From Paracoccaceae bacterium (lineage in GTDB: Bacteria > Pseudomonadota > Alphaproteobacteria > Rhizobiales > Stappiaceae), in contig JABXHV010000100.1 of assembly GCA_013373445.1 (NCBI GenBank), positions 1 to 57,732 on the forward strand: a stretch of DNA of 57,732 nucleotides, in the 5' to 3' direction. Under the pieces are notes generated by a model. That model saw nothing but the letters and a program-made list of their open reading frames with translations. It was not told where the DNA came from and searched no databases. A program made the position numbers and the translations under genes. Below, piece after piece: positions 1-57,732 of the stretch. Numbering within the stretch: position 1 is the stretch's first letter; each line of letters begins with the position of its first letter.

Positions 1-582
1 GAGCATGAGCATGAGCATGAAGAGGCACATGACGCCCACTTAGGCCACCAACATGATCACCACGGCACAGATCCGCACATCTGGCTTGATCCCGACAATG
101 CGATTGCGATGCTGGATGCCATCGAGCACACGCTCTCCGACAAGGATCCTGAAAATGCGCCGACCTATCATGCCAACGCTGAAAAAACGAAGGAAAAGCT
201 CGCCGCTTTGAGCGCCAAGATCGAGGCTACATTGAAGCCTGCCCGCGGCATTCCCTTTGTCGTGTTCCATGATGCCTATAATTACTTCGAGCATCGTTTC
301 GGCGTCGGCGCAATAGGTTCGGTCAAGCTGAATCCGGAAGCGCCTTCCAGCGCGGAACACATTTCCGAAATTCATCACAAGATGAAAGAAGAAAACGTGG
401 CTTGCGTGTTCTCTGAACCACAGTTTCCGGCGAAGATTGTCTCTGTCGTCAGCGAAGGTACGAATGCGAAAACCGGCGTTCTGGATCCAATCGGCTCCGA
501 ACTTGCGAACGGACCTGACCTTTATCCGGAACTGCTGACAGCGATCTCCAGCAGCATGAGTGAATGTCTTCTGGACAAGTGA
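1..582 (+). CDS. znuA: Zinc ABC transporter substrate-binding protein, C-terminal part
   Basis: The reading frame is open from the first base, so the N-terminus lies outside the window. The visible 193 residues begin with a run of alternating His, Glu and Asp (about residues 1-22), the metal-catching loop typical of ZnuA-type cluster A-I solute-binding proteins. It is followed by HIWLDP, a conserved metal-site region, and a later FHDAYNYFEHRFG segment with further metal-binding His residues. The family captures Zn(II) in the periplasm and passes it to a ZnuBC permease, not visible here. A strong hairpin terminator follows 35 bases after the stop. A Mn-binding relative is possible, but the His-rich loop favours zinc. 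Confidence 0.85.
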   Translation, partial: EHEHEHEEAHDAHLGHQHDHHGTDPHIWLDPDNAIAMLDAIEHTLSDKDPENAPTYHANAEKTKEKLAALSAKIEATLKPARGIPFVVFHDAYNYFEHRFGVGAIGSVKLNPEAPSSAEHISEIHHKMKEENVACVFSEPQFPAKIVSVVSEGTNAKTGVLDPIGSELANGPDLYPELLTAISSSMSECLLDK

Positions 583-616
583 TCTCACACATGTGAAGGC
601 ATCGGCCTTCAAATGC

Positions 617-645
617 AAAAAGGCCACCGAAACGGTGGCCTTTTT
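617..645. terminator. Bidirectional rho-independent terminator
   Basis: A nine-base stem (AGGCCACCG with CGGTGGCCT) around an AAA loop is flanked by A5 on the left and T5 on the right. It can stop the znuA transcript on the plus strand and the L,D-transpeptidase transcript on the minus strand. Confidence 0.9.
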
Positions 646-671
646 CATGTCTGACTGGTGCCAGTAGCGCG

Positions 672-2633
672 TTAGCTACGTGCAGCCTCCGTTGCGTCGA
701 TGGCCTTAATCAAATAACGGTCGCGGTCATAAACGTCATTGAAATATGAGATGGTTCCATCGACTTCCGGCCATGCGGTGAAATAGGACACATAGACGGG
801 GATGTCTCCAGAGACCTTTTCCTGATGGTTCTGACCCTTGGCGATCTCGCTGGCGACGTGGCTCTTGCTTTTACCCAATACGGCCGCAGCCATGGCACGT
901 GGATCATGCAGGCGGACACAACCGTGGCTGAACGCGCGGCTGTCCTTCTTGAACAGGCTCTTTGAAGGCGTGTCGTGCATGTAGATGTGGTGCTTGTTGG
1001 GGAACAAGATCTTCAATTCGCCCAAGGCGTTTCTCGCGCCAGGATATTGGCGAACGTTCACACTCGCCTTCTTTGTCGCGACCGCATACCAGTCTACAGA
1101 AGCGGAAGACACCTTCCGGCCATTGACGGTGCTGACTTCATAGCCCGCTGCATCCAGATAACCTGGATTCTTGGCCAGCTTTGGCAGCATTTCATTGACG
1201 ATGATGGAATAAGGCACACCCCAATAAGGGTTGTACTCAACCACTTCGATCTTGTCGTAGAAGAAATTTGTCTGATTGGACTTCTTGCCGACAACAACGC
1301 GCATCGACAACGGCTCTTCGCCCGGTGCGGTGTATGTCGCGGTGAAGGCTGGCTGGTTGATAAAGACCTTACGCTCACCGAGCTCCTCAGGCAACCAGCG
1401 GGTGCGTTCCATCGCCAGTTCGACCTTGGCGATCTTGGCTGCATTGGTCACGCCGACAAGAGCGAGAATGGTGTTTTTGCCGATGATCCCGTCTGCGGAA
1501 AGTTTGTTTTCCTTTTGGAAGCCCTTCACAAGAGCAGCAATCTCAGCCGAGTACAGGTCTTCACCATTGTAGGCAGAGAGTGTTTCTGCATGGGCAGCCT
1601 TCAATTCTGGCGAACCGTTTTTCTTGATCGCAGCCACGATATTCTTGACTTCAGGGCTCGAGCGGCCAGCCTTCAGGAAAGTGCCCGGTGCGATCACGAT
1701 CCGCTCTTCATCCTTGTCCTGGGCACGCAAGTGCGCCAATTCGTTTTTCAATGCCTTGAACGGGCCTGACTGCGGGTTGTGAGCTTCGATGGCCGCCGGC
1801 AAATCAGCAGCTGTCGCAGCCTCATTGAGTGCGGCAACCAGATCTACCTTATGACGTGGAAGATCATGATAACCGGAGATCCGATTTGGATCGACACGAC
1901 CACGCTCAGCGTCGAGCATATACATCATGACAGCTGCAGAAAGCTGCATTTCGAAGGTCATGAGAGCCTTGTCACGCTCAACTCCAGAAAGACCGGAAAC
2001 AGCCGGCAGGGAGACAAAATAGTCCTGGCTGTCGAGAGCAAATTCTTCGGCTGCAGCCAATGTGCGACGCGCGGCTCCGGCCTTGATGTTCGCACGGCCG
2101 TTATCGATCCAGATAAAGTTCGGGTGCTCGCGGTAATACGCAATCAAAGCCTCTCCGACTTCGGAAAGCGCGTCAATTTTAATGTCTTCCAGAACGGAAC
2201 GCGCTTCATCGAACGGGCTCAACACGACCGGTGTTGGGCTGACATCAGAGCTTGTGCCTTCAGCCAGCTGTTTTTCGCTGTCACTCGGGTCAACTGCAAC
2301 CGCAGCGGTTTTGACTGTTGCCAGTTTTGCCAATGAAATTGTCTGAAGACGGTCGGGCTTATAGGTAAAATAGCGCGGCGCAGACACACGGGCCTTCTTG
2401 GCCTGCTTCACCAGAGCTTCCTGAGCGTTCAGTTCTTTCAACTTTGCCGATTCAGGGTTGAACAGACGCTTGAAGAAACCTTGCGCTGCTGCAGGCTCGG
2501 CAAACCCCGTCACACCGATCGTCGCACCGGTTGAGACAAGCAAACCGGCCATTAGAACCGACGTCAGACGCTTGCCCGCTGCATTGCGTGGCGCCTTCAC
2601 AGAAGAAGTCGAATTCATTGGTGTTGGGAGCAT
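672..2633 (-). CDS. L,D-transpeptidase (YcbB/LdtD-like), secreted
   Basis: This 653-residue protein begins with a basic stretch and a hydrophobic segment (about residues 23-50, ending AAAQG), which reads as a signal peptide for the periplasm. A peptidoglycan-binding-like domain lies near residues 355-395 (LVKGFQKENKLSADGIIG). A YkuD transpeptidase domain fills the C-terminal third and carries the catalytic SHGCVRL motif (Cys near 572) and the upstream HIYMHDTP segment. The family forms 3-3 cross-links between meso-diaminopimelate residues of peptidoglycan. Its length matches large YcbB-type enzymes rather than small YkuD enzymes. The first ATG is kept because AAGG lies upstream, but the ATG five codons later is possible. 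It is a single-gene unit ending at a shared terminator. Confidence 0.9.
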   Translation of the reverse strand: MLPTPMNSTSSVKAPRNAAGKRLTSVLMAGLLVSTGATIGVTGFAEPAAAQGFFKRLFNPESAKLKELNAQEALVKQAKKARVSAPRYFTYKPDRLQTISLAKLATVKTAAVAVDPSDSEKQLAEGTSSDVSPTPVVLSPFDEARSVLEDIKIDALSEVGEALIAYYREHPNFIWIDNGRANIKAGAARRTLAAAEEFALDSQDYFVSLPAVSGLSGVERDKALMTFEMQLSAAVMMYMLDAERGRVDPNRISGYHDLPRHKVDLVAALNEAATAADLPAAIEAHNPQSGPFKALKNELAHLRAQDKDEERIVIAPGTFLKAGRSSPEVKNIVAAIKKNGSPELKAAHAETLSAYNGEDLYSAEIAALVKGFQKENKLSADGIIGKNTILALVGVTNAAKIAKVELAMERTRWLPEELGERKVFINQPAFTATYTAPGEEPLSMRVVVGKKSNQTNFFYDKIEVVEYNPYWGVPYSIIVNEMLPKLAKNPGYLDAAGYEVSTVNGRKVSSASVDWYAVATKKASVNVRQYPGARNALGELKILFPNKHHIYMHDTPSKSLFKKDSRAFSHGCVRLHDPRAMAAAVLGKSKSHVASEIAKGQNHQEKVSGDIPVYVSYFTAWPEVDGTISYFNDVYDRDRYLIKAIDATEAARS

Positions 2634-3058
2634 TTCAAAAATCGCCTTAGTCGTTCACCCGGGCGTTCAGTGGACCTGAGACAGGTCCATAGCATCTACC
2701 GGGGCTCAATGAGTCTGTTTCTAGGGTTGGGCGAGAGCCGTTTTACCTCGCACGCAACACACATATACCTATTCGCACATAGCTAACGTCTAAACAGGAT
2801 TCACAGCTATGATTCAAATCACAGTGTTGTCACCTTAATACAATGTACGAACTGTCGTTAAGAAAAATTCAACGCCTGCTGCAGGCGAAGAAACATTTCA
2901 CAGGCTTTCCCACAACGTTCCGCTACGGCAAAAATGCGAGATCCACAATCTCCTGGGATCAAGGCAATAAAAAAGTCGGCTAAATGAAACATTCAGCCGA
3001 CTTTTGATCCTGCGGTCGTTTAGCTCCGCACATCTCCGGAGCTGGTCAGTTCTGCAAC
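2634..3058. other. Intergenic region between ssb and the L,D-transpeptidase gene
   Basis: These 425 bases carry no credible gene. The right end holds the ssb terminator. The A+T-rich left and middle (about 2750-2870) should contain the minus-strand promoter of the L,D-transpeptidase gene, but no clear -35/-10 pair stands out. Confidence 0.6.
2969..3007 (-). terminator. ssb transcription terminator
   Basis: An eleven-base perfect stem (AAAAGTCGGCT with AGCCGACTTTT) has a further AATG/CATT pairing inside the loop. It lies about 50 bases beyond the ssb stop, and read on the minus strand the 3' arm ends in a T-run. Confidence 0.85.
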
Positions 3059-3592
3059 CTAGAACGGGATTTCATCGTCCATTGGGCCAGCGCCGCCGCC
3101 AAAGCCACCGCCGCCTGAGCCACCGCCTGATTGGCCGCCGCCGTATCCGCCACCAGATCCACCACCGAATCCACCGCCGGAAGGCTCGCCGCCCATATCA
3201 CCGCCGCCGCTGAAACCACCACCGGAGCCGCCGCCTTCACCGCGACCATCAAGCATTGTAAGTGTCGAGTTAAAGCCCTGGAGAACGATCTCTGTCGAAT
3301 ATTTGTCCTGACCGGACTGGTCCTGCCATTTGCGCGTTTGCAGCTGACCTTCGATATAGACCTTCGCGCCTTTGCGAAGATATTGTTCGGCCACTTTACA
3401 CAGGCCTTCATTGAAGATCACCACTCGGTGCCACTCGGTCCGCTCACGGCGTTCACCGCTGCTGCGGTCACGCCAGCTTTCCGAGGTCGCAATACGCAAA
3501 TTGGCGATCGGACGCCCGTCCTGGGTTCGGCGAATTTCCGGATCCGCTCCCAAGTTTCCAACCAGAATAACCTTGTTGACGCTGCCCGCCAT
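3059..3592 (-). CDS. ssb: Single-stranded DNA-binding protein
   Basis: This 177-residue protein opens with the SSB OB-fold ([19 protein letters not shown], later WHRVVIF and [13 protein letters not shown]) over about residues 1-110. A long Gly-rich flexible linker follows, and the protein ends in the acidic tip MDDEIPF that recruits repair and replication partners. It coats single-stranded DNA in replication, recombination and repair. The start is supported by AAGGAG eight bases upstream. It diverges from uvrA, a common alphaproteobacterial arrangement, and the space between holds an SOS box. The Gly linker is encoded by GGC-like repeats and should not be read as a DNA repeat element. Confidence 0.98.
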
Positions 3593-3888
3593 GGACCAAA
3601 CTCCTTACGTTCCAGGCTTCATGAATGATCGCGAAATCTCGCAGCAGGTGCCAGGCACAGTCGCTCAGGTCAATGCAGTTCATTCATGGCCTTTGTCTTT
3701 ACTCACCTTCGTATGTAGACCAAGCCCACCCGATACAAAAGCAACTGGCGACTTTTTCAGCTTCAGAACGCCTTAATCCACATGCTTGAACGGGTAACGG
3801 CTGTTTCAAGCGCCAACATAGCGTGAAGCTCGGTGTGTTTTCGATCACGCATACGCTTGTGAAAACCCGTGATCGTCGCAAAACAGCC

Positions 3889-3916
3889 TTGCCAAACGCA
3901 TCTTGTTCTCTATATG
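3889..3916 (+). promoter_or_regulatory. Candidate sigma70 promoter of uvrA
   Basis: TTGCCA (3889-3894) and TATATG (3911-3916) are separated by 16 bases. The -10 element is embedded in the SOS box, so LexA binding would block it. Confidence 0.5.
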
Positions 3917-3919
3917 TTC
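3905..3919. promoter_or_regulatory. LexA binding site (alphaproteobacterial SOS box)
   Basis: The sequence GTTCTCTATATGTTC matches exactly the direct-repeat consensus GTTC-N7-GTTC known for LexA in alphaproteobacteria. It lies between ssb and uvrA, both recognised SOS targets in this class, and overlaps a -10 hexamer. Confidence 0.85.
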
Positions 3920-4191
3920 CGTTCAATAAAACTGATTTTAAAAGTGATTGCAAGCGACCAGGCAGATGTTTTCTCGCGCGCATCAAAAGAGTAAAAGGGC
4001 GTCGCGCGGACCGAAGGCCTAAGACCCATAAGCGTCGTACGCTCATGAGGTTTCATTCACACGGCTTTGCACACTGTATTGTGATTGATCCGTTGGGGTG
4101 AATTCACGTAGACGTGTTAACAGCCAACCGACCCGGCTGATGCGCCCAGGCCATCAGCTCTCAGAACATCAAAGATCTGGACAACGACGAC

Positions 4192-7116
4192 ATGGACAAA
4201 GCCGCTTCTGGAAAAACATCGAAAGCACAATCCTTCGATCCCTCCAAAACGCTTTCGGTACGCGGCGCTCGGGAACATAACCTGAAGAACGTCGATCTGG
4301 ACCTGCCACGGGACAAGCTCATTGTCATGACCGGGCTGTCAGGCTCGGGAAAGTCCTCTCTGGCGTTTGATACGATCTACGCAGAGGGCCAGCGGCGCTA
4401 TGTTGAGAGTCTGTCGGCATATGCGCGCCAGTTCCTCGAAATGATGCAGAAGCCGGATGTCGATCAGATTGACGGACTTTCCCCGGCCATCTCAATTGAG
4501 CAGAAAACAACGTCCCGGAACCCGCGTTCGACCGTCGGCACCGTCACCGAGATTTACGATTACATGCGCTTGCTGTTCGCGCGGGTGGGAACTCCTTATT
4601 CTCCGGCGACCGGATTGCCGATCGAAAGTCAGACCGTCAGCCAGATGGTGGACCGTTTGATGGAGCTAGAAGAAGGCACCCGCCTTTATCTTCTTGCTCC
4701 GATTGTGCGCGGACGAAAGGGCGAGTACCGGAAGGAACTCGCTGAACTGATGAAAAAGGGCTTCCAGCGCGTCAAGATCGACGGAGCCTTTTACGAGATC
4801 GCCGAAGCGCCAGCCCTCGACAAGAAATTCAAGCACAACATCGATGTTGTCGTGGACAGAATAGTCGTGCGCGATGATATCGCTGGGCGCCTGGCAGATT
4901 CCTTTGAAACAGCGCTGCAATTGGCCGAAGGTCTCGCGGTTGCCGAGCTTGCAGATGCAACGGACGACAAGGGCGAGCCACAACGGCTTATGTTTTCTGA
5001 AAAATTCGCCTGTCCGGTCTCAGGCTTCACGATTTCAGAGATTGAGCCGCGGCTGTTTTCATTCAACAACCCCTTCGGCGCCTGTCCGACCTGTGACGGT
5101 CTCGGCTCCACGCTGGCGTTTGAAGCAGAACTGGTTGTTCCCGATCAAAGCCTCTCACTTCGCGAGGGGGCGATCTTACCCTGGGCAAAGACCGGATCGA
5201 CCTCTCCTTATTATACGCAGACACTGGAGGCATTGGCTTCCCACTTTGATGTCGCGATGTCGACACCCTGGCGTGATCTGCCTGAAGAGGTTCGCCAGGC
5301 CATCCTTCATGGCACCGGCAAACAGGAAATCGAGTTCGTCTATGATGACGGCGTGCGCAGCTATCGGACAGCCAAAGCCTTTGAAGGTGTCGTCGGTAAC
5401 ATCGAGCGCCGCTGGCGTGAGACCGAGTCAAACTGGGTCCGCGAAGAACTTTCAAAGTTTCAGTCAGACCATCCCTGCCCTGCCTGCATGGGTTTCCGTC
5501 TGAAACCCGAAGCCCTGTGCGTCAAGATCGCTGATAAACATATTGGGCTGATCACCGAGCTTTCCATTCGCGCTGCGGGAGAGTGGTTTGAAGCTCTGCC
5601 TGAGAAGCTGACGGAAAAGCAGCAAAATATTGCCGGGCGTATCCTGAAAGAGATCCGTGAGCGCCTGAAGTTTCTCAACGATGTGGGACTTGAATATCTG
5701 TCGATGTCGCGAGCGTCCGGCACGCTGTCAGGTGGAGAGAGCCAACGCATCCGGCTGGCGTCCCAGATTGGTTCGGGCCTGACAGGCGTACTTTATGTCC
5801 TTGATGAGCCGTCCATCGGTCTGCATCAGCGTGACAATGCCCGGCTTCTCGACACACTCAAACACCTGAGAGACCTGGGCAACACGGTGATCGTGGTCGA
5901 ACACGACGAAGACGCGGTGTTAAACGCCGACTATGTGGTCGATGTTGGACCAGGGGCCGGTGTTCATGGTGGTGAGATCGTGTCGAAAGGCACCCCAGAT
6001 CAAATCATCGCCGACAAGAACTCTTTGACGGGTCAATACCTGTCCGGCACGATGATGGTGCCAATGCCGGCGGAACGGCGGAAAATTACCAAGAAGCGCA
6101 AGCTCTCGGTCATCGGCGCGCGCGGCAACAACCTGCAGAACATCGATGTCGATGTTCCTTTGGGGACGTTCACTTGCGTGACCGGCGTGTCCGGTGGCGG
6201 CAAATCAACATTCCTGATCGATACTTTGTTCAAGTCTGCAGCACGGCGGCTTAATGGGGCTCGCGAGTTCCCTGCACCGCATGACAAGATCGAGGGTCTG
6301 GAGCATCTCGACAAGGTGATCGACATTGATCAGTCGCCTATTGGCCGCACACCGCGTTCGAATCCAGCGACCTATACAGGTGCCTTCACGCCGATTCGTG
6401 AATGGTTCGCCGGAATGCCGGAAGCCAAAGCGCGCGGCTATGCGCCGGGCCGATTCTCGTTCAACGTCAAGGGAGGACGCTGCGAAGCCTGCCAAGGCGA
6501 CGGTGTCATCAAGATCGAGATGCACTTTCTGCCGGATGTTTATGTGACCTGCGACGTCTGCAAGGGCAAACGTTACAATCGCGAGACCCTGGAAGTTCAT
6601 TTCAAGGGCAAATCAATTGCCGATGTGCTGGATATGACCGTTGAGGAAGCCGCCAGCTTCTTCTCTGCCGTTCCATCTGTACGCGACAAGATGGAAACAT
6701 TGGCCCGTGTGGGTCTTGGTTACATAAAGGTCGGTCAGCAGGCGACAACCCTGTCCGGCGGCGAGGCACAGCGCGTGAAACTCGCCAAGGAACTGTCACG
6801 TCGATCTACAGGACGCACGCTTTATATCCTCGATGAACCCACAACAGGGCTTCATTTTCACGATGTGGCAAAACTGCTGGAAGTTCTTCACGAGCTTGTC
6901 GATCAAGGCAACAGTGTTTTGGTCATTGAGCATAATCTTGAGGTCATCAAGACGGCCGACTGGATCATTGACCTTGGACCCGAAGGGGGTACCGGAGGTG
7001 GTACAGTGGTCGCCACAGGCCGACCAGAGGATGTGGTAAATGTTGAAGCAAGCTACACCGGACAGTTCCTCGCAGAGGTTTTGAAGCGTCGTCCAGTGCG
7101 GTCAAGCGCGAAATAG
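4192..7116 (+). CDS. uvrA: Excinuclease ABC subunit A
   Basis: This 974-residue DNA damage sensor of nucleotide excision repair loads UvrB at lesions. It has two ABC ATPase halves: Walker [10 protein letters not shown] at 48-56 with signature [12 protein letters not shown] near 511, and GVSGGGKST near 664 with [12 protein letters not shown] near 854. The C-terminal zinc module (CEACQGDG ... [10 protein letters not shown], about 763-790) is complete. The N-terminal module (about 273-303) reads CPVSGFT ... CPTCDG, so one of the four expected Cys is Ser. The same change is, from memory, common in rhizobial UvrA. The start ATG has only a weak ribosome site. It is monocistronic with a strong terminator after it, and an SOS box lies upstream. 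Confidence 0.98.
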
Positions 7117-7169
7117 CCCGCTTTATTTTGCATCGCAACACCTCACTAACTCAACGAAATCAATTAATT

Positions 7170-7206
7170 AAGCCCCTGCACCACCCGGTGCCGGGGCTTT
7201 TTTATG
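7170..7206 (+). terminator. uvrA terminator
   Basis: A G+C-rich hairpin (AAGCCCC ... GGGGCTT with inner GCACC/GGTG pairing) is followed by T6, about 55 bases after the uvrA stop. Confidence 0.85.
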
Positions 7207-7271
7207 CTGCATTGCACTTTTTGCATGACTGACATGCCGAGAACGCACTAGTTTTATTTCCGCCCCCAAAT

Positions 7272-7283
7272 TATATCTCTCAT
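7272..7283 (+). promoter_or_regulatory. Shared promoter-like element, DUF1127 locus 1
   Basis: TATATC followed by TCTCAT sits 66 bases before the first DUF1127 start. The second locus has TATATATG followed by TCTCAT at a similar distance. No convincing -35 partner is visible. In Rhodobacter sphaeroides the comparable locus uses heat-shock sigma factors, so a non-sigma70 promoter is possible. Confidence 0.35.
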
Positions 7284-7337
7284 CAACGGGTTCGGGGCGC
7301 ACAGCCGCCGCGACATTTAGATTTAAAGAGACACAAG

Positions 7338-7487
7338 ATGATCAACACTGTTGTTCGCGGTTATAAGAAATGGTCCGGTTACCATCGTTCAGTGAAAGAG
7401 CTTTCCATGCTTTCTTCACGCGAGTTGAGCGACCTGGGTATTTCCCGCAATGAAATTCGTGCGATTGCACGCCGCGCAGCGGTCTAA
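7338..7487 (+). CDS. DUF1127 micro-protein, copy 1 (CcaF1-like)
   Basis: This 49-residue gene is too short for ordinary gene callers. It reads MINTVVRGYKKW, then a helical Arg-rich half ending ELSDLGISRNEIRAIARRAAV, the hallmark L-x-D-[IL]-G-[IL]-x-R-x-[ED]-I pattern of DUF1127 (YjiS-like) proteins. It is cytoplasmic and strongly basic. The R. sphaeroides homologue (RSP_6037, CcaF1) is reported to bind RNA and to be cotranscribed with the small RNAs encoded just downstream; the same layout is seen here. It shares start, length and core residues with the second copy 580 bases downstream, so the two are paralogues. An AGAG stretch precedes the ATG. Confidence 0.88.
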   Translation: MINTVVRGYKKWSGYHRSVKELSMLSSRELSDLGISRNEIRAIARRAAV

Positions 7488-7495
7488 CACCTAAC

Positions 7496-7534
7496 GCGCC
7501 ATTCAGGTCACCCTCCTCCCAGACCTGAATGCGC
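7496..7534 (+). ncRNA. Anti-Shine-Dalgarno hairpin 1 (CcsR/cuckoo-type)
   Basis: A perfect nine-base stem (7501-7509 with 7522-7530), extended by GCGC/GCGC with a one-base bulge, encloses a 12-base loop carrying CCTCCTCCC at 7512-7520. As RNA the loop is complementary to Shine-Dalgarno sequences. It starts nine bases after the DUF1127 stop. Confidence 0.85.
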
Positions 7535-7540
7535 TGACAC

Positions 7541-7572
7541 TGGCGAGATACTCCTCCTCCCAATTCTCGCCA
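7541..7572 (+). ncRNA. Anti-Shine-Dalgarno hairpin 2 (CcsR/cuckoo-type)
   Basis: The perfect eight-base stem TGGCGAGA / TCTCGCCA (7541-7548 with 7565-7572) encloses a 16-base loop with CCTCCTCCC at 7553-7561. The stem sequence is unrelated to that of hairpin 1, while the loop motif is identical. Confidence 0.82.
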
Positions 7573-7582
7573 AGTCGAAACG

Positions 7583-7616
7583 ACGCCCGCCAACACCTCC
7601 TCCCGTTGGCGGGCGT
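7583..7616 (+). ncRNA. Anti-Shine-Dalgarno hairpin 3 (CcsR/cuckoo-type)
   Basis: A perfect twelve-base stem (ACGCCCGCCAAC with GTTGGCGGGCGT) closes a ten-base loop ACCTCCTCCC (motif 7596-7604). A T5 run at 7620-7624 follows shortly, so this hairpin could also end some transcripts. Confidence 0.85.
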
Positions 7617-7628
7617 TCGTTTTTCTAG

Positions 7629-7653
7629 AGCCCGGTTTCACCGGGCTTTTTTG
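7629..7653 (+). terminator. Terminator of DUF1127 locus 1
   Basis: Stem AGCCCGGT / ACCGGGCT around TTC is followed by T5-6. It closes the transcript unit formed by DUF1127 copy 1 and hairpins 1-3. Confidence 0.88.
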
Positions 7654-8065
7654 TGTCTACGTCTCGCGAAGGTCCGGATGCCGTCGAGACGCTCTTTCTA
7701 CAACCAACGATTCCATACACGGCATTCGAGCTCAAAGACTATGATCAGTCTGCTAGATCGGACGTTCGTTGCTATCACTTGTTTATTTCACAAGCGCCAG
7801 CAGTGACCGACGCCTGTTTTTTCGATGCGAATTCGTACGTTCTCTCGCACCTGCGAGACGAATCGAAATCACAAGACTCCTGAAGGATCAGGGTTTTCCG
7901 AATTAAATTGATTAATAGACCGTATCTCTGCGTTTTCTGCAGGGCTGCTTTGCGCAATTTGCGCTACACCGCACTGCAACATACAGCTATATATGTCTCA
8001 TAGGAATTGACCGGGCCAGTCGTTTTGAAGAGCGCGTTGGCCATAGATACAAAGAGGCCTAAATC
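7654..8065. other. Intergenic region between the two DUF1127 loci, with inverted repeats
   Basis: No gene is visible in about 410 bases. It holds several small inverted repeats: CGTCTCG (7660-7666) with CGAGACG (7685-7691); TCTCGC (7843-7848) with GCGAGA (7853-7858), enclosed by ATTCG/CGAAT; and CCTGA (7879-7883) with TCAGG (7888-7892) followed by GTTTT. The right end carries the promoter-like element of the second locus (7988-8001). An additional small RNA around 7830-7900 is possible but unproven. Confidence 0.45.
7988..8001 (+). promoter_or_regulatory. Shared promoter-like element, DUF1127 locus 2
   Basis: TATATATG followed by TCTCAT sits 78 bases before the second DUF1127 start and resembles the element before copy 1. 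No matching -35 element was found. Confidence 0.35.
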
Positions 8066-8215
8066 ATGATCAACTCACTGACACGCAGCTACAACAACTG
8101 GAAACGTTTCCGTCGCACATACGATGAGCTTTCCAGCCTTTCAAACCGTGAACTCGATGATCTCGGAATCGGCCGTGCGGAAATCAGCCGCTACGCTCGC
8201 CAGTCCGCGAAGTAA
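8066..8215 (+). CDS. DUF1127 micro-protein, copy 2 (CcaF1-like)
   Basis: This 49-residue basic protein reads MINSLTRSYNNWKRFRRTY, then ELSSLSNRELDDLGIGRAEI and an Arg-rich end. It has the DUF1127 signature and the same length as copy 1. Between the copies, the MIN start, Trp12, the SNREL/SSREL block and the DLGI-R-EI core are kept, while flanking residues differ, so this is an old duplication rather than a recent one. An RNA-binding role is inferred from the R. sphaeroides CcaF1 relative. Two anti-Shine-Dalgarno hairpins and a terminator follow directly. Confidence 0.88.
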   Translation: MINSLTRSYNNWKRFRRTYDELSSLSNRELDDLGIGRAEISRYARQSAK

Positions 8216-8227
8216 AACGAATTTCAG

Positions 8228-8257
8228 GCTGTAAGCATCCTCCTCCCAGCTTACAGC
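8228..8257 (+). ncRNA. Anti-Shine-Dalgarno hairpin 4 (CcsR/cuckoo-type)
   Basis: The perfect nine-base stem GCTGTAAGC / GCTTACAGC encloses a 12-base loop with CCTCCTCCC at 8239-8247. Stem length and loop length equal those of hairpin 1, which also comes first after its DUF1127 gene. Confidence 0.85.
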
Positions 8258-8284
8258 TTGGTAGCCCTGCAAGGGGCGTCAAAG

Positions 8285-8322
8285 AAATGCTCGTCAGTAC
8301 CTCCTCCCACTGACGAGCATTT
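8285..8322 (+). ncRNA. Anti-Shine-Dalgarno hairpin 5 (CcsR/cuckoo-type)
   Basis: A perfect fourteen-base stem (8285-8298 with 8309-8322) closes the ten-base loop ACCTCCTCCC (motif 8300-8308), the same loop as hairpin 3, which is also the last before its terminator. Confidence 0.85.
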
Positions 8323-8332
8323 TCTACTTTAA

Positions 8333-8355
8333 GCGCCCTTTGGGCGCATTTTCTT
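8333..8355 (+). terminator. Terminator of DUF1127 locus 2
   Basis: Stem GCGCCC / GGGCGC around TTT is followed by ATTTTCTTT. It ends the unit of DUF1127 copy 2 and hairpins 4-5. Confidence 0.8.
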
Positions 8356-8586
8356 TCCTCCAAAATCTATCTTTAGAATCGGCTTGGGGACCTGCATATG
8401 GTCTTTCCTCCGCCGTTTGCGTTTGTGCAGTTCGAAAAGCCCCTCTCACGGCTTGCCCGTTGAGTGTTGCAGTCACGGCACGCAAATAGTATCAGGACGG
8501 CTGATTGCAGCAGATCTAAAGGATAGCGCTTCTTCCGGGCCTATCAGCTACGATCGCGAAACCAGCTCGAATCAAGGACAGTCAAC

Positions 8587-9984
8587 ATGAACCTCATCCA
8601 TGTGATAGGCGGCGGCCTCGCCGGTTCGGAAGCCGCGTGGCAGATTGCCAAACGCGGTGTACCGGTCGTGGTTCATGAAATGCGGCCTGTACGCAAGACA
8701 GATGCCCACCAGAGCGAAGGTCTGGCCGAGCTGGTTTGCTCCAATTCCTTCCGCTCCGATGATAGCGATCAGAATGCGGTTGGTCTGATACATCATGAGC
8801 TTCGCGCTCTTGGTTCGCTTATTATGACCTGCGCCGATGCCAACCAGGTGCCCGCAGGCAGCGCTTTGGCCGTTGACCGCGTCGGTTTTTCCGAGGCCGT
8901 CACCAAGGCATTGGAAGAGCATCCCCTGATTACGGTCGAGCGTGAAGAGATTGCTGGAATTCCGCCTGAAGAATGGGACAACGTTATTGTTGCAACCGGT
9001 CCCTTGACCTCGCCAGCACTGTCGGCAGCCGTTCTAGAGAAGAGCGGAGAAGACTCCTTGGCATTCTTTGATGCCATTGCGCCAATCGTGCATTTCGACA
9101 GCGTCGATCTTTCAAAAGCCTGGTTTCAAAGTCGCTATGACAAAGTTGGACCAGGTGGTACGGGCAAGGACTACCTGAACTGCCCGCTGGACAAAGACCA
9201 GTACAACGCTTTCATCGATGCGTTGATCGCCGGCGACACTGCTGATTTCAAGGAATGGGAACAAAACACGCCCTATTTCGATGGTTGTCTGCCAATTGAA
9301 GTGATGGCCGCCAGAGGGCGCGAGACGCTACGCCATGGCCCAATGAAGCCGATGGGCCTCACCAATGAGCACCAGCCAGACGTCAAGGCCTATGCAGTGG
9401 TTCAGCTGCGCCAGGATAATGCGCTTGGCACACTGTACAACATGGTCGGTTTCCAGACGAAGCTGAAGTACGGCGCCCAGAGCGACATCTTCAAGATGAT
9501 CCCGGGGCTGGAGAACGCACAGTTTGCACGTCTCGGTGGATTGCACCGGAACACCTTCCTGAATTCGCCCAAGGTCCTGGACGCAACACTGCGTCTGAAG
9601 GCTGATCCACGCCTGAGATTTGCCGGACAGATCACCGGCTGCGAAGGCTATGTCGAGTCGGCCAGTGTAGGCTGCATGACAGGCATTTTCGCCGCGCTTG
9701 AACGCCTCGGTAAAGACATCACCACCCCGCCTCAGACAACGGCAATGGGCGCCCTGCTCGGCCATATCACCGGCGGGCATATTTCTCGCGAGGAAGAAGT
9801 TGGCAAGCCGCGCTCCTTCCAGCCGATGAATGTGAACTTCGGTCTCTTCCCCGACATCACCGTGCCCAAGGTCGATTCCGAGGGCAATAAAATCAAGGGC
9901 AAGGAAAAGTCACGTGCCAAAAAGCTGGCCTTGACCACACGGGGCAAGGCCGACTTTGCCGATTGGGCAACGCCGCTGATCTAA
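8587..9984 (+). CDS. trmFO: Folate/FAD-dependent tRNA (uracil-54-C5) methyltransferase
   Basis: This 465-residue enzyme makes ribothymidine at tRNA position 54 using methylene-tetrahydrofolate and FADH2. The N-terminal FAD-binding fold shows [13 protein letters not shown] (residues 6-18), and the TrmFO-specific block [12 protein letters not shown] ... [10 protein letters not shown] follows, ending with the GHITGGH region near the C-terminus. Length fits the family. The start has AAGGA about nine bases upstream. It is transcribed alone on the plus strand, converging with the COG1562 gene only 31 bases away and with no visible terminator in between. Confidence 0.97.
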
Positions 9985-10015
9985 AACTCAGACGGGGTTT
10001 ATCGTTCCGCTAAAT

Positions 10016-10897
10016 CTATAGCCTGGCTATTCTGAGCGGGTTTTTCGAAGCGCGCCAGAGCAGCCATTGTCGCTTGAGTTGGCTCAAATCCGGCTGTGCG
10101 GCAAACGGGTCGTAGGAAGGCTTCTTCATCCGACGCAGACGTGGGCCGATGAGAGCCAGAGGCAAAAAGGCTGGAAGCAGATGTTCCTGGACAGCCTGAA
10201 TGGCCTTTTCGACACGCCCCATATGATGATGAACGTGCTCATGCATTTCATTCAGCGCGTTGCTCAGAGCGTCTGAACGCTTTCCCTTCAAGACAGACAG
10301 CGTATCAACGCCGTGACGCTGAAATACATCCTGAGGCATATAAAGCTGCCCGCGCGCTGCGTGCCAGGGGAAGGCCCGCAACAATCCGGTGAGACCGTAG
10401 GCAACGCCTGCATGTCCGGACAAGTCAGCGGTTTCGGGCGTCTTGTGATCGTCTGTGGCGGCCGGATGGCTTTTGTTCAGAATCAGGCAACTCATCTGAA
10501 ACAGAGCTGAGACTGTCTCGCCGCAGTAACCTTCCAGATCGTTCAGCGATGGCATCGGGTCATTGTAGAGATCAAAGATCCGTGCATCGATCATATCCGT
10601 CAGTGGTTTGACCGGCAGCTCATAAATCTTGATGGTTTCACCGAGGGCTGCAGCGATCGGATTGGCGGAGGCATCGCCGTGCTCGACACCATTGAGGAAG
10701 TCGCGCCACCATTGCAAACGCACTTCGCCGGGTAACGGTTCGCGCACGAGGTCACGAACGCGGGCAATTTCGATATTGAACGCAAACAGTGCCAACAGAG
10801 CCTGACGCTCTTTCTCGGGCGCAAACAGACTGGCAAAGAACCGATCGCGATCCTGTGCGTAGACCAACTCACGAGCATGATCGAAATTGGAAGTCAT
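10016..10897 (-). CDS. Squalene/phytoene synthase-fold protein (COG1562, NDUFAF6-like)
   Basis: This 293-residue protein has the all-helical fold of squalene/phytoene synthases (QWWRDFLNG, YCGETVSALFQ, RGQLYMPQDVF). Both Asp-rich catalytic motifs are absent: the first region reads FNIEIARVRDLVREP and the second RAFPWHAARG, so prenyl transfer is unlikely. The closest functional idea is the mitochondrial complex I assembly factor NDUFAF6, which shares this inactive fold. The gene is 28 bases downstream of an Mth938/NDUFAF3-like gene and is part of the secDF cluster. The start chosen is the ATG at 10897; an upstream ATG at 10954 would overlap the preceding gene. The exact biochemical role is not known to me. 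Confidence 0.82.
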   Translation of the reverse strand: MTSNFDHARELVYAQDRDRFFASLFAPEKERQALLALFAFNIEIARVRDLVREPLPGEVRLQWWRDFLNGVEHGDASANPIAAALGETIKIYELPVKPLTDMIDARIFDLYNDPMPSLNDLEGYCGETVSALFQMSCLILNKSHPAATDDHKTPETADLSGHAGVAYGLTGLLRAFPWHAARGQLYMPQDVFQRHGVDTLSVLKGKRSDALSNALNEMHEHVHHHMGRVEKAIQAVQEHLLPAFLPLALIGPRLRRMKKPSYDPFAAQPDLSQLKRQWLLWRASKNPLRIARL

Positions 10898-10925
10898 CCC
10901 GGCGCCACTGCGTTCTATTGAGGTG

Positions 10926-11303
10926 TTAGTCCACGGCCAGAACAGCTGCCGCAACAGCTCGATCTTCTGACAACATCACGTTGAACGTGCGCACTGCTGC
11001 ACCGGTCGACATGCTGTCTGATATTATACCCGCTTCTCTGAAAGCCTGCTTGATTTCCTCAGGAATGGGACGTAGCTCCGGGCCGGTTCCGATCAGGAGA
11101 ACCTCAACATCGTCGCTTTCGGCCAACACCTTTTCAAATGATGTCAGGTCAAGTTGCGAGAACTCTGTGAAGTTCCAACCGTATATACCGCTCGGAAGGC
11201 ACAGCAGGGATCCGCGATGAGACATTTCCGCAAAACGAAAACCACCGTTGCCGTAGGCATCGAGCGGTGCGCGCCGCGGAAAATGTGCCTCGCGGATCTC
11301 CAT
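10926..11303 (-). CDS. Mth938-like domain protein (DUF498, NDUFAF3-like)
   Basis: This 125-residue single-domain protein reads IREAHFPRRAPLDAYGNGGFRF, followed by LLIGTGPELRPIPEE and a C-terminal RTFNVMLSEDRAVAAAVLAV segment, the conserved core of the Mth938/NDUFAF3 family. Mitochondrial NDUFAF3 helps assemble respiratory complex I. Bacterial homologues sit beside secF, as here. The ATG at 11303 begins three bases after the secF stop, so the genes are probably translationally linked. A TTG immediately before it is in frame but less well placed relative to AGG. Confidence 0.85.
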   Translation of the reverse strand: MEIREAHFPRRAPLDAYGNGGFRFAEMSHRGSLLCLPSGIYGWNFTEFSQLDLTSFEKVLAESDDVEVLLIGTGPELRPIPEEIKQAFREAGIISDSMSTGAAVRTFNVMLSEDRAVAAAVLAVD

Positions 11304-11306
11304 CAA

Positions 11307-12275
11307 TCAGACCTGAGCCGCAGTATTATCGCTGTCGTCACCATTCTCCGCGCCGTCAGCACCCTCGTCCTTCGACGCGCCGCCGCGACGCAAATTGAAC
11401 AGGATCAGGAATGGTGCGGCCAGGAAAATCGATGAGTAGGTGCCGATTACAACACCAAAGATCATCGCAAGTGTGAACGAACGGATCACTTCGCCGCCGA
11501 ACGCCCAGAGGGCAATCAGTGCGAGAAGCGTTGTCACAGACGTCAGCGTGGTCCGGGAAAGCGTTTCATTGATCGAGCGATCCAGCACTTCTGCCAATGG
11601 CAGCTTTTTGTATCGACGCAGGTTCTCACGGATGCGGTCATAAACAACAACGGTATCGTTCAACGAATAACCGATGATCGTCAGGACCGCAGCAATGGAA
11701 GACAGCGAGAAATCAAGCTGCAGTATCACAAACAAGCCGATGGTCACGATCACATCGTTGGCCGTTGTAAGGATTGCACCGATAGCAAACTGCCATTCGA
11801 AGCGAACCCAAATGTAAACCAGGATCGCCAGTAGAGATGCAATCACGGCCAGGGCACCGGCTTGCGCCAGCTCACCTGAAACGCGCGGGCCTACGACTTC
11901 GACGCGGCGAAACTCGACGTTCTGTTCTGCGAAAGTATCGCGAATGTTGGAAACAACGGCCTGTTGGGCCAACTCACCACCCGGCTGTTCCTCAATTCGG
12001 ATCAAAACGTCATCAGGAGCGCCGAATTCCTGCACCTGCACATCGCCAAGTTCCATCGCGGAAAGACGTGAACGAATATCGCTGATATCGGCAGGCCCAT
12101 CGGTCTGCATTTCGATAATCGTTCCGCCCTTGAAGTCGATGCCGAGGTTCAAGCCGACACTGAAAAACAGCGTGACCGAGGCAATCGCCAACAAGATGGA
12201 CAGCGGGAAGCTGGCCTTGCGCAGCCACATGAAACGAAAATTTGTGTTGTCCGGGACAAGTCGGAGCAATGGCAT
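11307..12275 (-). CDS. secF: Protein translocase subunit SecF
   Basis: This 322-residue inner-membrane protein works with SecD to use the proton-motive force to pull proteins through SecYEG. It shows a first membrane segment, the family motif GIDFKGGT near residue 47, a periplasmic domain, and five further membrane segments including VYIWVRFEWQFAIGA, GYSLNDTVVVYDRIREN and the final FLAAPFLILF. The C-terminal tail is acidic and Asp/Glu/Gly-rich. It starts 15 bases after secD and is followed at once by the Mth938 gene. Confidence 0.98.
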   Translation of the reverse strand: MPLLRLVPDNTNFRFMWLRKASFPLSILLAIASVTLFFSVGLNLGIDFKGGTIIEMQTDGPADISDIRSRLSAMELGDVQVQEFGAPDDVLIRIEEQPGGELAQQAVVSNIRDTFAEQNVEFRRVEVVGPRVSGELAQAGALAVIASLLAILVYIWVRFEWQFAIGAILTTANDVIVTIGLFVILQLDFSLSSIAAVLTIIGYSLNDTVVVYDRIRENLRRYKKLPLAEVLDRSINETLSRTTLTSVTTLLALIALWAFGGEVIRSFTLAMIFGVVIGTYSSIFLAAPFLILFNLRRGGASKDEGADGAENGDDSDNTAAQV

Positions 12276-12290
12276 TTCTTTATCTCCGGA

Positions 12291-13901
12291 TCAAATTGGA
12301 AGTTTCGTCGGACGTTTGCGACGCAATGAAAGTGCGATCAACAAACGGCTGAACGTGAAGGCGGAAAACACAGTGGTGAAAATCCCGATCGCCAGCGTCA
12401 CCGCAAAACCGCGAACCGGTCCTGAACCAAGCTGGAACAGGATCAAAGCAGCGATCAAGGTGGTGATGTTAGCGTCCAAAATGGTGCCAAGAGCACGGGA
12501 GTAGCCTGCATCAATCGCGGCAACAACCGTTCGTCCGGCACGCGATTCCTCCCGGATACGCTCATAGATGAGAACGTTCGCATCCACGGCCATACCAATG
12601 GTCAGGACAATACCGGCGATACCCGGCAGCGTTAGCGTCGCCTGCAGGACAGTCAGGGCACCAAAGATCAGGAAGATGTTCACGGTCAAGGCCAGATCGG
12701 CGATCACGCCAAACCGTCCGTAGGCCGCAATCATGAAGATGATGACCAACGCACCGGCAATAGTAGAAGCAAGCTTGCCAGCCTCGATTGAATCGGCACC
12801 AAGACCTGGACCTACAGAACGCTCTTCGATCACGGTCAGTTTTGCCGGAAGTGCACCAGCGCGCAGCAGAACCGCAAGGTCGTTGGCGCCCTGAACAGTA
12901 AAGTTTCCGGAAATCTGGCCTGAACCACCCGTAATCGGCTCACGAATAACCGGCGCAGAGATGACCTCTTCGTCCAGTACGATCGCAAATGGCTTGCCAA
13001 CATTTCTCTGCGTGACAACAGAAAACTTGCGTGCGCCTGACGTATTAAAGCGGAAGTTCACAACAGGCTCGTTTGAGCGCTGATCGAAGCTCACCTGGGC
13101 ATCTACAAGATCTTCACCACCCAATAGCGGCGCTTCTTCCAGAAGATATGGAACTGGCGGATCATCGACCGAGTTGAAGACGGCACTTCCGATTGGAGGG
13201 CGGCTCTGCATTGCCTCTGTGGCGGACATTGAGGTGTCGACCATATGAAAGCTCAGCTGCGCTGTTTGTCCGACCAGCGCCTTCAAACGCTGTGGGTCAT
13301 CGGCGCCAGGTGCTTCCACAAGAATGCGATCTGATCCCTGACGCTGGATGCTCGGCTCTGTCGTGCCCAGCTCATCAACGCGGCGGCGGATCACTTCCAT
13401 CGACTGTTCAACAATCGACTGCATGCGCTGGTTCAAACCATCTTCGGTATAGACAAACCGCGCCAGTCCATCATCAGAGACCTGAAGTTCAAATTCGTTG
13501 ACCTGCTGACCGCCAAAGACGCTGTTTATCAGCGGATTGACCAGTGTTTCCAGACGCTCGCGGGCTTCGTCAATGCGATCAAGATCACGAATGCGGACCT
13601 GTGCACCTTCTCCCTGCACACCCAGACCCGTGTAGCCGATCCGCGGCTGCTCGCGCAGCTGGTTTCGCATGTCGCTCACCAGCGTTTTCAAGCGCTTCTG
13701 GATGTAGTCTTCCTTGTCGATTTCATAAAGCAAATACGCCCCGCCCTGTAGGTCGAGGCCAAGCACCATTTGGCTTTTCGGCAAGAAATCCGGCCAACTC
13801 TCGAGGGTTTTGGCGGAGAAGAAGTTTGGAAGTGTCGTCACAACACCCATCGCTGCTACCAGCAAAATGAGCACTATCTTCCAGCGTGCAAAGTACAACA
13901 T
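12291..13901 (-). CDS. secD: Protein translocase subunit SecD
   Basis: This 536-residue partner of SecF has an N-terminal membrane anchor, then the conserved LGLDLQGGAYLLYEID block (about residues 48-63), the large periplasmic P1 domain, and a C-terminal bundle of membrane segments with GMAVDANVLIYERIREE, the proton-path signature. It drives late steps of secretion. The gene order yajC-secD-secF on the minus strand is classic. The start ATG lies 94 bases downstream of yajC. Confidence 0.98.
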   Translation of the reverse strand: MLYFARWKIVLILLVAAMGVVTTLPNFFSAKTLESWPDFLPKSQMVLGLDLQGGAYLLYEIDKEDYIQKRLKTLVSDMRNQLREQPRIGYTGLGVQGEGAQVRIRDLDRIDEARERLETLVNPLINSVFGGQQVNEFELQVSDDGLARFVYTEDGLNQRMQSIVEQSMEVIRRRVDELGTTEPSIQRQGSDRILVEAPGADDPQRLKALVGQTAQLSFHMVDTSMSATEAMQSRPPIGSAVFNSVDDPPVPYLLEEAPLLGGEDLVDAQVSFDQRSNEPVVNFRFNTSGARKFSVVTQRNVGKPFAIVLDEEVISAPVIREPITGGSGQISGNFTVQGANDLAVLLRAGALPAKLTVIEERSVGPGLGADSIEAGKLASTIAGALVIIFMIAAYGRFGVIADLALTVNIFLIFGALTVLQATLTLPGIAGIVLTIGMAVDANVLIYERIREESRAGRTVVAAIDAGYSRALGTILDANITTLIAALILFQLGSGPVRGFAVTLAIGIFTTVFSAFTFSRLLIALSLRRKRPTKLPI

Positions 13902-13995
13902 ATGTCACGGCCTGTGTTGAAACGCCGGAACGCCTGCCAGCGTTGCGACTCAAGGAGGTTGCCTGCCAGCCGCTCAGACTGGCAGGCAAAGGCAA

Positions 13996-14328
13996 TTAGT
14001 TGCCTTCAGCTGCCGGTTCAGACTTGGCACGAACTTCAGAGATCATGGCACGCGAAACACGAACCTTGACGCCTTCGGCCAACTCAACCTGGAGCTCAGC
14101 ATCGTCAACAACCTTGGATACCTTGCCGATGAGACCACCAGCCGTGACGATCGTATCGCCGCGACGCAGATTGGAGATCATTTCCTGGTGCTGCTTCATC
14201 TTTTGACGTTGTGGGCGGATGATCAGGAAATACATGATCGCAAAGATCAGTACGAATGGCAGCAACGACATCAAAAACTCAGGGCTCGCCGGGCTTCCGG
14301 TTTGCGCATAGGCAGGGGTAATAAACAT
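13996..14328 (-). CDS. yajC: Preprotein translocase accessory subunit YajC
   Basis: This 110-residue single-span membrane protein has the helix SLLPFVLIFAIMYFLIIRPQ, the conserved RPQ-x-KM-KQHQEMI turn and a cytosolic domain with GDTIVTAGGLIGKV. It associates with SecDF. The longest frame begins 20 codons earlier, but the ATG at 14328 has an AAGGAG site seven bases upstream and gives the usual N-terminus, so it is preferred. It is the first gene of the yajC-secD-secF-Mth938-COG1562 unit. Confidence 0.96.
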   Translation of the reverse strand: MFITPAYAQTGSPASPEFLMSLLPFVLIFAIMYFLIIRPQRQKMKQHQEMISNLRRGDTIVTAGGLIGKVSKVVDDAELQVELAEGVKVRVSRAMISEVRAKSEPAAEGN

Positions 14329-14580
14329 CAAATTCTCCTTACAGGGAGCGCCGCGCCGAAGATCCATCCCAGCGAACAGGCACCACACCCAAATTCCAGT
14401 GGCCGGACTATACTTGCGACGTCACCGTTTTCAAGTAATCCGTGGGCCAACGAGCGTACCGCTTTGCAGAAAAACGGCGTTTTCCAGATTCATTCCGCAT
14501 GTTAAGCCTCGAAAAAGCCAAGACCACACATGCAGGTAGGGTCAATGCCCCACTTTGCAAGACCGCGATAGCAGGATCTG

Positions 14581-15453
14581 ATGACAGAAGACACCCCCTT
14601 TTCCGCAATAAACCGGAAGCTCGACACACTCATCGATCTTATCGCACGCGCGGTGCCGCCTCTCCCCGACGCGCCTGACTTTGATGCCAGTGACGCCTTC
14701 GTCTGGGTGCCTAACCCTGGAACGCTCCAACCAGTGGCGAAGGTCAACCGGGTGGACATCACTCTCTTGTGCGCAGTTTCACGGGTTCGCGACCTGCTTT
14801 TGGAAAACACTCGGCGTTTTGCAAAGGGGCTTCCAGCCAACAATGCCCTGCTTTGGGGCGCACGAGGCATGGGAAAATCATCTTTGATCAAGGCGGCGCA
14901 TGCCGCCGTGAATCGCGAGCTTGACCAGCAAACACTGAAACTGATTGAAATCCACCGGGAAGACATCGAGAGCCTTCCGGCCTTGATGGGCATGCTCAAA
15001 AACAACTCCAACCGGTTCATTGTATTTTGCGACGACCTGAGCTTTGATCATGATGATACATCCTACAAGTCGCTGAAGGCGGTGCTTGAAGGCGGGATCG
15101 AAGGCAGGCCCGAAAACGTCATCTTCTTTGCGACATCCAATCGCCGCCATCTTCTCCCGCGCGACATGATGGAAAACGAGAGCTCAACAGCGATCAATCC
15201 ATCTGAGGCTGTTGAAGAAAAGGTCTCACTGTCAGATCGATTCGGTCTCTGGCTCGGTTTCCACAAATGCTCTCAGGATGACTATCTGGAGATGGTCCGC
15301 GGCTATGTCGACCATTTCCAGCTGAAAGTCGATGACGAGCAGCTGAGACGAGAGGCACTGGAATGGTCCACAACGCGAGGCAGCAGATCGGGCCGCGTTG
15401 CCTTCCAATATATCCAGGATCTCGCAGGACGGCTTGAAACGCCGCTTTCCTGA
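14581..15453 (+). CDS. DUF815 family AAA-type ATPase
   Basis: This 290-residue cytoplasmic protein has a P-loop WGARGMGKSSLIKA at about residues 90-104, a Walker B-like IVFCDDLSF, a DDTSYKSLKAVLEGG segment and a sensor region FFATSNRRHLLPRDM, which together define DUF815. The family is widespread in bacteria next to yajC or nlpD, but its substrate is not established, so no function is assigned. It is divergent from yajC, with AGGA before the start, and ends at a terminator shared with the convergent nlpD-like gene. Confidence 0.9.
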   Translation: MTEDTPFSAINRKLDTLIDLIARAVPPLPDAPDFDASDAFVWVPNPGTLQPVAKVNRVDITLLCAVSRVRDLLLENTRRFAKGLPANNALLWGARGMGKSSLIKAAHAAVNRELDQQTLKLIEIHREDIESLPALMGMLKNNSNRFIVFCDDLSFDHDDTSYKSLKAVLEGGIEGRPENVIFFATSNRRHLLPRDMMENESSTAINPSEAVEEKVSLSDRFGLWLGFHKCSQDDYLEMVRGYVDHFQLKVDDEQLRREALEWSTTRGSRSGRVAFQYIQDLAGRLETPLS

Positions 15454-15468
15454 TCAATTCGATCTAAA

Positions 15469-15502
15469 CAAAAAAGGCTCCCATTCAGGAGCCTTTTTTT
15501 TG
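15469..15502. terminator. Bidirectional terminator
   Basis: Stem AAAAAGGCTCC / GGAGCCTTTTT around CATTCA is flanked by A-run and T8. It lies between the convergent DUF815 and M23-domain genes. Confidence 0.92.
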
Positions 15503-15527
15503 TTTTCATACTACTTTCGCGGTTTGA

Positions 15528-17264
15528 TCAACCACGCGGCAGATACTGCATCGGATCAACAGGTTTGTTGCCCTTACGCAGCTCGAAATGCACCTGCGGC
15601 GAGCTCACAGAGCCGGTGGCGCCGGAATTTGCGATGACATCACCACGGCGCACGGTATCCCCGCGTTTCACATTGAGCCGAGAGTTATGAGCGTAGGCAG
15701 ATACCCAGCCATTCTCATGACGCACCAAGACCAGATTTCCGTAGCCCTTGAGCTCATTTCCGGAATAAATGACAGTGCCTGTATCGGCGGCCTTGACCGG
15801 AGTACCTTCCGGAACCGCCACGTTGACGCCTTCGTTGAGCTCACCACCTGGTTTGGTACCGAACTCTGAAATCACACGGCCATTAACGGGCCAACGGAAC
15901 ATCGGATTACTGGATGTTGGAGCCTGTTGAGCTGGTGCACTCACCTGGATCGGTGCCGTCGGCTTGGCACTTTTCTGTGTCTCACCACCCGTTTTTATCG
16001 GCTGAATTGCCGCGACTACTTTTTGAGAGCCTGAAACCTTAGGCATCGGCTGCGGCGTCGGCACCTTGCCACTCACCGACACGAACCGGTTAGGGCCGCT
16101 CTGAGCCGGCATCTGGGTTTGAGCTTGAGTTTGCGTTGCTGCTTGAGCAATGCCCGCAGGCTTCATCTTCGGCTTTGAAGCAGACGACACCACCGGGCTC
16201 GCATCCGTAATCGAGTTCTGACGCGCCTGAAGCTCGGCGAACGTCAACTGACGATAAGGCTTTTTCGACGGTGCATTTGCAGAAGAATTGCCAATCAGCT
16301 GCGACGTGCGCGTTGTTCCCGGCTGGGTCTGACGTGACACTGAACCTGTAATGATTGACGTTTCAGGGCGGTGTGGAGGCAGAGCTGCCACATAGGTTGC
16401 ACTGCCAACGGAGCGAACTGGGGTAGAGGCAGCCTGTTGACGGCTGATCGGCTTGCGATTCGCAGATGGAACATTTGTCTGAGCAACGCTTACTGGCCGG
16501 GAGCCTCCGGCAGGTGCGCTCGTAGAACCGTTTCGTTCGGTATAGACATAGGTCGGAATAATCAGGTTTTGGCCAGGACGGACCATCGATGCGTCTTCGA
16601 TACCGTTGACCGCGGCAACAGCTTTGACAGGCACACCGAAGCGACGCGACATGGAATGCAACGTGTCACCCTTGCGCACAGAAACCTTTGTTCCACCAGC
16701 AGATGTCCAGCCCTTCCAAGTCCGCTCGGAATTGACGAGCGAAGCCACACCCTGAGACGTCGCAACAGATGACGCTGGCTGGACAGGTTGACGTGCCTGA
16801 ACAGTCTGACGGGTCTGAACAGGCTGGCTTGCGGCAACTTCGGGCGCAGCCATTGTTTCGATCGTCTGGACGTTGGACCGTACTGGCGCAAGCCCGGCTT
16901 GCGGCTGGATATTATACGGCTGGCCGGTTTGGGCAGACGGCGACAATGCTGGCAGCGGCTCTGACCTGACAGAGCCTGTCGTACGAGGCGCAGAGCCAAT
17001 TGAACCTGTAGTCAACGGACGCGAAGACTGAGTGGGCAATCCGGCTTCCGTTCCACCTGTCCCGTTCACAATATCCTGATAGCTGGGTTGCTGACCACCG
17101 TTCGCAAGGATCGAGCGCTGGTTATTGGTCGAGCCGGTATAAACGTATTCGTCGCCGAAACGCTCAACGCCTGCGCTACAACCCGCTAGAAAAACTGCTG
17201 CGATTGATATGGTAGCACCTTGAGAGACAAGGTTGCTGCGGAGTGTATTTTTCCGCTTGGACAT
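15528..17264 (-). CDS. nlpD: LysM/M23-domain lipoprotein, NlpD-like amidase activator
   Basis: This 578-residue envelope protein has a lipoprotein signal (hydrophobic segment then VFLAGCS, lipid-accepting Cys near 29), a LysM domain (VRKGDTLHSMSRRFGVPVKA, about 197-240), a long Pro/Thr/Gln-rich spacer and a C-terminal M23/LytM domain (about 455-575). The LytM zinc motif expected as HxxxD reads NEGVN, while the later His residues (AYAHNS, VHFEL) remain. The domain is therefore probably not a peptidase and would act, like NlpD and EnvC, by activating amidases during division. The spacer is far longer than in E. coli NlpD. It lies in the conserved pcm-nlpD order after surE. Confidence 0.9.
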   Translation of the reverse strand: MSKRKNTLRSNLVSQGATISIAAVFLAGCSAGVERFGDEYVYTGSTNNQRSILANGGQQPSYQDIVNGTGGTEAGLPTQSSRPLTTGSIGSAPRTTGSVRSEPLPALSPSAQTGQPYNIQPQAGLAPVRSNVQTIETMAAPEVAASQPVQTRQTVQARQPVQPASSVATSQGVASLVNSERTWKGWTSAGGTKVSVRKGDTLHSMSRRFGVPVKAVAAVNGIEDASMVRPGQNLIIPTYVYTERNGSTSAPAGGSRPVSVAQTNVPSANRKPISRQQAASTPVRSVGSATYVAALPPHRPETSIITGSVSRQTQPGTTRTSQLIGNSSANAPSKKPYRQLTFAELQARQNSITDASPVVSSASKPKMKPAGIAQAATQTQAQTQMPAQSGPNRFVSVSGKVPTPQPMPKVSGSQKVVAAIQPIKTGGETQKSAKPTAPIQVSAPAQQAPTSSNPMFRWPVNGRVISEFGTKPGGELNEGVNVAVPEGTPVKAADTGTVIYSGNELKGYGNLVLVRHENGWVSAYAHNSRLNVKRGDTVRRGDVIANSGATGSVSSPQVHFELRKGNKPVDPMQYLPRG

Positions 17265-17340
17265 CGCTTTACCCGAACGCTTAAACTTGTGAATGACTTG
17301 TGGCTAAGTAAAAGCGATTAAGGTTTACAAAAACCTAAAA

Positions 17341-17369
17341 GCGGGAATGAAATTCGAACCTGTCCCGGC
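17341..17369 (-). terminator. Candidate terminator after pcm
   Basis: Read on the minus strand, CGGGA pairs with TCCCG across a 16-base loop, followed by CTTTT. It lies 70 bases after the pcm stop and before the nlpD-like start. The stem is short, so this is a weak call. Confidence 0.35.
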
Positions 17370-17438
17370 TATCTTGTTGTGTCACAGCTCTTTTCGAGAC
17401 CTTACAAGCACTGTTGTGCGGCCGTCTACGATCAGGCT

Positions 17439-18128
17439 TTACATGAACTCTGCGCGTCCTGAGCGCAGGGAAACCATACGAACCTCTCCGAAGCTCTGAC
17501 GTGTTTCGACGTCACCTTCCATCTGCACCTTGGTTAGAACCTGGACCTCCCCTTCAGGCCCGATTGGTGCAATCAGGAGACCGCTGGGGGACAGTTGAGA
17601 CACCAGGGTGTCCGGCACTTCCTTCACGGCGCCAGTCAGAACGATTCGGTCAAAGGGCGCATGTTGTCGACAACCGCCGAGCCCATCGGCTTCCTGGATC
17701 GTGACGTTTTCCAGCTTGAGAGCATCGATCCGCTGCTTGGCCAGGCTTGCCAACGTCGAATATCTCTCGACGCTTACAACCCGGGCGGCCAAATGGCTCA
17801 GAATTGCAGTCTGATAGCCGGAGCCTGTTCCGATTTCCAGAACGCTGTCGCCCTGTGAAGTGTCCAGCATCTGAATGACACGCGCAATGTAGGATGGAGC
17901 AAGCACGGCTTGTCCGCATTCAATGGGCAGCATCACATCTTCATAGGCATAGATGTGGTAGATGGCAGGGAGAAACAAACGGCGCGGCACGCGTTCCAGT
18001 GCCGACAAAAGAGCCGTGTTCGAAACACCTCGTTTGCGCAGGGACAAAACGAAATGAGCGCGTGCTTCTGCTTCGTTGAATGTTGAGCCGTCTTGCGGCC
18101 AGAAACTGTCTTCCTGCGCCCCTTGCAT
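17439..18128 (-). CDS. pcm: Protein-L-isoaspartate O-methyltransferase
   Basis: This 229-residue enzyme uses S-adenosylmethionine to methylate damaged isoaspartyl residues and so start their repair. It shows the family motif VLEIGTGSGYQTA (motif I), LPIECGQAVLAPSYIA before it, and FDRIVLTGAVKEVP (motif II region). The longest frame begins 56 codons upstream, but the ATG at 18128 has AAAAGGGAGG just before it and gives a family-length protein. It lies downstream of surE, with which it is commonly paired. Confidence 0.95.
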   Translation of the reverse strand: MQGAQEDSFWPQDGSTFNEAEARAHFVLSLRKRGVSNTALLSALERVPRRLFLPAIYHIYAYEDVMLPIECGQAVLAPSYIARVIQMLDTSQGDSVLEIGTGSGYQTAILSHLAARVVSVERYSTLASLAKQRIDALKLENVTIQEADGLGGCRQHAPFDRIVLTGAVKEVPDTLVSQLSPSGLLIAPIGPEGEVQVLTKVQMEGDVETRQSFGEVRMVSLRSGRAEFM

Positions 18129-18346
18129 CGCCAGCCTCCCTTTTGCATCACGCGAAGATTCGCACTTTCCTGCGAAAATCATATCATGAGCCGAGCGATT
18201 GTTTCGCGGCGCAACGATCGCATTACGGTGCTTTGCCACAGTTAGCAGCAGATATAGGCCTTTCAAGTCGGCGTTTTTGCCGAAATTCCAGATCAAGTTA
18301 GCGGATAAAGAGCGGTATCAAGTTGGTCACCCGAGCCTGGTGACTT

Positions 18347-18381
18347 ACAAAAAAGGGCGCCCTGCCCTGCAGAACGCCCTT
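18347..18381 (-). terminator. surE terminator
   Basis: On the minus strand AAGGGCG pairs with CGCCCTT over a 15-base loop and is followed by a T6 run. It lies about 25 bases after the surE stop. Confidence 0.75.
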
Positions 18382-18406
18382 AATTCAAAAACTGTTAGTC
18401 GCTTTG

Positions 18407-19165
18407 CTAGGCAAAAACACTTTCCAGCTGCGCGACCATATCGTGAGCTGTCAGGTCGATCCGCAGCGGCGATACGGAAATCCAGCGATTTGCGACACTC
18501 GCCAGATCGCTCTTTTCGAGAACGGCCGGAGAGCGCTGCTGGAACGCCAGCCAGAAATATGGATAGCCGCGTCCATCCCTGCGCTCGTCAATGCGCAGAC
18601 CGGTTTCTTCGTGCTTACCCTGAACCGTCACCATAGTACCACTGACTTCATCCGGCCCGCAGGCTGGAAAGTTCAGATTGAACAGGGTGTCCGGTGACGG
18701 TGGCATGGCCATGATCTTGCGAATGATCTCAGGCGCGTGTGCCTCTGCGGTCTCGTAAGGCGGCTCGCTGTCAATATCCCAGTTGTATGCCTGTGAAACG
18801 GCGACAGAACGGATCCCCAACAACGTTCCCTCGATAGCGCCCGCCACCGTGCCTGAATATGTAATGTCTTCGGCAAGGTTAGCACCGCGGTTGATGCCGG
18901 AAAGCACCAGGTCCGGTTTGCCAGGCAAGATGCGTTGGGTCGCAACAATCACGCAATCCGTCGGCGTGCCACGCAGGGCAAATCGCTTTTCAGAAATTTG
19001 CCGTAGGCGCAAAGGATCGCTCAAGGTCAACGAGTGGGCTACACCGCTCTGGTCCGTTTCGGGCGCAACGACCCAGACATCATCGGAAAGCTCCGCCGCG
19101 ATGCGCTCCAGAGATTCCAGCCCGGTGGAACTGATACCATCATCATTGGTGATTAGAATGCGCAT
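18407..19165 (-). CDS. surE: 5'/3'-nucleotidase SurE
   Basis: This 252-residue survival protein dephosphorylates nucleoside monophosphates. The N-terminal metal site [16 protein letters not shown], the GTPTDCV block and [22 protein letters not shown] are textbook SurE motifs (Asp8, Asp9, Ser and Asn ligands). Its ATG overlaps the serS stop by one base, so the two are translationally coupled. A hairpin terminator follows. Confidence 0.97.
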
Positions 19166-20439
19166 CAGCCGATTTTCTCCAATCCGCCCATATACGGACG
19201 CAAGGCTTCCGGTATCGTCACCGATCCGTCCTCGTTTTGGTAATTTTCCATCACCGCGATCATTGTGCGACCAACCGCAAGGCCTGAGCCATTGAGCGTG
19301 TGGACATGTCCAAGAGACTTTGAGCCAGGCACACGATAGCGGGCGTTCATGCGGCGCGCTTGAAAGTCACCGCAGACCGAACAGGAGGAAATCTCGCGAT
19401 AGCTGTCCTGGCCTGGGAGCCACACTTCGATGTCATAGGTCTTGCGAGCTCCAAAGCCCATGTCACCGGTGCACAGCGTCATGACGCGGTAGTGCAATCC
19501 AAGTTTCTTCAACACGTTTTCTGCACAGCCAAGCATGCGCTCAAGTTCTGCGAGCGAATCCTCAGGCTTGGTAACGGAGACAAGCTCACACTTTTGAAAC
19601 TGGTGCTGGCGCAGGATTCCGCGTGTATCACGACCGGCAGAACCGGCTTCCGAGCGGAAGCAGTAGGTCAATGCCGTGACCCGGAGTGGCAGCGATTCTT
19701 CATCGAGGATCTCACCGGCAACCATATTGGTCAGAGGAACTTCAGCCGTTGGAATCAGATAGTGATCGCCAGTGGTCTTGAAGAGATCTTCCTCGAACTT
19801 GGGCAACTGCGACGTGCCATAGAGCGCAGAGTCATGCACCAGCAACGGCGGAGAGACTTCGGTGTAGCCATGCTCCAGCGTGTGCATGTCGATCATGAAC
19901 TGGCCCAACGCCCGCTCCAAGCGTGCAATCTGGCCCTTCAAGACCACGAAGCGCGAGCCGGAGAGTTTGGCAGCAGTCGAGAAATCCATACCTCCTTGTT
20001 CTTCACCGATTTCAAAGTGCTCTTTCGGTGTAAAATCAAAACTGGGCTTGGTTCCAACGAGCGTTTTTTCAACGTTGTCAGCCTCGTCACTGCCCTGCGG
20101 CACATCATCGTACGGAAGGTTCGGGATGACCGCCATCGCAGCTTCCAAGGCGCTGACAATCTCACGCTCTTTTTCTTCGCCGCTTTGTATGAAGGATTTG
20201 ATCTCCGCAACTTCGTCGATCACCTTTTGCGCAGCCGCATCGTCTCCAGACGCCTTGGCCTTGCCAATTTCCTTGGAGGCAGCGTTTCGGCGCTCTTGCG
20301 CTTCCTGCAGTTTGGAGATGTGGGCCCGGCGTGCATCATCCAGCGCGATGAGCTTTTCGGATGATGCGGCATATCCTCGGCGCGCGAGAGCGGCGTCAAA
20401 GGTTTCGCTGTTATCCCTGATCCATTTGATATCGAACAT
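19165..20439 (-). CDS. serS: Seryl-tRNA synthetase
   Basis: This 424-residue class II enzyme attaches serine to tRNA(Ser) and tRNA(Sec). The N-terminal third (about residues 30-100) is a charged coiled coil that grips the tRNA long arm. Motif 2 appears as [21 protein letters not shown] and motif 3 as [16 protein letters not shown]. Length and motifs are normal. It lies 59 bases after tatC and overlaps surE by one base. Confidence 0.98.
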
Positions 20440-20498
20440 GATGCTTCCCGGACAAAGCTAGTGGTTTTGACTTGTCCAGGCGGCTCAATGCTTTTGGA

Positions 20499-21290
20499 TC
20501 AGCTCTCTGCTTCCCGTTCAGCGTCGCGCTCGGCCCGTTTTTTCTCAACAAGTCGGACTGAAATGATGGAGACTTCGTAGAGAAGGAGTGTTGGGAGCGC
20601 AAGACCGATTTGAGAAATCGGGTCGGGGGGTGTCAAAATTGCCGCAGCTGCGAAAGCTCCGACAATCGCGTATTTGCGTTTGTCCTTGAGGCCTTCCGAG
20701 CTGACAAAACCGACGCGGCCCAAAAGTGTCAGGACAACGGGAAGCTGGAAGACCAGGCCGAAGGCGAAAATCAGAACCATGATCAGGCCAAGATATTCGC
20801 TAACCTTCGCAAGGTGCTGAATAGCCACCTGTCCTTGACCACCTGACTGCTCCATAGACAGGAAAAAGCCCATCGCCATTGGCATGATCAGGAAATAAAC
20901 GAGGCAGGCACCAATCGCAAAAAGGATCGGTGTTGCGATGAGGAATGGCAGGAATGCTCCGCGCTCGTTGTTGTAAAGCCCTGGGGCAACAAACATGTAG
21001 AGCTGTCCTGCAATCACCGGGAACGCGAGGAACATGGCGCCGAAAAGCGCCAGTTTCAGCTGGGTAAAGAACCACTCTTGGGGCGCAGTGAAAATCATTT
21101 CGACTTTTGCGTCTGCGCCGGCAGCTTCCAGATATGGAATCGTCAGGATGTTGTAGATGTCGGTCGCAAAGTAAAAGCAGACGATGAACATCAAGATGAT
21201 TGCGATCACCGAGCGCAACAGGCGCTGGCGCAATTCCACCAAATGTTCGATCAAAGGCGCCTTGGAGGCATCAATATCGTCCTGGCTCAT
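20499..21290 (-). CDS. tatC: Twin-arginine translocase subunit TatC
   Basis: This 263-residue inner-membrane protein is the receptor for folded Tat substrates. It shows the cytosolic start with APLIEHLVELRQRLLRS, containing the conserved H-L-x-E-L-R-x-R signal-binding region, six membrane segments, and FQLPVVLTLLGRVGFVSS. Its ATG overlaps the tatB stop in an ATGA arrangement, implying coupled translation. The C-terminus is a charged Arg/Glu tail. Confidence 0.98.
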   Translation of the reverse strand: MSQDDIDASKAPLIEHLVELRQRLLRSVIAIILMFIVCFYFATDIYNILTIPYLEAAGADAKVEMIFTAPQEWFFTQLKLALFGAMFLAFPVIAGQLYMFVAPGLYNNERGAFLPFLIATPILFAIGACLVYFLIMPMAMGFFLSMEQSGGQGQVAIQHLAKVSEYLGLIMVLIFAFGLVFQLPVVLTLLGRVGFVSSEGLKDKRKYAIVGAFAAAAILTPPDPISQIGLALPTLLLYEVSIISVRLVEKKRAERDAEREAES

Positions 21291-21850
21291 GCCTTGGTTT
21301 CTTCCGCGGTCTTTGTAGCCTCAGAAGAAGCTTTGGTTTTTGTGGAGGTGCCGCCTGCAGCAGCCGCTTTAGCTGCCGTTTTTTTCGGTGCGGCAGCCTT
21401 TCGAGGCTTCCTGGCCGTAGCGGGCTTACTGGTCTTGGCAGGCTTCGCAGGCTTTTTAACACTGTCTGCAGCTGCCGTTTTTTCAACCACTGGCGCTTCG
21501 GAAGCCGTCTCTTGCGGCGCTTCCGTCGCTTCAGGTGTCGGCATCAAGGGTTTGGGCGGTGCCTTATCGGCAATCTTGGTCTTGTCATCCTCGATAGACT
21601 TTTTCAAATCACCAAGAGGATTCAAATTCCCAACAGATTCAACCTGCTGCTTCATGTCCGCGATATCAGCCTGCTTCTCGGCTTCGCGAATCGCATCCGT
21701 GAAGGTCGATTGAAAATCGCGTGACATCCGCCGTACCTTGCCAATGGTTTGGCCGACGGTGCGAAGCATGCGTGGAAGATCCTTGGGACCAACAACGATG
21801 ATCGCAACGCTGACGATCACCATGATTTCGGTCCAACCGATATCGAACAT
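21287..21850 (-). CDS. tatB: Twin-arginine translocase subunit TatB
   Basis: The 187-residue protein begins MFDIGWTEIMVIVSVAIIVV followed by GPKDLP, the TatB membrane helix (with conserved Glu8) and hinge, then an amphipathic helix. A long Lys/Ala/Thr-rich low-complexity tail with clustered KKPAKPAK-type repeats follows. The tail is longer and more basic than in E. coli TatB. It works with TatC in substrate recognition and lies between tatA and tatC. Confidence 0.96.
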   Translation of the reverse strand: MFDIGWTEIMVIVSVAIIVVGPKDLPRMLRTVGQTIGKVRRMSRDFQSTFTDAIREAEKQADIADMKQQVESVGNLNPLGDLKKSIEDDKTKIADKAPPKPLMPTPEATEAPQETASEAPVVEKTAAADSVKKPAKPAKTSKPATARKPRKAAAPKKTAAKAAAAGGTSTKTKASSEATKTAEETKA

Positions 21851-21904
21851 TTAAAGCCCAGACGCACTTGTTACGTTGATAACCAACGAAGGTTCAAAAG
21901 CAGC

Positions 21905-22123
21905 TTAGCTTGCTTTTGTTTCTTCGGATTTGGTTGAAGAAACAGGTTCAGCTGCTTCATGTTCAATCGTTTTGGCCGTTTCGCTGTCGTCTTCAGCCAT
22001 GCCCTTCTTGAAGCTCTTGATGCCTTTGGCAACGTCGCCCATCAGGTCAGAGATCTTGCCGCGGCCAAACAGAAGAACCACAACAACGGCAACGATCAAG
22101 ATCTGCCAAACGCTAATACCCAT
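21905..22123 (-). CDS. tatA: Twin-arginine translocase pore subunit TatA
   Basis: This 72-residue protein has the start [20 protein letters not shown], the [12 protein letters not shown] hinge, an amphipathic helix GIKSFKKGM and an acidic tail, all typical of TatA, which multimerises to form the Tat channel. A longer reading from a TTG at 22138 exists, but the ATG at 22123 has GGAG nine bases upstream and gives the canonical N-terminus. It is the first gene of tatABC. Confidence 0.96.
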
Positions 22124-22242
22124 TACTTCAAACTCCAAAAATCTTTGGCCTACGCGGCCTTTATCCGGTTGTATCTAAATCCGGTGAAAGTCGCAATGAA
22201 GAAGACCATAATTGTTCCAAGACCACTTCCTTCGAAATGTGG

Positions 22243-23340
22243 TCATTTTGATTGAAAGGTCAAGACATCATGCGGGTTTGTAACGATTCCGACCGTCATA
22301 CCGACCTGAAATCCGTTACCAGCCTTAATGCGGGCATCCAGCGGCTTTGACAGACCCTCAACGTCAAGCGAACACAGATCAACCTCACCGACAAAGCGGA
22401 TCGAGCGAATGGTTCCGCACACATCATCTTCTTGCGGCGTGCGCAATGTGATGTTGTGAGGTCGTATGCCCATCTCGACGCTTGCGCCAACCGGGAGGTC
22501 GCCTGATGGAAAGACCCCAAGCACGGTCTCGATGCCATTGGCCCCGACTTTGCCCTGAAACTCGCACAACTCAGAGAAGAACCTGGCCACGAACATATCC
22601 TTTGGATCGCGATACAACTCTTCAGGCGATGCATGCTGGACGATTTGGCCTTTGTGCATCAAAGCGATCGTATCGCCCATACGCATGGCATCTTCAGGAT
22701 CATGGGTGACAATGATGCATGTAGCGTTGGTTTGTTTTAGAATTTCCAGCATTTCATCGCGCACGCTGTCGCGAAGGCGCCGATCGAGCCCCGAAAACGG
22801 TTCATCCATCAACAAGATCGACGGACGCGGCGCGATTGCTCGCGCCAAAGCAACACGCTGTTGCTCTCCACCTGACAGTTCATGTGGATATTTATCTGCG
22901 TATGCTGCCAGACGAACTCTCTTGAGAGCTTCCAACGCCTGCGCCTTAGCAGCAGATCGTGCCAAATGCCGCAAGCCATAGGAGACATTTGCCAGAACGC
23001 TCATATGCGGGAACAATGCATAGTCCTGAAACATCAGGCCGACACCGCGGCGCTCCGCTGGCAAAAATGAGTTTGAACCTGCGACCTCCGCACCGTTCAG
23101 TACCACACGGCCCCGACTTTGTTTTTCAACACCGGCGACAATGCGCATGAGTGTCGTCTTGCCGCAGCCGGATTGCCCCAGAAGGCATAGAACGTCGCCA
23201 TAGGGAACGACCAGCGAGACATCGGACAGCGACAGGTTCTGACCGTACTGGTGGCTGATGTTTTCCAGCACAAGACCGTGAAAGCGACCACACGCTTCGT
23301 CATTAGGGTTGTCAGGTGTCCATGTACTCAAAACGCTCAT
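22243..23340 (-). CDS. ABC transporter ATP-binding protein, FbpC/PotA-like, orphan
   Basis: This 365-residue ATPase shows Walker A LGQSGCGKTT (about 53-62), signature LSGGEQQRVALARA (about 155), Walker B ILLMDEPFSGLD and a C-terminal TOBE-like domain (about 265-360, MGIRPHNITLR). The pattern matches ferric-iron, sulfate or polyamine importers, with FbpC as nearest guess. No permease or binding protein is next to it. It sits between scpB and tatA, where most alphaproteobacteria have nothing, so it looks like a lineage-specific insertion that either serves a distant permease or has another role. The substrate cannot be assigned. Confidence 0.85.
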   Translation of the reverse strand: MSVLSTWTPDNPNDEACGRFHGLVLENISHQYGQNLSLSDVSLVVPYGDVLCLLGQSGCGKTTLMRIVAGVEKQSRGRVVLNGAEVAGSNSFLPAERRGVGLMFQDYALFPHMSVLANVSYGLRHLARSAAKAQALEALKRVRLAAYADKYPHELSGGEQQRVALARAIAPRPSILLMDEPFSGLDRRLRDSVRDEMLEILKQTNATCIIVTHDPEDAMRMGDTIALMHKGQIVQHASPEELYRDPKDMFVARFFSELCEFQGKVGANGIETVLGVFPSGDLPVGASVEMGIRPHNITLRTPQEDDVCGTIRSIRFVGEVDLCSLDVEGLSKPLDARIKAGNGFQVGMTVGIVTNPHDVLTFQSK

Positions 23341-23365
23341 ATGTCCCTACATTACCCGCGATGGC

Positions 23366-24088
23366 TTACTGCTGAAACTCGTCTTCAGATGCGTCAGCAT
23401 CAAACAAACCATCTTCTTCCAATGGATCCTCCTCCTCGGTCAGATCCTCATTGTCATCTGGCGTCGGCACAAAGAAAGATGCCGGTATGGCACTGTCGAG
23501 GAGACCAGCCCCCTTCAACTCGGCAAGGCCAGGCAAATCCTTCACCGTGTCCAACCCAAAGTGCACCAGGAACGCTTCCGTCGTACCATATGTCACGGGT
23601 CTTCCCGGTGTCCGGCGGCGTCCGCGCATCCTTATCCAATTTGTCTCAAGAAGTACATCCAGTGTCCCTTTGGATGTGGAGACGCCGCGTATTTCTTCAA
23701 TCTCGGCCCGAGTAACCGGTTGGTGGTAGGCAATAATCGCAAGGGTTTCCAAAGCTGCACGTGAAAGCTTGCGCGGTTCGTCAGAACTGCGATGCATCAG
23801 GAAGCCCAGATCATCAGCTGTTCTGAATGACCACTTTCCGGCAACACGCACCAGATTCACACCGCGCTTTTCATAGGTCGCGCTCAGCTCCTCCAGGATC
23901 CAGGCAATGTTGCAGCCTTCCGGCAACCGGCTGGCAAGCTCTTCTTCCGACAGCGGGTCCGCAGATGCGAACAGCAGGGCTTCGGCCATCCGCATGCCCG
24001 AAAAATCCGTTTCCCCGACCTCAGTCACCTCTTCCGATCGGTCCCCTTGCAAGGCCTCCAGAAAATCAGTTTCCATGTCCATGGTCAT
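23366..24088 (-). CDS. scpB: Segregation and condensation protein B
   Basis: This 240-residue winged-helix protein of the Smc-ScpAB condensin shows AEALLFASADPLSEEELASRL, RALETLAIIAYHQPVTRAEIEEIRGV-type core motifs (here AALETLAIIAYHQPVTRAEI) and RMRGRRRTPGRPVTYGTT. The C-terminus is a very acidic Asp/Glu stretch. The frame overlaps the end of scpA by about 20 bases. The ATG at 24088 is chosen over an upstream GTG; internal ATGs at 24082 and 24076 are also possible. Confidence 0.95.
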   Translation of the reverse strand: MTMDMETDFLEALQGDRSEEVTEVGETDFSGMRMAEALLFASADPLSEEELASRLPEGCNIAWILEELSATYEKRGVNLVRVAGKWSFRTADDLGFLMHRSSDEPRKLSRAALETLAIIAYHQPVTRAEIEEIRGVSTSKGTLDVLLETNWIRMRGRRRTPGRPVTYGTTEAFLVHFGLDTVKDLPGLAELKGAGLLDSAIPASFFVPTPDDNEDLTEEEDPLEEDGLFDADASEDEFQQ

Positions 24089-24887
24089 CACTTGTGTTCC
24101 GCGCTCTTATGTACATAGGGGCAAAAGGTTCGCTTTGCCTCAGCTCCACTTTACCTTCACGAACCATCTCCAGACTGGCGGAAAAGGTACTTGCAACGAC
24201 GGTCGCCCAGTCTTTCGGGTCACAAAGATACTGTTCAAGATAGGAATTGATCGGCGCCCACTCCCCTATCCGCCCGACCAGACGGACCAGCAGCTCGCGG
24301 GCTTCTTGAAGGGACCAAACATTGCGCTGACGGACATGCACAGAGGTCACCGCGTGGCGCTGTCTTTGGGTCGCATAGGCGCTTAGGAGCTCGTAGACGG
24401 TCGCAGACCAGATATTGTTGCGCTCATCAGAAACAGTTTCCGGCATTCCACGATGGAACAGCTCACGGCCAACCCGGTTCAGTGCCATCAGGCGCTGTGA
24501 TGCTGCGCGCATCGCTTCAAGACGTTGAAGTCTGAATGCAAGGGCCGCGGCCAGCTCCTCGCCCGTTGGCTCATCCTCGTCCTTTTCTTCAGGAAGCAGC
24601 AGTCTTGATTTCAAATAGGCCAGCCAAGCGGCCATCACCAGGTAGTCAGCCGCGAGTTCTAGGCGCATGCGCCGTGCTTCGGTGACGAACTTCAGGTACT
24701 GTTCGACCAATGCGAGGATCGAAATCCCGCTCAAATCGACTTTCTGGGTTCGTGCCAGGGTCAGCAACAGGTCGAGAGGGCCTTCGAAGCCGTCAACGTC
24801 GACCAACAACTGTGGATCGGAAGACGCACGGTCTACCGCCAAAGCCGTACTCAACAGGTCCTTGTCGCCACTGTCTGCCATCGTCAA
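24066..24887 (-). CDS. scpA: Segregation and condensation protein A
   Basis: This 273-residue kleisin bridges Smc heads in chromosome condensation. It has the N-terminal block VDGFEGPLDLLLTLARTQKVDLSGISILALVEQYL and the AADYLVMAAWLAYLKSRLLLP block, both diagnostic. The proposed start is a TTG seven bases after an AGG, with an in-frame ATG two codons on. It overlaps scpB and lies 90 bases after nagZ, as in many alphaproteobacteria. Confidence 0.95.
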   Translation of the reverse strand: MTMADSGDKDLLSTALAVDRASSDPQLLVDVDGFEGPLDLLLTLARTQKVDLSGISILALVEQYLKFVTEARRMRLELAADYLVMAAWLAYLKSRLLLPEEKDEDEPTGEELAAALAFRLQRLEAMRAASQRLMALNRVGRELFHRGMPETVSDERNNIWSATVYELLSAYATQRQRHAVTSVHVRQRNVWSLQEARELLVRLVGRIGEWAPINSYLEQYLCDPKDWATVVASTFSASLEMVREGKVELRQSEPFAPMYIRARNTSDDHGHGN

Positions 24888-24977
24888 TTGAAGTCCTCAA
24901 ACGCCGCGGGCCTCGCGTTAGCGCGAAGCTCATAGCCAGGGACAAAGACGCACAACGGCATTTAAGTGCAAACGGCC

Positions 24978-25988
24978 TCAATCACCCAGCAAGGCGCAGA
25001 GTTTCGCACGACCGGCGTCAACATCAAAACCCGTGATGCTCGACTTCAACAGAGAAAGTGCATTGTTGCACCGTAATTGTGCGGTTCCTGACAAATTAGG
25101 CGAGCTTGCCGCAACTTCCTGCATTTCAGCCAGGTCACCGTTGCAATGGAGCACAAGATCACAACCAGCTGAAAAGCTCGCCTGACAGCGTTCCTTGATG
25201 CTGCCACCCAAGGCTTTCATGGAGATGTCGTCACTCATCAAGCAGCCACTAAATCCAATCCGACCACGAATAACATTCTCGATGATGTATTTGCTCTGTG
25301 TCACCGGCTGGCGCGCGTCGATTTGCGGAAACAGGATGTGCGCAGTCATTGCCAGCGGCAGAGATTTCAATTTCTTGAACGGAACGAAATCATGACCGTC
25401 CAGTTCTTCCAGTGAGGTGTCGACGACAGGCAATTCCAGATGGCTGTCGACGACAGCGCGCCCATGGCCGGGAATATGCTTCATGACCGGCAAGACACCA
25501 CCAGTCATCAAGCCACCAGCGGTCTGTCGCCCAAGATCAGTGACAGCATCAATGTTCTCGCAATAGGCCCTATCGCCGATCACATCACTGGTTTCCGGAC
25601 GCCCGGCATCGAGAAGCGGTAGGCAATCGACCGTGATGCCAAGCTCCTTGAGATCATAGGCAATGAGACGTGCGGTCAGCCAGGCGGCCTGACGGCCTCG
25701 TTCCCGGTCGATGCGGTAAAGGTCACCAAACTTTTGGGCGGCTGGGTACTTGTGCCAGATCGGAGGCTGCAGGCGTTGTACACGCCCTCCTTCCTGATCG
25801 ATGAGAACCGGAGCGTTGTCGCGCCCGACCGCGTCGCGAAATGAGGATACAAGATCGCGAACCTGCGCGGCGCTTTCACAATTGCGCCGAAACAGAATGA
25901 GGCCCCAAGGGTCCTCTTGTTTCAAAAAGTTTAGTTCGGCTTGCGACAACGAAGTGCCGCTACAGCCAGTGATAAATGACTTGACCAT
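24978..25988 (-). CDS. nagZ: Beta-N-acetylhexosaminidase (peptidoglycan recycling)
   Basis: This 336-residue glycoside hydrolase family 3 enzyme removes N-acetylglucosamine from recycled muropeptides in the cytoplasm. Motifs are WGLILFRRNCES, VLIDQEGGRVQRL, the catalytic HIPGHGRAVVDSHLELP loop (His and Asp) and the nucleophile region CLMSDDISMKALGG. The frame extends 13 codons further upstream, but the ATG at 25988 gives the family N-terminus MVKSFITGCSG; no clear ribosome site settles it. It precedes scpA in the same direction and diverges from an esterase gene. Confidence 0.95.
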   Translation of the reverse strand: MVKSFITGCSGTSLSQAELNFLKQEDPWGLILFRRNCESAAQVRDLVSSFRDAVGRDNAPVLIDQEGGRVQRLQPPIWHKYPAAQKFGDLYRIDRERGRQAAWLTARLIAYDLKELGITVDCLPLLDAGRPETSDVIGDRAYCENIDAVTDLGRQTAGGLMTGGVLPVMKHIPGHGRAVVDSHLELPVVDTSLEELDGHDFVPFKKLKSLPLAMTAHILFPQIDARQPVTQSKYIIENVIRGRIGFSGCLMSDDISMKALGGSIKERCQASFSAGCDLVLHCNGDLAEMQEVAASSPNLSGTAQLRCNNALSLLKSSITGFDVDAGRAKLCALLGD

Positions 25989-26137
25989 AGCATGGATTAC
26001 GCATGCGCTGACGCCAAGGTCAAGCACTTCTGGACATCAGCGAGGCGGGAAACCGTTGCTTGGCGGCAGTGACCGGGTTGCCGTGCAGGCTTTGACCACT
26101 CATAAGTAAAATTCATTTGACCTAACTGGACGATACG

Positions 26138-27145
26138 ATGCGCCAACACCATGACATTCCACGCGGAACCTTGCACCGCCTCACAATCCAGTCAGAAATT
26201 CTGCAAGACAATCTGTTGGGAGATCCATCTGCGCGCGAAGTTGTCGTCTATACGCCTCATGGCCACAGTGGGCAGGATCTCCCCCTATTGGTCGACTTTG
26301 CAGCCTACACGTCCAGTGGACTTGCACATATTGGCTGGAAAAATTTTGGCGAAAACCTGCCTGAGCGGCTGGACCGACTGATCGAAAACGGAGCCTTGGC
26401 GCCTGTCGTGGTTGCTTTTCCCGATTGTTTCACGCGCTTGGGCGGCAATCAGTTTATCGACAGCGCTGCCATGGGCCCCTGGGCAACCTTTGTCACGACG
26501 GAGCTCCTTGAGGCCGTGGAAAGCAAATTCAATTGTGGCGGTCAGGGCCGGCGGGGCTGTTTTGGCAAAAGCTCGGGCGGCTATGGTGCGATGGTCCACG
26601 GTATGCTTCATGCTGACGTTTGGTCAGCTGTTGCCTGTCATTCAGGTGATATGGCGTTCGAAATTTGTTACCTGCCGGAGTTCCCAAGCGCACTAAGAGC
26701 CATTCAACGCGCCGGTTCCATTGAAAGCTTTGTCGAGGGGTTTCTATCCGGCCCGAAATACCCGGGCAGTTCTCTGCATGACTTGATGACGTTTGCCATG
26801 GCAGCCACTTACGATCCTGCGCCGGAGTTCTATGCAGGCATCCGGCTGCCAGTCGATCCACACACGTGTGAACTCATCCCGGAGCTCTGGCAAAACTGGC
26901 TGCGGTGGGACCCGGTGCACCTAGTCGAAAAACACGCAGAAGACCTCAAATCACTCAAAGCTCTCTGGCTGGAATGCGGCGATGTGGATCAGTACAATCT
27001 GCTTTATGGTGCCCGGCGGCTCCACGCAAAACTTCGAGCGGCGGGCGTCGACCATATTTATCAGGAATTTGAGGGCAACCATTCATCAATCGACTACCGA
27101 CTGGATGAGAGCCTGCCGCATCTCGTCAAGGCGCTTGGCCAATAG
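26138..27145 (+). CDS. Putative esterase (EstD/Esterase D-type alpha/beta hydrolase)
   Basis: This 335-residue protein has a serine-hydrolase nucleophile elbow GKSSGGYGAM (GxSxG form) near residue 148, an acidic segment ECGDVDQYN, and a final His in EGNHSSIDYR, together a plausible catalytic triad. Its fold resembles the PF00756 esterase family, and no signal peptide is evident. The substrate cannot be told. It is inverted relative to the surrounding block, lying between nagZ and the SPOR-protein gene, which normally sit next to one another. It has its own terminator. Confidence 0.8.
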   Translation: MRQHHDIPRGTLHRLTIQSEILQDNLLGDPSAREVVVYTPHGHSGQDLPLLVDFAAYTSSGLAHIGWKNFGENLPERLDRLIENGALAPVVVAFPDCFTRLGGNQFIDSAAMGPWATFVTTELLEAVESKFNCGGQGRRGCFGKSSGGYGAMVHGMLHADVWSAVACHSGDMAFEICYLPEFPSALRAIQRAGSIESFVEGFLSGPKYPGSSLHDLMTFAMAATYDPAPEFYAGIRLPVDPHTCELIPELWQNWLRWDPVHLVEKHAEDLKSLKALWLECGDVDQYNLLYGARRLHAKLRAAGVDHIYQEFEGNHSSIDYRLDESLPHLVKALGQ

Positions 27146-27181
27146 CCAGACGGCGGATGTTGGTATTGGCTGCCATACATC

Positions 27182-27213
27182 AAAAAGGCGATCCGTTATT
27201 GGATCGCCTTTCA
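27182..27213. terminator. Bidirectional terminator
   Basis: Stem AAAGGCGATCC / GGATCGCCTTT around GTTATT is flanked by A and T runs. It lies between the convergent esterase and SPOR genes. Confidence 0.88.
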
Positions 27214-27235
27214 TATTTTCGAGGTCTGCTGAATC

Positions 27236-30148
27236 CTAATTTCGACGCACGAAGCAATCACCGCCTGCCGCCTGCAAGCTTTCGCACAAGCTGATCGCCT
27301 CATCGCGAGACCCGGTCGGTATGCGCGCGCGATAGAAAGTCCCGCGATCCTCAACCACAGCAGACACAATCACTGCATCTCTGTTGCCCAGTACCGATGG
27401 GAAACGTCGTTTCAAGCCCGCATAGGTTTCCCGCGCAGCTGCTTCCGAGCGTTGTGACGTGACCTGCACGATATAGGTTCCTGCCGGAATGGAGCCCGAG
27501 GTTGACGTTACAGTCGGAGCTGTCGCAGCAGGCGCAGGTGTTTGAACACTCGTATTCGCTGTCGGAGCTGTCAGGTTCAACGGACCAGACGTGTTGTTTG
27601 AAGCAACCGGCGTGGTTGAAACCTGCCGTGGCACCGCCGGAGCCGGGTTGGTTTGCACCGGGGTTACCTGAACCGGGCTGCTTTTAACGGGCGCAGTCTG
27701 AGCAGGTTGTGCCTGCGCTGTGCGAACGGGTGCAGCTGGTTTTGACTGCGGCAGAGTTGTGACAATCGGTCCTTGTGGTGCAACCGGGGCCTGTTCAGCG
27801 GCTGGTGCCGCAGGTACAGACTCTGCGCTTGCAGCAGTGGCAGGAACTGACGGCGCTTGAGGCACAGGCGCACTTGTCGCAGGCGTTGTTGAGACGACAC
27901 GTGTTGGCGCCTTCTCTTCGGTCACAATTGACCCATCGGGACGCACAACGAGAGTGCGAACCTTTTTCGGTCCGGTTGGCACCAGTTCATCAGAGCCTGA
28001 AATTGTCGCTGGCGCGGGAGGCAGTTCTGCTGGAGTTGTTTTTTCCGGCAGGATCAAACGTTCCTGACCTTCGCCATTGTTCCCGTCCACACGATCGAAA
28101 ATCAGCTTGGCGCTGTCTGAGTTGTCAGCGGTCTGCGTTTCCGGAAAGACTTTCAGTTCTTTGTCGAGACCAGCAATCACCGGTGGAGGCCCATCAGGGA
28201 CGGAAGATCCACCAGTGCCGAAGAAGTAAAATGCACCGCCGCCGACAACAGCGACACCCAAAACCATGACAGCAGCCAAAAGGCCTTTGCCCGACTTGCG
28301 TTCCTGTTTGTAAGTCACCTTGCGCTTTGGCGCATCTGGCTCAGGAGCCAAGACACCGCGATCGCCCAAAGAGGCGCTCAGGGTCGGATCACCGGCATGC
28401 ATCGCACGCGCAACGGCATCCAGATCGTAGCCTTCCGGTGGAGGCGGCGTATCTTCATCATGATCAGTCGGCAAGGCGGCGGCTGCCGCCGGCCATGTCA
28501 TATTGTCGATGTCATCAGCGTTGTCGCTATCAGAGTGTTGATCGAACGCTTCTTGCGGCAATCCAAGTTCCGCTGCCAGATCACGTTCCATTCGCGCCGA
28601 CGCACGCGTCTGTGTTGGCGCTGGTGCGGTGTGGCCTTCGTCTTCTCCGGCAAACAAGTCGTCATCGTTGAAGACAAAACCTGAAGAAGTTGAAGCCGGA
28701 CGCGTTGCCGCAGCTGTTTCGGCAGCTGATGGTGGCGAGAACGGAGCGCGCGGTTCACGGCGCGAGGGCGTCGTTGATCGTTCTGAGCTTCTCGACGTTG
28801 ACGACAAGTCGCTTCCGAAAGAAAAGGGTTCACGTTTCGGCGTTTCTGTATCACGGCGAACACCGCCAAGACCAAATGCGGATCCAAGGCTGGCGGCAAG
28901 ATCGTCTTCCAGTGAAGTCGACTGGCTTGCACGTGGTGTCGCCGGTTCAGGGGCACGAGGTGTGGGTGCCGGAATCGGCCGCTCTTCTGGACGTGGTTCA
29001 AGTCCGTAGTCGTAAGGTGTTCCAAAATCACGATCAGAAGCCAAGTGGCCCGATGCAACACCTGTTTCACTCAGGTCGGACTCACGCGGTTGCGCGCCAT
29101 AAGGGTTAGGCTCGTCCATAGAACTGGTGTGATCTTCAAAGGAAGTATCTTCCTGCTCAGGCAACTCGCTGGCATCGTTGCCACTATAGCTATGCGCTGA
29201 CGGATCATAGGACGAAACTGATTCTGAAACATCGTCTGAACTTGGTTCGACACGGCTACGCAGCGCGCCCAAGAGTTCATCCTCGAGTTCAGCCGTCAGA
29301 CTGTTTTCGAGATCCATCATAACGTCGGCGGACAGCTTGCCCTCAGCGAAGTTCAAATCAAAATCCCGACTTTGGTCTTCTTCAACATGGCGGTCCGCTG
29401 CAGAACTTTCGCCCGGCGCATCATGTTTAGGCGATTGGAGAGTGACCTCTTCAGGCTCGCCTGCAAACGACGGGCTTGTGAAGTTGAAATCCCCTGCAAA
29501 CCTTGGCTCTGCAGGCTCTGCGCGGTCGGCAGGCGCATCTGGAAACGGTGTCGTATAGGGTTCGTAAGTCGTCTCAGCTTCTTGCAGAGCTTCAAGGTCA
29601 TGCGCTGGCTGTGTTTCGTATTCAACGCCAGTCGTATCACTCTCAAAAGTCGCATCATCTTCAAAAGGCTGGGAAACTGGCCGATGCGAAAATTCCGGCC
29701 CGGCATATGCGCTGTCTTCATCTCTCGGCGAATAAGCCGCTGGGGCCGAATAGGTTTCGGTTTCAGCTGCTTCGGATGTCACATGGACGGAAATTTCGCC
29801 GACGTCTGCAGGTTCACCCTGCGGCGCTGAAAAATCCATATAGCCTCGATGAGGCTCTTCGGAATCTGTCTGCGCCTCATGCTCGGGAGCAACGCCAGAG
29901 AGATCACCAGCGCGCTCAGGAACATTGTGTTCAGAAGCCGGGCTCACGTTGTCCAGGCTTCCAAAACCACTCAATCCGGCAAAGAAATTATCAGGTTCGC
30001 TTTGACCAGCATCCGCGTCTTGGCGATTTCGATTTACGATACGCGCCAACTCCACCAAAGGGTCTTCGGCGGCGTTGTGTACATCACCAGACTCATCTGC
30101 ATTCTGCGGATGAAAGCCTGAGGTCGGATGTTCTTTTTCGTCTGCCAT
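27236..30148 (-). CDS. SPOR-domain membrane protein with long acidic cytoplasmic region
   Basis: This 970-residue protein has a cytoplasmic N-terminal region of about 620 residues rich in Glu, Asp, Ser and Pro, with no visible fold. One membrane helix follows (LLAAVMVLGVAVVGGGAFYF, about 625-648), then a Pro/Ala/Thr/Gln-rich periplasmic linker and a C-terminal SPOR domain (GTYIVQVTSQRSEAAARETY, about 890-970) of the type that binds denuded septal peptidoglycan. It probably localises to the division site. The ATG at 30148 is preferred to an upstream GTG without a ribosome site. It lies 68 bases after argS, as in related genomes. Confidence 0.88.
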   Translation of the reverse strand: MADEKEHPTSGFHPQNADESGDVHNAAEDPLVELARIVNRNRQDADAGQSEPDNFFAGLSGFGSLDNVSPASEHNVPERAGDLSGVAPEHEAQTDSEEPHRGYMDFSAPQGEPADVGEISVHVTSEAAETETYSAPAAYSPRDEDSAYAGPEFSHRPVSQPFEDDATFESDTTGVEYETQPAHDLEALQEAETTYEPYTTPFPDAPADRAEPAEPRFAGDFNFTSPSFAGEPEEVTLQSPKHDAPGESSAADRHVEEDQSRDFDLNFAEGKLSADVMMDLENSLTAELEDELLGALRSRVEPSSDDVSESVSSYDPSAHSYSGNDASELPEQEDTSFEDHTSSMDEPNPYGAQPRESDLSETGVASGHLASDRDFGTPYDYGLEPRPEERPIPAPTPRAPEPATPRASQSTSLEDDLAASLGSAFGLGGVRRDTETPKREPFSFGSDLSSTSRSSERSTTPSRREPRAPFSPPSAAETAAATRPASTSSGFVFNDDDLFAGEDEGHTAPAPTQTRASARMERDLAAELGLPQEAFDQHSDSDNADDIDNMTWPAAAAALPTDHDEDTPPPPEGYDLDAVARAMHAGDPTLSASLGDRGVLAPEPDAPKRKVTYKQERKSGKGLLAAVMVLGVAVVGGGAFYFFGTGGSSVPDGPPPVIAGLDKELKVFPETQTADNSDSAKLIFDRVDGNNGEGQERLILPEKTTPAELPPAPATISGSDELVPTGPKKVRTLVVRPDGSIVTEEKAPTRVVSTTPATSAPVPQAPSVPATAASAESVPAAPAAEQAPVAPQGPIVTTLPQSKPAAPVRTAQAQPAQTAPVKSSPVQVTPVQTNPAPAVPRQVSTTPVASNNTSGPLNLTAPTANTSVQTPAPAATAPTVTSTSGSIPAGTYIVQVTSQRSEAAARETYAGLKRRFPSVLGNRDAVIVSAVVEDRGTFYRARIPTGSRDEAISLCESLQAAGGDCFVRRN

Positions 30149-30216
30149 AAAGCTCTTGCAATCCGGCCATTTGGGTTCTGTCACTTTAACGAGATCAGAA
30201 CATGTTACTCAAAAAC

Positions 30217-31986
30217 TCAGCGCATTTCCTGCGGGGCATCAACCCCGAGAACAGACAGTCCAGACTCCAACACCAAGGATACAGCTCGAACCAACGCCAT
30301 GCGTGCAAGTGTCACTTTGTTATTTTCTACGTTAATAAAACGTAATTGCGGCGATTCCTTGCCTCGGTTCCAGTGCCCGTGCAGAGAGCTTGCAAGCTCA
30401 TACAAGTAGAACGCAACCCGGTGCGGTTCGTGGGTTTCTGCGGCTGCATCGATAATCTTCGGCCACTCGGCCATCTTCGAAATAAGTTCGATTTCTCCAC
30501 TGTCTTCGAGCACCGAAAAGTCTGCTTCGGCCAATTTAGAATCAGTAATATCGAGATTCGGCACTTCTTCGAGGACTTGACGCATCACCGAGCAACACCG
30601 CGCATGTCCATATTGGACATAAAAAACCGGGTTGTCTTTTGATTGTTCAGTGACTTTCTGGAAGTCAAAATCGAGCGGCGCATCGTTCTTGCGGTACAGC
30701 ATCATAAAGCGAACAGGATCGACACCAACTTCGTCGACAACATCACGCAAAGTAACGAAATCACCTGAGCGCTTTGACATCTTGAATGGCTCACCTGCAC
30801 GGAACAGTTTCACCAACTGACAAAGCCGGACAATCACCTCGGATTTACCGCCTGAAATCGCCTTGCCTACTGCCTGCAACCGCTTGACGTAACCGCCATG
30901 GTCAGCACCCAGGATGAAAATCATCTCCTGGAAACCGCGCTGATACTTGTCGCGGAAATAAGCCACATCAGCAGCAAAATAGGTGTAGGAGCCATCTGAT
31001 TTCTTCAGGGCACGATCCGTGTCATCACCGTAGTCGGAAGCGCGGAACAAGGTCTGCTCCCGATCTTCCCAGTCATCGGGGACCTGTCCCTTTGGTGGCG
31101 GCAATGTGCCTTCATAGACCAAACCGTCGCCGCGCAAGGCGTCGAGCATCTCGTCGATTTTTGAAGTTCCGCCGTCCGTCTGGGCATGAAGCGCGCGTTC
31201 AGAGAAGAACACATCATGTTTGACGTTGAGTTTGGCCAGATCGCTGCGGATCATATCCATCATCATGTCGATGGACAAATCCTTCACAATCGGCATCCAC
31301 TCTGCCTTGTCCTTGGACTTCAGCTGATCGCCATAGTCTTCTGCAAGTTTTTTGCCGACAGGGACGAGATAGTCGCCAGGATAAAGACCTGCAGGAATCT
31401 CGCCGATGTCATCACCGAGAGCTTCGCGGTAGCGCAGGAACGCACTTTCAGCGAGCGTGTCGATCTGGGAACCGGCATCATTGATATAATACTCGCGCAC
31501 CACTTCGTATCCGGCATAAGCGAGCAAATTGGCAAGAGCGTCACCAACAACGGCGCCTCGGGTATGACCAACATGCATCGGACCGGTCGGGTTTGCGGAC
31601 ACATATTCCACATTGACGCGCTTGCCTTTGCCGCGCGCAGAACGTCCAAAGTCAACACCATGGGCAACGATGGCGGCCAGAACTTTGTGCCACGCACCTT
31701 GTTGAAGGCGCATATTGATGAATCCGGGGCCTGCGACTGACACTTCCGAAATGTCATCATCCTTGGCCAGCGCCTCAACCAGCTTGTCTGCCAGATCACG
31801 CGGCTTCATGCCAACCTGCTTTGCCAAAACCATCGCTGCATTTGTCGCCAGATCGCCATGCGCCGGGTCGCGGGGAGCCTCAACCGTAATTCGGCTGACA
31901 TCTGGAGATGCACCGTCCGACGTTGCGAGGTTCAAACCTGCGACCACAGCTTTTACGCGGTCTGCATATTCAGCAAAAATGTTCAT
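30217..31986 (-). CDS. argS: Arginyl-tRNA synthetase
   Basis: This 589-residue class I enzyme charges tRNA(Arg). It shows the ATP-site motif [18 protein letters not shown], a HIGH variant written HVGH, and [10 protein letters not shown] for the KMSKS loop. The C-terminal anticodon-binding domain ends [11 protein letters not shown]. The longer frame begins 13 codons earlier, but the ATG at 31986 gives the usual start [11 protein letters not shown] and has GGTGG close by. It is followed by the SPOR gene, and dgt precedes it by 113 bases. Confidence 0.98.
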
Positions 31987-32099
31987 TCCACCAACCAGTT
32001 GTCTGTCTTGACCCAATGTTCCCAATGAACACAGGCAAACCCGCGCGCTCAGGCCGGATAAGCCAGGCGCCGCAGGTTTTAAAATTCATTGCCCTGCGC

Positions 32100-33317
32100 C
32101 TAACCCAAATCAGGGGTATCGTCAAACAATCTACGGTGTTCATCGATCGCAAAGCGGTCCGTCATGCCAGCAATATAATCACAAACGCGGCGCGCAACTG
32201 AGGCCTCTGAGAGGCCATCAAGACCGTCCTTCCAGGGCGAAGGCATAGCCGACGGTTCTTCCATGAAACGCGTAAAGAGATCGCGCACCACCCGAGCGAC
32301 CAGTTTCCGCACTGCCAGTACATCTTCATGGCGATAGACACGAGCGAACAGGAAGCGCTTCACTTCCTTTTCCGATTTGGCCATCTCCGGTGAGAACTCA
32401 ACCATGGCGTGGTCAGCACCCCGAATGTCATCTACCGATGTGGGACCAAAAGCCTTCAGGCGCTTAAGTGATTCCGTAATGACGTCCTCAACCATTCTTG
32501 TGATGGAACGCCGAACGATCTCATGAATTCTGCGGCCTTCTTCAAGGCCGGGATATTTCGTATCAACCTCTTCAAGGATGGCAGCGAGGTATGGCACCTC
32601 CTTCATCTCGTCGATTGCGAAGAGCCCAGCCCGCAAACCATCGTCGAGATCATGGGCATCATAGGCAATGTCATCGGCAATCGCCGCTGCCTGGGCCTCT
32701 GCGCTTGGCCAGGTGTCCAGCTTCAGGTCCTGCTGTTTGGCATATTCACGAATTGCAAAAGGCAACTCGCTCTCGGCGAACTTGCCAAGCGGCTTTCCAT
32801 CAGAAGACACCAGCGGGCCATTGTGCTTGACGAGGCCTTCCAAAGTTTCCCAGGCAAGGTTCAGACCGTCAAATTCCGCATAGCGATGCTCCAAAGACGT
32901 TACGACGCGCAGAGACTGAGCATTGTGATCAAACCCGCCATAAGGAGCCATGCAGTCGTGCATGACATCTTCACCTTCATGACCAAACGGTGTGTGACCA
33001 AGGTCATGCGCCAATGCCAGACATTCGGCAAGATCCTCGTCCAGACGCAGGGCACGCGCCAGGGATCGAGCGATCTGGGATACTTCGATGGTATGTGTCA
33101 GACGTGTTCGAAAATGATCACCTTCGTGGTACACAAAGACCTGTGTCTTGTGTTTCAGGCGCCGAAAGGCAGATGAGTGAATGATGCGATCACGGTCTCG
33201 TTGAAACGGCGTACGGGTCGGGCTGGAGTCTTCGGGAAACAACCGGCCTTCGCTGCGCATTGGGTTTTGGGCAAAAATAGCTCGTGACTGAGCGCCGAAA
33301 CCAAGATCTTCATTCAT
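32100..33317 (-). CDS. dgt: Deoxyguanosinetriphosphate triphosphohydrolase-like protein
   Basis: This 405-residue HD-domain enzyme splits dNTPs to deoxynucleosides and tripolyphosphate. It carries the family block [20 protein letters not shown], then [20 protein letters not shown], and the HD motif [16 protein letters not shown] with metal-binding His and Asp. Length and motifs match the dGTPase type 2 group of alphaproteobacteria. It is transcribed with argS and diverges from the ErpA-type gene. Confidence 0.95.
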
Positions 33318-33373
33318 AACCTAGAAACACCTGACTGGAGTTAAATCTTCATTTAACCAAAAACACCGAACCA

Positions 33374-33402
33374 TTGACGTATGCCCCTTCAGATCATACC
33401 TA
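33374..33402 (+). promoter_or_regulatory. Candidate promoter of the ErpA-type gene
   Basis: TTGACG (33374-33379) and TACCTA (33397-33402) are spaced by 17 bases, about 100 bases before the ErpA-type start. The -10 match is only partial. Confidence 0.4.
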
Positions 33403-33503
33403 TCGGTTAAGATTAAAGGGATTGATGGCTGACCCCGGCAAATTTGTCTGGAATTATGGTCGTTACCTCCGAAACATCACTTGCTGAAAAGACATCGTTC
33501 AAA

Positions 33504-33845
33504 ATGACCGAAGTACAAGACCTCAAAGTGACAGTCAGTGACCGCGCCGCGAAGCGAATTGCTCGTATCGTGGCCAAGGAGCCTGAAGGTACCGCTCTGC
33601 GCGTCAGCGTTGAAGGTGGCGGCTGCTCGGGCCTGCAATACAAATATGACCTGGTGACAGAGCGCGAAGCTGATGATTTCATCATTGAAAAAGCTGGCGT
33701 CACCGTTTTGGTCGATTCCGTCTCGCTACAATACATGGGTGGATCTGAAATTGATTTCGTCGATGATCTCATCGGCCAGGCCTTTCAGATCAACAACCCG
33801 AATGCTGTTGCGGGTTGTGGCTGCGGAACCAGCTTCACAGTTTAA
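33504..33845 (+). CDS. erpA: A-type Fe-S carrier protein (ErpA/HesB family)
   Basis: This 113-residue protein receives Fe-S clusters from the assembly machine and hands them to apoproteins. It has the three conserved cysteines in GGGCSGLQYKY and AGCGCGTSF and the DFVDDLIGQAFQINNPNA segment. The frame is open further upstream (ATG at 33456, TTG at 33444), which would add 16-20 residues; the ATG at 33504 is chosen because it gives family length, but the ribosome site is weak for all. It is distinct from the sufA gene at 42732, so the organism has at least two A-type carriers. Confidence 0.9.
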   Translation: MTEVQDLKVTVSDRAAKRIARIVAKEPEGTALRVSVEGGGCSGLQYKYDLVTEREADDFIIEKAGVTVLVDSVSLQYMGGSEIDFVDDLIGQAFQINNPNAVAGCGCGTSFTV

Positions 33846-33907
33846 ATTCTTTGCCCGGCAGTCATTCCACCTGCCAATTCGCCAGCTCCATTCAGCAGTG
33901 AGACCTC

Positions 33908-34690
33908 ATGAAGATTGCAACCTGGAACATCAACGGCGTAAAGGCGCGGCTCGAAACGGCGCTCCAGTGGCTTAAGGAAGCGCAACCCGACGTCGCATGT
34001 CTTCAGGAAATCAAGTCCGTTGACGAGAACTTTCCGCGTCAACCCTTCGAGGATCTTGGCTATAACCTGGAAACTCACGGGCAAAAGGGTTTCAACGGTG
34101 TTGCCCTCCTGTCCAAGCAACCGCTTGAAGATGTCCAGCGCGGCCTGCCGGGCGACGACAGCGATGAACAGGCGCGTTATATCGAAGCTGGCGTTTCGAC
34201 AGAAACAGGATATGTCCGTTTTGGCTGCCTTTATCTTCCAAACGGCAATCCGCTTGGCACAGAAAAATTCCCCTACAAATTGGCATGGATGGATCGCTTG
34301 ATCGCACACGCCAAGTCACGTCTTTCTGAGGAAACCCCGTTTCTGCTATTGGGTGACTATAACGTGATTCCGGAACGTGCAGACGCGGCAAAACCCGACG
34401 ACTGGCTCGAAGACGCGTTGTTTCAGCCCGAGAGCCGCCAGAAGTTCAGAAATCTTCTCAACATGGGTATGAGCGAGATCGTGCGTTCCTGCACCGAGGC
34501 ACCTGAAACCTACACCTTCTGGGATTACCAGGCAGGAGCCTGGCAAAAGAACAACGGCATTCGTATCGATCATATCCTGACCTCGTGCGAGGCCACTGAT
34601 CTCGTAAACGGCTGCGGCATCGACAGCTTTGTACGTGGCTGGGAGAAACCTTCCGATCACGTTCCTGTCTGGGTCGACCTGGCGGCATAA
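33908..34690 (+). CDS. xthA: Exodeoxyribonuclease III
   Basis: This 260-residue AP endonuclease and 3'-exonuclease of base excision repair shows MKIATWNINGVKAR, the metal-binding LQEIKSVDENFP (Glu), the LLGDYNVIPE block and the C-terminal PSDHVPVWVDL with catalytic His. All key residues of the exonuclease-endonuclease-phosphatase fold are present. It follows the ErpA-type gene by 62 bases on the same strand and is probably cotranscribed. Confidence 0.97.
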   Translation: MKIATWNINGVKARLETALQWLKEAQPDVACLQEIKSVDENFPRQPFEDLGYNLETHGQKGFNGVALLSKQPLEDVQRGLPGDDSDEQARYIEAGVSTETGYVRFGCLYLPNGNPLGTEKFPYKLAWMDRLIAHAKSRLSEETPFLLLGDYNVIPERADAAKPDDWLEDALFQPESRQKFRNLLNMGMSEIVRSCTEAPETYTFWDYQAGAWQKNNGIRIDHILTSCEATDLVNGCGIDSFVRGWEKPSDHVPVWVDLAA

Positions 34691-34814
34691 GGTTTCAGAT
34701 CCAGCACCTAGGCGTTTTGGGCGTTCACGGCCTTTGATCAATTTTAAAAATAAACTTTTTGGTGCACGAATCCTCTGGTACACTGCTTTTTAGCAGACCA
34801 AGGAGGTAGCCGAC

Positions 34815-35207
34815 ATGATCGGGCATCCACCAGCATACACCGTTATTGGTACGTCAACTCTGCAATCTACTTTAAGGCGGCGGGCCCACTGGCAGCCAGT
34901 CTCCCCGCGCGGTTCTGCCTTGGCCGCCGCCACTTTACTTTTTTTGACATTTTCTTCCGGTTTAGGCGCAGCAACTGAGCCAACCCAGGCAACCAACCCT
35001 GGAACGAATGGCGCCGTTCATACAATAAATGAAACAGTTCCATGCAATTGCGTCTATCGGGGCGTACGATTTGACCTGGGGGATCAGGTTTGTCTTAACA
35101 ATCGCATGGCGACATGTTCGATGGTGCAAAACAACACATCGTGGAGCTTCAGCAGCTCCCCTTGCCCAACGGCTGGGCTTCTTCAGACACCTTGGCTGGA
35201 TTCTTAA
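34815..35207 (+). CDS. Small secreted Cys-containing protein of unknown function
   Basis: This 130-residue protein has an N-terminal Arg-containing region and a hydrophobic stretch (about residues 34-52, LAAATLLFLTFSSGLGA) that reads as an export signal. The mature part has five Cys in CNCVYRGVRFDLGDQVCLNN, MATCSMVQNNTSW and SSSPCP. This Cys pattern recurs in unnamed alphaproteobacterial proteins as far as I recall, but I cannot give a function. Translation is well supported by AAGGAGG eight bases before the ATG. It is 124 bases downstream of xthA and converges with the ExoR-like gene. Confidence 0.8.
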   Translation: MIGHPPAYTVIGTSTLQSTLRRRAHWQPVSPRGSALAAATLLFLTFSSGLGAATEPTQATNPGTNGAVHTINETVPCNCVYRGVRFDLGDQVCLNNRMATCSMVQNNTSWSFSSSPCPTAGLLQTPWLDS

Positions 35208-35292
35208 AACACGAATGAAAGCGTCAAACACTGGTCAATCCGGGCAGAGGTGCTGCGGCGCGAAACTCTGCGCCCTTAATTTCCGGGAAAAA

Positions 35293-36171
35293 TTACTGGA
35301 GTGCGTTTGAACTCGAAAGAGCCGCATCGGCGGCAGCGCCGGAACCGACAAGCTCGTCGGAGTTGACCAAAGACGGCAAGTTGCGCTCAATCCAACTGTT
35401 GGCCATCACGCTGGCCAGATTGCGTACATAGCCGTTGGCCTGTGCAAAATAGGTCTCATGCAGCTGGCTCACCCAATCCCAGTCGCGTTGGCCACGCACC
35501 TGTTCCAGGGCAACGGAAATCCACATCAGCCCCCTCGCCCGTCGATCATCGTTCTGACCGATGTTGAACAAGGTTTCTCCAAGACGTGCCTGAGCACCAA
35601 TATGACCTTTCAAGGCCGCAAGGTTATACCAGCGGACGGCCATTCGGCTGTTATTCTCATCATAAAGGTTGCCAAGCTCGAATTGGGCATCGGCATCACC
35701 AAAGTAAGAAGCAGCGTGCGTGAAGATTTGACGCGCACGGCTAATGTCTTTCGGCACCGTCGGCGAGATTCCATCCATATAGTACTTACCAAGCGCTACA
35801 AATGCGCTTGAAACAAACGGCGCATCGGGCGCATCCGGACGGTCATTGCCATGTTCGCGGACAATCTGGCTGTAATATTTGAACGCCTGCATGTCGTCTT
35901 CTTCAACGCCATCACCAGTCGCGTACATTTCGCCGAGTTTCCATGCAGCCATGGACTGGCCGTTTTCAGCGGCATAACGCAAGGATGTCAGTGCGCCGGC
36001 CTTGTCACCGGCATAATAGCGACGTGCACCCGCACGAAGCGCCTCGACCGGACTGACATCCTCAGGACCGATCTTCTGCTTCGTTGTGGGCGTACCGTCA
36101 AAAGCCGTCGCACCGGTCGTCAAACCTGCGAAAATGGCCACTGTCAAAAGGAAATGCCGCATTGCGGACAT
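35293..36171 (-). CDS. exoR: ExoR-like periplasmic Sel1-repeat protein
   Basis: This 292-residue protein starts with a signal peptide (MRHFLLTVAIFAGLTTGATAF) and continues with Sel1-type repeats: ALTSLRYAAENGQSMAAWKL GEMYATGDGV, then ALGKYYMDG, ADAQFELGNLYDE and AQARLGETLF. Order, spacing and signal match ExoR, the rhizobial periplasmic inhibitor of the ExoS-ChvI two-component system that controls exopolysaccharide and motility. ExoS/ChvI genes are not in the window, so the role is inferred from similarity. The ATG at 36171 is chosen because AAGGA lies eight bases upstream; an ATG three codons later is possible. A palindrome at 36227-36244 lies upstream. Confidence 0.75.
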   Translation of the reverse strand: MSAMRHFLLTVAIFAGLTTGATAFDGTPTTKQKIGPEDVSPVEALRAGARRYYAGDKAGALTSLRYAAENGQSMAAWKLGEMYATGDGVEEDDMQAFKYYSQIVREHGNDRPDAPDAPFVSSAFVALGKYYMDGISPTVPKDISRARQIFTHAASYFGDADAQFELGNLYDENNSRMAVRWYNLAALKGHIGAQARLGETLFNIGQNDDRRARGLMWISVALEQVRGQRDWDWVSQLHETYFAQANGYVRNLASVMANSWIERNLPSLVNSDELVGSGAAADAALSSSNALQ

Positions 36172-36860
36172 ACCTGCATCCTTTAGTTCAAACACTCTCG
36201 GGCATGCAACCGAAGTCAATTTATCACTGCAACAATTATTGCAGGCCGCCCGTGACTACATGATTGCTCATCAAACATGGCCGAAGCTGGGCAACAAAAT
36301 GATGATTGATGACGAAGCAAAACTCAATTCTGGAGTGTTGCAGAATAAACACAAGGTGTTCAGGCCGTGACACAGACCGCAAAGGCGCACAAGAAGAAGA
36401 AATATGCGCAATACAGATCGATGCGTGAGACAAAATCCTCACGTGACACACTGATAGCATTTTTAAATTTGGTCATAGCGTCCCCCATTTGACATATGAC
36501 GATTTCAATCCCTGGGCGACATTCAACTACAAAGGCATTGAAATTCTGTTCATCCGTATGGTTTCCATTTCGCTAACAGGTCATCCACCGTTCCTGTTTA
36601 AAACGCCCATTTCCTGCGGTATGTCTTTGCTGTTCAGCATTTGTCCTGCCACAATAACATGTGATTCGATGCAAAGCTGCGCTTGCCGATCGCTCGATCC
36701 AGACCCAATAGTCGATTGAGTGGGAAAGGCGCTGAACGAGGAACCCGCACAGAGCAAAAATACTGTGAGGGGTTTGTTGTTTGTGCTATTGCGCCTTTGA
36801 AGTGACGCGCAGATCTTTTGTGGCCTTCCAAGGTTTTCAGACAAGGTGGATGAGTTGAGC
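36172..36860. other. Intergenic region between exoR-like gene and parE
   Basis: This 689-base stretch without a credible gene separates two divergent genes. It contains the imperfect palindrome near the exoR-like start. A short open frame at 36489-36719 has no ribosome site or recognisable protein features. It probably holds both promoters. Confidence 0.55.
36227..36244. promoter_or_regulatory. Operator-like palindrome upstream of the exoR-like gene
   Basis: CTGCAACAATTATTGCAG is an inverted repeat with 16 of 18 positions symmetric around AATT, 56 bases before the exoR-like ATG. The binding protein is unknown to me. Confidence 0.4.
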
Positions 36861-38933
36861 ATGAGTGGGAATGACGATCTGTTTGCGGCCGACGCAGAAC
36901 CAGCCAAAGCAAACACCGCCCCATCTGCTCCAGCGCCGACACAGGCAAAAGCAGCTGCGCGCCCAAAGCAGTCCGCGTCTGTGACGCCATCACCGGCGGC
37001 ATCCGATGATTATTCAGCGGCCGACATTGAAGTCCTTGAAGGACTGGAGCCCGTTCGTCGCCGTCCCGGCATGTACATCGGCGGCACGGACGAAAAGGCT
37101 CTGCATCACCTTTTTGCCGAAGTCATAGACAACTCCATGGATGAAGCCGTTGCCGGTCACGCCACCTGGATTGATGTCAATCTGAGCGCAGATGGCTATT
37201 TGTCCGTGACGGATAACGGACGCGGCATTCCCGTTGACCCTCATCCCAAGTTCAAGGACAAGTCGGCGCTGGAAGTGATCATGACGACGCTCCACGCAGG
37301 CGGCAAGTTCGACAGCAAGGTTTATGAAACATCCGGCGGTCTCCATGGGGTCGGCATTTCCGTTGTGAACGCGCTGTCCGAGCATCTGGTGGTGGAAGTT
37401 GCCCGCTCACGCAAACTCTATCGTCAGACTTTCCGACGTGGTCACGCTGATGGTGGACTGGAACTTGTTGGCGACACACAAAACCGCCGGGGCACTCAGG
37501 TAAGTTTCAAGCCGGATGAGCAAATCTTCGGCAAAGGCGCGAAGTTTCAACCTGCACGCCTTTTGAAAATGGCACGCTCAAAGGCTTATCTGTTTGGCGG
37601 CGTCGAAATTCGCTGGCATTGCGCGCCTGAGCTGATCGGTGAAAAGGACGAAACACCGGCTGAAGCCGTCTTCCACTTCCCGGGCGGATTGAAAGACTTC
37701 CTTAACGAGCGCCTCCAAAAGGAACGCCGCGTTGTCGACGAGATCTTTGCAGGACGCACATCAGCGACCGGCAAACATGGAGCTGTGGAATGGGCTGTCA
37801 GCTGGTTCGCAGGCGACGGCTTTATTGACTCTTACTGTAATACTGTCCCGACGCCTGAGGGCGGAACGCACGAAGCTGGCCTTCGCTACGCCTTGATGCG
37901 TGGGCTCAAGGCCTATGGAGACCTGACGAACAACAAGAAGGCTGCCATCATCACCGGTGATGATGTGCTCACCTCAGCTGGCGGCATGCTGTCGGTCTTT
38001 ATTCGCGAACCAGAGTTCGTCGGCCAGACCAAAGACAAGCTCGCGACAAACGAAGCGACCCGGATTGCGGAAAACGCTGTGCGCGATGCGTTTGACCACT
38101 GGTTGACCGCCTCACCCAATCAGGCAAACAAACTCCTGGAATGGGTTATCGACCGTGCAGAAGACCGTCTGCGTCGTCGTCAGGAAAAAGACGTTGCCCG
38201 CAAGACGGCCGTGCGCAAGCTTCGCCTTCCCGGCAAGCTTGCCGATTGCGCCCAAAACCAGGCCAACGGCTCAGAACTCTTTATCGTCGAGGGCGATTCA
38301 GCGGGCGGCTCTGCCAAGCAGGCGCGAAACAGAAAGAACCAGGCTGTGCTGCCTCTTCGCGGCAAGATCCTCAACGTAGCCAACGCCGGACGCGAGAAAC
38401 TGGCGCAAAACCAGCAATTGGCAGATCTGGTCCAGGCACTTGGATGCGGCACCCGATCCAGCTACCGCGACGAGGACCTTCGCTACGAGCGTGTCGTGAT
38501 CATGACCGATGCGGATGTTGACGGCGCACATATTGCTTCACTGCTGATCACGTTCTTTTATCGGGAAATGCCAAACCTGATTAAAAATGGCCACCTGATG
38601 CTCGCCATCCCCCCGCTTTACCGGCTTTCCCAGGGCGGTAAAACACTTTATGCGCGCGATGATGCCCACAAGGATGATCTGCTCCAGACCGCCTTCAAAG
38701 GCAAGTCCAAGGTCGACATTGGACGCTTTAAAGGCCTCGGCGAGATGATGCCGGCTCAGCTCAAGGAAACAACGATGGACCCCTCCAAGCGTACGATGCT
38801 TCGGGTCAGTGTGGTTGAGGACAAGGAAAGCGAAACCAATCAGACCGTTGAACAGCTGATGGGAAACAAACCTGAAGCGCGCTTCAAGTTTATTCAAGAG
38901 CGGGCCGAATTCGCTCATGATCTCGATATCTGA
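36861..38933 (+). CDS. parE: DNA topoisomerase IV subunit B
   Basis: This 690-residue ATPase subunit, with ParC, unlinks daughter chromosomes. It has a disordered Ala/Pro-rich N-terminal 40 residues, the GHKL site (EVIDNSMDEAVAGH, then SGGLHGVGISVVNALS) and the TOPRIM core with EGDSAGGSAKQARNRKNQ and DADVDGAHI. Residues after the TOPRIM (LPLRGKILNV) fit ParE rather than GyrB. The ATG at 36861 is preferred over an in-frame GTG at 36846, with GAG six bases upstream. parC is not in the window. Confidence 0.95.
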   Translation: MSGNDDLFAADAEPAKANTAPSAPAPTQAKAAARPKQSASVTPSPAASDDYSAADIEVLEGLEPVRRRPGMYIGGTDEKALHHLFAEVIDNSMDEAVAGHATWIDVNLSADGYLSVTDNGRGIPVDPHPKFKDKSALEVIMTTLHAGGKFDSKVYETSGGLHGVGISVVNALSEHLVVEVARSRKLYRQTFRRGHADGGLELVGDTQNRRGTQVSFKPDEQIFGKGAKFQPARLLKMARSKAYLFGGVEIRWHCAPELIGEKDETPAEAVFHFPGGLKDFLNERLQKERRVVDEIFAGRTSATGKHGAVEWAVSWFAGDGFIDSYCNTVPTPEGGTHEAGLRYALMRGLKAYGDLTNNKKAAIITGDDVLTSAGGMLSVFIREPEFVGQTKDKLATNEATRIAENAVRDAFDHWLTASPNQANKLLEWVIDRAEDRLRRRQEKDVARKTAVRKLRLPGKLADCAQNQANGSELFIVEGDSAGGSAKQARNRKNQAVLPLRGKILNVANAGREKLAQNQQLADLVQALGCGTRSSYRDEDLRYERVVIMTDADVDGAHIASLLITFFYREMPNLIKNGHLMLAIPPLYRLSQGGKTLYARDDAHKDDLLQTAFKGKSKVDIGRFKGLGEMMPAQLKETTMDPSKRTMLRVSVVEDKESETNQTVEQLMGNKPEARFKFIQERAEFAHDLDI

Positions 38934-39314
38934 TGGTGACTACCTGATATATTACTTTAATGGCTAAAAACTGAATACTGATCACTTGGTAACAAATTAG
39001 TCTTTTTAAATCAGCATCTTATTATGACGATACATTTTATAAGAGTGATTTCATAAATACCGAACCGCACTTTTTCTTTTTAAACGCTAAAGTATTCACA
39101 CCTCCTCAGCACGACTAATAGTTACTGAAACATCGATTCTGATTGTTCACCAATTAACCGAGAAAGGCAGATGTTCCTTTTTATCTGCCCTTTTTTCTGC
39201 TTTTGACCCCAACGATTATTGACAACCAGTCCAACAACGTTAGGGTGTGGCCGAAATTGCATCGATGCTCGATGCCGTTATGTTATTTTTAAGAAGAGAC
39301 GGGCTCCCTGCCAT
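38934..39314. other. A+T-rich intergenic region between parE and the DEAD-box helicase gene
   Basis: No gene is evident in 381 bases. The middle (about 38940-39120) is much richer in A+T than the flanks. A hairpin terminator sits at 39163-39196, 230 bases after the parE stop. Either parE has a long 3' tail or a small RNA is made from this stretch. Confidence 0.5.
39163..39196 (+). terminator. Rho-independent terminator
   Basis: AAAGGCAGAT pairs with ATCTGCC across a ten-base loop, followed by CTTTTTT. It ends either the parE transcript or a short RNA from the preceding A+T-rich region. Confidence 0.7.
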
Positions 39315-40844
39315 ATGTCATTTGATTCCCTGGGTCTTAGCGAAAAAGTTCTAGAAGCAGTAAAAGCTGCTGGCTACACCGAACCAACCTCCATCCAATC
39401 CGGCGCCATTCCACACGTATTGCAGCGGCGCGATATATTGGGGATCGCTCAGACCGGGACCGGCAAGACCGCCAGCTTCACACTTCCCATGCTAACGCTT
39501 CTGGAAAAGGGTCGCGCACGCGCTCGCATGCCGCGGACACTTATTCTGGAGCCGACTCGTGAACTTGCAGCGCAGGTTGAAGAAAACTTCGTCAGATACG
39601 GCGTCAATCACAAGCTCAACGTCGCACTGCTGATTGGTGGAACATCGTTTGCTGATCAAGATCGGAAGATCGACCGCGGTGCTGACGTTTTGATCGCGAC
39701 ACCTGGTCGTCTGCTCGATCACGTCGAGCGCGGAAAGCTGATGCTGCAGGGCGTTGAAATTCTGGTCATTGATGAAGCCGACCGCATGCTAGACATGGGT
39801 TTCATTCCAGACATCGAGCGGATCTGCAAACTGATCCCGTTCACCCGCCAGACACTTTTCTTCTCGGCGACGATGCCGCCAGAAATCCAGAAGCTGACGG
39901 AAACATTCCTTCAGAACCCGGAACGCATTGAAGTTGCACGGACCTCTTCAACCAATGAAAAGGTAACCCAGCACCTGAAAGCCTCTGACCGCAAGGATTC
40001 CGAAAAGCGTGCCGCGCTTCGTGAGTTGCTTGAGCAGGCTGAAGATCTTCAAAACGCGATCATCTTCTGTAACCGCAAGCGCGATATTGCGACACTGTTC
40101 CGATCCCTGGAGCGTCATGGCTATAACGTCGGCGCACTTCACGGGGACATGGACCAGCGGGTGCGCATGACCATGCTTGAAAACTTCCGAAATGGAAATA
40201 TCAAGATCCTGGTCGCCAGCGATGTTGCTGCGCGCGGACTTGATATTCCTGAAGTCAGCCACGTCTATAACTACGATGTGCCAAGCCACGCCGAAGACTA
40301 TGTGCACCGAATTGGCCGCACGGGCCGCGGTGGGCGCTCAGGCGCCGCTTACACGATCGTCACCAAGAGCGAACAAAAAGCTCTCAAGGCGATCCTCGCG
40401 CTGATCCAGCGTGATGTCGAATGGATCGGTGAGCCTTTGGACTTCGACGCGGAAGAAACTGCGCGCGAAAAGCCCACTCGCCGTCGCCGCTCCGCAAAGA
40501 CAGAAAAGCCAGCTGCTGAAGCTTCCGAGGCGGCTCCGTCTGAAGCTGAGCCCAAAGCAGAGGCTCCGGTCGAAGTTGCCGCACAAGCCCCACAAGAGGC
40601 TGAGGCTGCTGAAAAGAAACCGGCACCACGCAATCGAAATCGCAATCGGTCCAACTCTGATGAGCAGCCGACCAACAAGCGTGCGAAGTCTTCTCGACAG
40701 CCTGAGAACGGCAACAACCGCAATCAGCAACGCGAACGCTCGAACGGGCGCAAAGATGAGCCTGCCTTCGGTGAAGGCGTTCATATCCCCGCGTTTTTGC
40801 TGCGCGAGCCGCGCCCAAAGAAAACGATTGACGTTGAAGCATGA
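39315..40844 (+). CDS. DEAD-box RNA helicase (RhlE-like)
   Basis: This 509-residue ATP-dependent RNA-unwinding enzyme shows the Q motif (MSFDSLGLSEKVLEAVKAAG then TSIQ), Walker A AQTGTGKTASF, motif Ib TPGRLLDH, the DEAD box in VIDEADRMLDMGF, SATMP, and HRIGRTGRGG near residue 335. The last 130 residues are an Ala/Glu/Lys-rich then Arg/Asn-rich disordered tail that may bind RNA. The frame extends 32 codons upstream, but the ATG at 39315 gives the family N-terminus. Exact subfamily (RhlE versus others) is not certain. Confidence 0.92.
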   Translation: MSFDSLGLSEKVLEAVKAAGYTEPTSIQSGAIPHVLQRRDILGIAQTGTGKTASFTLPMLTLLEKGRARARMPRTLILEPTRELAAQVEENFVRYGVNHKLNVALLIGGTSFADQDRKIDRGADVLIATPGRLLDHVERGKLMLQGVEILVIDEADRMLDMGFIPDIERICKLIPFTRQTLFFSATMPPEIQKLTETFLQNPERIEVARTSSTNEKVTQHLKASDRKDSEKRAALRELLEQAEDLQNAIIFCNRKRDIATLFRSLERHGYNVGALHGDMDQRVRMTMLENFRNGNIKILVASDVAARGLDIPEVSHVYNYDVPSHAEDYVHRIGRTGRGGRSGAAYTIVTKSEQKALKAILALIQRDVEWIGEPLDFDAEETAREKPTRRRRSAKTEKPAAEASEAAPSEAEPKAEAPVEVAAQAPQEAEAAEKKPAPRNRNRNRSNSDEQPTNKRAKSSRQPENGNNRNQQRERSNGRKDEPAFGEGVHIPAFLLREPRPKKTIDVEA

Positions 40845-40953
40845 GAAAAAACTAACGGACTTAACGTCAACTTAAAGTTTGTCAGTAGAATTGCGTTATT
40901 GTTTAGCGGTGGGTGTTGGAACTCTAACGAAGCCGCTGCGTTTGGATTTTGCT

Positions 40954-42021
40954 ATGTCGGATGAAGATGATTTCAAACGTACGATTTTCTATGGGGAATC
41001 GGCCGTTTCTTACATCAAGAAAAATACGCTCCCTGCGTATCCGAGAGCCTATGAGTTCTGGTACACATATTCTGCTGGCTACAACAGCAACCTGAACCGC
41101 GAAATCAATACGATCCTGAAGTCAGAAGGGCGCGTTTCCGCGAGCCAGGTTGAAGCTCTTTATGCAGAGCATCTCGCCCCTGAACGCATCGGTGACCGCC
41201 TGACCAGTGTTGGCTCCAAGATCTCGCAAGAGGTCGGCGGACTGGTCGAAGCGATCAAGCAAAATGCTTCCGCGGCATCGGACTATGGCAGCTCGCTGGA
41301 AAAAGCTGGGGCCCAACTCGACAATCTCAAGGATCCGAAAAAGCTAGAGCAATTTGTTGCCTCGATGGTTGAAGCAACGAAAACAGCACTTTCTTCCAGT
41401 CAAAAGCTGGAAAGCCAGCTCATGGACTCACAGCGCCAAATCGAAGATCTTCAGAACGACCTTGATTCTATTCGTTTTGAATCCTTGACCGATGAGCTCA
41501 CTACTCTTGGAAATCGTCGCCAGTTTGATCAGGCACTCAACACCGCCTTGAGTTCTTCGGAACAAAACGGTTCGCATTTTGTTTTGATGCTAACCGATAT
41601 TGATCATTTCAAGGTCTTCAATGACACCTATGGTCATCAGACCGGCGACCAGGTCTTGCGACTGGTTGCAATGACAACCAAGCAAAACGTCAAACCTTCG
41701 GACACGCCGTGCCGCTATGGCGGCGAAGAGTTTGGTGTCGTTTTGGAGCAAGTCTCACTTGATCAAGCCTATATCGTCGCGGAACGCATTCGTCAGGCTG
41801 TAATGGCCAAAGAGCTTATCAAACGCTCCACAGGCGAAAATCTTGGCCGTATTACGATTTCAATTGGCCTTGCAGAAGTGCGCAAGGGCGACACGTCCGA
41901 GACGATCGTCGAACGCGCTGACATGGCGCTCTACGCAGCCAAGCACGCTGGCCGAAATCTCGTAAAGACGGAGAGAGATCTCACAGACTTTCCGGGAAAA
42001 GACACGAGCCAAGTTGCCTAA
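40954..42021 (+). CDS. GGDEF-domain diguanylate cyclase
   Basis: This 355-residue protein has an N-terminal helical region of unknown fold (about 1-185) including a coiled coil (SSQKLESQLMDSQRQIEDL), then a GGDEF domain (about 190-345) with LTDELTTLGNRRQFD, DIDHFKVFNDTYGHQTGDQV and the active site RYGGEEFGV near residue 255. It is expected to make cyclic di-GMP. The inhibitory I-site, normally RxxD five residues upstream, reads KPSD, so product feedback may be weak. No membrane segment is seen, so it is probably cytoplasmic. The ATG at 40954 is chosen over a TTG 25 codons upstream. Confidence 0.9.
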   Translation: MSDEDDFKRTIFYGESAVSYIKKNTLPAYPRAYEFWYTYSAGYNSNLNREINTILKSEGRVSASQVEALYAEHLAPERIGDRLTSVGSKISQEVGGLVEAIKQNASAASDYGSSLEKAGAQLDNLKDPKKLEQFVASMVEATKTALSSSQKLESQLMDSQRQIEDLQNDLDSIRFESLTDELTTLGNRRQFDQALNTALSSSEQNGSHFVLMLTDIDHFKVFNDTYGHQTGDQVLRLVAMTTKQNVKPSDTPCRYGGEEFGVVLEQVSLDQAYIVAERIRQAVMAKELIKRSTGENLGRITISIGLAEVRKGDTSETIVERADMALYAAKHAGRNLVKTERDLTDFPGKDTSQVA

Positions 42022-42056
42022 CGGCGAAGGCTAACTTTTTTTATTGAAGCCTTTGG

Positions 42057-42722
42057 TCAAACGACCTGTTTCAAACCCATCTGCCAGAAGTCACCTTCCA
42101 GCTGAGTTGCCTGGGCGAAGATTGTCGAAAGCCGGCCATAGCGTACGGGCGTCATGACATCGGCAGCAGTGTTGTTCATCCAGTTTTCAAAAGCGCCAGC
42201 GGCTTCCTGATACGCATCTCCGCCGTATTCCTCGAACCAACGGCGATAGGCAGCGGCCATTGGCCCTTCCGGCATCGAGGCCAAATTCGCTCGACCGATT
42301 TCAGCGTAACCCAGTATGCAAGGCGCAAGAGCCACCTGCAGATCCAACAGATCACCACTCATGCCTGTTTCGAGTACATAGCGGGTGTAGCCAATGGTTT
42401 CGCTGGCTTCAGGCAACGCCTCAAGATCCGTCTTCGTAATACCCCACTGCGCACAGAGTTCGACGTGAAGTTCCATCTCGACGTCCAGCAGAGCCTTGAG
42501 ACCTTCGAGCGCCTCCCGCATGTCCGCGAGGTTCGAGGCCTTATAGACAGCCAAAGCATAGGCACGTGAGAACTGGATCAGAAACAGATAGTCTTGTTGC
42601 AAGTAGGTCTTGAAAGACTCTTCAGGCAAGTCGCCGCGAGCCATGGACATGACAAAATTGTGCTGGGTGTAGCGTTGCCATACAGCCTTATTGTCTTCGC
42701 GAAGGCGTTCAAACAGGCTCAT
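42057..42722 (-). CDS. tenA: TenA/thiaminase II family aminohydrolase
   Basis: This 221-residue enzyme of thiamine salvage releases the hydroxymethylpyrimidine moiety. It shows the conserved Asp in LQQDYLFLIQF, Cys in LAPCILGYAEIG and Glu in TQLEGDFWQMG, the catalytic residues of TenA. The start ATG at 42722 follows GAGGGG closely; a TTG one codon earlier is less likely. It begins nine bases after the sufA stop on the same strand and so appears to be the last gene of the suf operon, an unusual partner. Confidence 0.92.
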   Translation of the reverse strand: MSLFERLREDNKAVWQRYTQHNFVMSMARGDLPEESFKTYLQQDYLFLIQFSRAYALAVYKASNLADMREALEGLKALLDVEMELHVELCAQWGITKTDLEALPEASETIGYTRYVLETGMSGDLLDLQVALAPCILGYAEIGRANLASMPEGPMAAAYRRWFEEYGGDAYQEAAGAFENWMNNTAADVMTPVRYGRLSTIFAQATQLEGDFWQMGLKQVV

Positions 42723-42731
42723 CAAAGCCCC

Positions 42732-43118
42732 TCAGGTTTGAGGTTGTGCGAAGGAACTCAGATCGGCAGCCTGCAGGGAAACAGACTCGCCGCACCCGCA
42801 TGCAGATACTTCGTTCGGGTTCTTGAACACAAAGCCTGACCGAAATTTCGTAACTTCGAAATCCATTTCAGTTCCGAGCAGGAACAAGACAGCGGACGGA
42901 TCGACGAAGAGGCGTACGCCTCTATCCTCAATGACGTCGTCGCCGGGTTTGGCTTCTTCCACCATATCCATGGTGTATTCCATACCAGCGCAGCCACCCT
43001 TTTTGATGCCGACGCGCAGTCCGACGACATCCCTATCGGCATCTTCAACCAGCTCACGAACGCGCTCAACGGCCGCGTCGGTCAGGGTCAGAACCTGGAA
43101 TTTACGTGCTGCTGCCAT
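42732..43118 (-). CDS. sufA: Fe-S assembly carrier SufA
   Basis: This 128-residue A-type carrier has cysteines in KKGGCAGMEYTM and SACGCGESV, and the FLLGTEMDFEV segment. It ends in an extra 15-residue tail after the second cysteine pair. It follows sufT by 167 bases and precedes tenA by nine. The position after sufT matches sufA of the rhizobial suf operon. Confidence 0.94.
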   Translation of the reverse strand: MAAARKFQVLTLTDAAVERVRELVEDADRDVVGLRVGIKKGGCAGMEYTMDMVEEAKPGDDVIEDRGVRLFVDPSAVLFLLGTEMDFEVTKFRSGFVFKNPNEVSACGCGESVSLQAADLSSFAQPQT

Positions 43119-43285
43119 GCGAACCTCTGCAAGAATGCTGTTTGAGTAATACGCTAAATATAGGTGATTTCGTTCAGGTTACAAAGGATAGTGGCTGATT
43201 TGGCCTACGAAAGCTGGTCGGGGCGGGCATATCGCAAAAGTGAGTAGAGCCAACGACCAAGAACATCGATGTGAGCAAGGCCTGC

Positions 43286-43687
43286 TCAGTACCAGTTCAG
43301 CGCCACCTTGGCCTCGTCAGACATGCGATCAGGCGTCCAGGGCGGGTCAAAGACCATGTCCACGTTGACCTGACCGACGCCAGCAACGGCTTCAACCGCA
43401 TTTTGAACCCAACCAGGCATTTCACCCGCGACAGGACATCCTGGCGCTGTGAGCGTCATGTCGATATTGATGTTGCGATCATCTTCAATATCGACCTTGT
43501 AGATCAGGCCCAGCTCATAGATATCGCATGGAATTTCAGGATCGTAGACCGTCTTTAGCGCGCCGATGATGTCATCGGTCAGCTGCTCGAGCTCGCTAGC
43601 AGGAATTGCCGAGCCGCCTGCAACATCTGCACGCAAGTCCTCTGCACCTGCCAAAAAGTTAGATCCGTCTTGTGCTTCGCTTGTCAT
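43286..43687 (-). CDS. sufT: MIP18/DUF59 family Fe-S maturation protein SufT
   Basis: This 133-residue protein has a variable N-terminal 35 residues followed by the MIP18 domain: LKTVYDPEIPCDIYELGLIY, NIDMTLTAPGCPVAGEMPGW (Cys is the conserved functional residue) and FDPPWTPDRMSDEAKVAL. It assists Fe-S protein maturation. The chosen ATG has GAGGA five bases upstream, better than an outer TTG. It begins seven bases after the sufS stop. It is called sufX in some rhizobial work. Confidence 0.93.
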   Translation of the reverse strand: MTSEAQDGSNFLAGAEDLRADVAGGSAIPASELEQLTDDIIGALKTVYDPEIPCDIYELGLIYKVDIEDDRNINIDMTLTAPGCPVAGEMPGWVQNAVEAVAGVGQVNVDMVFDPPWTPDRMSDEAKVALNWY

Positions 43688-43694
43688 TTTATCC

Positions 43695-44963
43695 TCAGGC
43701 AAAAAACGCCTGTGCCTTTACCAGGGCCTCATAAAGCGCGTCGACTTCAGCGCGCGTGTTATAGAGACCAAAACTTGCACGACATGTAGAGGTTACACCG
43801 TATTTTGCCAAGAGTGGCTGCGCACAATGTGTTCCGGCCCGGACTGCAACACCCGACCGATCAATGATGGTGGACACATCGTGTGCATGGGCTCCAGCCA
43901 TTTCAAAGGAGACGATAGCCCCCTTCCCCGGCGCAGTTCCAAAAATACGTAACGAGTTGATTTGCGATAACCGCTCATGTGCATAAGCAGCAAGATCGGC
44001 CTCATGTGCAGCGATCTTGTCACGTCCCAGCGCGTCCATGTAGTCGAGCGCTGCCCCGAGCCCGATCGCTTGCACGATCGGCGGTGTACCGGCTTCAAAG
44101 CGATGTGGAGGATCATTGTAAGTGATACGGTCCTCGCTCACTTCCATGATCATTTCACCGCCACCGCAGAATGGGCGCATGGCTTTCAGTTTTTCCGGCT
44201 TGGCCCACAACACACCAATACCTGACGGACCGTAAACCTTGTGACCTGTGAAAACAAAATAGTCACAGCCCAGGTCCTGAACATCAACGGGCATGTGGAC
44301 AGCCGACTGCGATCCATCGACAAGCACTGGGATGCCGCGCTCATGCGCAATTTGGCAAACTTCCTTGATTGGAACCACTGTGCCCAGAACATTGGACATC
44401 TGTGTAATCGCAACCAGCTTTGTGCGGTCGGTCAGTGTGTCGACAAAGGCATCCAGATCAAAAGAGCCGTCCTCGCGGACATAGACCCACTTAAGCTTCG
44501 ACCCATGGCGTTCACGGTGGAAATGCCAGGGAACGATGTTGGAGTGATGCTCCATGATCGAAATGACGATTTCGTCACCTTCGCCGAAATACTCCGGTCC
44601 CAAACCATAAGACACGAGATTGATGGCCTCGGTCGTGGAACGGGTGAAGACAATCTCTTCCACGCTTAGAGCATTGAGAAAGCGGCGTACTTTTTCGCGT
44701 GCTGCCTCGTAGGCATCTGTCGCGGCGTTAGACAGGAAATGAAGGCCGCGGTGCACGTTGGCATATTCGTGAGAATAGGCGTGTGTCACCGCGTCTATAA
44801 CGGCTTGCGGCTTTTGCGCTGACGCGCCGTTGTCCAGATAGACAAGCGGCTTGCCATAGACTTCCCGAGACAAGATCGGAAAATCCTTGCGTACGGCTTC
44901 CACATCATAACCCTCGGCTTCTGATGTGTTCAGCGCGTTGATGTCAGCTGCATGAGCCGTCAT
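43695..44963 (-). CDS. sufS: Cysteine desulfurase SufS
   Basis: This 422-residue PLP enzyme takes sulfur from cysteine for Fe-S assembly. The PLP-lysine region is FTGHKVYGPSGIG (Lys), the PLP-His region is SIMEHHSNIVPWHF, and the active Cys sits in RAGTHCAQPLLAK. Class II (SufS/CsdA) features are clear. The operon also holds a second, NifS/IscS-type, desulfurase at its start. Its ATG is 15 bases after sufD. Confidence 0.97.
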   Translation of the reverse strand: MTAHAADINALNTSEAEGYDVEAVRKDFPILSREVYGKPLVYLDNGASAQKPQAVIDAVTHAYSHEYANVHRGLHFLSNAATDAYEAAREKVRRFLNALSVEEIVFTRSTTEAINLVSYGLGPEYFGEGDEIVISIMEHHSNIVPWHFHRERHGSKLKWVYVREDGSFDLDAFVDTLTDRTKLVAITQMSNVLGTVVPIKEVCQIAHERGIPVLVDGSQSAVHMPVDVQDLGCDYFVFTGHKVYGPSGIGVLWAKPEKLKAMRPFCGGGEMIMEVSEDRITYNDPPHRFEAGTPPIVQAIGLGAALDYMDALGRDKIAAHEADLAAYAHERLSQINSLRIFGTAPGKGAIVSFEMAGAHAHDVSTIIDRSGVAVRAGTHCAQPLLAKYGVTSTCRASFGLYNTRAEVDALYEALVKAQAFFA

Positions 44964-44978
44964 TGCCGGGTACTCCTA

Positions 44979-46295
44979 TCAGGCTGCCAGCCAGTTGCGA
45001 ACGCGTGTCTCGAGCTCTTCGGTGACGTCTTCTTCGCCGAATTCCTCGATCGCCTCCGACAAGAACGCCAGAACCAGCAAAGTGCGGGCCTCGGCTTCCG
45101 GAATGCCGCGAGCGCGCAGGTAGAACAGAAGATCTTCGTCAATCTGACCGCTTGTCGCGCCATGGGCGCACAAAACGTCATCTGCAAAAATTTCCAGCTC
45201 AGGCTTGTTCGCCATTTCCGCGTCTTCGCCCAAGAGCAGCGCCTGAGTCATCATCTCGCCATCGCTCTTTTGAGCGTGCTGGGCGACATTGATACGGCCC
45301 TGATAAACGCCCTTGGCGCGGTCATCGAGAACGGTCTTGAAGAACTCTCGGCTGTTGCAGTTCGGAACTGCATGATCAACGATCAACGTATGATCTGCCA
45401 GAGCAGTATCACGCGCCATGGTGACACCGAACAACTTGGCTTCGGAATGCTCACCCTCGAAGGCAACGAATTGCTGGTTTCGAGCAAAGGCAGGACCGGC
45501 CATGAAACCAAGTGTCTTGAACTCGGCCTTTTCGCCGATGCGAGCCAGAGAGGTGAAAAGACGGGCACCAGCAGATTGGCCGACGATCAGACGCGTCACT
45601 GACAAAAGTGCTTCATCAGCAACGTCGTAGTCAAAGACCACATTGATTTCGCCGTTTCCGGCGTCACCGGCAAATGTCTCCAGCACCTTGAGCTTTGCAC
45701 CCTTGGAAACAGCAATGCGATTGCGGGCAACCTGCGCGCCCTGCTCGGTTGCGACATGAACCAGTTCAATCGGTTTGGAGACGTCGACGCCTTCGCGCAC
45801 CGTGATCACGACACCGCCTTGAACGAAGGCCGTGTTGAGCGCAATCGTTGCATCGGACCCTGCGCTCTTTGGTGAACCAAGCAGGTCAACACCGTTTTCA
45901 CAGGCCAACAAGTCATTAAAATCGCCGAGATCAACGCCCTCTGCTGCCAATCCATCAACGTCGCTGACTTCCGGCACAAACCGACCGTTGGCCACAACAA
46001 CGCGGTAGCGCTCGAGAGCACCGAAGTTGCCGGCATCATTCAAGACGGACGCAACAGCATCCGGATCGGCCTCACCGGCAATAGCTGCCGCAGACTTCAT
46101 GTAGGCACGCAAATCGGAGTATTTATACTCCTCCACGCGCTTGTGAGGCAGACCCTTGGTCTTGATTTCCTCGAGCGCCTCTTCACGCAACGTGGAGACC
46201 GCTTCAGAGCCGACAAGTCCGGATTTAATCGCATCAAAGCGCGACAGGATCTCAGTTTCAGCCTGTGTATGATTGATCGGAATACTCATATTCAT
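44979..46295 (-). CDS. sufD: Fe-S cluster scaffold component SufD
   Basis: This 438-residue partner of SufB in the SufBC2D scaffold has an N-terminal helical region (GLPHKRVEEYKYSDLRAYM) and a C-terminal beta-helix region with VLDDRAKGVYQGRINVAQHAQ and DDVLCAHGATSGQIDEDLLF, including the conserved His. The start is supported by GGAG six bases upstream. It lies 18 bases after sufC. Confidence 0.97.
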   Translation of the reverse strand: MNMSIPINHTQAETEILSRFDAIKSGLVGSEAVSTLREEALEEIKTKGLPHKRVEEYKYSDLRAYMKSAAAIAGEADPDAVASVLNDAGNFGALERYRVVVANGRFVPEVSDVDGLAAEGVDLGDFNDLLACENGVDLLGSPKSAGSDATIALNTAFVQGGVVITVREGVDVSKPIELVHVATEQGAQVARNRIAVSKGAKLKVLETFAGDAGNGEINVVFDYDVADEALLSVTRLIVGQSAGARLFTSLARIGEKAEFKTLGFMAGPAFARNQQFVAFEGEHSEAKLFGVTMARDTALADHTLIVDHAVPNCNSREFFKTVLDDRAKGVYQGRINVAQHAQKSDGEMMTQALLLGEDAEMANKPELEIFADDVLCAHGATSGQIDEDLLFYLRARGIPEAEARTLLVLAFLSEAIEEFGEEDVTEELETRVRNWLAA

Positions 46296-46313
46296 CTTGC
46301 TCTCCGGTCAGGC

Positions 46314-47066
46314 TCAGGCCGCTTCAATAAAGTCAGCGTAACCGTTCTTTTCCAGCTCAAGAGCCAGTTCCTTGCCACCGGTTTTGACGATCTTGCCCTT
46401 GGACAACACGTGGACAACATCGGGGATAATATGATCCAGAAGGCGCTGATAGTGCGTAATCACAACCATCGCACGCTCCGGGCTGCGCAGCTTGTTGACG
46501 CCTTCAGAGACGATACGCAGGGCATCAATATCGAGGCCTGAATCTGTCTCATCGAGAACACAGAGGCTTGGCTCAAGCAGAGACATCTGCAGAATTTCAG
46601 CGCGCTTCTTCTCGCCGCCGGAAAAACCAACGTTCAGCGGGCGCTTCAGCATGTCCATTGTGACATTCAGATCGCCAGCCTTTTCCTTGACCAGCTTCAT
46701 AAAGTCAGGGATGGAAAGCTCGGCCTTGCCCTTTGCCTTGCGCTGCGCATTCAGAGCCGTTTTCAGGAATTCCATCGTCGCAACGCCTGGAATTTCGATC
46801 GGGTACTGGAATGCCAGAAAAACGCCAGCAACAGCGCGCTCATCGGCTTCCATATCGAGAAGGTTCTCACCATGGAAAATGATTTCACCTTCCGTGACTT
46901 CGTAGTCTTCCTTGCCGGCCAAAATGTAGGAGAGCGTGGACTTTCCGGAACCGTTGGGGCCCATGATGGCATGGATTTCACCCGCGTTGACCTTCAGGTC
47001 GATGCCGCGGAGAATTTCGGTGCCGTCTTCGGCGATGCGTGCGTGCAGGTTCTTGATCTCAAGCAT
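46314..47066 (-). CDS. sufC: Fe-S assembly ATPase SufC
   Basis: This 250-residue soluble ABC ATPase powers the SufBCD scaffold. It has Walker A MGPNGSGKSTLSYI, the SufC-specific GFSGGEKKRAEILQM signature, Walker B LCVLDETDSGLD, and the switch His in VVITHYQRLL. A GAGGA site precedes the start. It lies 72 bases after sufB. Confidence 0.98.
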   Translation of the reverse strand: MLEIKNLHARIAEDGTEILRGIDLKVNAGEIHAIMGPNGSGKSTLSYILAGKEDYEVTEGEIIFHGENLLDMEADERAVAGVFLAFQYPIEIPGVATMEFLKTALNAQRKAKGKAELSIPDFMKLVKEKAGDLNVTMDMLKRPLNVGFSGGEKKRAEILQMSLLEPSLCVLDETDSGLDIDALRIVSEGVNKLRSPERAMVVITHYQRLLDHIIPDVVHVLSKGKIVKTGGKELALELEKNGYADFIEAA

Positions 47067-47138
47067 TGAGACATTTCCTCGTATCAGTGTCGGCCTCGTT
47101 CACGGGCCAAAGTCTTGTAAATCTCGTGCGGACCAGCG

Positions 47139-48611
<1,473 letters not shown>

Positions 48612-48729
48612 AGATTTACTCCAATTTGCAGGGGCCGATCGGCGCCTGCTTTTCGTTTTAATTCCAACGGCCGTACCTACATATAGGACTGCCGTCTGAT
48701 TGGGGTAGAGCCTTGCGGCTCCAAATTCC

Positions 48730-49914
48730 TTACGCAGCCTGTGTCCGGGCATCCGGGTTCAGGCGATCGACGATGGCTGGCCAGACATCGAGGAAGCGAT
48801 CGATGTCCGCTTCCTTCGTGTTCCAGCCAAGACTGATCCGCAAGGCACAGCGTGCCAAGGCCTCGTCGACGCCCATTGCGGTGAGAACATGTGAGACCGA
48901 GACTTTGCCAGACGAGCAGGCTGAGCCGGAAGAAACGGAAATGCTTTCCAAGTCAAAGGCAATCAGAGCCGTTTCAGCAGCAACGCCCGGAACCGCAAAA
49001 CATGTTGTATTGCAAAGACGCGGTGCATCCATGCCGAAAATGACTGTCGCAGGTGACGCGCGGCGCAGCCCCTCTTCGAGGCGCTCACGCAATGCCAGCA
49101 GGCGCGACGCGCCAGCCTGAGACGCTGGATCTGCCTCAACCGCTGCTTCTTCTGCAGCAACACCAAAGCCGCATATACCGGCGACATTCTCGGTTCCGGC
49201 GCGGCGCCAGTTTTCCTGACCGCCGCCGCCAATCAAAGCGCCTGGTACCCGAGCTGTTGATCCCACAACAATGGCCCCCATGCCCTGTGGACCGCCGAAT
49301 TTATGGGCTGAAAGACTGATGGCATCGGCTTGCCAGGACTGGATATCGATTGGCATCCGACCTGCTGCCTGAACGGCATCGACATGAAAGAATGCGCCAG
49401 CGGCCTTTACGATCCGGCCAATTTCCTCAATTGGCTGGATAACACCCGTCTCGTTGTTGGCCGCCATGACAGACACCAAGGTCAATTCGTCCGAAGCCAG
49501 CATCGTCTCCAGAACATCCAGTTTCAGCAGGCCTTGCTCGTCAACTGGCAGGACTTCCTGACAGGCAACCGAAAACCGTCCGCCAGAAACAACAGATGGA
49601 TGCTCTGTGGAACTGCGCAGCAAACGGTCGAGATAGACAGGCGCGCCCTGATCCTGCCAGCTTGGGGTCAAAATCGTTGCGTTGGCTTCTGTCGCGCCAG
49701 ATGTGAAGGTTACGGCGCGGGTACGCGCACCGCAGAGCCGTGCGACCTGATCGCGAGCTTCCTCAATCTGGCCGCGGGCCCGGCGGCCATCGGAATGCAC
49801 AGACGAGGCATTGCCGGCATCATCCAACAGATCAACCATGCGATCACGCGCTGCCGCGCGTAGAGGCGCGCTCGCGTTGTGATCCAGGTAGACATGTGGT
49901 CGTTTGGACGCCAT
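48730..49914 (-). CDS. Cysteine desulfurase, NifS/IscS-type (sufS2 position)
   Basis: This 394-residue PLP enzyme reads [20 protein letters not shown], then SSTEHPSVV, the PLP-lysine motif [15 protein letters not shown] and the active Cys loop [16 protein letters not shown], a class I (NifS/IscS) desulfurase. In Agrobacterium the same position at the head of the operon is called sufS2; that reading is from gene order. The ATG at 49914 is chosen over an outer TTG and has a GAGAG run upstream. An Irr-box-like palindrome lies about 160 bases upstream. No iscR gene is present. Confidence 0.93.
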
Positions 49915-50071
49915 GATCTCTCGTTTAAGTGCCAAATTTGAGTTGCCGATTACACATTTCTCGCCATGCGTTCACGGAAAACTTGAAATTTTCCACCCGA
50001 ATGACGTAAACGTGCGCAATTCGTATTCAAAGCTTTCATCAGACACCTCTAGTCTGTCTGGAGAAAACAGA

Positions 50072-50090
50072 GTTTCGAATAATTCTAAAC
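50072..50090. promoter_or_regulatory. Candidate Irr box (iron control element) of the suf operon
   Basis: GTTTCGAAT-A-ATTCTAAAC is an inverted repeat of nine-base arms with one mismatch. It resembles the alphaproteobacterial Irr/ICE motif TTTAGAAnnnTTCTAAA as I remember it. It lies between the divergent suf operon and the alpha/beta hydrolase gene. Confidence 0.6.
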
Positions 50091-50208
50091 AAGCTTTAGA
50101 AAGCCGGAGCCAAAGAGTCAAGTTTAGACTTGGTTTCGCATACAAGTCAGATCAAACCCCGGTTTATTTCCTATGAAATGAGCTGGCAAAAAAAGGACGT
50201 CGCACTTC

Positions 50209-50877
50209 ATGCCTGAGGTGATCTTCAACGGCCCTGCGGGCCGACTGGAAGGCCGGTTTCATCCCGCAAAGAAGCGTAATGCACCAATTGCCCTGATTCT
50301 TCATCTTCACCCGCAATTTGGCGGAACGATGAACAACCAGATCATTTATCAAATGTATTACATGTTTGCGCGCCGTGGCTTTGCGGTCCTTCGTTTCAAC
50401 TTCCGTGGTGTGGGGCGCTCACAAGGCACCTTTGATCACGGTCAAGGTGAACTTTCAGACGCAGCCGCAGCGCTTGACTGGGTACAGACTGTTCATCCTG
50501 ATGCACGCGCGTGTTGGATTGGCGGCTTTTCCTTCGGCGCCTGGATCGGTATGCAGCTTTTGATGCGACGCCCGGAAGTGGAAGGCTTTATCTCCATCGC
50601 CCCACCAGCAAACCTGCATGACTTTTCATTCCTGGCACCCTGCCCGTCTTCAGGCCTGATCATTCATGGTGAGAACGACAAAGTTGTGCCGCAGAAGGAC
50701 GTTCAAACGCTGGTCGACAAGTTGAAGACCCAAAAGGGTATCATCATCGACCACCAGGAACTTCCAGGTGCCAACCACTTCTTCGAAAATGATATTGAAG
50801 AGCTGCTGGGCCGGTGCGGTGATTATGTCGATGGACGTCTGGGAATCACCCCTGAAGACTACATCGATATCGATTGA
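50209..50877 (+). CDS. Alpha/beta hydrolase (COG2945)
   Basis: This 222-residue cytoplasmic hydrolase has a nucleophile elbow GGFSFGAWIG (Ser near 108), an Asp in HGENDKVVP and a His in PGANHFFEND, a full catalytic triad. The oxyanion-side strand is HLHPQFGGTMNNQIIY. Substrate unknown; COG2945 members are generic esterase/acyltransferase-like enzymes. It is the first gene of a plus-strand run with map and a GNAT gene, and AAGGA lies upstream at a rather wide spacing. Confidence 0.88.
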   Translation: MPEVIFNGPAGRLEGRFHPAKKRNAPIALILHLHPQFGGTMNNQIIYQMYYMFARRGFAVLRFNFRGVGRSQGTFDHGQGELSDAAAALDWVQTVHPDARACWIGGFSFGAWIGMQLLMRRPEVEGFISIAPPANLHDFSFLAPCPSSGLIIHGENDKVVPQKDVQTLVDKLKTQKGIIIDHQELPGANHFFENDIEELLGRCGDYVDGRLGITPEDYIDID

Positions 50878-50899
50878 TTGACAGACATTCAGAGGTAGC

Positions 50900-51649
50900 A
50901 TGATTGTCGAAACGGACGATGACCTTCAAAAACTCAAGGTCATCGGAAAAATAGTCGCCAATGTCCTGAAACAGACGGCTTCAGCCATCGAACCAGGCAT
51001 CACTCCTCTGGAACTTGATAAAATCGCCCGCGCGCTGCTTGAAAAAGATGGCGCGCGGTCAGCTCCCGAAAGTGTCTACAACTTTCCTGGAGCCACCTGC
51101 ATCAGCGTCAACGAAGCGATCGCGCACGGCATACCGGATGATCGACCCATCCGCCCCGGAGATCTCGTCAACATCGACGTTTCAGCGGAAAAAGACGGTA
51201 TATTCGCCGACAATGGCGCCTCCTTCCCAGTCCCCCCTGTTCGTTCTGACATTGACCGTTTGTGCAAGGATGGACGCAAGGCGTTGAACGTCGGACTAGA
51301 GCAGGTCGGCGCCGGCAAGCCGTTTGCCGGCATTGGCAACGCGATCGGACGTTTCGCGAAAAAGCGCGGCTATACCTTGATCGAGAATCTGGCCGGCCAT
51401 GGCATCGGGCATACATTGCACGATGAACCGACCGCCATACCCAGTTGGCCAAACAAGGCCTCAAGGAAGATGAAGGAAGGGGTGGTTTTTGCAATTGAAC
51501 CCTTCCTGTCCCTCGGCGGAGAATGGGCTCATGAGGTCGAAGGCGACAAGTGGACGCTCCACGCCGCTCCCCTGGCACCAACAGTGCAATATGAACACAC
51601 GGTCGTTGCAACAAGATCTGGACCGCTTATTCTGACAATCGCGGACTGA
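50900..51649 (+). CDS. map: Type I methionine aminopeptidase
   Basis: This 249-residue enzyme removes the initiator methionine. Metal ligands are visible: Asp in NIDVSAEKDG, Asp in IFADNGASF, His in GHGIGHTLHDEP, Glu in FAIEPFL and Glu in QYEHTVVAT, along with the substrate His in EAIAHGIPDD. The ATG follows AGAGGT by four bases. Because the surrounding context (hydrolase, acetyltransferase) is not the usual map neighbourhood, it may be a second MAP paralogue rather than the housekeeping one. Confidence 0.92.
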   Translation: MIVETDDDLQKLKVIGKIVANVLKQTASAIEPGITPLELDKIARALLEKDGARSAPESVYNFPGATCISVNEAIAHGIPDDRPIRPGDLVNIDVSAEKDGIFADNGASFPVPPVRSDIDRLCKDGRKALNVGLEQVGAGKPFAGIGNAIGRFAKKRGYTLIENLAGHGIGHTLHDEPTAIPSWPNKASRKMKEGVVFAIEPFLSLGGEWAHEVEGDKWTLHAAPLAPTVQYEHTVVATRSGPLILTIAD

Positions 51650-51683
51650 CCGTCCGCGTTCTCCAGCCCAACGAGGCAGACCC

Positions 51684-52163
51684 ATGTCAGATTCGGATGC
51701 CACTTTCCGTCTTGCCACCCTCAGTGATCTCGACGCGTTGCAAGAGCTCTATCAGACGCACCTTGGTTTGAACGATCAGACTATGGATCCAAAGACCGTC
51801 GTGGATACGTTCAAACAGGTACTGGCACAGCCCGGCCTGTCACTGATCTGCGCAGAGCTGAATAGTGAGGTCATTGCCACCTGCACGCTTATCCTGGTTC
51901 CAAATATTACCCGAAACTGTTCGCCTTACGCATTCATCGAAAATGTTGTCACGCACAAGGACTTTCGCGGCCGCGGAATTGGCGAGGCCATGATGAAAGC
52001 GACCATTCAGCGGGCTTGGGATGCAGGCTGCTACCGCATTTGTCTTCTGACAGGCGTACACAACGAAAAGGCGCAGGCGTTTTACGAGCGCGTTGGTTTT
52101 AAAACCACCAAGGTTGGATACGAATTACGCGCAGAAGGCTTTCCTTCGCGCCAGCCCAATTGA
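51684..52163 (+). CDS. GNAT family N-acetyltransferase
   Basis: This 159-residue protein shows the GNAT acetyl-CoA site (FRGRGIGEAMMKATIQRAW, about residues 94-112) and the C-terminal EKAQAFYERVGFKTTKVGYE motif typical of small-molecule or protein acetyltransferases. The acceptor is unknown. GAGG lies seven bases before the ATG. It is the last gene of the run beginning at 50209. Confidence 0.92.
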   Translation: MSDSDATFRLATLSDLDALQELYQTHLGLNDQTMDPKTVVDTFKQVLAQPGLSLICAELNSEVIATCTLILVPNITRNCSPYAFIENVVTHKDFRGRGIGEAMMKATIQRAWDAGCYRICLLTGVHNEKAQAFYERVGFKTTKVGYELRAEGFPSRQPN

Positions 52164-52235
52164 TCCAGCCAATACGAAGAAGGGCCCGCAAAGCGAGCCC
52201 TTCGAAATTCATTTTACGTGAGCCTTATTCGGGCC

Positions 52236-52622
52236 CTACTCGCCTGGGGTCCAGGCACTGTAATCACCCGTTACCGTTGGACGATTTTCAGGGGTCAGGA
52301 TAGAACCTTGCGGACGATATGCACCGCCTGTCCCGGTCAAGTTGGGTTTGTGCGGAGCCTGCCAGCTCTTTGCTTCATAAGTCTCGTCAACCGGAGCGAC
52401 ATCAACGCGGTGGTGCATCCAGCCATGCCAGCCAGGAGGAATCATCGATGCCTCTGCCAAGCCGTTGTAGATCACCCAACGCTTTTTGCCGTTACGCTCA
52501 CGGTAGTATTTGTTGCCAAACTGGTCTTCGCCGACGAATTCACCCTTACGCCAGGTGAAAAAACGCGTTCCCATTGTCCGGCTGTTCCACCAGGTGAAAA
52601 TTTCGAGCAGGAATTGCTTCAT
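52236..52622 (-). CDS. NADH:ubiquinone oxidoreductase accessory subunit NDUFA12 (B17.2)
   Basis: This 128-residue supernumerary complex I subunit is found in alphaproteobacteria and mitochondria. It reads LLEIFTWWNSRTMGTRFFTW, then GEDQFGNKYYRERNGKKRWVIYNG, MIPPGWHGWMHHRVD and a Pro-rich tail. No signal peptide is visible. It is on the minus strand, converging with the GNAT gene and lying 212 bases after a response regulator; other complex I subunits are not here. Confidence 0.96.
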   Translation of the reverse strand: MKQFLLEIFTWWNSRTMGTRFFTWRKGEFVGEDQFGNKYYRERNGKKRWVIYNGLAEASMIPPGWHGWMHHRVDVAPVDETYEAKSWQAPHKPNLTGTGGAYRPQGSILTPENRPTVTGDYSAWTPGE

Positions 52623-52834
52623 ATCCCGGCGCGTCCCTTACAGTGTTTCAAAGATGACCGCCTGGCCAACGCTTTGGAGGCAAACGGTCTTCGTGCTGTC
52701 GTGATCGCATCAGATGTCATGGAAAGGCACCCGCTGCTTCGGACAGTCAGATTGGCGCGACTATGCCGCCAACAACTGCATCTGTCCAGTCAAAGAAACC
52801 GGTCAGGCAGAATTTGGGTCAGGAAAGCTTGGGA

Positions 52835-53533
52835 CTATGTCCGAACCCGGGCAAATGCATTGCGAACGTTGGCGCCTGCCCGTCCGAAACGCTCATCACC
52901 GTCCGGAGAGCTATACTCTCCTTCGCCAACGAAATTATCATCCTTGCCCGGGCGTTCGAATTCACGTGCCAGAGTGCCGCGCACTTCAATCAATTGGCGG
53001 ATCGCCTCCTGCTGATGCAGCTGCGCATTCTCGTAAGTCAGAATCTTGCGGGTTTGCTGGTCGAGAACATCGTTGATGCCTTCGATATTGTAAAAGCCGT
53101 TGGTTTGCAGGACCAGCGGACGGTCATCACGTATCAGCCATTTCAAGCGCTTGTAGAGCGTTGACGGAGATACTGGCTTGGCCAGAACATGGTGGGCGCC
53201 AGCACGCAGAGACTTTTCCACCAGGGCAAGTGTGCCATGCGCAGTCAGAAACAGGATCGGCACATAACAAAGCGGATCCATGTGACGGTGGCGGATCAGT
53301 TTGAGCATCTGGTAGCCGGATGTCGGCTTCATGCGAAGGTCAGTCAGGATGACATTTGGCGGTTCTGCAATCATCGACTGCAGCGCCTCATCCACAGTGT
53401 CAAACGCACGTACCCTGGCCACCTTGAAACTCGATACAATCGAGCGAATGATCGCCTGCATCGGTTTGCTGTCTTCCACGATAACGATATCGAGATCCTC
53501 GATGTCGAGACCGAAGGCTGCATGATACTTCAT
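52835..53533 (-). CDS. Single-domain response regulator with C-terminal extension
   Basis: This 232-residue protein has an N-terminal receiver domain (about residues 12-140) with the acidic pocket IVEDSKP, phospho-acceptor Asp in LTDLRMKPTSGY, Thr in FLTAHG and Lys in HVLAKPVS. The remaining 90 residues form no DNA-binding domain that I recognise; they contain a predicted helix (KILTYENAQLHQQEAIRQL) and an acidic tail. No kinase gene is adjacent. The ATG at 53533 is chosen over a GTG three codons earlier. Confidence 0.9.
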   Translation of the reverse strand: MKYHAAFGLDIEDLDIVIVEDSKPMQAIIRSIVSSFKVARVRAFDTVDEALQSMIAEPPNVILTDLRMKPTSGYQMLKLIRHRHMDPLCYVPILFLTAHGTLALVEKSLRAGAHHVLAKPVSPSTLYKRLKWLIRDDRPLVLQTNGFYNIEGINDVLDQQTRKILTYENAQLHQQEAIRQLIEVRGTLAREFERPGKDDNFVGEGEYSSPDGDERFGRAGANVRNAFARVRT

Positions 53534-53716
53534 CAGATCCACCTAATCCCTTACTCGAAGTCACTCTGACACATGCGTCTTTCGGTCGCCCTGATTTACA
53601 AGATTGGTTTTATTTAAAATTTTATCTATCGCGCCACAGGACGTATTTCTTTCAAATTCAAGGAGCTAGCGCACTTTGCAGATCTGTTTTTTCAGGCATC
53701 TACGTTTAAACACGAA

Positions 53717-53732
53717 CCACTACATCTAGTGT
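53717..53732. promoter_or_regulatory. Candidate NrdR box
   Basis: CCACTACATCTAGTGT agrees with the NrdR consensus ACACWATATATWGTGT at 13 of 16 positions. NrdR boxes usually come in pairs and only one is seen. It lies 480 bases upstream of nrdJ and 184 bases from the response regulator start. Confidence 0.4.
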
Positions 53733-54145
53733 ATTCACACCCAAATAGCATGCGACAGATTGTACCTTGCGTTTCACGTTAAGAGCTCATTAACTCAATT
53801 TCGAAATCATTCAGGTGAGATGTTTCAAAGAATCGATTCCAAGCGGTTCGCATCTGAACTGAGACAGTGACGCAACAATGGAGACGCCGAACCTGTCAAA
53901 CAGGTGTGTTTTCAATCATCAGAGCTGGGCTCACCTGAGCATCAGCTATCACGCTTTCAACTCAGTATATTGCGACTGCCAGACCAGATTTCTCGATATA
54001 TTGATTTGCACAGACATAGACAGATTGTGTTCAATAGGACCCCGAAGGCCGTTTACCGACGTCACTTTGGGCGGATCATGCTGGTGCCCAGAAGCACGAC
54101 AGATACATGATGCGAGCGCTTGGAGCGCAGTTTGCCAAATGATCG

Positions 54146-54189
54146 TTGCCCAGAACGGGCAAGGGCTTTTGAGTTTTGCGTATTGCCCG
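54146..54189 (+). promoter_or_regulatory. Candidate RNA switch in the nrdJ leader
   Basis: Segment TTGCCC (54146-54151) can pair with GGGCAA (54157-54162), or CGGGCAA (54156-54162) can pair with TTGCCCG (54183-54189). The two folds exclude one another, and the second ends about ten bases before the AAGGGA ribosome site (54200-54205). This is inferred from pairing only. Confidence 0.4.
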
Positions 54190-54212
54190 GAAGAGTACGG
54201 AAGGGACATGGA

Positions 54213-57200
54213 ATGCGATTCGAACGGCGCTACACCAAACAAGGACAATCCCCATACGCCGATGTCAGTTTCAGGACAGCGACAAGTGAAATCCGCAACC
54301 CCGACGGATCGATTGTTTTTCAACTCAAAGATATTGAAGTTCCAGAGCAATTCTCCCAAGTGGCTGCTGACATCCTGGCGCAAAAATATTTTCGCAAGGC
54401 CGGGGTGCCGGCCAGGCTAAAAGCGGTGGAAGAAAACACCGTCCCCTCCTGGCTTTGGCGCAAAGAAGCAGACGAAGCCGCCCTTTCCCTGCTGCCAGAA
54501 GACGAGCGATATGGATCGGAGATGGACGGCCGTCAGGTGTTTGACCGCCTGGCGGGAACCTGGACCTATTGGGGCTGGAAAGGCGGCTATTTTTCAAAAG
54601 AACAAGATGCGCAGGCGTTTTATGACGAGTTGCGGTTCATGCTGGCGACCCAGAAGGTGGCGCCGAACTCCCCACAATGGTTCAACACCGGGCTGCATTG
54701 GGCCTATGGCATCGACGGGCCAAGCCAGGGACATTTTTACGTCGACTTCGAAAGCGGCCGCCTGACCAAGTCCAAGACTGCCTACGAACACCCCCAACCA
54801 CATGCCTGTTTCATCCAATCCGTGGCTGACGATCTGGTCAACGATGGTGGCATCATGGATCTTTGGGTTCGCGAGGCACGCCTGTTCAAATATGGCTCGG
54901 GAACCGGATCCAACTTCTCTTCCGTTCGCGGCGAAGGCGAAAAACTGTCCGGTGGCGGCAAATCATCAGGCCTTATGAGCTTCCTCAAGATCGGTGACCG
55001 GGCCGCAGGTGCGATTAAATCTGGCGGCACCACACGCCGTGCTGCAAAAATGGTGGTTGTTGATGTCGACCACCCGGATATTGAGGACTACATCAACTGG
55101 AAGGTGAAGGAAGAGCAGAAGGTTGCCGCTCTGGTCACTGGTTCCAAGATCTGCCAGAGACACCTGACCGCGATCATGAAAGCGTGTGTCAATTGCCAGT
55201 CCGACCAGGGTGAGTGCTTTGATCCGGCCAAGAACCCGGCGCTGAAGCGCGAAATCAAGGCGGCCAAGAAGATGCTTGTGCCGGAAAACTATATCCAGCG
55301 CGTGATCCAGTTCGCCCGGCAGGGATTCACCAAGATCGAATTTCCGATCTATGACACGGATTGGGACTCAGAAGCCTATCTCACTGTATCGGGTCAGAAT
55401 TCCAACAATTCCGTTCGGGTCACAGATGGGTTTCTTCAGGCCGTCACCGAGGATGCAGACTGGGATTTGACCGCTCGCAAGAACGGCGCTCCAGTCAAGA
55501 CCCTCAAGGCACGCGAACTGTGGGAACAAATTGGCTACGCAGCCTGGGCTTCTGCAGATCCGGGATTGCAGTATCACACCACCATCAATGACTGGCACAC
55601 CTGCGCCGCATCAGGCGAGATCCGGGCGTCAAACCCCTGCTCGGAATATATGTTTCTGGATGACACGGCCTGTAACCTTGCCTCACTCAACTTGATGCAG
55701 TTCCGCAACGAAGACCGCTCCTTTGATTTTGAAGCCTATGAGCATGCGGTGCGGCTGTGGACTGTTGTTCTGGAAATTTCGGTTCTGATGGCCCAGTTTC
55801 CATCCAAGGAGATTGCCGAGCGCTCTTACAAATACCGGACGCTCGGGCTTGGCTTTGCCAACATCGGTGGCCTGTTGATGACATCCGGCATTTCCTATGA
55901 CAGCGATGAAGGGCGTGCCCTTTGTGGTGCCCTGTCGGCGATCATGACCGGTGTGTCATATGCTACCTCTGCGGAGATGGCAGGAGAGCTGGGACCCTTC
56001 CCTTCCTACAAGAAAAACGCCAAGGGCATGTTGCGGGTGATCCGCAATCATAGGCGCGCCGCACATGGCGAGACCTCAGGCTATGAGGCGCTGAGCACCC
56101 TGCCCGTCCCGCTCGACCATGCATCTTGTCCGCAACCGATCCTCATCGACCGGGCCAAACTCGCCTGGGACAAGGCATTGGAGCTGGGAAAGGCAAACGG
56201 CTACCGCAACGCTCAGGCAACCGTTGTTGCGCCGACCGGCACCATTGGTTTGGTGATGGATTGCGACACCACCGGGATCGAGCCAGATTTTGCGCTGGTG
56301 AAGTTCAAGAAGCTGGCCGGCGGCGGATATTTCAAGATCATCAATCGCGCAGTGCCAGAAGCCTTGCGGGTTCTTGGCTATTCGGAGAGCCAGATCGCCG
56401 AAATCGAAGCCTATGCCGTTGGTCATGGTTCGCTTGATCAGGCCCCAGGCATCACGCCAACTGCTCTCAAGGCCAAGGGGTTTACGGATGATAGCCTTGC
56501 GAAGCTAAAATCCTCGCTCGGCTCCGCCTTTGATATCAAGTTCGTGTTCAATCGCTGGACACTGGGTGATGAGCAGATGGCAGCGCTTGGTGTCAGCGTT
56601 GAAGAAATGGACGATCCAGAATTCAACCTTCTCGCGTTCCTGGGCTTTTCAAAATCCGAGATTGAGGCGGCCAACACCCATGTGTGCGGGGCAATGACGC
56701 TTGAGGGAGCTCCCTTTTTGCGTGAAGATCATTATCCGGTCTTTGACTGCGCCAATCCATGCGGGCGCATTGGCAAGCGGTTTTTGTCTGTCGACAGCCA
56801 CATACGCATGATGGCTGCTGCACAGCCGTTCATCTCAGGCGCCATTTCCAAGACGATCAATATGCCGAATGACGCCACCGTCGAAGACTGCACACAGGCC
56901 TATATGCTGTCGTGGAAACTGGGCCTGAAAGCCAACGCGCTCTACCGGGATGGCTCCAAGCTGTCGCAGCCGTTGAATGCGCAGTTGCTCGCCGACGACG
57001 AGGAAGATGCCGAGGACATTGCAGAAGAGATTGCGGCCAAACCGGCAGCCGCTCGCGCCGAGGTGGTTGCCGAACGTATCGTCGAACGCTTTGTGGAACG
57101 CGCTGTGCGCGAGCGCGAAAAGCTGCCAGACCGGCGTAAGGGGTATACCCAGAAGGCACGTGTTGGCGGTCACAAGGTCTATGTCACAACGGGCGAGTAT

Positions 57201-57732
57201 GAGGACGGGAGATTGGGTGAAATTTTCATCGACATGCACAAGGAAGGCGCCGCCTTCCGCTCGCTGATGAACAATTTCGCCATCTCCATCTCCATCGGCC
57301 TGCAATACGGCGTGCCGCTGGAAGAGTATGTGGACGCCTATCTGTTCACCCGCTTTGAACCGGCCGGTGATGTGGACGGCAAAGACTCCATCAAGCACGC
57401 CAGCTCCATCCTCGATTACATCTACCGCGAGCTGGCGGTGAGCTATCTGGGCCGGGAGGACCTCGCCCAGACCGATCCGCACAATTACGATCCGGGCGGC
57501 CTCGGCAAAGGCGTCGAACAGGAAAAGCTGGTGCGCGAAGCGGATCCGGCGAGCCTGATCTCCAAGGGTTTCTCCCGCGGTCAGCTGCCCGATAATGTGG
57601 TCATGCTGGGGAGCCGTCCCAAGCCGGGAAAGTCTGACGACGCTGCAGAAGGCAGCGGGTTCGAGTTTGATCCCAAACCCAAATCCGGCGGTGCTTCCTC
57701 AGGCGGCGCCAATGTGGAGCGTATGGAGGAGC
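54213..57732 (+). CDS. nrdJ: Vitamin B12-dependent (class II) ribonucleotide reductase, N-terminal 1173 residues
   Basis: The enzyme reduces ribonucleotides to deoxyribonucleotides using adenosylcobalamin and works with or without oxygen. The start [11 protein letters not shown] has AAGGGA nine bases upstream. Visible motifs are [57 protein letters not shown] (substrate-site Cys) and [11 protein letters not shown]. The gene runs off the right edge, so the C-terminal cysteine region is not seen. There is no class I nrdAB nearby. The window shows it alone on the plus strand with a long leader. Confidence 0.96.

What the first reader, a model, noticed from the sequence alone, without database searches (positions are those of the whole stretch)
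7338..8355. Two DUF1127 genes each followed by anti-Shine-Dalgarno hairpins
Five perfect hairpins lie in the 3' parts of two DUF1127 transcripts, and every loop carries the same nine bases CCTCCTCCC. As RNA, this motif is complementary to AGGAGG-type ribosome-binding sites. The arrangement matches R. sphaeroides CcsR1-4 downstream of RSP_6037 (CcaF1) and the cuckoo RNA family of Rhizobiales, so the class is known, but two loci in tandem with 3 + 2 hairpins in one place is worth attention. Seen directly: loops, stems, terminators. Inferred: RNA function, DUF1127 as partner.
Basis: partly seen in the sequence, partly recalled or inferred. Interest (0 to 1): 0.85.

Follow-up and report, generated by a model that had tools for sequence, protein, structure and literature searches.

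The report
Tandem small-protein genes with ribosome-site-blocking RNAs
Two neighbouring genes for tiny proteins each end in RNA hairpins whose loops could stick to the ribosome-landing sites of other messages; this kind of locus is already known, but both copies also carry a conserved site that probably links them to a LysR-type regulator.

Summary
All five CCTCCTCCC loops lie in real hairpins; the other eight copies of the 9-mer in this genome do not. The class is known: Rfam ar14 (NfeR1, cuckoo RNA; CIN1 locus when joined to DUF1127). Unit 1 is above the ar14 cut-off, unit 2 just below. The tandem layout is ordinary: 42 of 61 family genomes have two DUF1127 genes within 3 kb. Stems of hairpins 2 and 3 covary and loops are kept.

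Both units have a LysR-type box at a fixed distance from a -10 element; they are the two best sites in the window for a matrix of 59 sites from relatives. A strict box gives 35 sites in 34 of 61 genomes (reversed control 0); 23 lie upstream of DUF1127-1, and 5 of the other 12 precede further C-rich hairpin arrays. This genome has a trxB-LTTR-AbcR-like locus with a similar box.

Best reading: dual-output transcripts (protein plus anti-Shine-Dalgarno RNAs), activated by the VtlR/LsrB orthologue, that dampen ABC-import mRNAs. Transcription, binding and targeting are inferred.

The parts
7213..7237 (+). LysR-type (VtlR/LsrB-like) box of unit 1, TGCACTTTTTGCATGACTGACATGC
   Evidence: best site of the window for a matrix of 59 sites from relatives, 35.4 bits on 7209-7238; the only site of this genome that fits the strict pattern
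7248..7276 (+). promoter core of unit 1: CTAGTT (7248-7253), 17 nt, TTATAT (7271-7276)
   Evidence: same distance from the box as the -10 element of relatives; the -35 is weak, and the E. coli-type scan finds no promoter
7338..7487 (+). DUF1127 gene 1, 49 aa
   Evidence: Pfam PF06568, 42.6 bits
7500..7531 (+). aSD hairpin 1 (10-bp stem; motif at 7512)
   Evidence: loop ACCCTCCTCCCA
7541..7572 (+). aSD hairpin 2 (8-bp stem; motif at 7553)
   Evidence: loop TACTCCTCCTCCCAAT
7582..7617 (+). aSD hairpin 3 (13 pairs; motif at 7596)
   Evidence: loop ACCTCCTCCC; hairpins 1-3 = Rfam ar14 at 7494-7621, 67.9 bits
7627..7649 (+). terminator-like stem of unit 1
7929..7953 (+). LysR-type box of unit 2, TGCGTTTTCTGCAGGGCTGCTTTGC
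   Evidence: second-best site of the window, 21.2 bits on 7925-7954; does not fit the strict pattern
7964..7992 (+). promoter core of unit 2: CTACAC (7964-7969), 17 nt, CTATAT (7987-7992)
8066..8215 (+). DUF1127 gene 2, 49 aa
   Evidence: Pfam PF06568, 53.0 bits
8224..8261 (+). aSD hairpin 4 (13 pairs with two G-U; motif at 8239)
   Evidence: loop ATCCTCCTCCCA
8284..8323 (+). aSD hairpin 5 (15 pairs; motif at 8300)
   Evidence: loop ACCTCCTCCC; hairpins 4-5 match ar14 at 54.9 bits, below the 58.8 cut-off
8333..8347 (+). terminator-like stem of unit 2

Best explanation
Two tandem, separately promoted, dual-output transcription units of the cuckoo/ar14/CIN1 kind. Each is read from a sigma-70-like promoter activated by the LysR-type regulator VtlR/LsrB, whose likely orthologue lies in this genome in a trxB-LTTR-AbcR arrangement. 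The 5' part makes a 49-aa DUF1127 protein. The 3' part is released as stable RNAs (3 and 2 hairpins) whose CCUCCUCCC loops pair with GGGAGGAG-type ribosome-binding sites and block translation, mainly of ABC-import and catabolic mRNAs. Shown here by sequence: hairpins, covariation, box, fixed promoter spacing, LTTR gene. Inferred: transcription, LTTR binding, processing, target silencing, and any role of the DUF1127 protein on these RNAs.
For: Hairpins real and locus-specific. ar14 match of both units, unit 2 below cut-off. 16 of 22 stem pairs have double changes; 96.4% of cells paired against 34-41% for slid partners. In 30 loci chosen on the DUF1127 protein, not on the loop, 71 of 107 strong hairpins carry the exact loop. 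Box: TGC-N7-GCA in 71 of 92 upstream regions against 66 of 560 background windows; TGCA-N6-GCAT in 44 of 92 against 1 of 560. Strict box: 35 sites in 34 of 61 genomes, reversed control 0; 23 of 35 lie 109-164 nt upstream of DUF1127-1, 5 of the other 12 precede further C-rich hairpin arrays. -10 element at a fixed distance in 66 regions (T 89%, A 91%, T 89%). trxB-like end, LTTR and ar15-like sRNA with GCAT-N3-TG-N3-T in this genome; LTTR in 61 of 61 family genomes. GGGAGGAG-N3-9-ATG: 14 sites, reversed control 2; 5 of the 8 that open an ORF of at least 200 aa are ABC-import parts. Published (passages): NfeR1 has three redundant aSD loops and is activated by LsrB.
Against: No RNA or binding data. 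The box does not separate DUF1127 units with hairpins (60 of 75) from those without (10 of 16; Fisher p 0.19; an extended form gives 36 of 75 against 3 of 16, p 0.05). The regions are related, so counts are not independent events. Spacing 6 is also raised (29 of 92 against 79 of 560). 8 of the 23 strict matches near DUF1127-1 read on the opposite strand. The covariation consensus covers hairpins 2 and 3 only, and one of five measures, further pair types, does not beat shuffles (485 of 500 reach it). The ar15 hit is below its cut-off (30.6 against 40 bits). The 15-nt motif reported for Brucella is, alone, no better in the window than in shuffles (unit 2 13 of 15, unit 1 11 of 15). The matrix was trained on the same class of promoters. 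PMC7486931 reports LsrB as not involved in AbcR expression in S. meliloti, against later papers. Only 8 genes in the target sample. DUF1127 proteins of Agrobacterium and Salmonella are reported to bind sensor kinases.
Confidence: 0.7

Rival explanations
1. Stress (RpoHI/RpoHII) locus like ccaF1-CcsR1-4 of R. sphaeroides: an alternative sigma factor drives DUF1127 plus CcsR-type RNAs in heat and oxidative stress.
For: Same gene order and loop motif; the R. sphaeroides operon has an RpoHI/RpoHII promoter.
Against: Both promoters show a conserved LTTR box with a CTATAT-type -10 at fixed spacing; Rfam CcsR1 scores only 21.9 bits against a cut-off of 65.3. RpoH promoters were not searched for with a model of their own.
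Confidence: 0.1
2. The hairpins act only in cis: 3' stabilisers or nested terminators of the DUF1127 mRNA, or feedback on its own ribosome-binding site.
For: They lie in the 3' UTR; hairpins 3 and 5 are long and followed by T-rich stretches.
Against: A cis role does not need a fixed nine-base loop. Arrays without DUF1127 but with the box exist. The leaders of the two window genes lack AGGAGG, and their SD-like stretches pair weakly with the loop in a toy duplex (-2.9 and -5.2 against -18.1 kcal/mol for GGGAGGAGG).
Confidence: 0.1
3. The loops are binding sites for a protein, or mimics of the 16S rRNA 3' end that titrate a 16S-tail factor or free 30S subunits.
For: CCUCCU is shared with the 16S 3' end (recalled).
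Against: The part kept in most drifted loops is CCTCCC (12 of 13 C-rich variants, my count); the trailing CCC is not the 16S tail (recalled). NfeR1 loops silence individual mRNAs.
Confidence: 0.08

Closest known systems
alpha-r14 / NfeR1 / cuckoo RNA (Rfam RF02344)
   Same: Hairpins with CCUCCUCCC in each loop and variable stems (three in unit 1); LsrB-type box about 70 nt before the predicted start
   Different: NfeR1 is described as a stand-alone sRNA; here the hairpins follow DUF1127 genes in the same predicted transcript, and unit 2 has two hairpins and falls just below the Rfam cut-off
ccaF1-CcsR1-4 of R. sphaeroides (CIN1 locus)
   Same: DUF1127 gene followed by adjacent aSD hairpins and a terminator
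   Different: RpoH promoter there, LTTR box here; 4 RNAs there, 3 + 2 hairpins in two units here; Rfam CcsR1 model not matched
VtlR/LsrB targets: abcR, atu1667 (A. tumefaciens), BAB1_0914 and BAB2_0512 (Brucella)
   Same: LTTR-box promoter in front of a short small-protein gene; AbcR also uses aSD loops
   Different: PMC7486931 calls atu1667 a small hypothetical protein gene and also a putative sRNA, output unknown; hairpins are not mentioned in the passages seen. Whether those genes carry hairpins was not tested here

Membership tests
Rfam ar14 (RF02344) | score at or above the gathering cut-off (58.8 bits), unit 1 | tested here: met
   67.9 bits
Rfam ar14 (RF02344) | same, for unit 2 | tested here: not met
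   54.9 bits, E 6.7e-9; one of the three hairpins is missing
cuckoo RNA / CIN1 locus | adjacent hairpins (2-4; definition recalled, paper not held), each with CCUCCUCCC in the loop | tested here: met
   3 and 2 hairpins, all five loops exact
cuckoo RNA / CIN1 locus | stems vary in sequence but keep pairing | tested here: met
   16 of 22 pairs with double changes, slid controls far lower; hairpins 2 and 3 only
cuckoo RNA / CIN1 locus | short DUF1127 gene beside the RNAs | tested here: met
   Pfam, both genes
cuckoo RNA / CIN1 locus | processed into stable small RNAs | not testable with these tools
   needs RNA data
Rfam CcsR1 (RF02791) | score at or above the gathering cut-off (65.3 bits) | tested here: not met
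   21.9 bits
VtlR/LsrB regulon | LTTR box GCAT-N3-TG-N3-T upstream | tested here: met
   unit 1 exact; unit 2 only with GCAG in place of GCAT
VtlR/LsrB regulon | vtlR/lsrB orthologue with trxB and abcR beside it in the genome | tested here: met
   assigned by gene order and LTTR domains, not by comparison with a named LsrB; the sRNA is below the ar15 cut-off
VtlR/LsrB regulon | direct binding and activation by the LTTR | not testable with these tools
   needs EMSA and a deletion strain

The most novel reading that the evidence does not exclude
VtlR/LsrB is the dedicated activator of an anti-Shine-Dalgarno RNA regulon across this family and beyond: AbcR, free-standing hairpin arrays and DUF1127 transcripts with hairpin 3' ends share one promoter architecture. 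The small-protein genes reported as VtlR targets would then be, at least in part, precursors of aSD RNAs, so one LysR switch would co-produce a small basic protein and a pool of ribosome-site blockers that turns down nutrient import.
Probability: 0.55. Interest if true: 0.65.

Novelty: new member of a known kind. Interest (0 to 1): 0.45.

Why it matters
The locus is an ordinary member of a published class. The added value is the promoter side: a box that can be searched genome-wide, independently of the loop motif, and that leads to hairpin arrays whose loops have drifted and which the exact-motif pair search had not found (4 of the 12 fetched: L160-L163). It gives a direct test for a question left open in print, namely whether the VtlR-activated gene atu1667 makes a small protein or a regulatory RNA (PMC7486931): in the relatives seen here such genes look like both.

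Tried and rejected
Mobile or dispersed repeat: rejected, only the window copies form hairpins in this genome. A class-wide survey with the hairpin-pair pattern alone was noisy: 23 of 387 genomes matched, the reversed control in 13 (counted by eye); many of those loci have no stems and no DUF1127, so I make no class-wide frequency claim. In the family the same pattern hits 48 of 61 (control in 5, by eye) and in the order 23 of 120 (control in 4, by eye). Co-loss of hairpins and LTTR was looked for and not found: the LTTR is in 61 of 61 genomes, including those without exact-motif pairs. Box specificity for hairpin-bearing DUF1127 units: not significant for the plain box. The published Brucella motif alone: not better than shuffles. 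A looser box pattern gives 40 sites in this genome (reversed control 7); 30 were fetched, and apart from the two window boxes and L123 none of these loci holds a site above 15 bits; the other 10 were not scored. RF02343 was searched by mistake for ar15; it is ar9. The named-genome scan gave three loci only: Aureimonas flava and Phyllobacterium pellucidum, each with DUF1127, two hairpins and a strong box, and Microvirga sp. VF16 with no motif and no box above 5 bits. Of 29 plasmid records with a DUF1127 match I fetched three.

Selection caveats: alignment A3 holds the 20 distinct units with three exact motifs at set offsets, so loop constancy there is by construction; the loop count without that choice is, where of 36 strong hairpins without the exact motif 13 are C-rich variants (my count) and the rest look like terminators or chance. 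The DUF1127 model of my scripts was built from these loci. The 92 regions include the window's own two. The 18 loci without DUF1127 tested for boxes were picked by me; loci with poor stems and overlapping duplicates were left out. The background ORFs are greedy ORFs from held loci (118 of the 120 listed; two dropped); only the 25 commonest Pfam families are printed, so a family not printed may still have up to two members.

Full report
OBSERVATION. The window holds five CCTCCTCCC copies, all on the + strand, 7512-8308, against 0.32 expected. Each is the loop of a hairpin with 8-15 pairs; the eight other copies in the 3.64-Mb genome have stem scores of 2-4. Three hairpins follow DUF1127 gene 1 and two follow DUF1127 gene 2. 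Both units fold better than shuffles, z -7.3 and -5.0.

WHAT CLASS IT IS. Rfam ar14 covers hairpins 1-3 at 67.9 bits and hairpins 4-5 at 54.9 bits, cut-off 58.8. ar14 is the NfeR1 family; passages of PMC10746234 describe three hairpins with the identical CCUCCUCCC loop, variable stems, redundant silencing of two ABC-transporter mRNAs, silencing of ntrB, and activation by LsrB. PMC3927594 (passages) describes RNAs with three and four such loops. [quoted passage not shown] The papers that define the cuckoo family and CcaF1 are not held; their content is taken from citing papers or recalled. So the class is known.

THE TANDEM LAYOUT IS ORDINARY. Of 61 genomes of the family, 45 have a DUF1127-1 relative and 42 have two such genes within 3 kb. 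Of the 30 loci fetched, 28 have a second DUF1127 downstream within the locus; 17 of 30 have three or four motif copies within 170 nt after the matched gene, mostly near 28, 69 and 111 nt (my count). The hairpin-pair pattern is in 48 of these 61 genomes. Numbers per place vary, up to 12 motif copies in L087.

STEM AND LOOP CONSERVATION. On 20 distinct units the consensus structure has 22 pairs, in hairpins 2 and 3 only; 16 have changes on both sides; 96.4% of cells pair, against 34-41% for slid partners and 84% for shuffles; the measure of further pair types does not exceed shuffles. These rows were chosen for exact loops. Without that choice, 66 DUF1127 genes in 30 loci picked by protein give 107 strong hairpins, 71 with the exact loop; 13 of the other 36 are C-rich variants, and 12 of those keep CCTCCC (my count).

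THE PROMOTERS. Upstream of both genes is TGC-N7-GCA, in unit 1 the TGCA-N6-GCAT form reported for the NfeR1 promoter running into GCAT-N3-TG-N3-T, the box proposed for VtlR (PMC7486931, passages). Of 92 upstream regions 71 have TGC-N7-GCA (560 background windows: 66), 44 have TGCA-N6-GCAT (1 of 560) and 28 have the VtlR box (10 of 560); spacing 8 gives 6 of 92, but spacing 6 gives 29 of 92 against 79 of 560. The regions come from related genomes. A matrix of 59 sites from relatives, window excluded, ranks 7209-7238 (35.4 bits) and 7925-7954 (21.2 bits) first and second in the window; the next site that does not overlap them has 9.2. The -10 element sits 58-63 nt after the box start in 66 regions (T 89%, A 91%, T 89%); in the window it is TTATAT and CTATAT, 17 nt after a -35-like hexamer. 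Starts near 7283 and 7999 follow by inference.

HOW SPECIFIC THE BOX IS. TGC-N7-GCAT-N2-CTG-N-CATGC occurs 35 times in 34 of 61 genomes, the reversed control never; in this genome only unit 1 fits it. 23 of 35 lie 109-164 nt upstream of DUF1127-1, 8 of them on the opposite strand, the right half being palindromic (strands compared by eye). I fetched the 12 others: four precede arrays with C-rich loops and no DUF1127 nearby (L161, L162, L163, L165), one a DUF1127-like ORF (my reading; Pfam finds no DUF1127 in it) with four C-rich hairpins (L160), five a small membrane-type protein (L166-L170), two look like chance (L164, L171). Of 18 hairpin-pair loci without DUF1127 that I picked, 12 have TGC-N7-GCA within 500 nt upstream (two of them, L107 and L108, look poor), 7 have the VtlR box, and 6 have neither. 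In three Rhizobium plasmid loci (L151-L153) the DUF1127 gene is followed by a separate array with three or four exact motifs; the best site before the array scores 25.2, 7.6 and 20.4 bits, that before DUF1127 4.2, 22.9 and 10.7. Against specificity for hairpins: DUF1127 units without hairpins also often have the box (10 of 16 against 60 of 75).

THE REGULATOR. The ar15 (AbcR family) hit of this genome, 30.6 bits and below its cut-off of 40, lies next to a 298-aa LysR regulator and the end of a thioredoxin-reductase-like gene, the order that PMC7486931 describes for Agrobacterium (trxB-vtlR-abcR). Its loop has CTCCTCCC and its promoter GCATACCTGCTTTG. The LTTR is in 61 of 61 family genomes. I did not compare it with a named LsrB sequence. 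In print, one paper reports LsrB as not involved in AbcR expression in S. meliloti (PMC7486931), later ones report LsrB control of AbcR1 and NfeR1 there (PMC8844928, PMC10746234; passages).

TARGETS. GGGAGGAG-N3-9-ATG occurs 14 times in this genome, the reversed control twice. Eight open a frame of at least 200 aa: four periplasmic solute-binding proteins, one MalK-type ABC ATPase, acetyl-CoA synthetase, a methylmalonyl-CoA mutase family protein and an amidohydrolase. Among 118 other ORFs no solute-binding family is in the 25 commonest Pfam families (so at most two members each), while ABC_tran is in 10. This fits the published target class of NfeR1, but eight genes are few and solute-binding genes may have strong SDs for other reasons.

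MECHANISM. Best reading: LTTR-activated transcripts that yield a DUF1127 protein and aSD RNAs which silence import and catabolic mRNAs. Whether the DUF1127 protein helps to mature these RNAs (as reported for CcaF1) or binds sensor kinases (as reported in Agrobacterium) is open.

NOVELTY. The locus is a new member of a known kind. My searches, seen as listings and passages, show no held paper that states the VtlR/LsrB box in front of DUF1127-hairpin transcripts. PMC7486931, searched for 'cuckoo', 'NfeR1', 'CcsR', 'Shine-Dalgarno' and 'DUF', has none of them; it calls atu1667 a putative sRNA in its model and says that it is unknown whether it makes a protein or an RNA. PMC12595884 links VtlR to DUF1127 genes and has no 'cuckoo', 'CcsR' or 'Shine-Dalgarno' in its main text. 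Most subscription papers are not held.

Noticed in passing
L123 (G000:C14:20251-20273, - strand): Another strong box of this genome (24.9 bits, among the 30 of 40 loose matches scored), upstream of a 63-aa ORF that looks to me like a distant DUF1127 relative but has no Pfam match to it; no C-rich loops follow it.
   Followed up: partly
L120 (G000:C155:11108-11231): AbcR-like RNA (below the ar15 cut-off) beside an LTTR and a thioredoxin-reductase-like end, with a similar box and a CTCCTCCC loop.
   Followed up: yes
L161, L162, L163: Arrays without DUF1127 in a genus that mostly lacks exact-motif pairs; most loops have drifted to forms such as TTCCTCCC or CTCCTCCC, so the exact-motif pair search did not find them.
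   Followed up: partly
L056 / L087 (G005:C5): Twelve motif copies in four repeated three-hairpin blocks between two DUF1127 genes, which looks like tandem amplification.
   Followed up: no
L166-L170, about 150 nt after the box: In one genus the strict box precedes a conserved 114-aa membrane-type protein (one copy scanned; no Pfam match above cut-off) without C-rich loops.
   Followed up: no
L005 / L174 (G000:C89): A solute-binding protein gene has GGGAGGAG as its ribosome-binding site and a second full GGGAGGAGG about 60 nt further upstream.
   Followed up: partly
L070, L072 (family f22, another order of the class): DUF1127 genes followed by 7 and 8 motif hairpins, with a TGC-N7-GCA site farther upstream; the start codons are uncertain there.
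   Followed up: no
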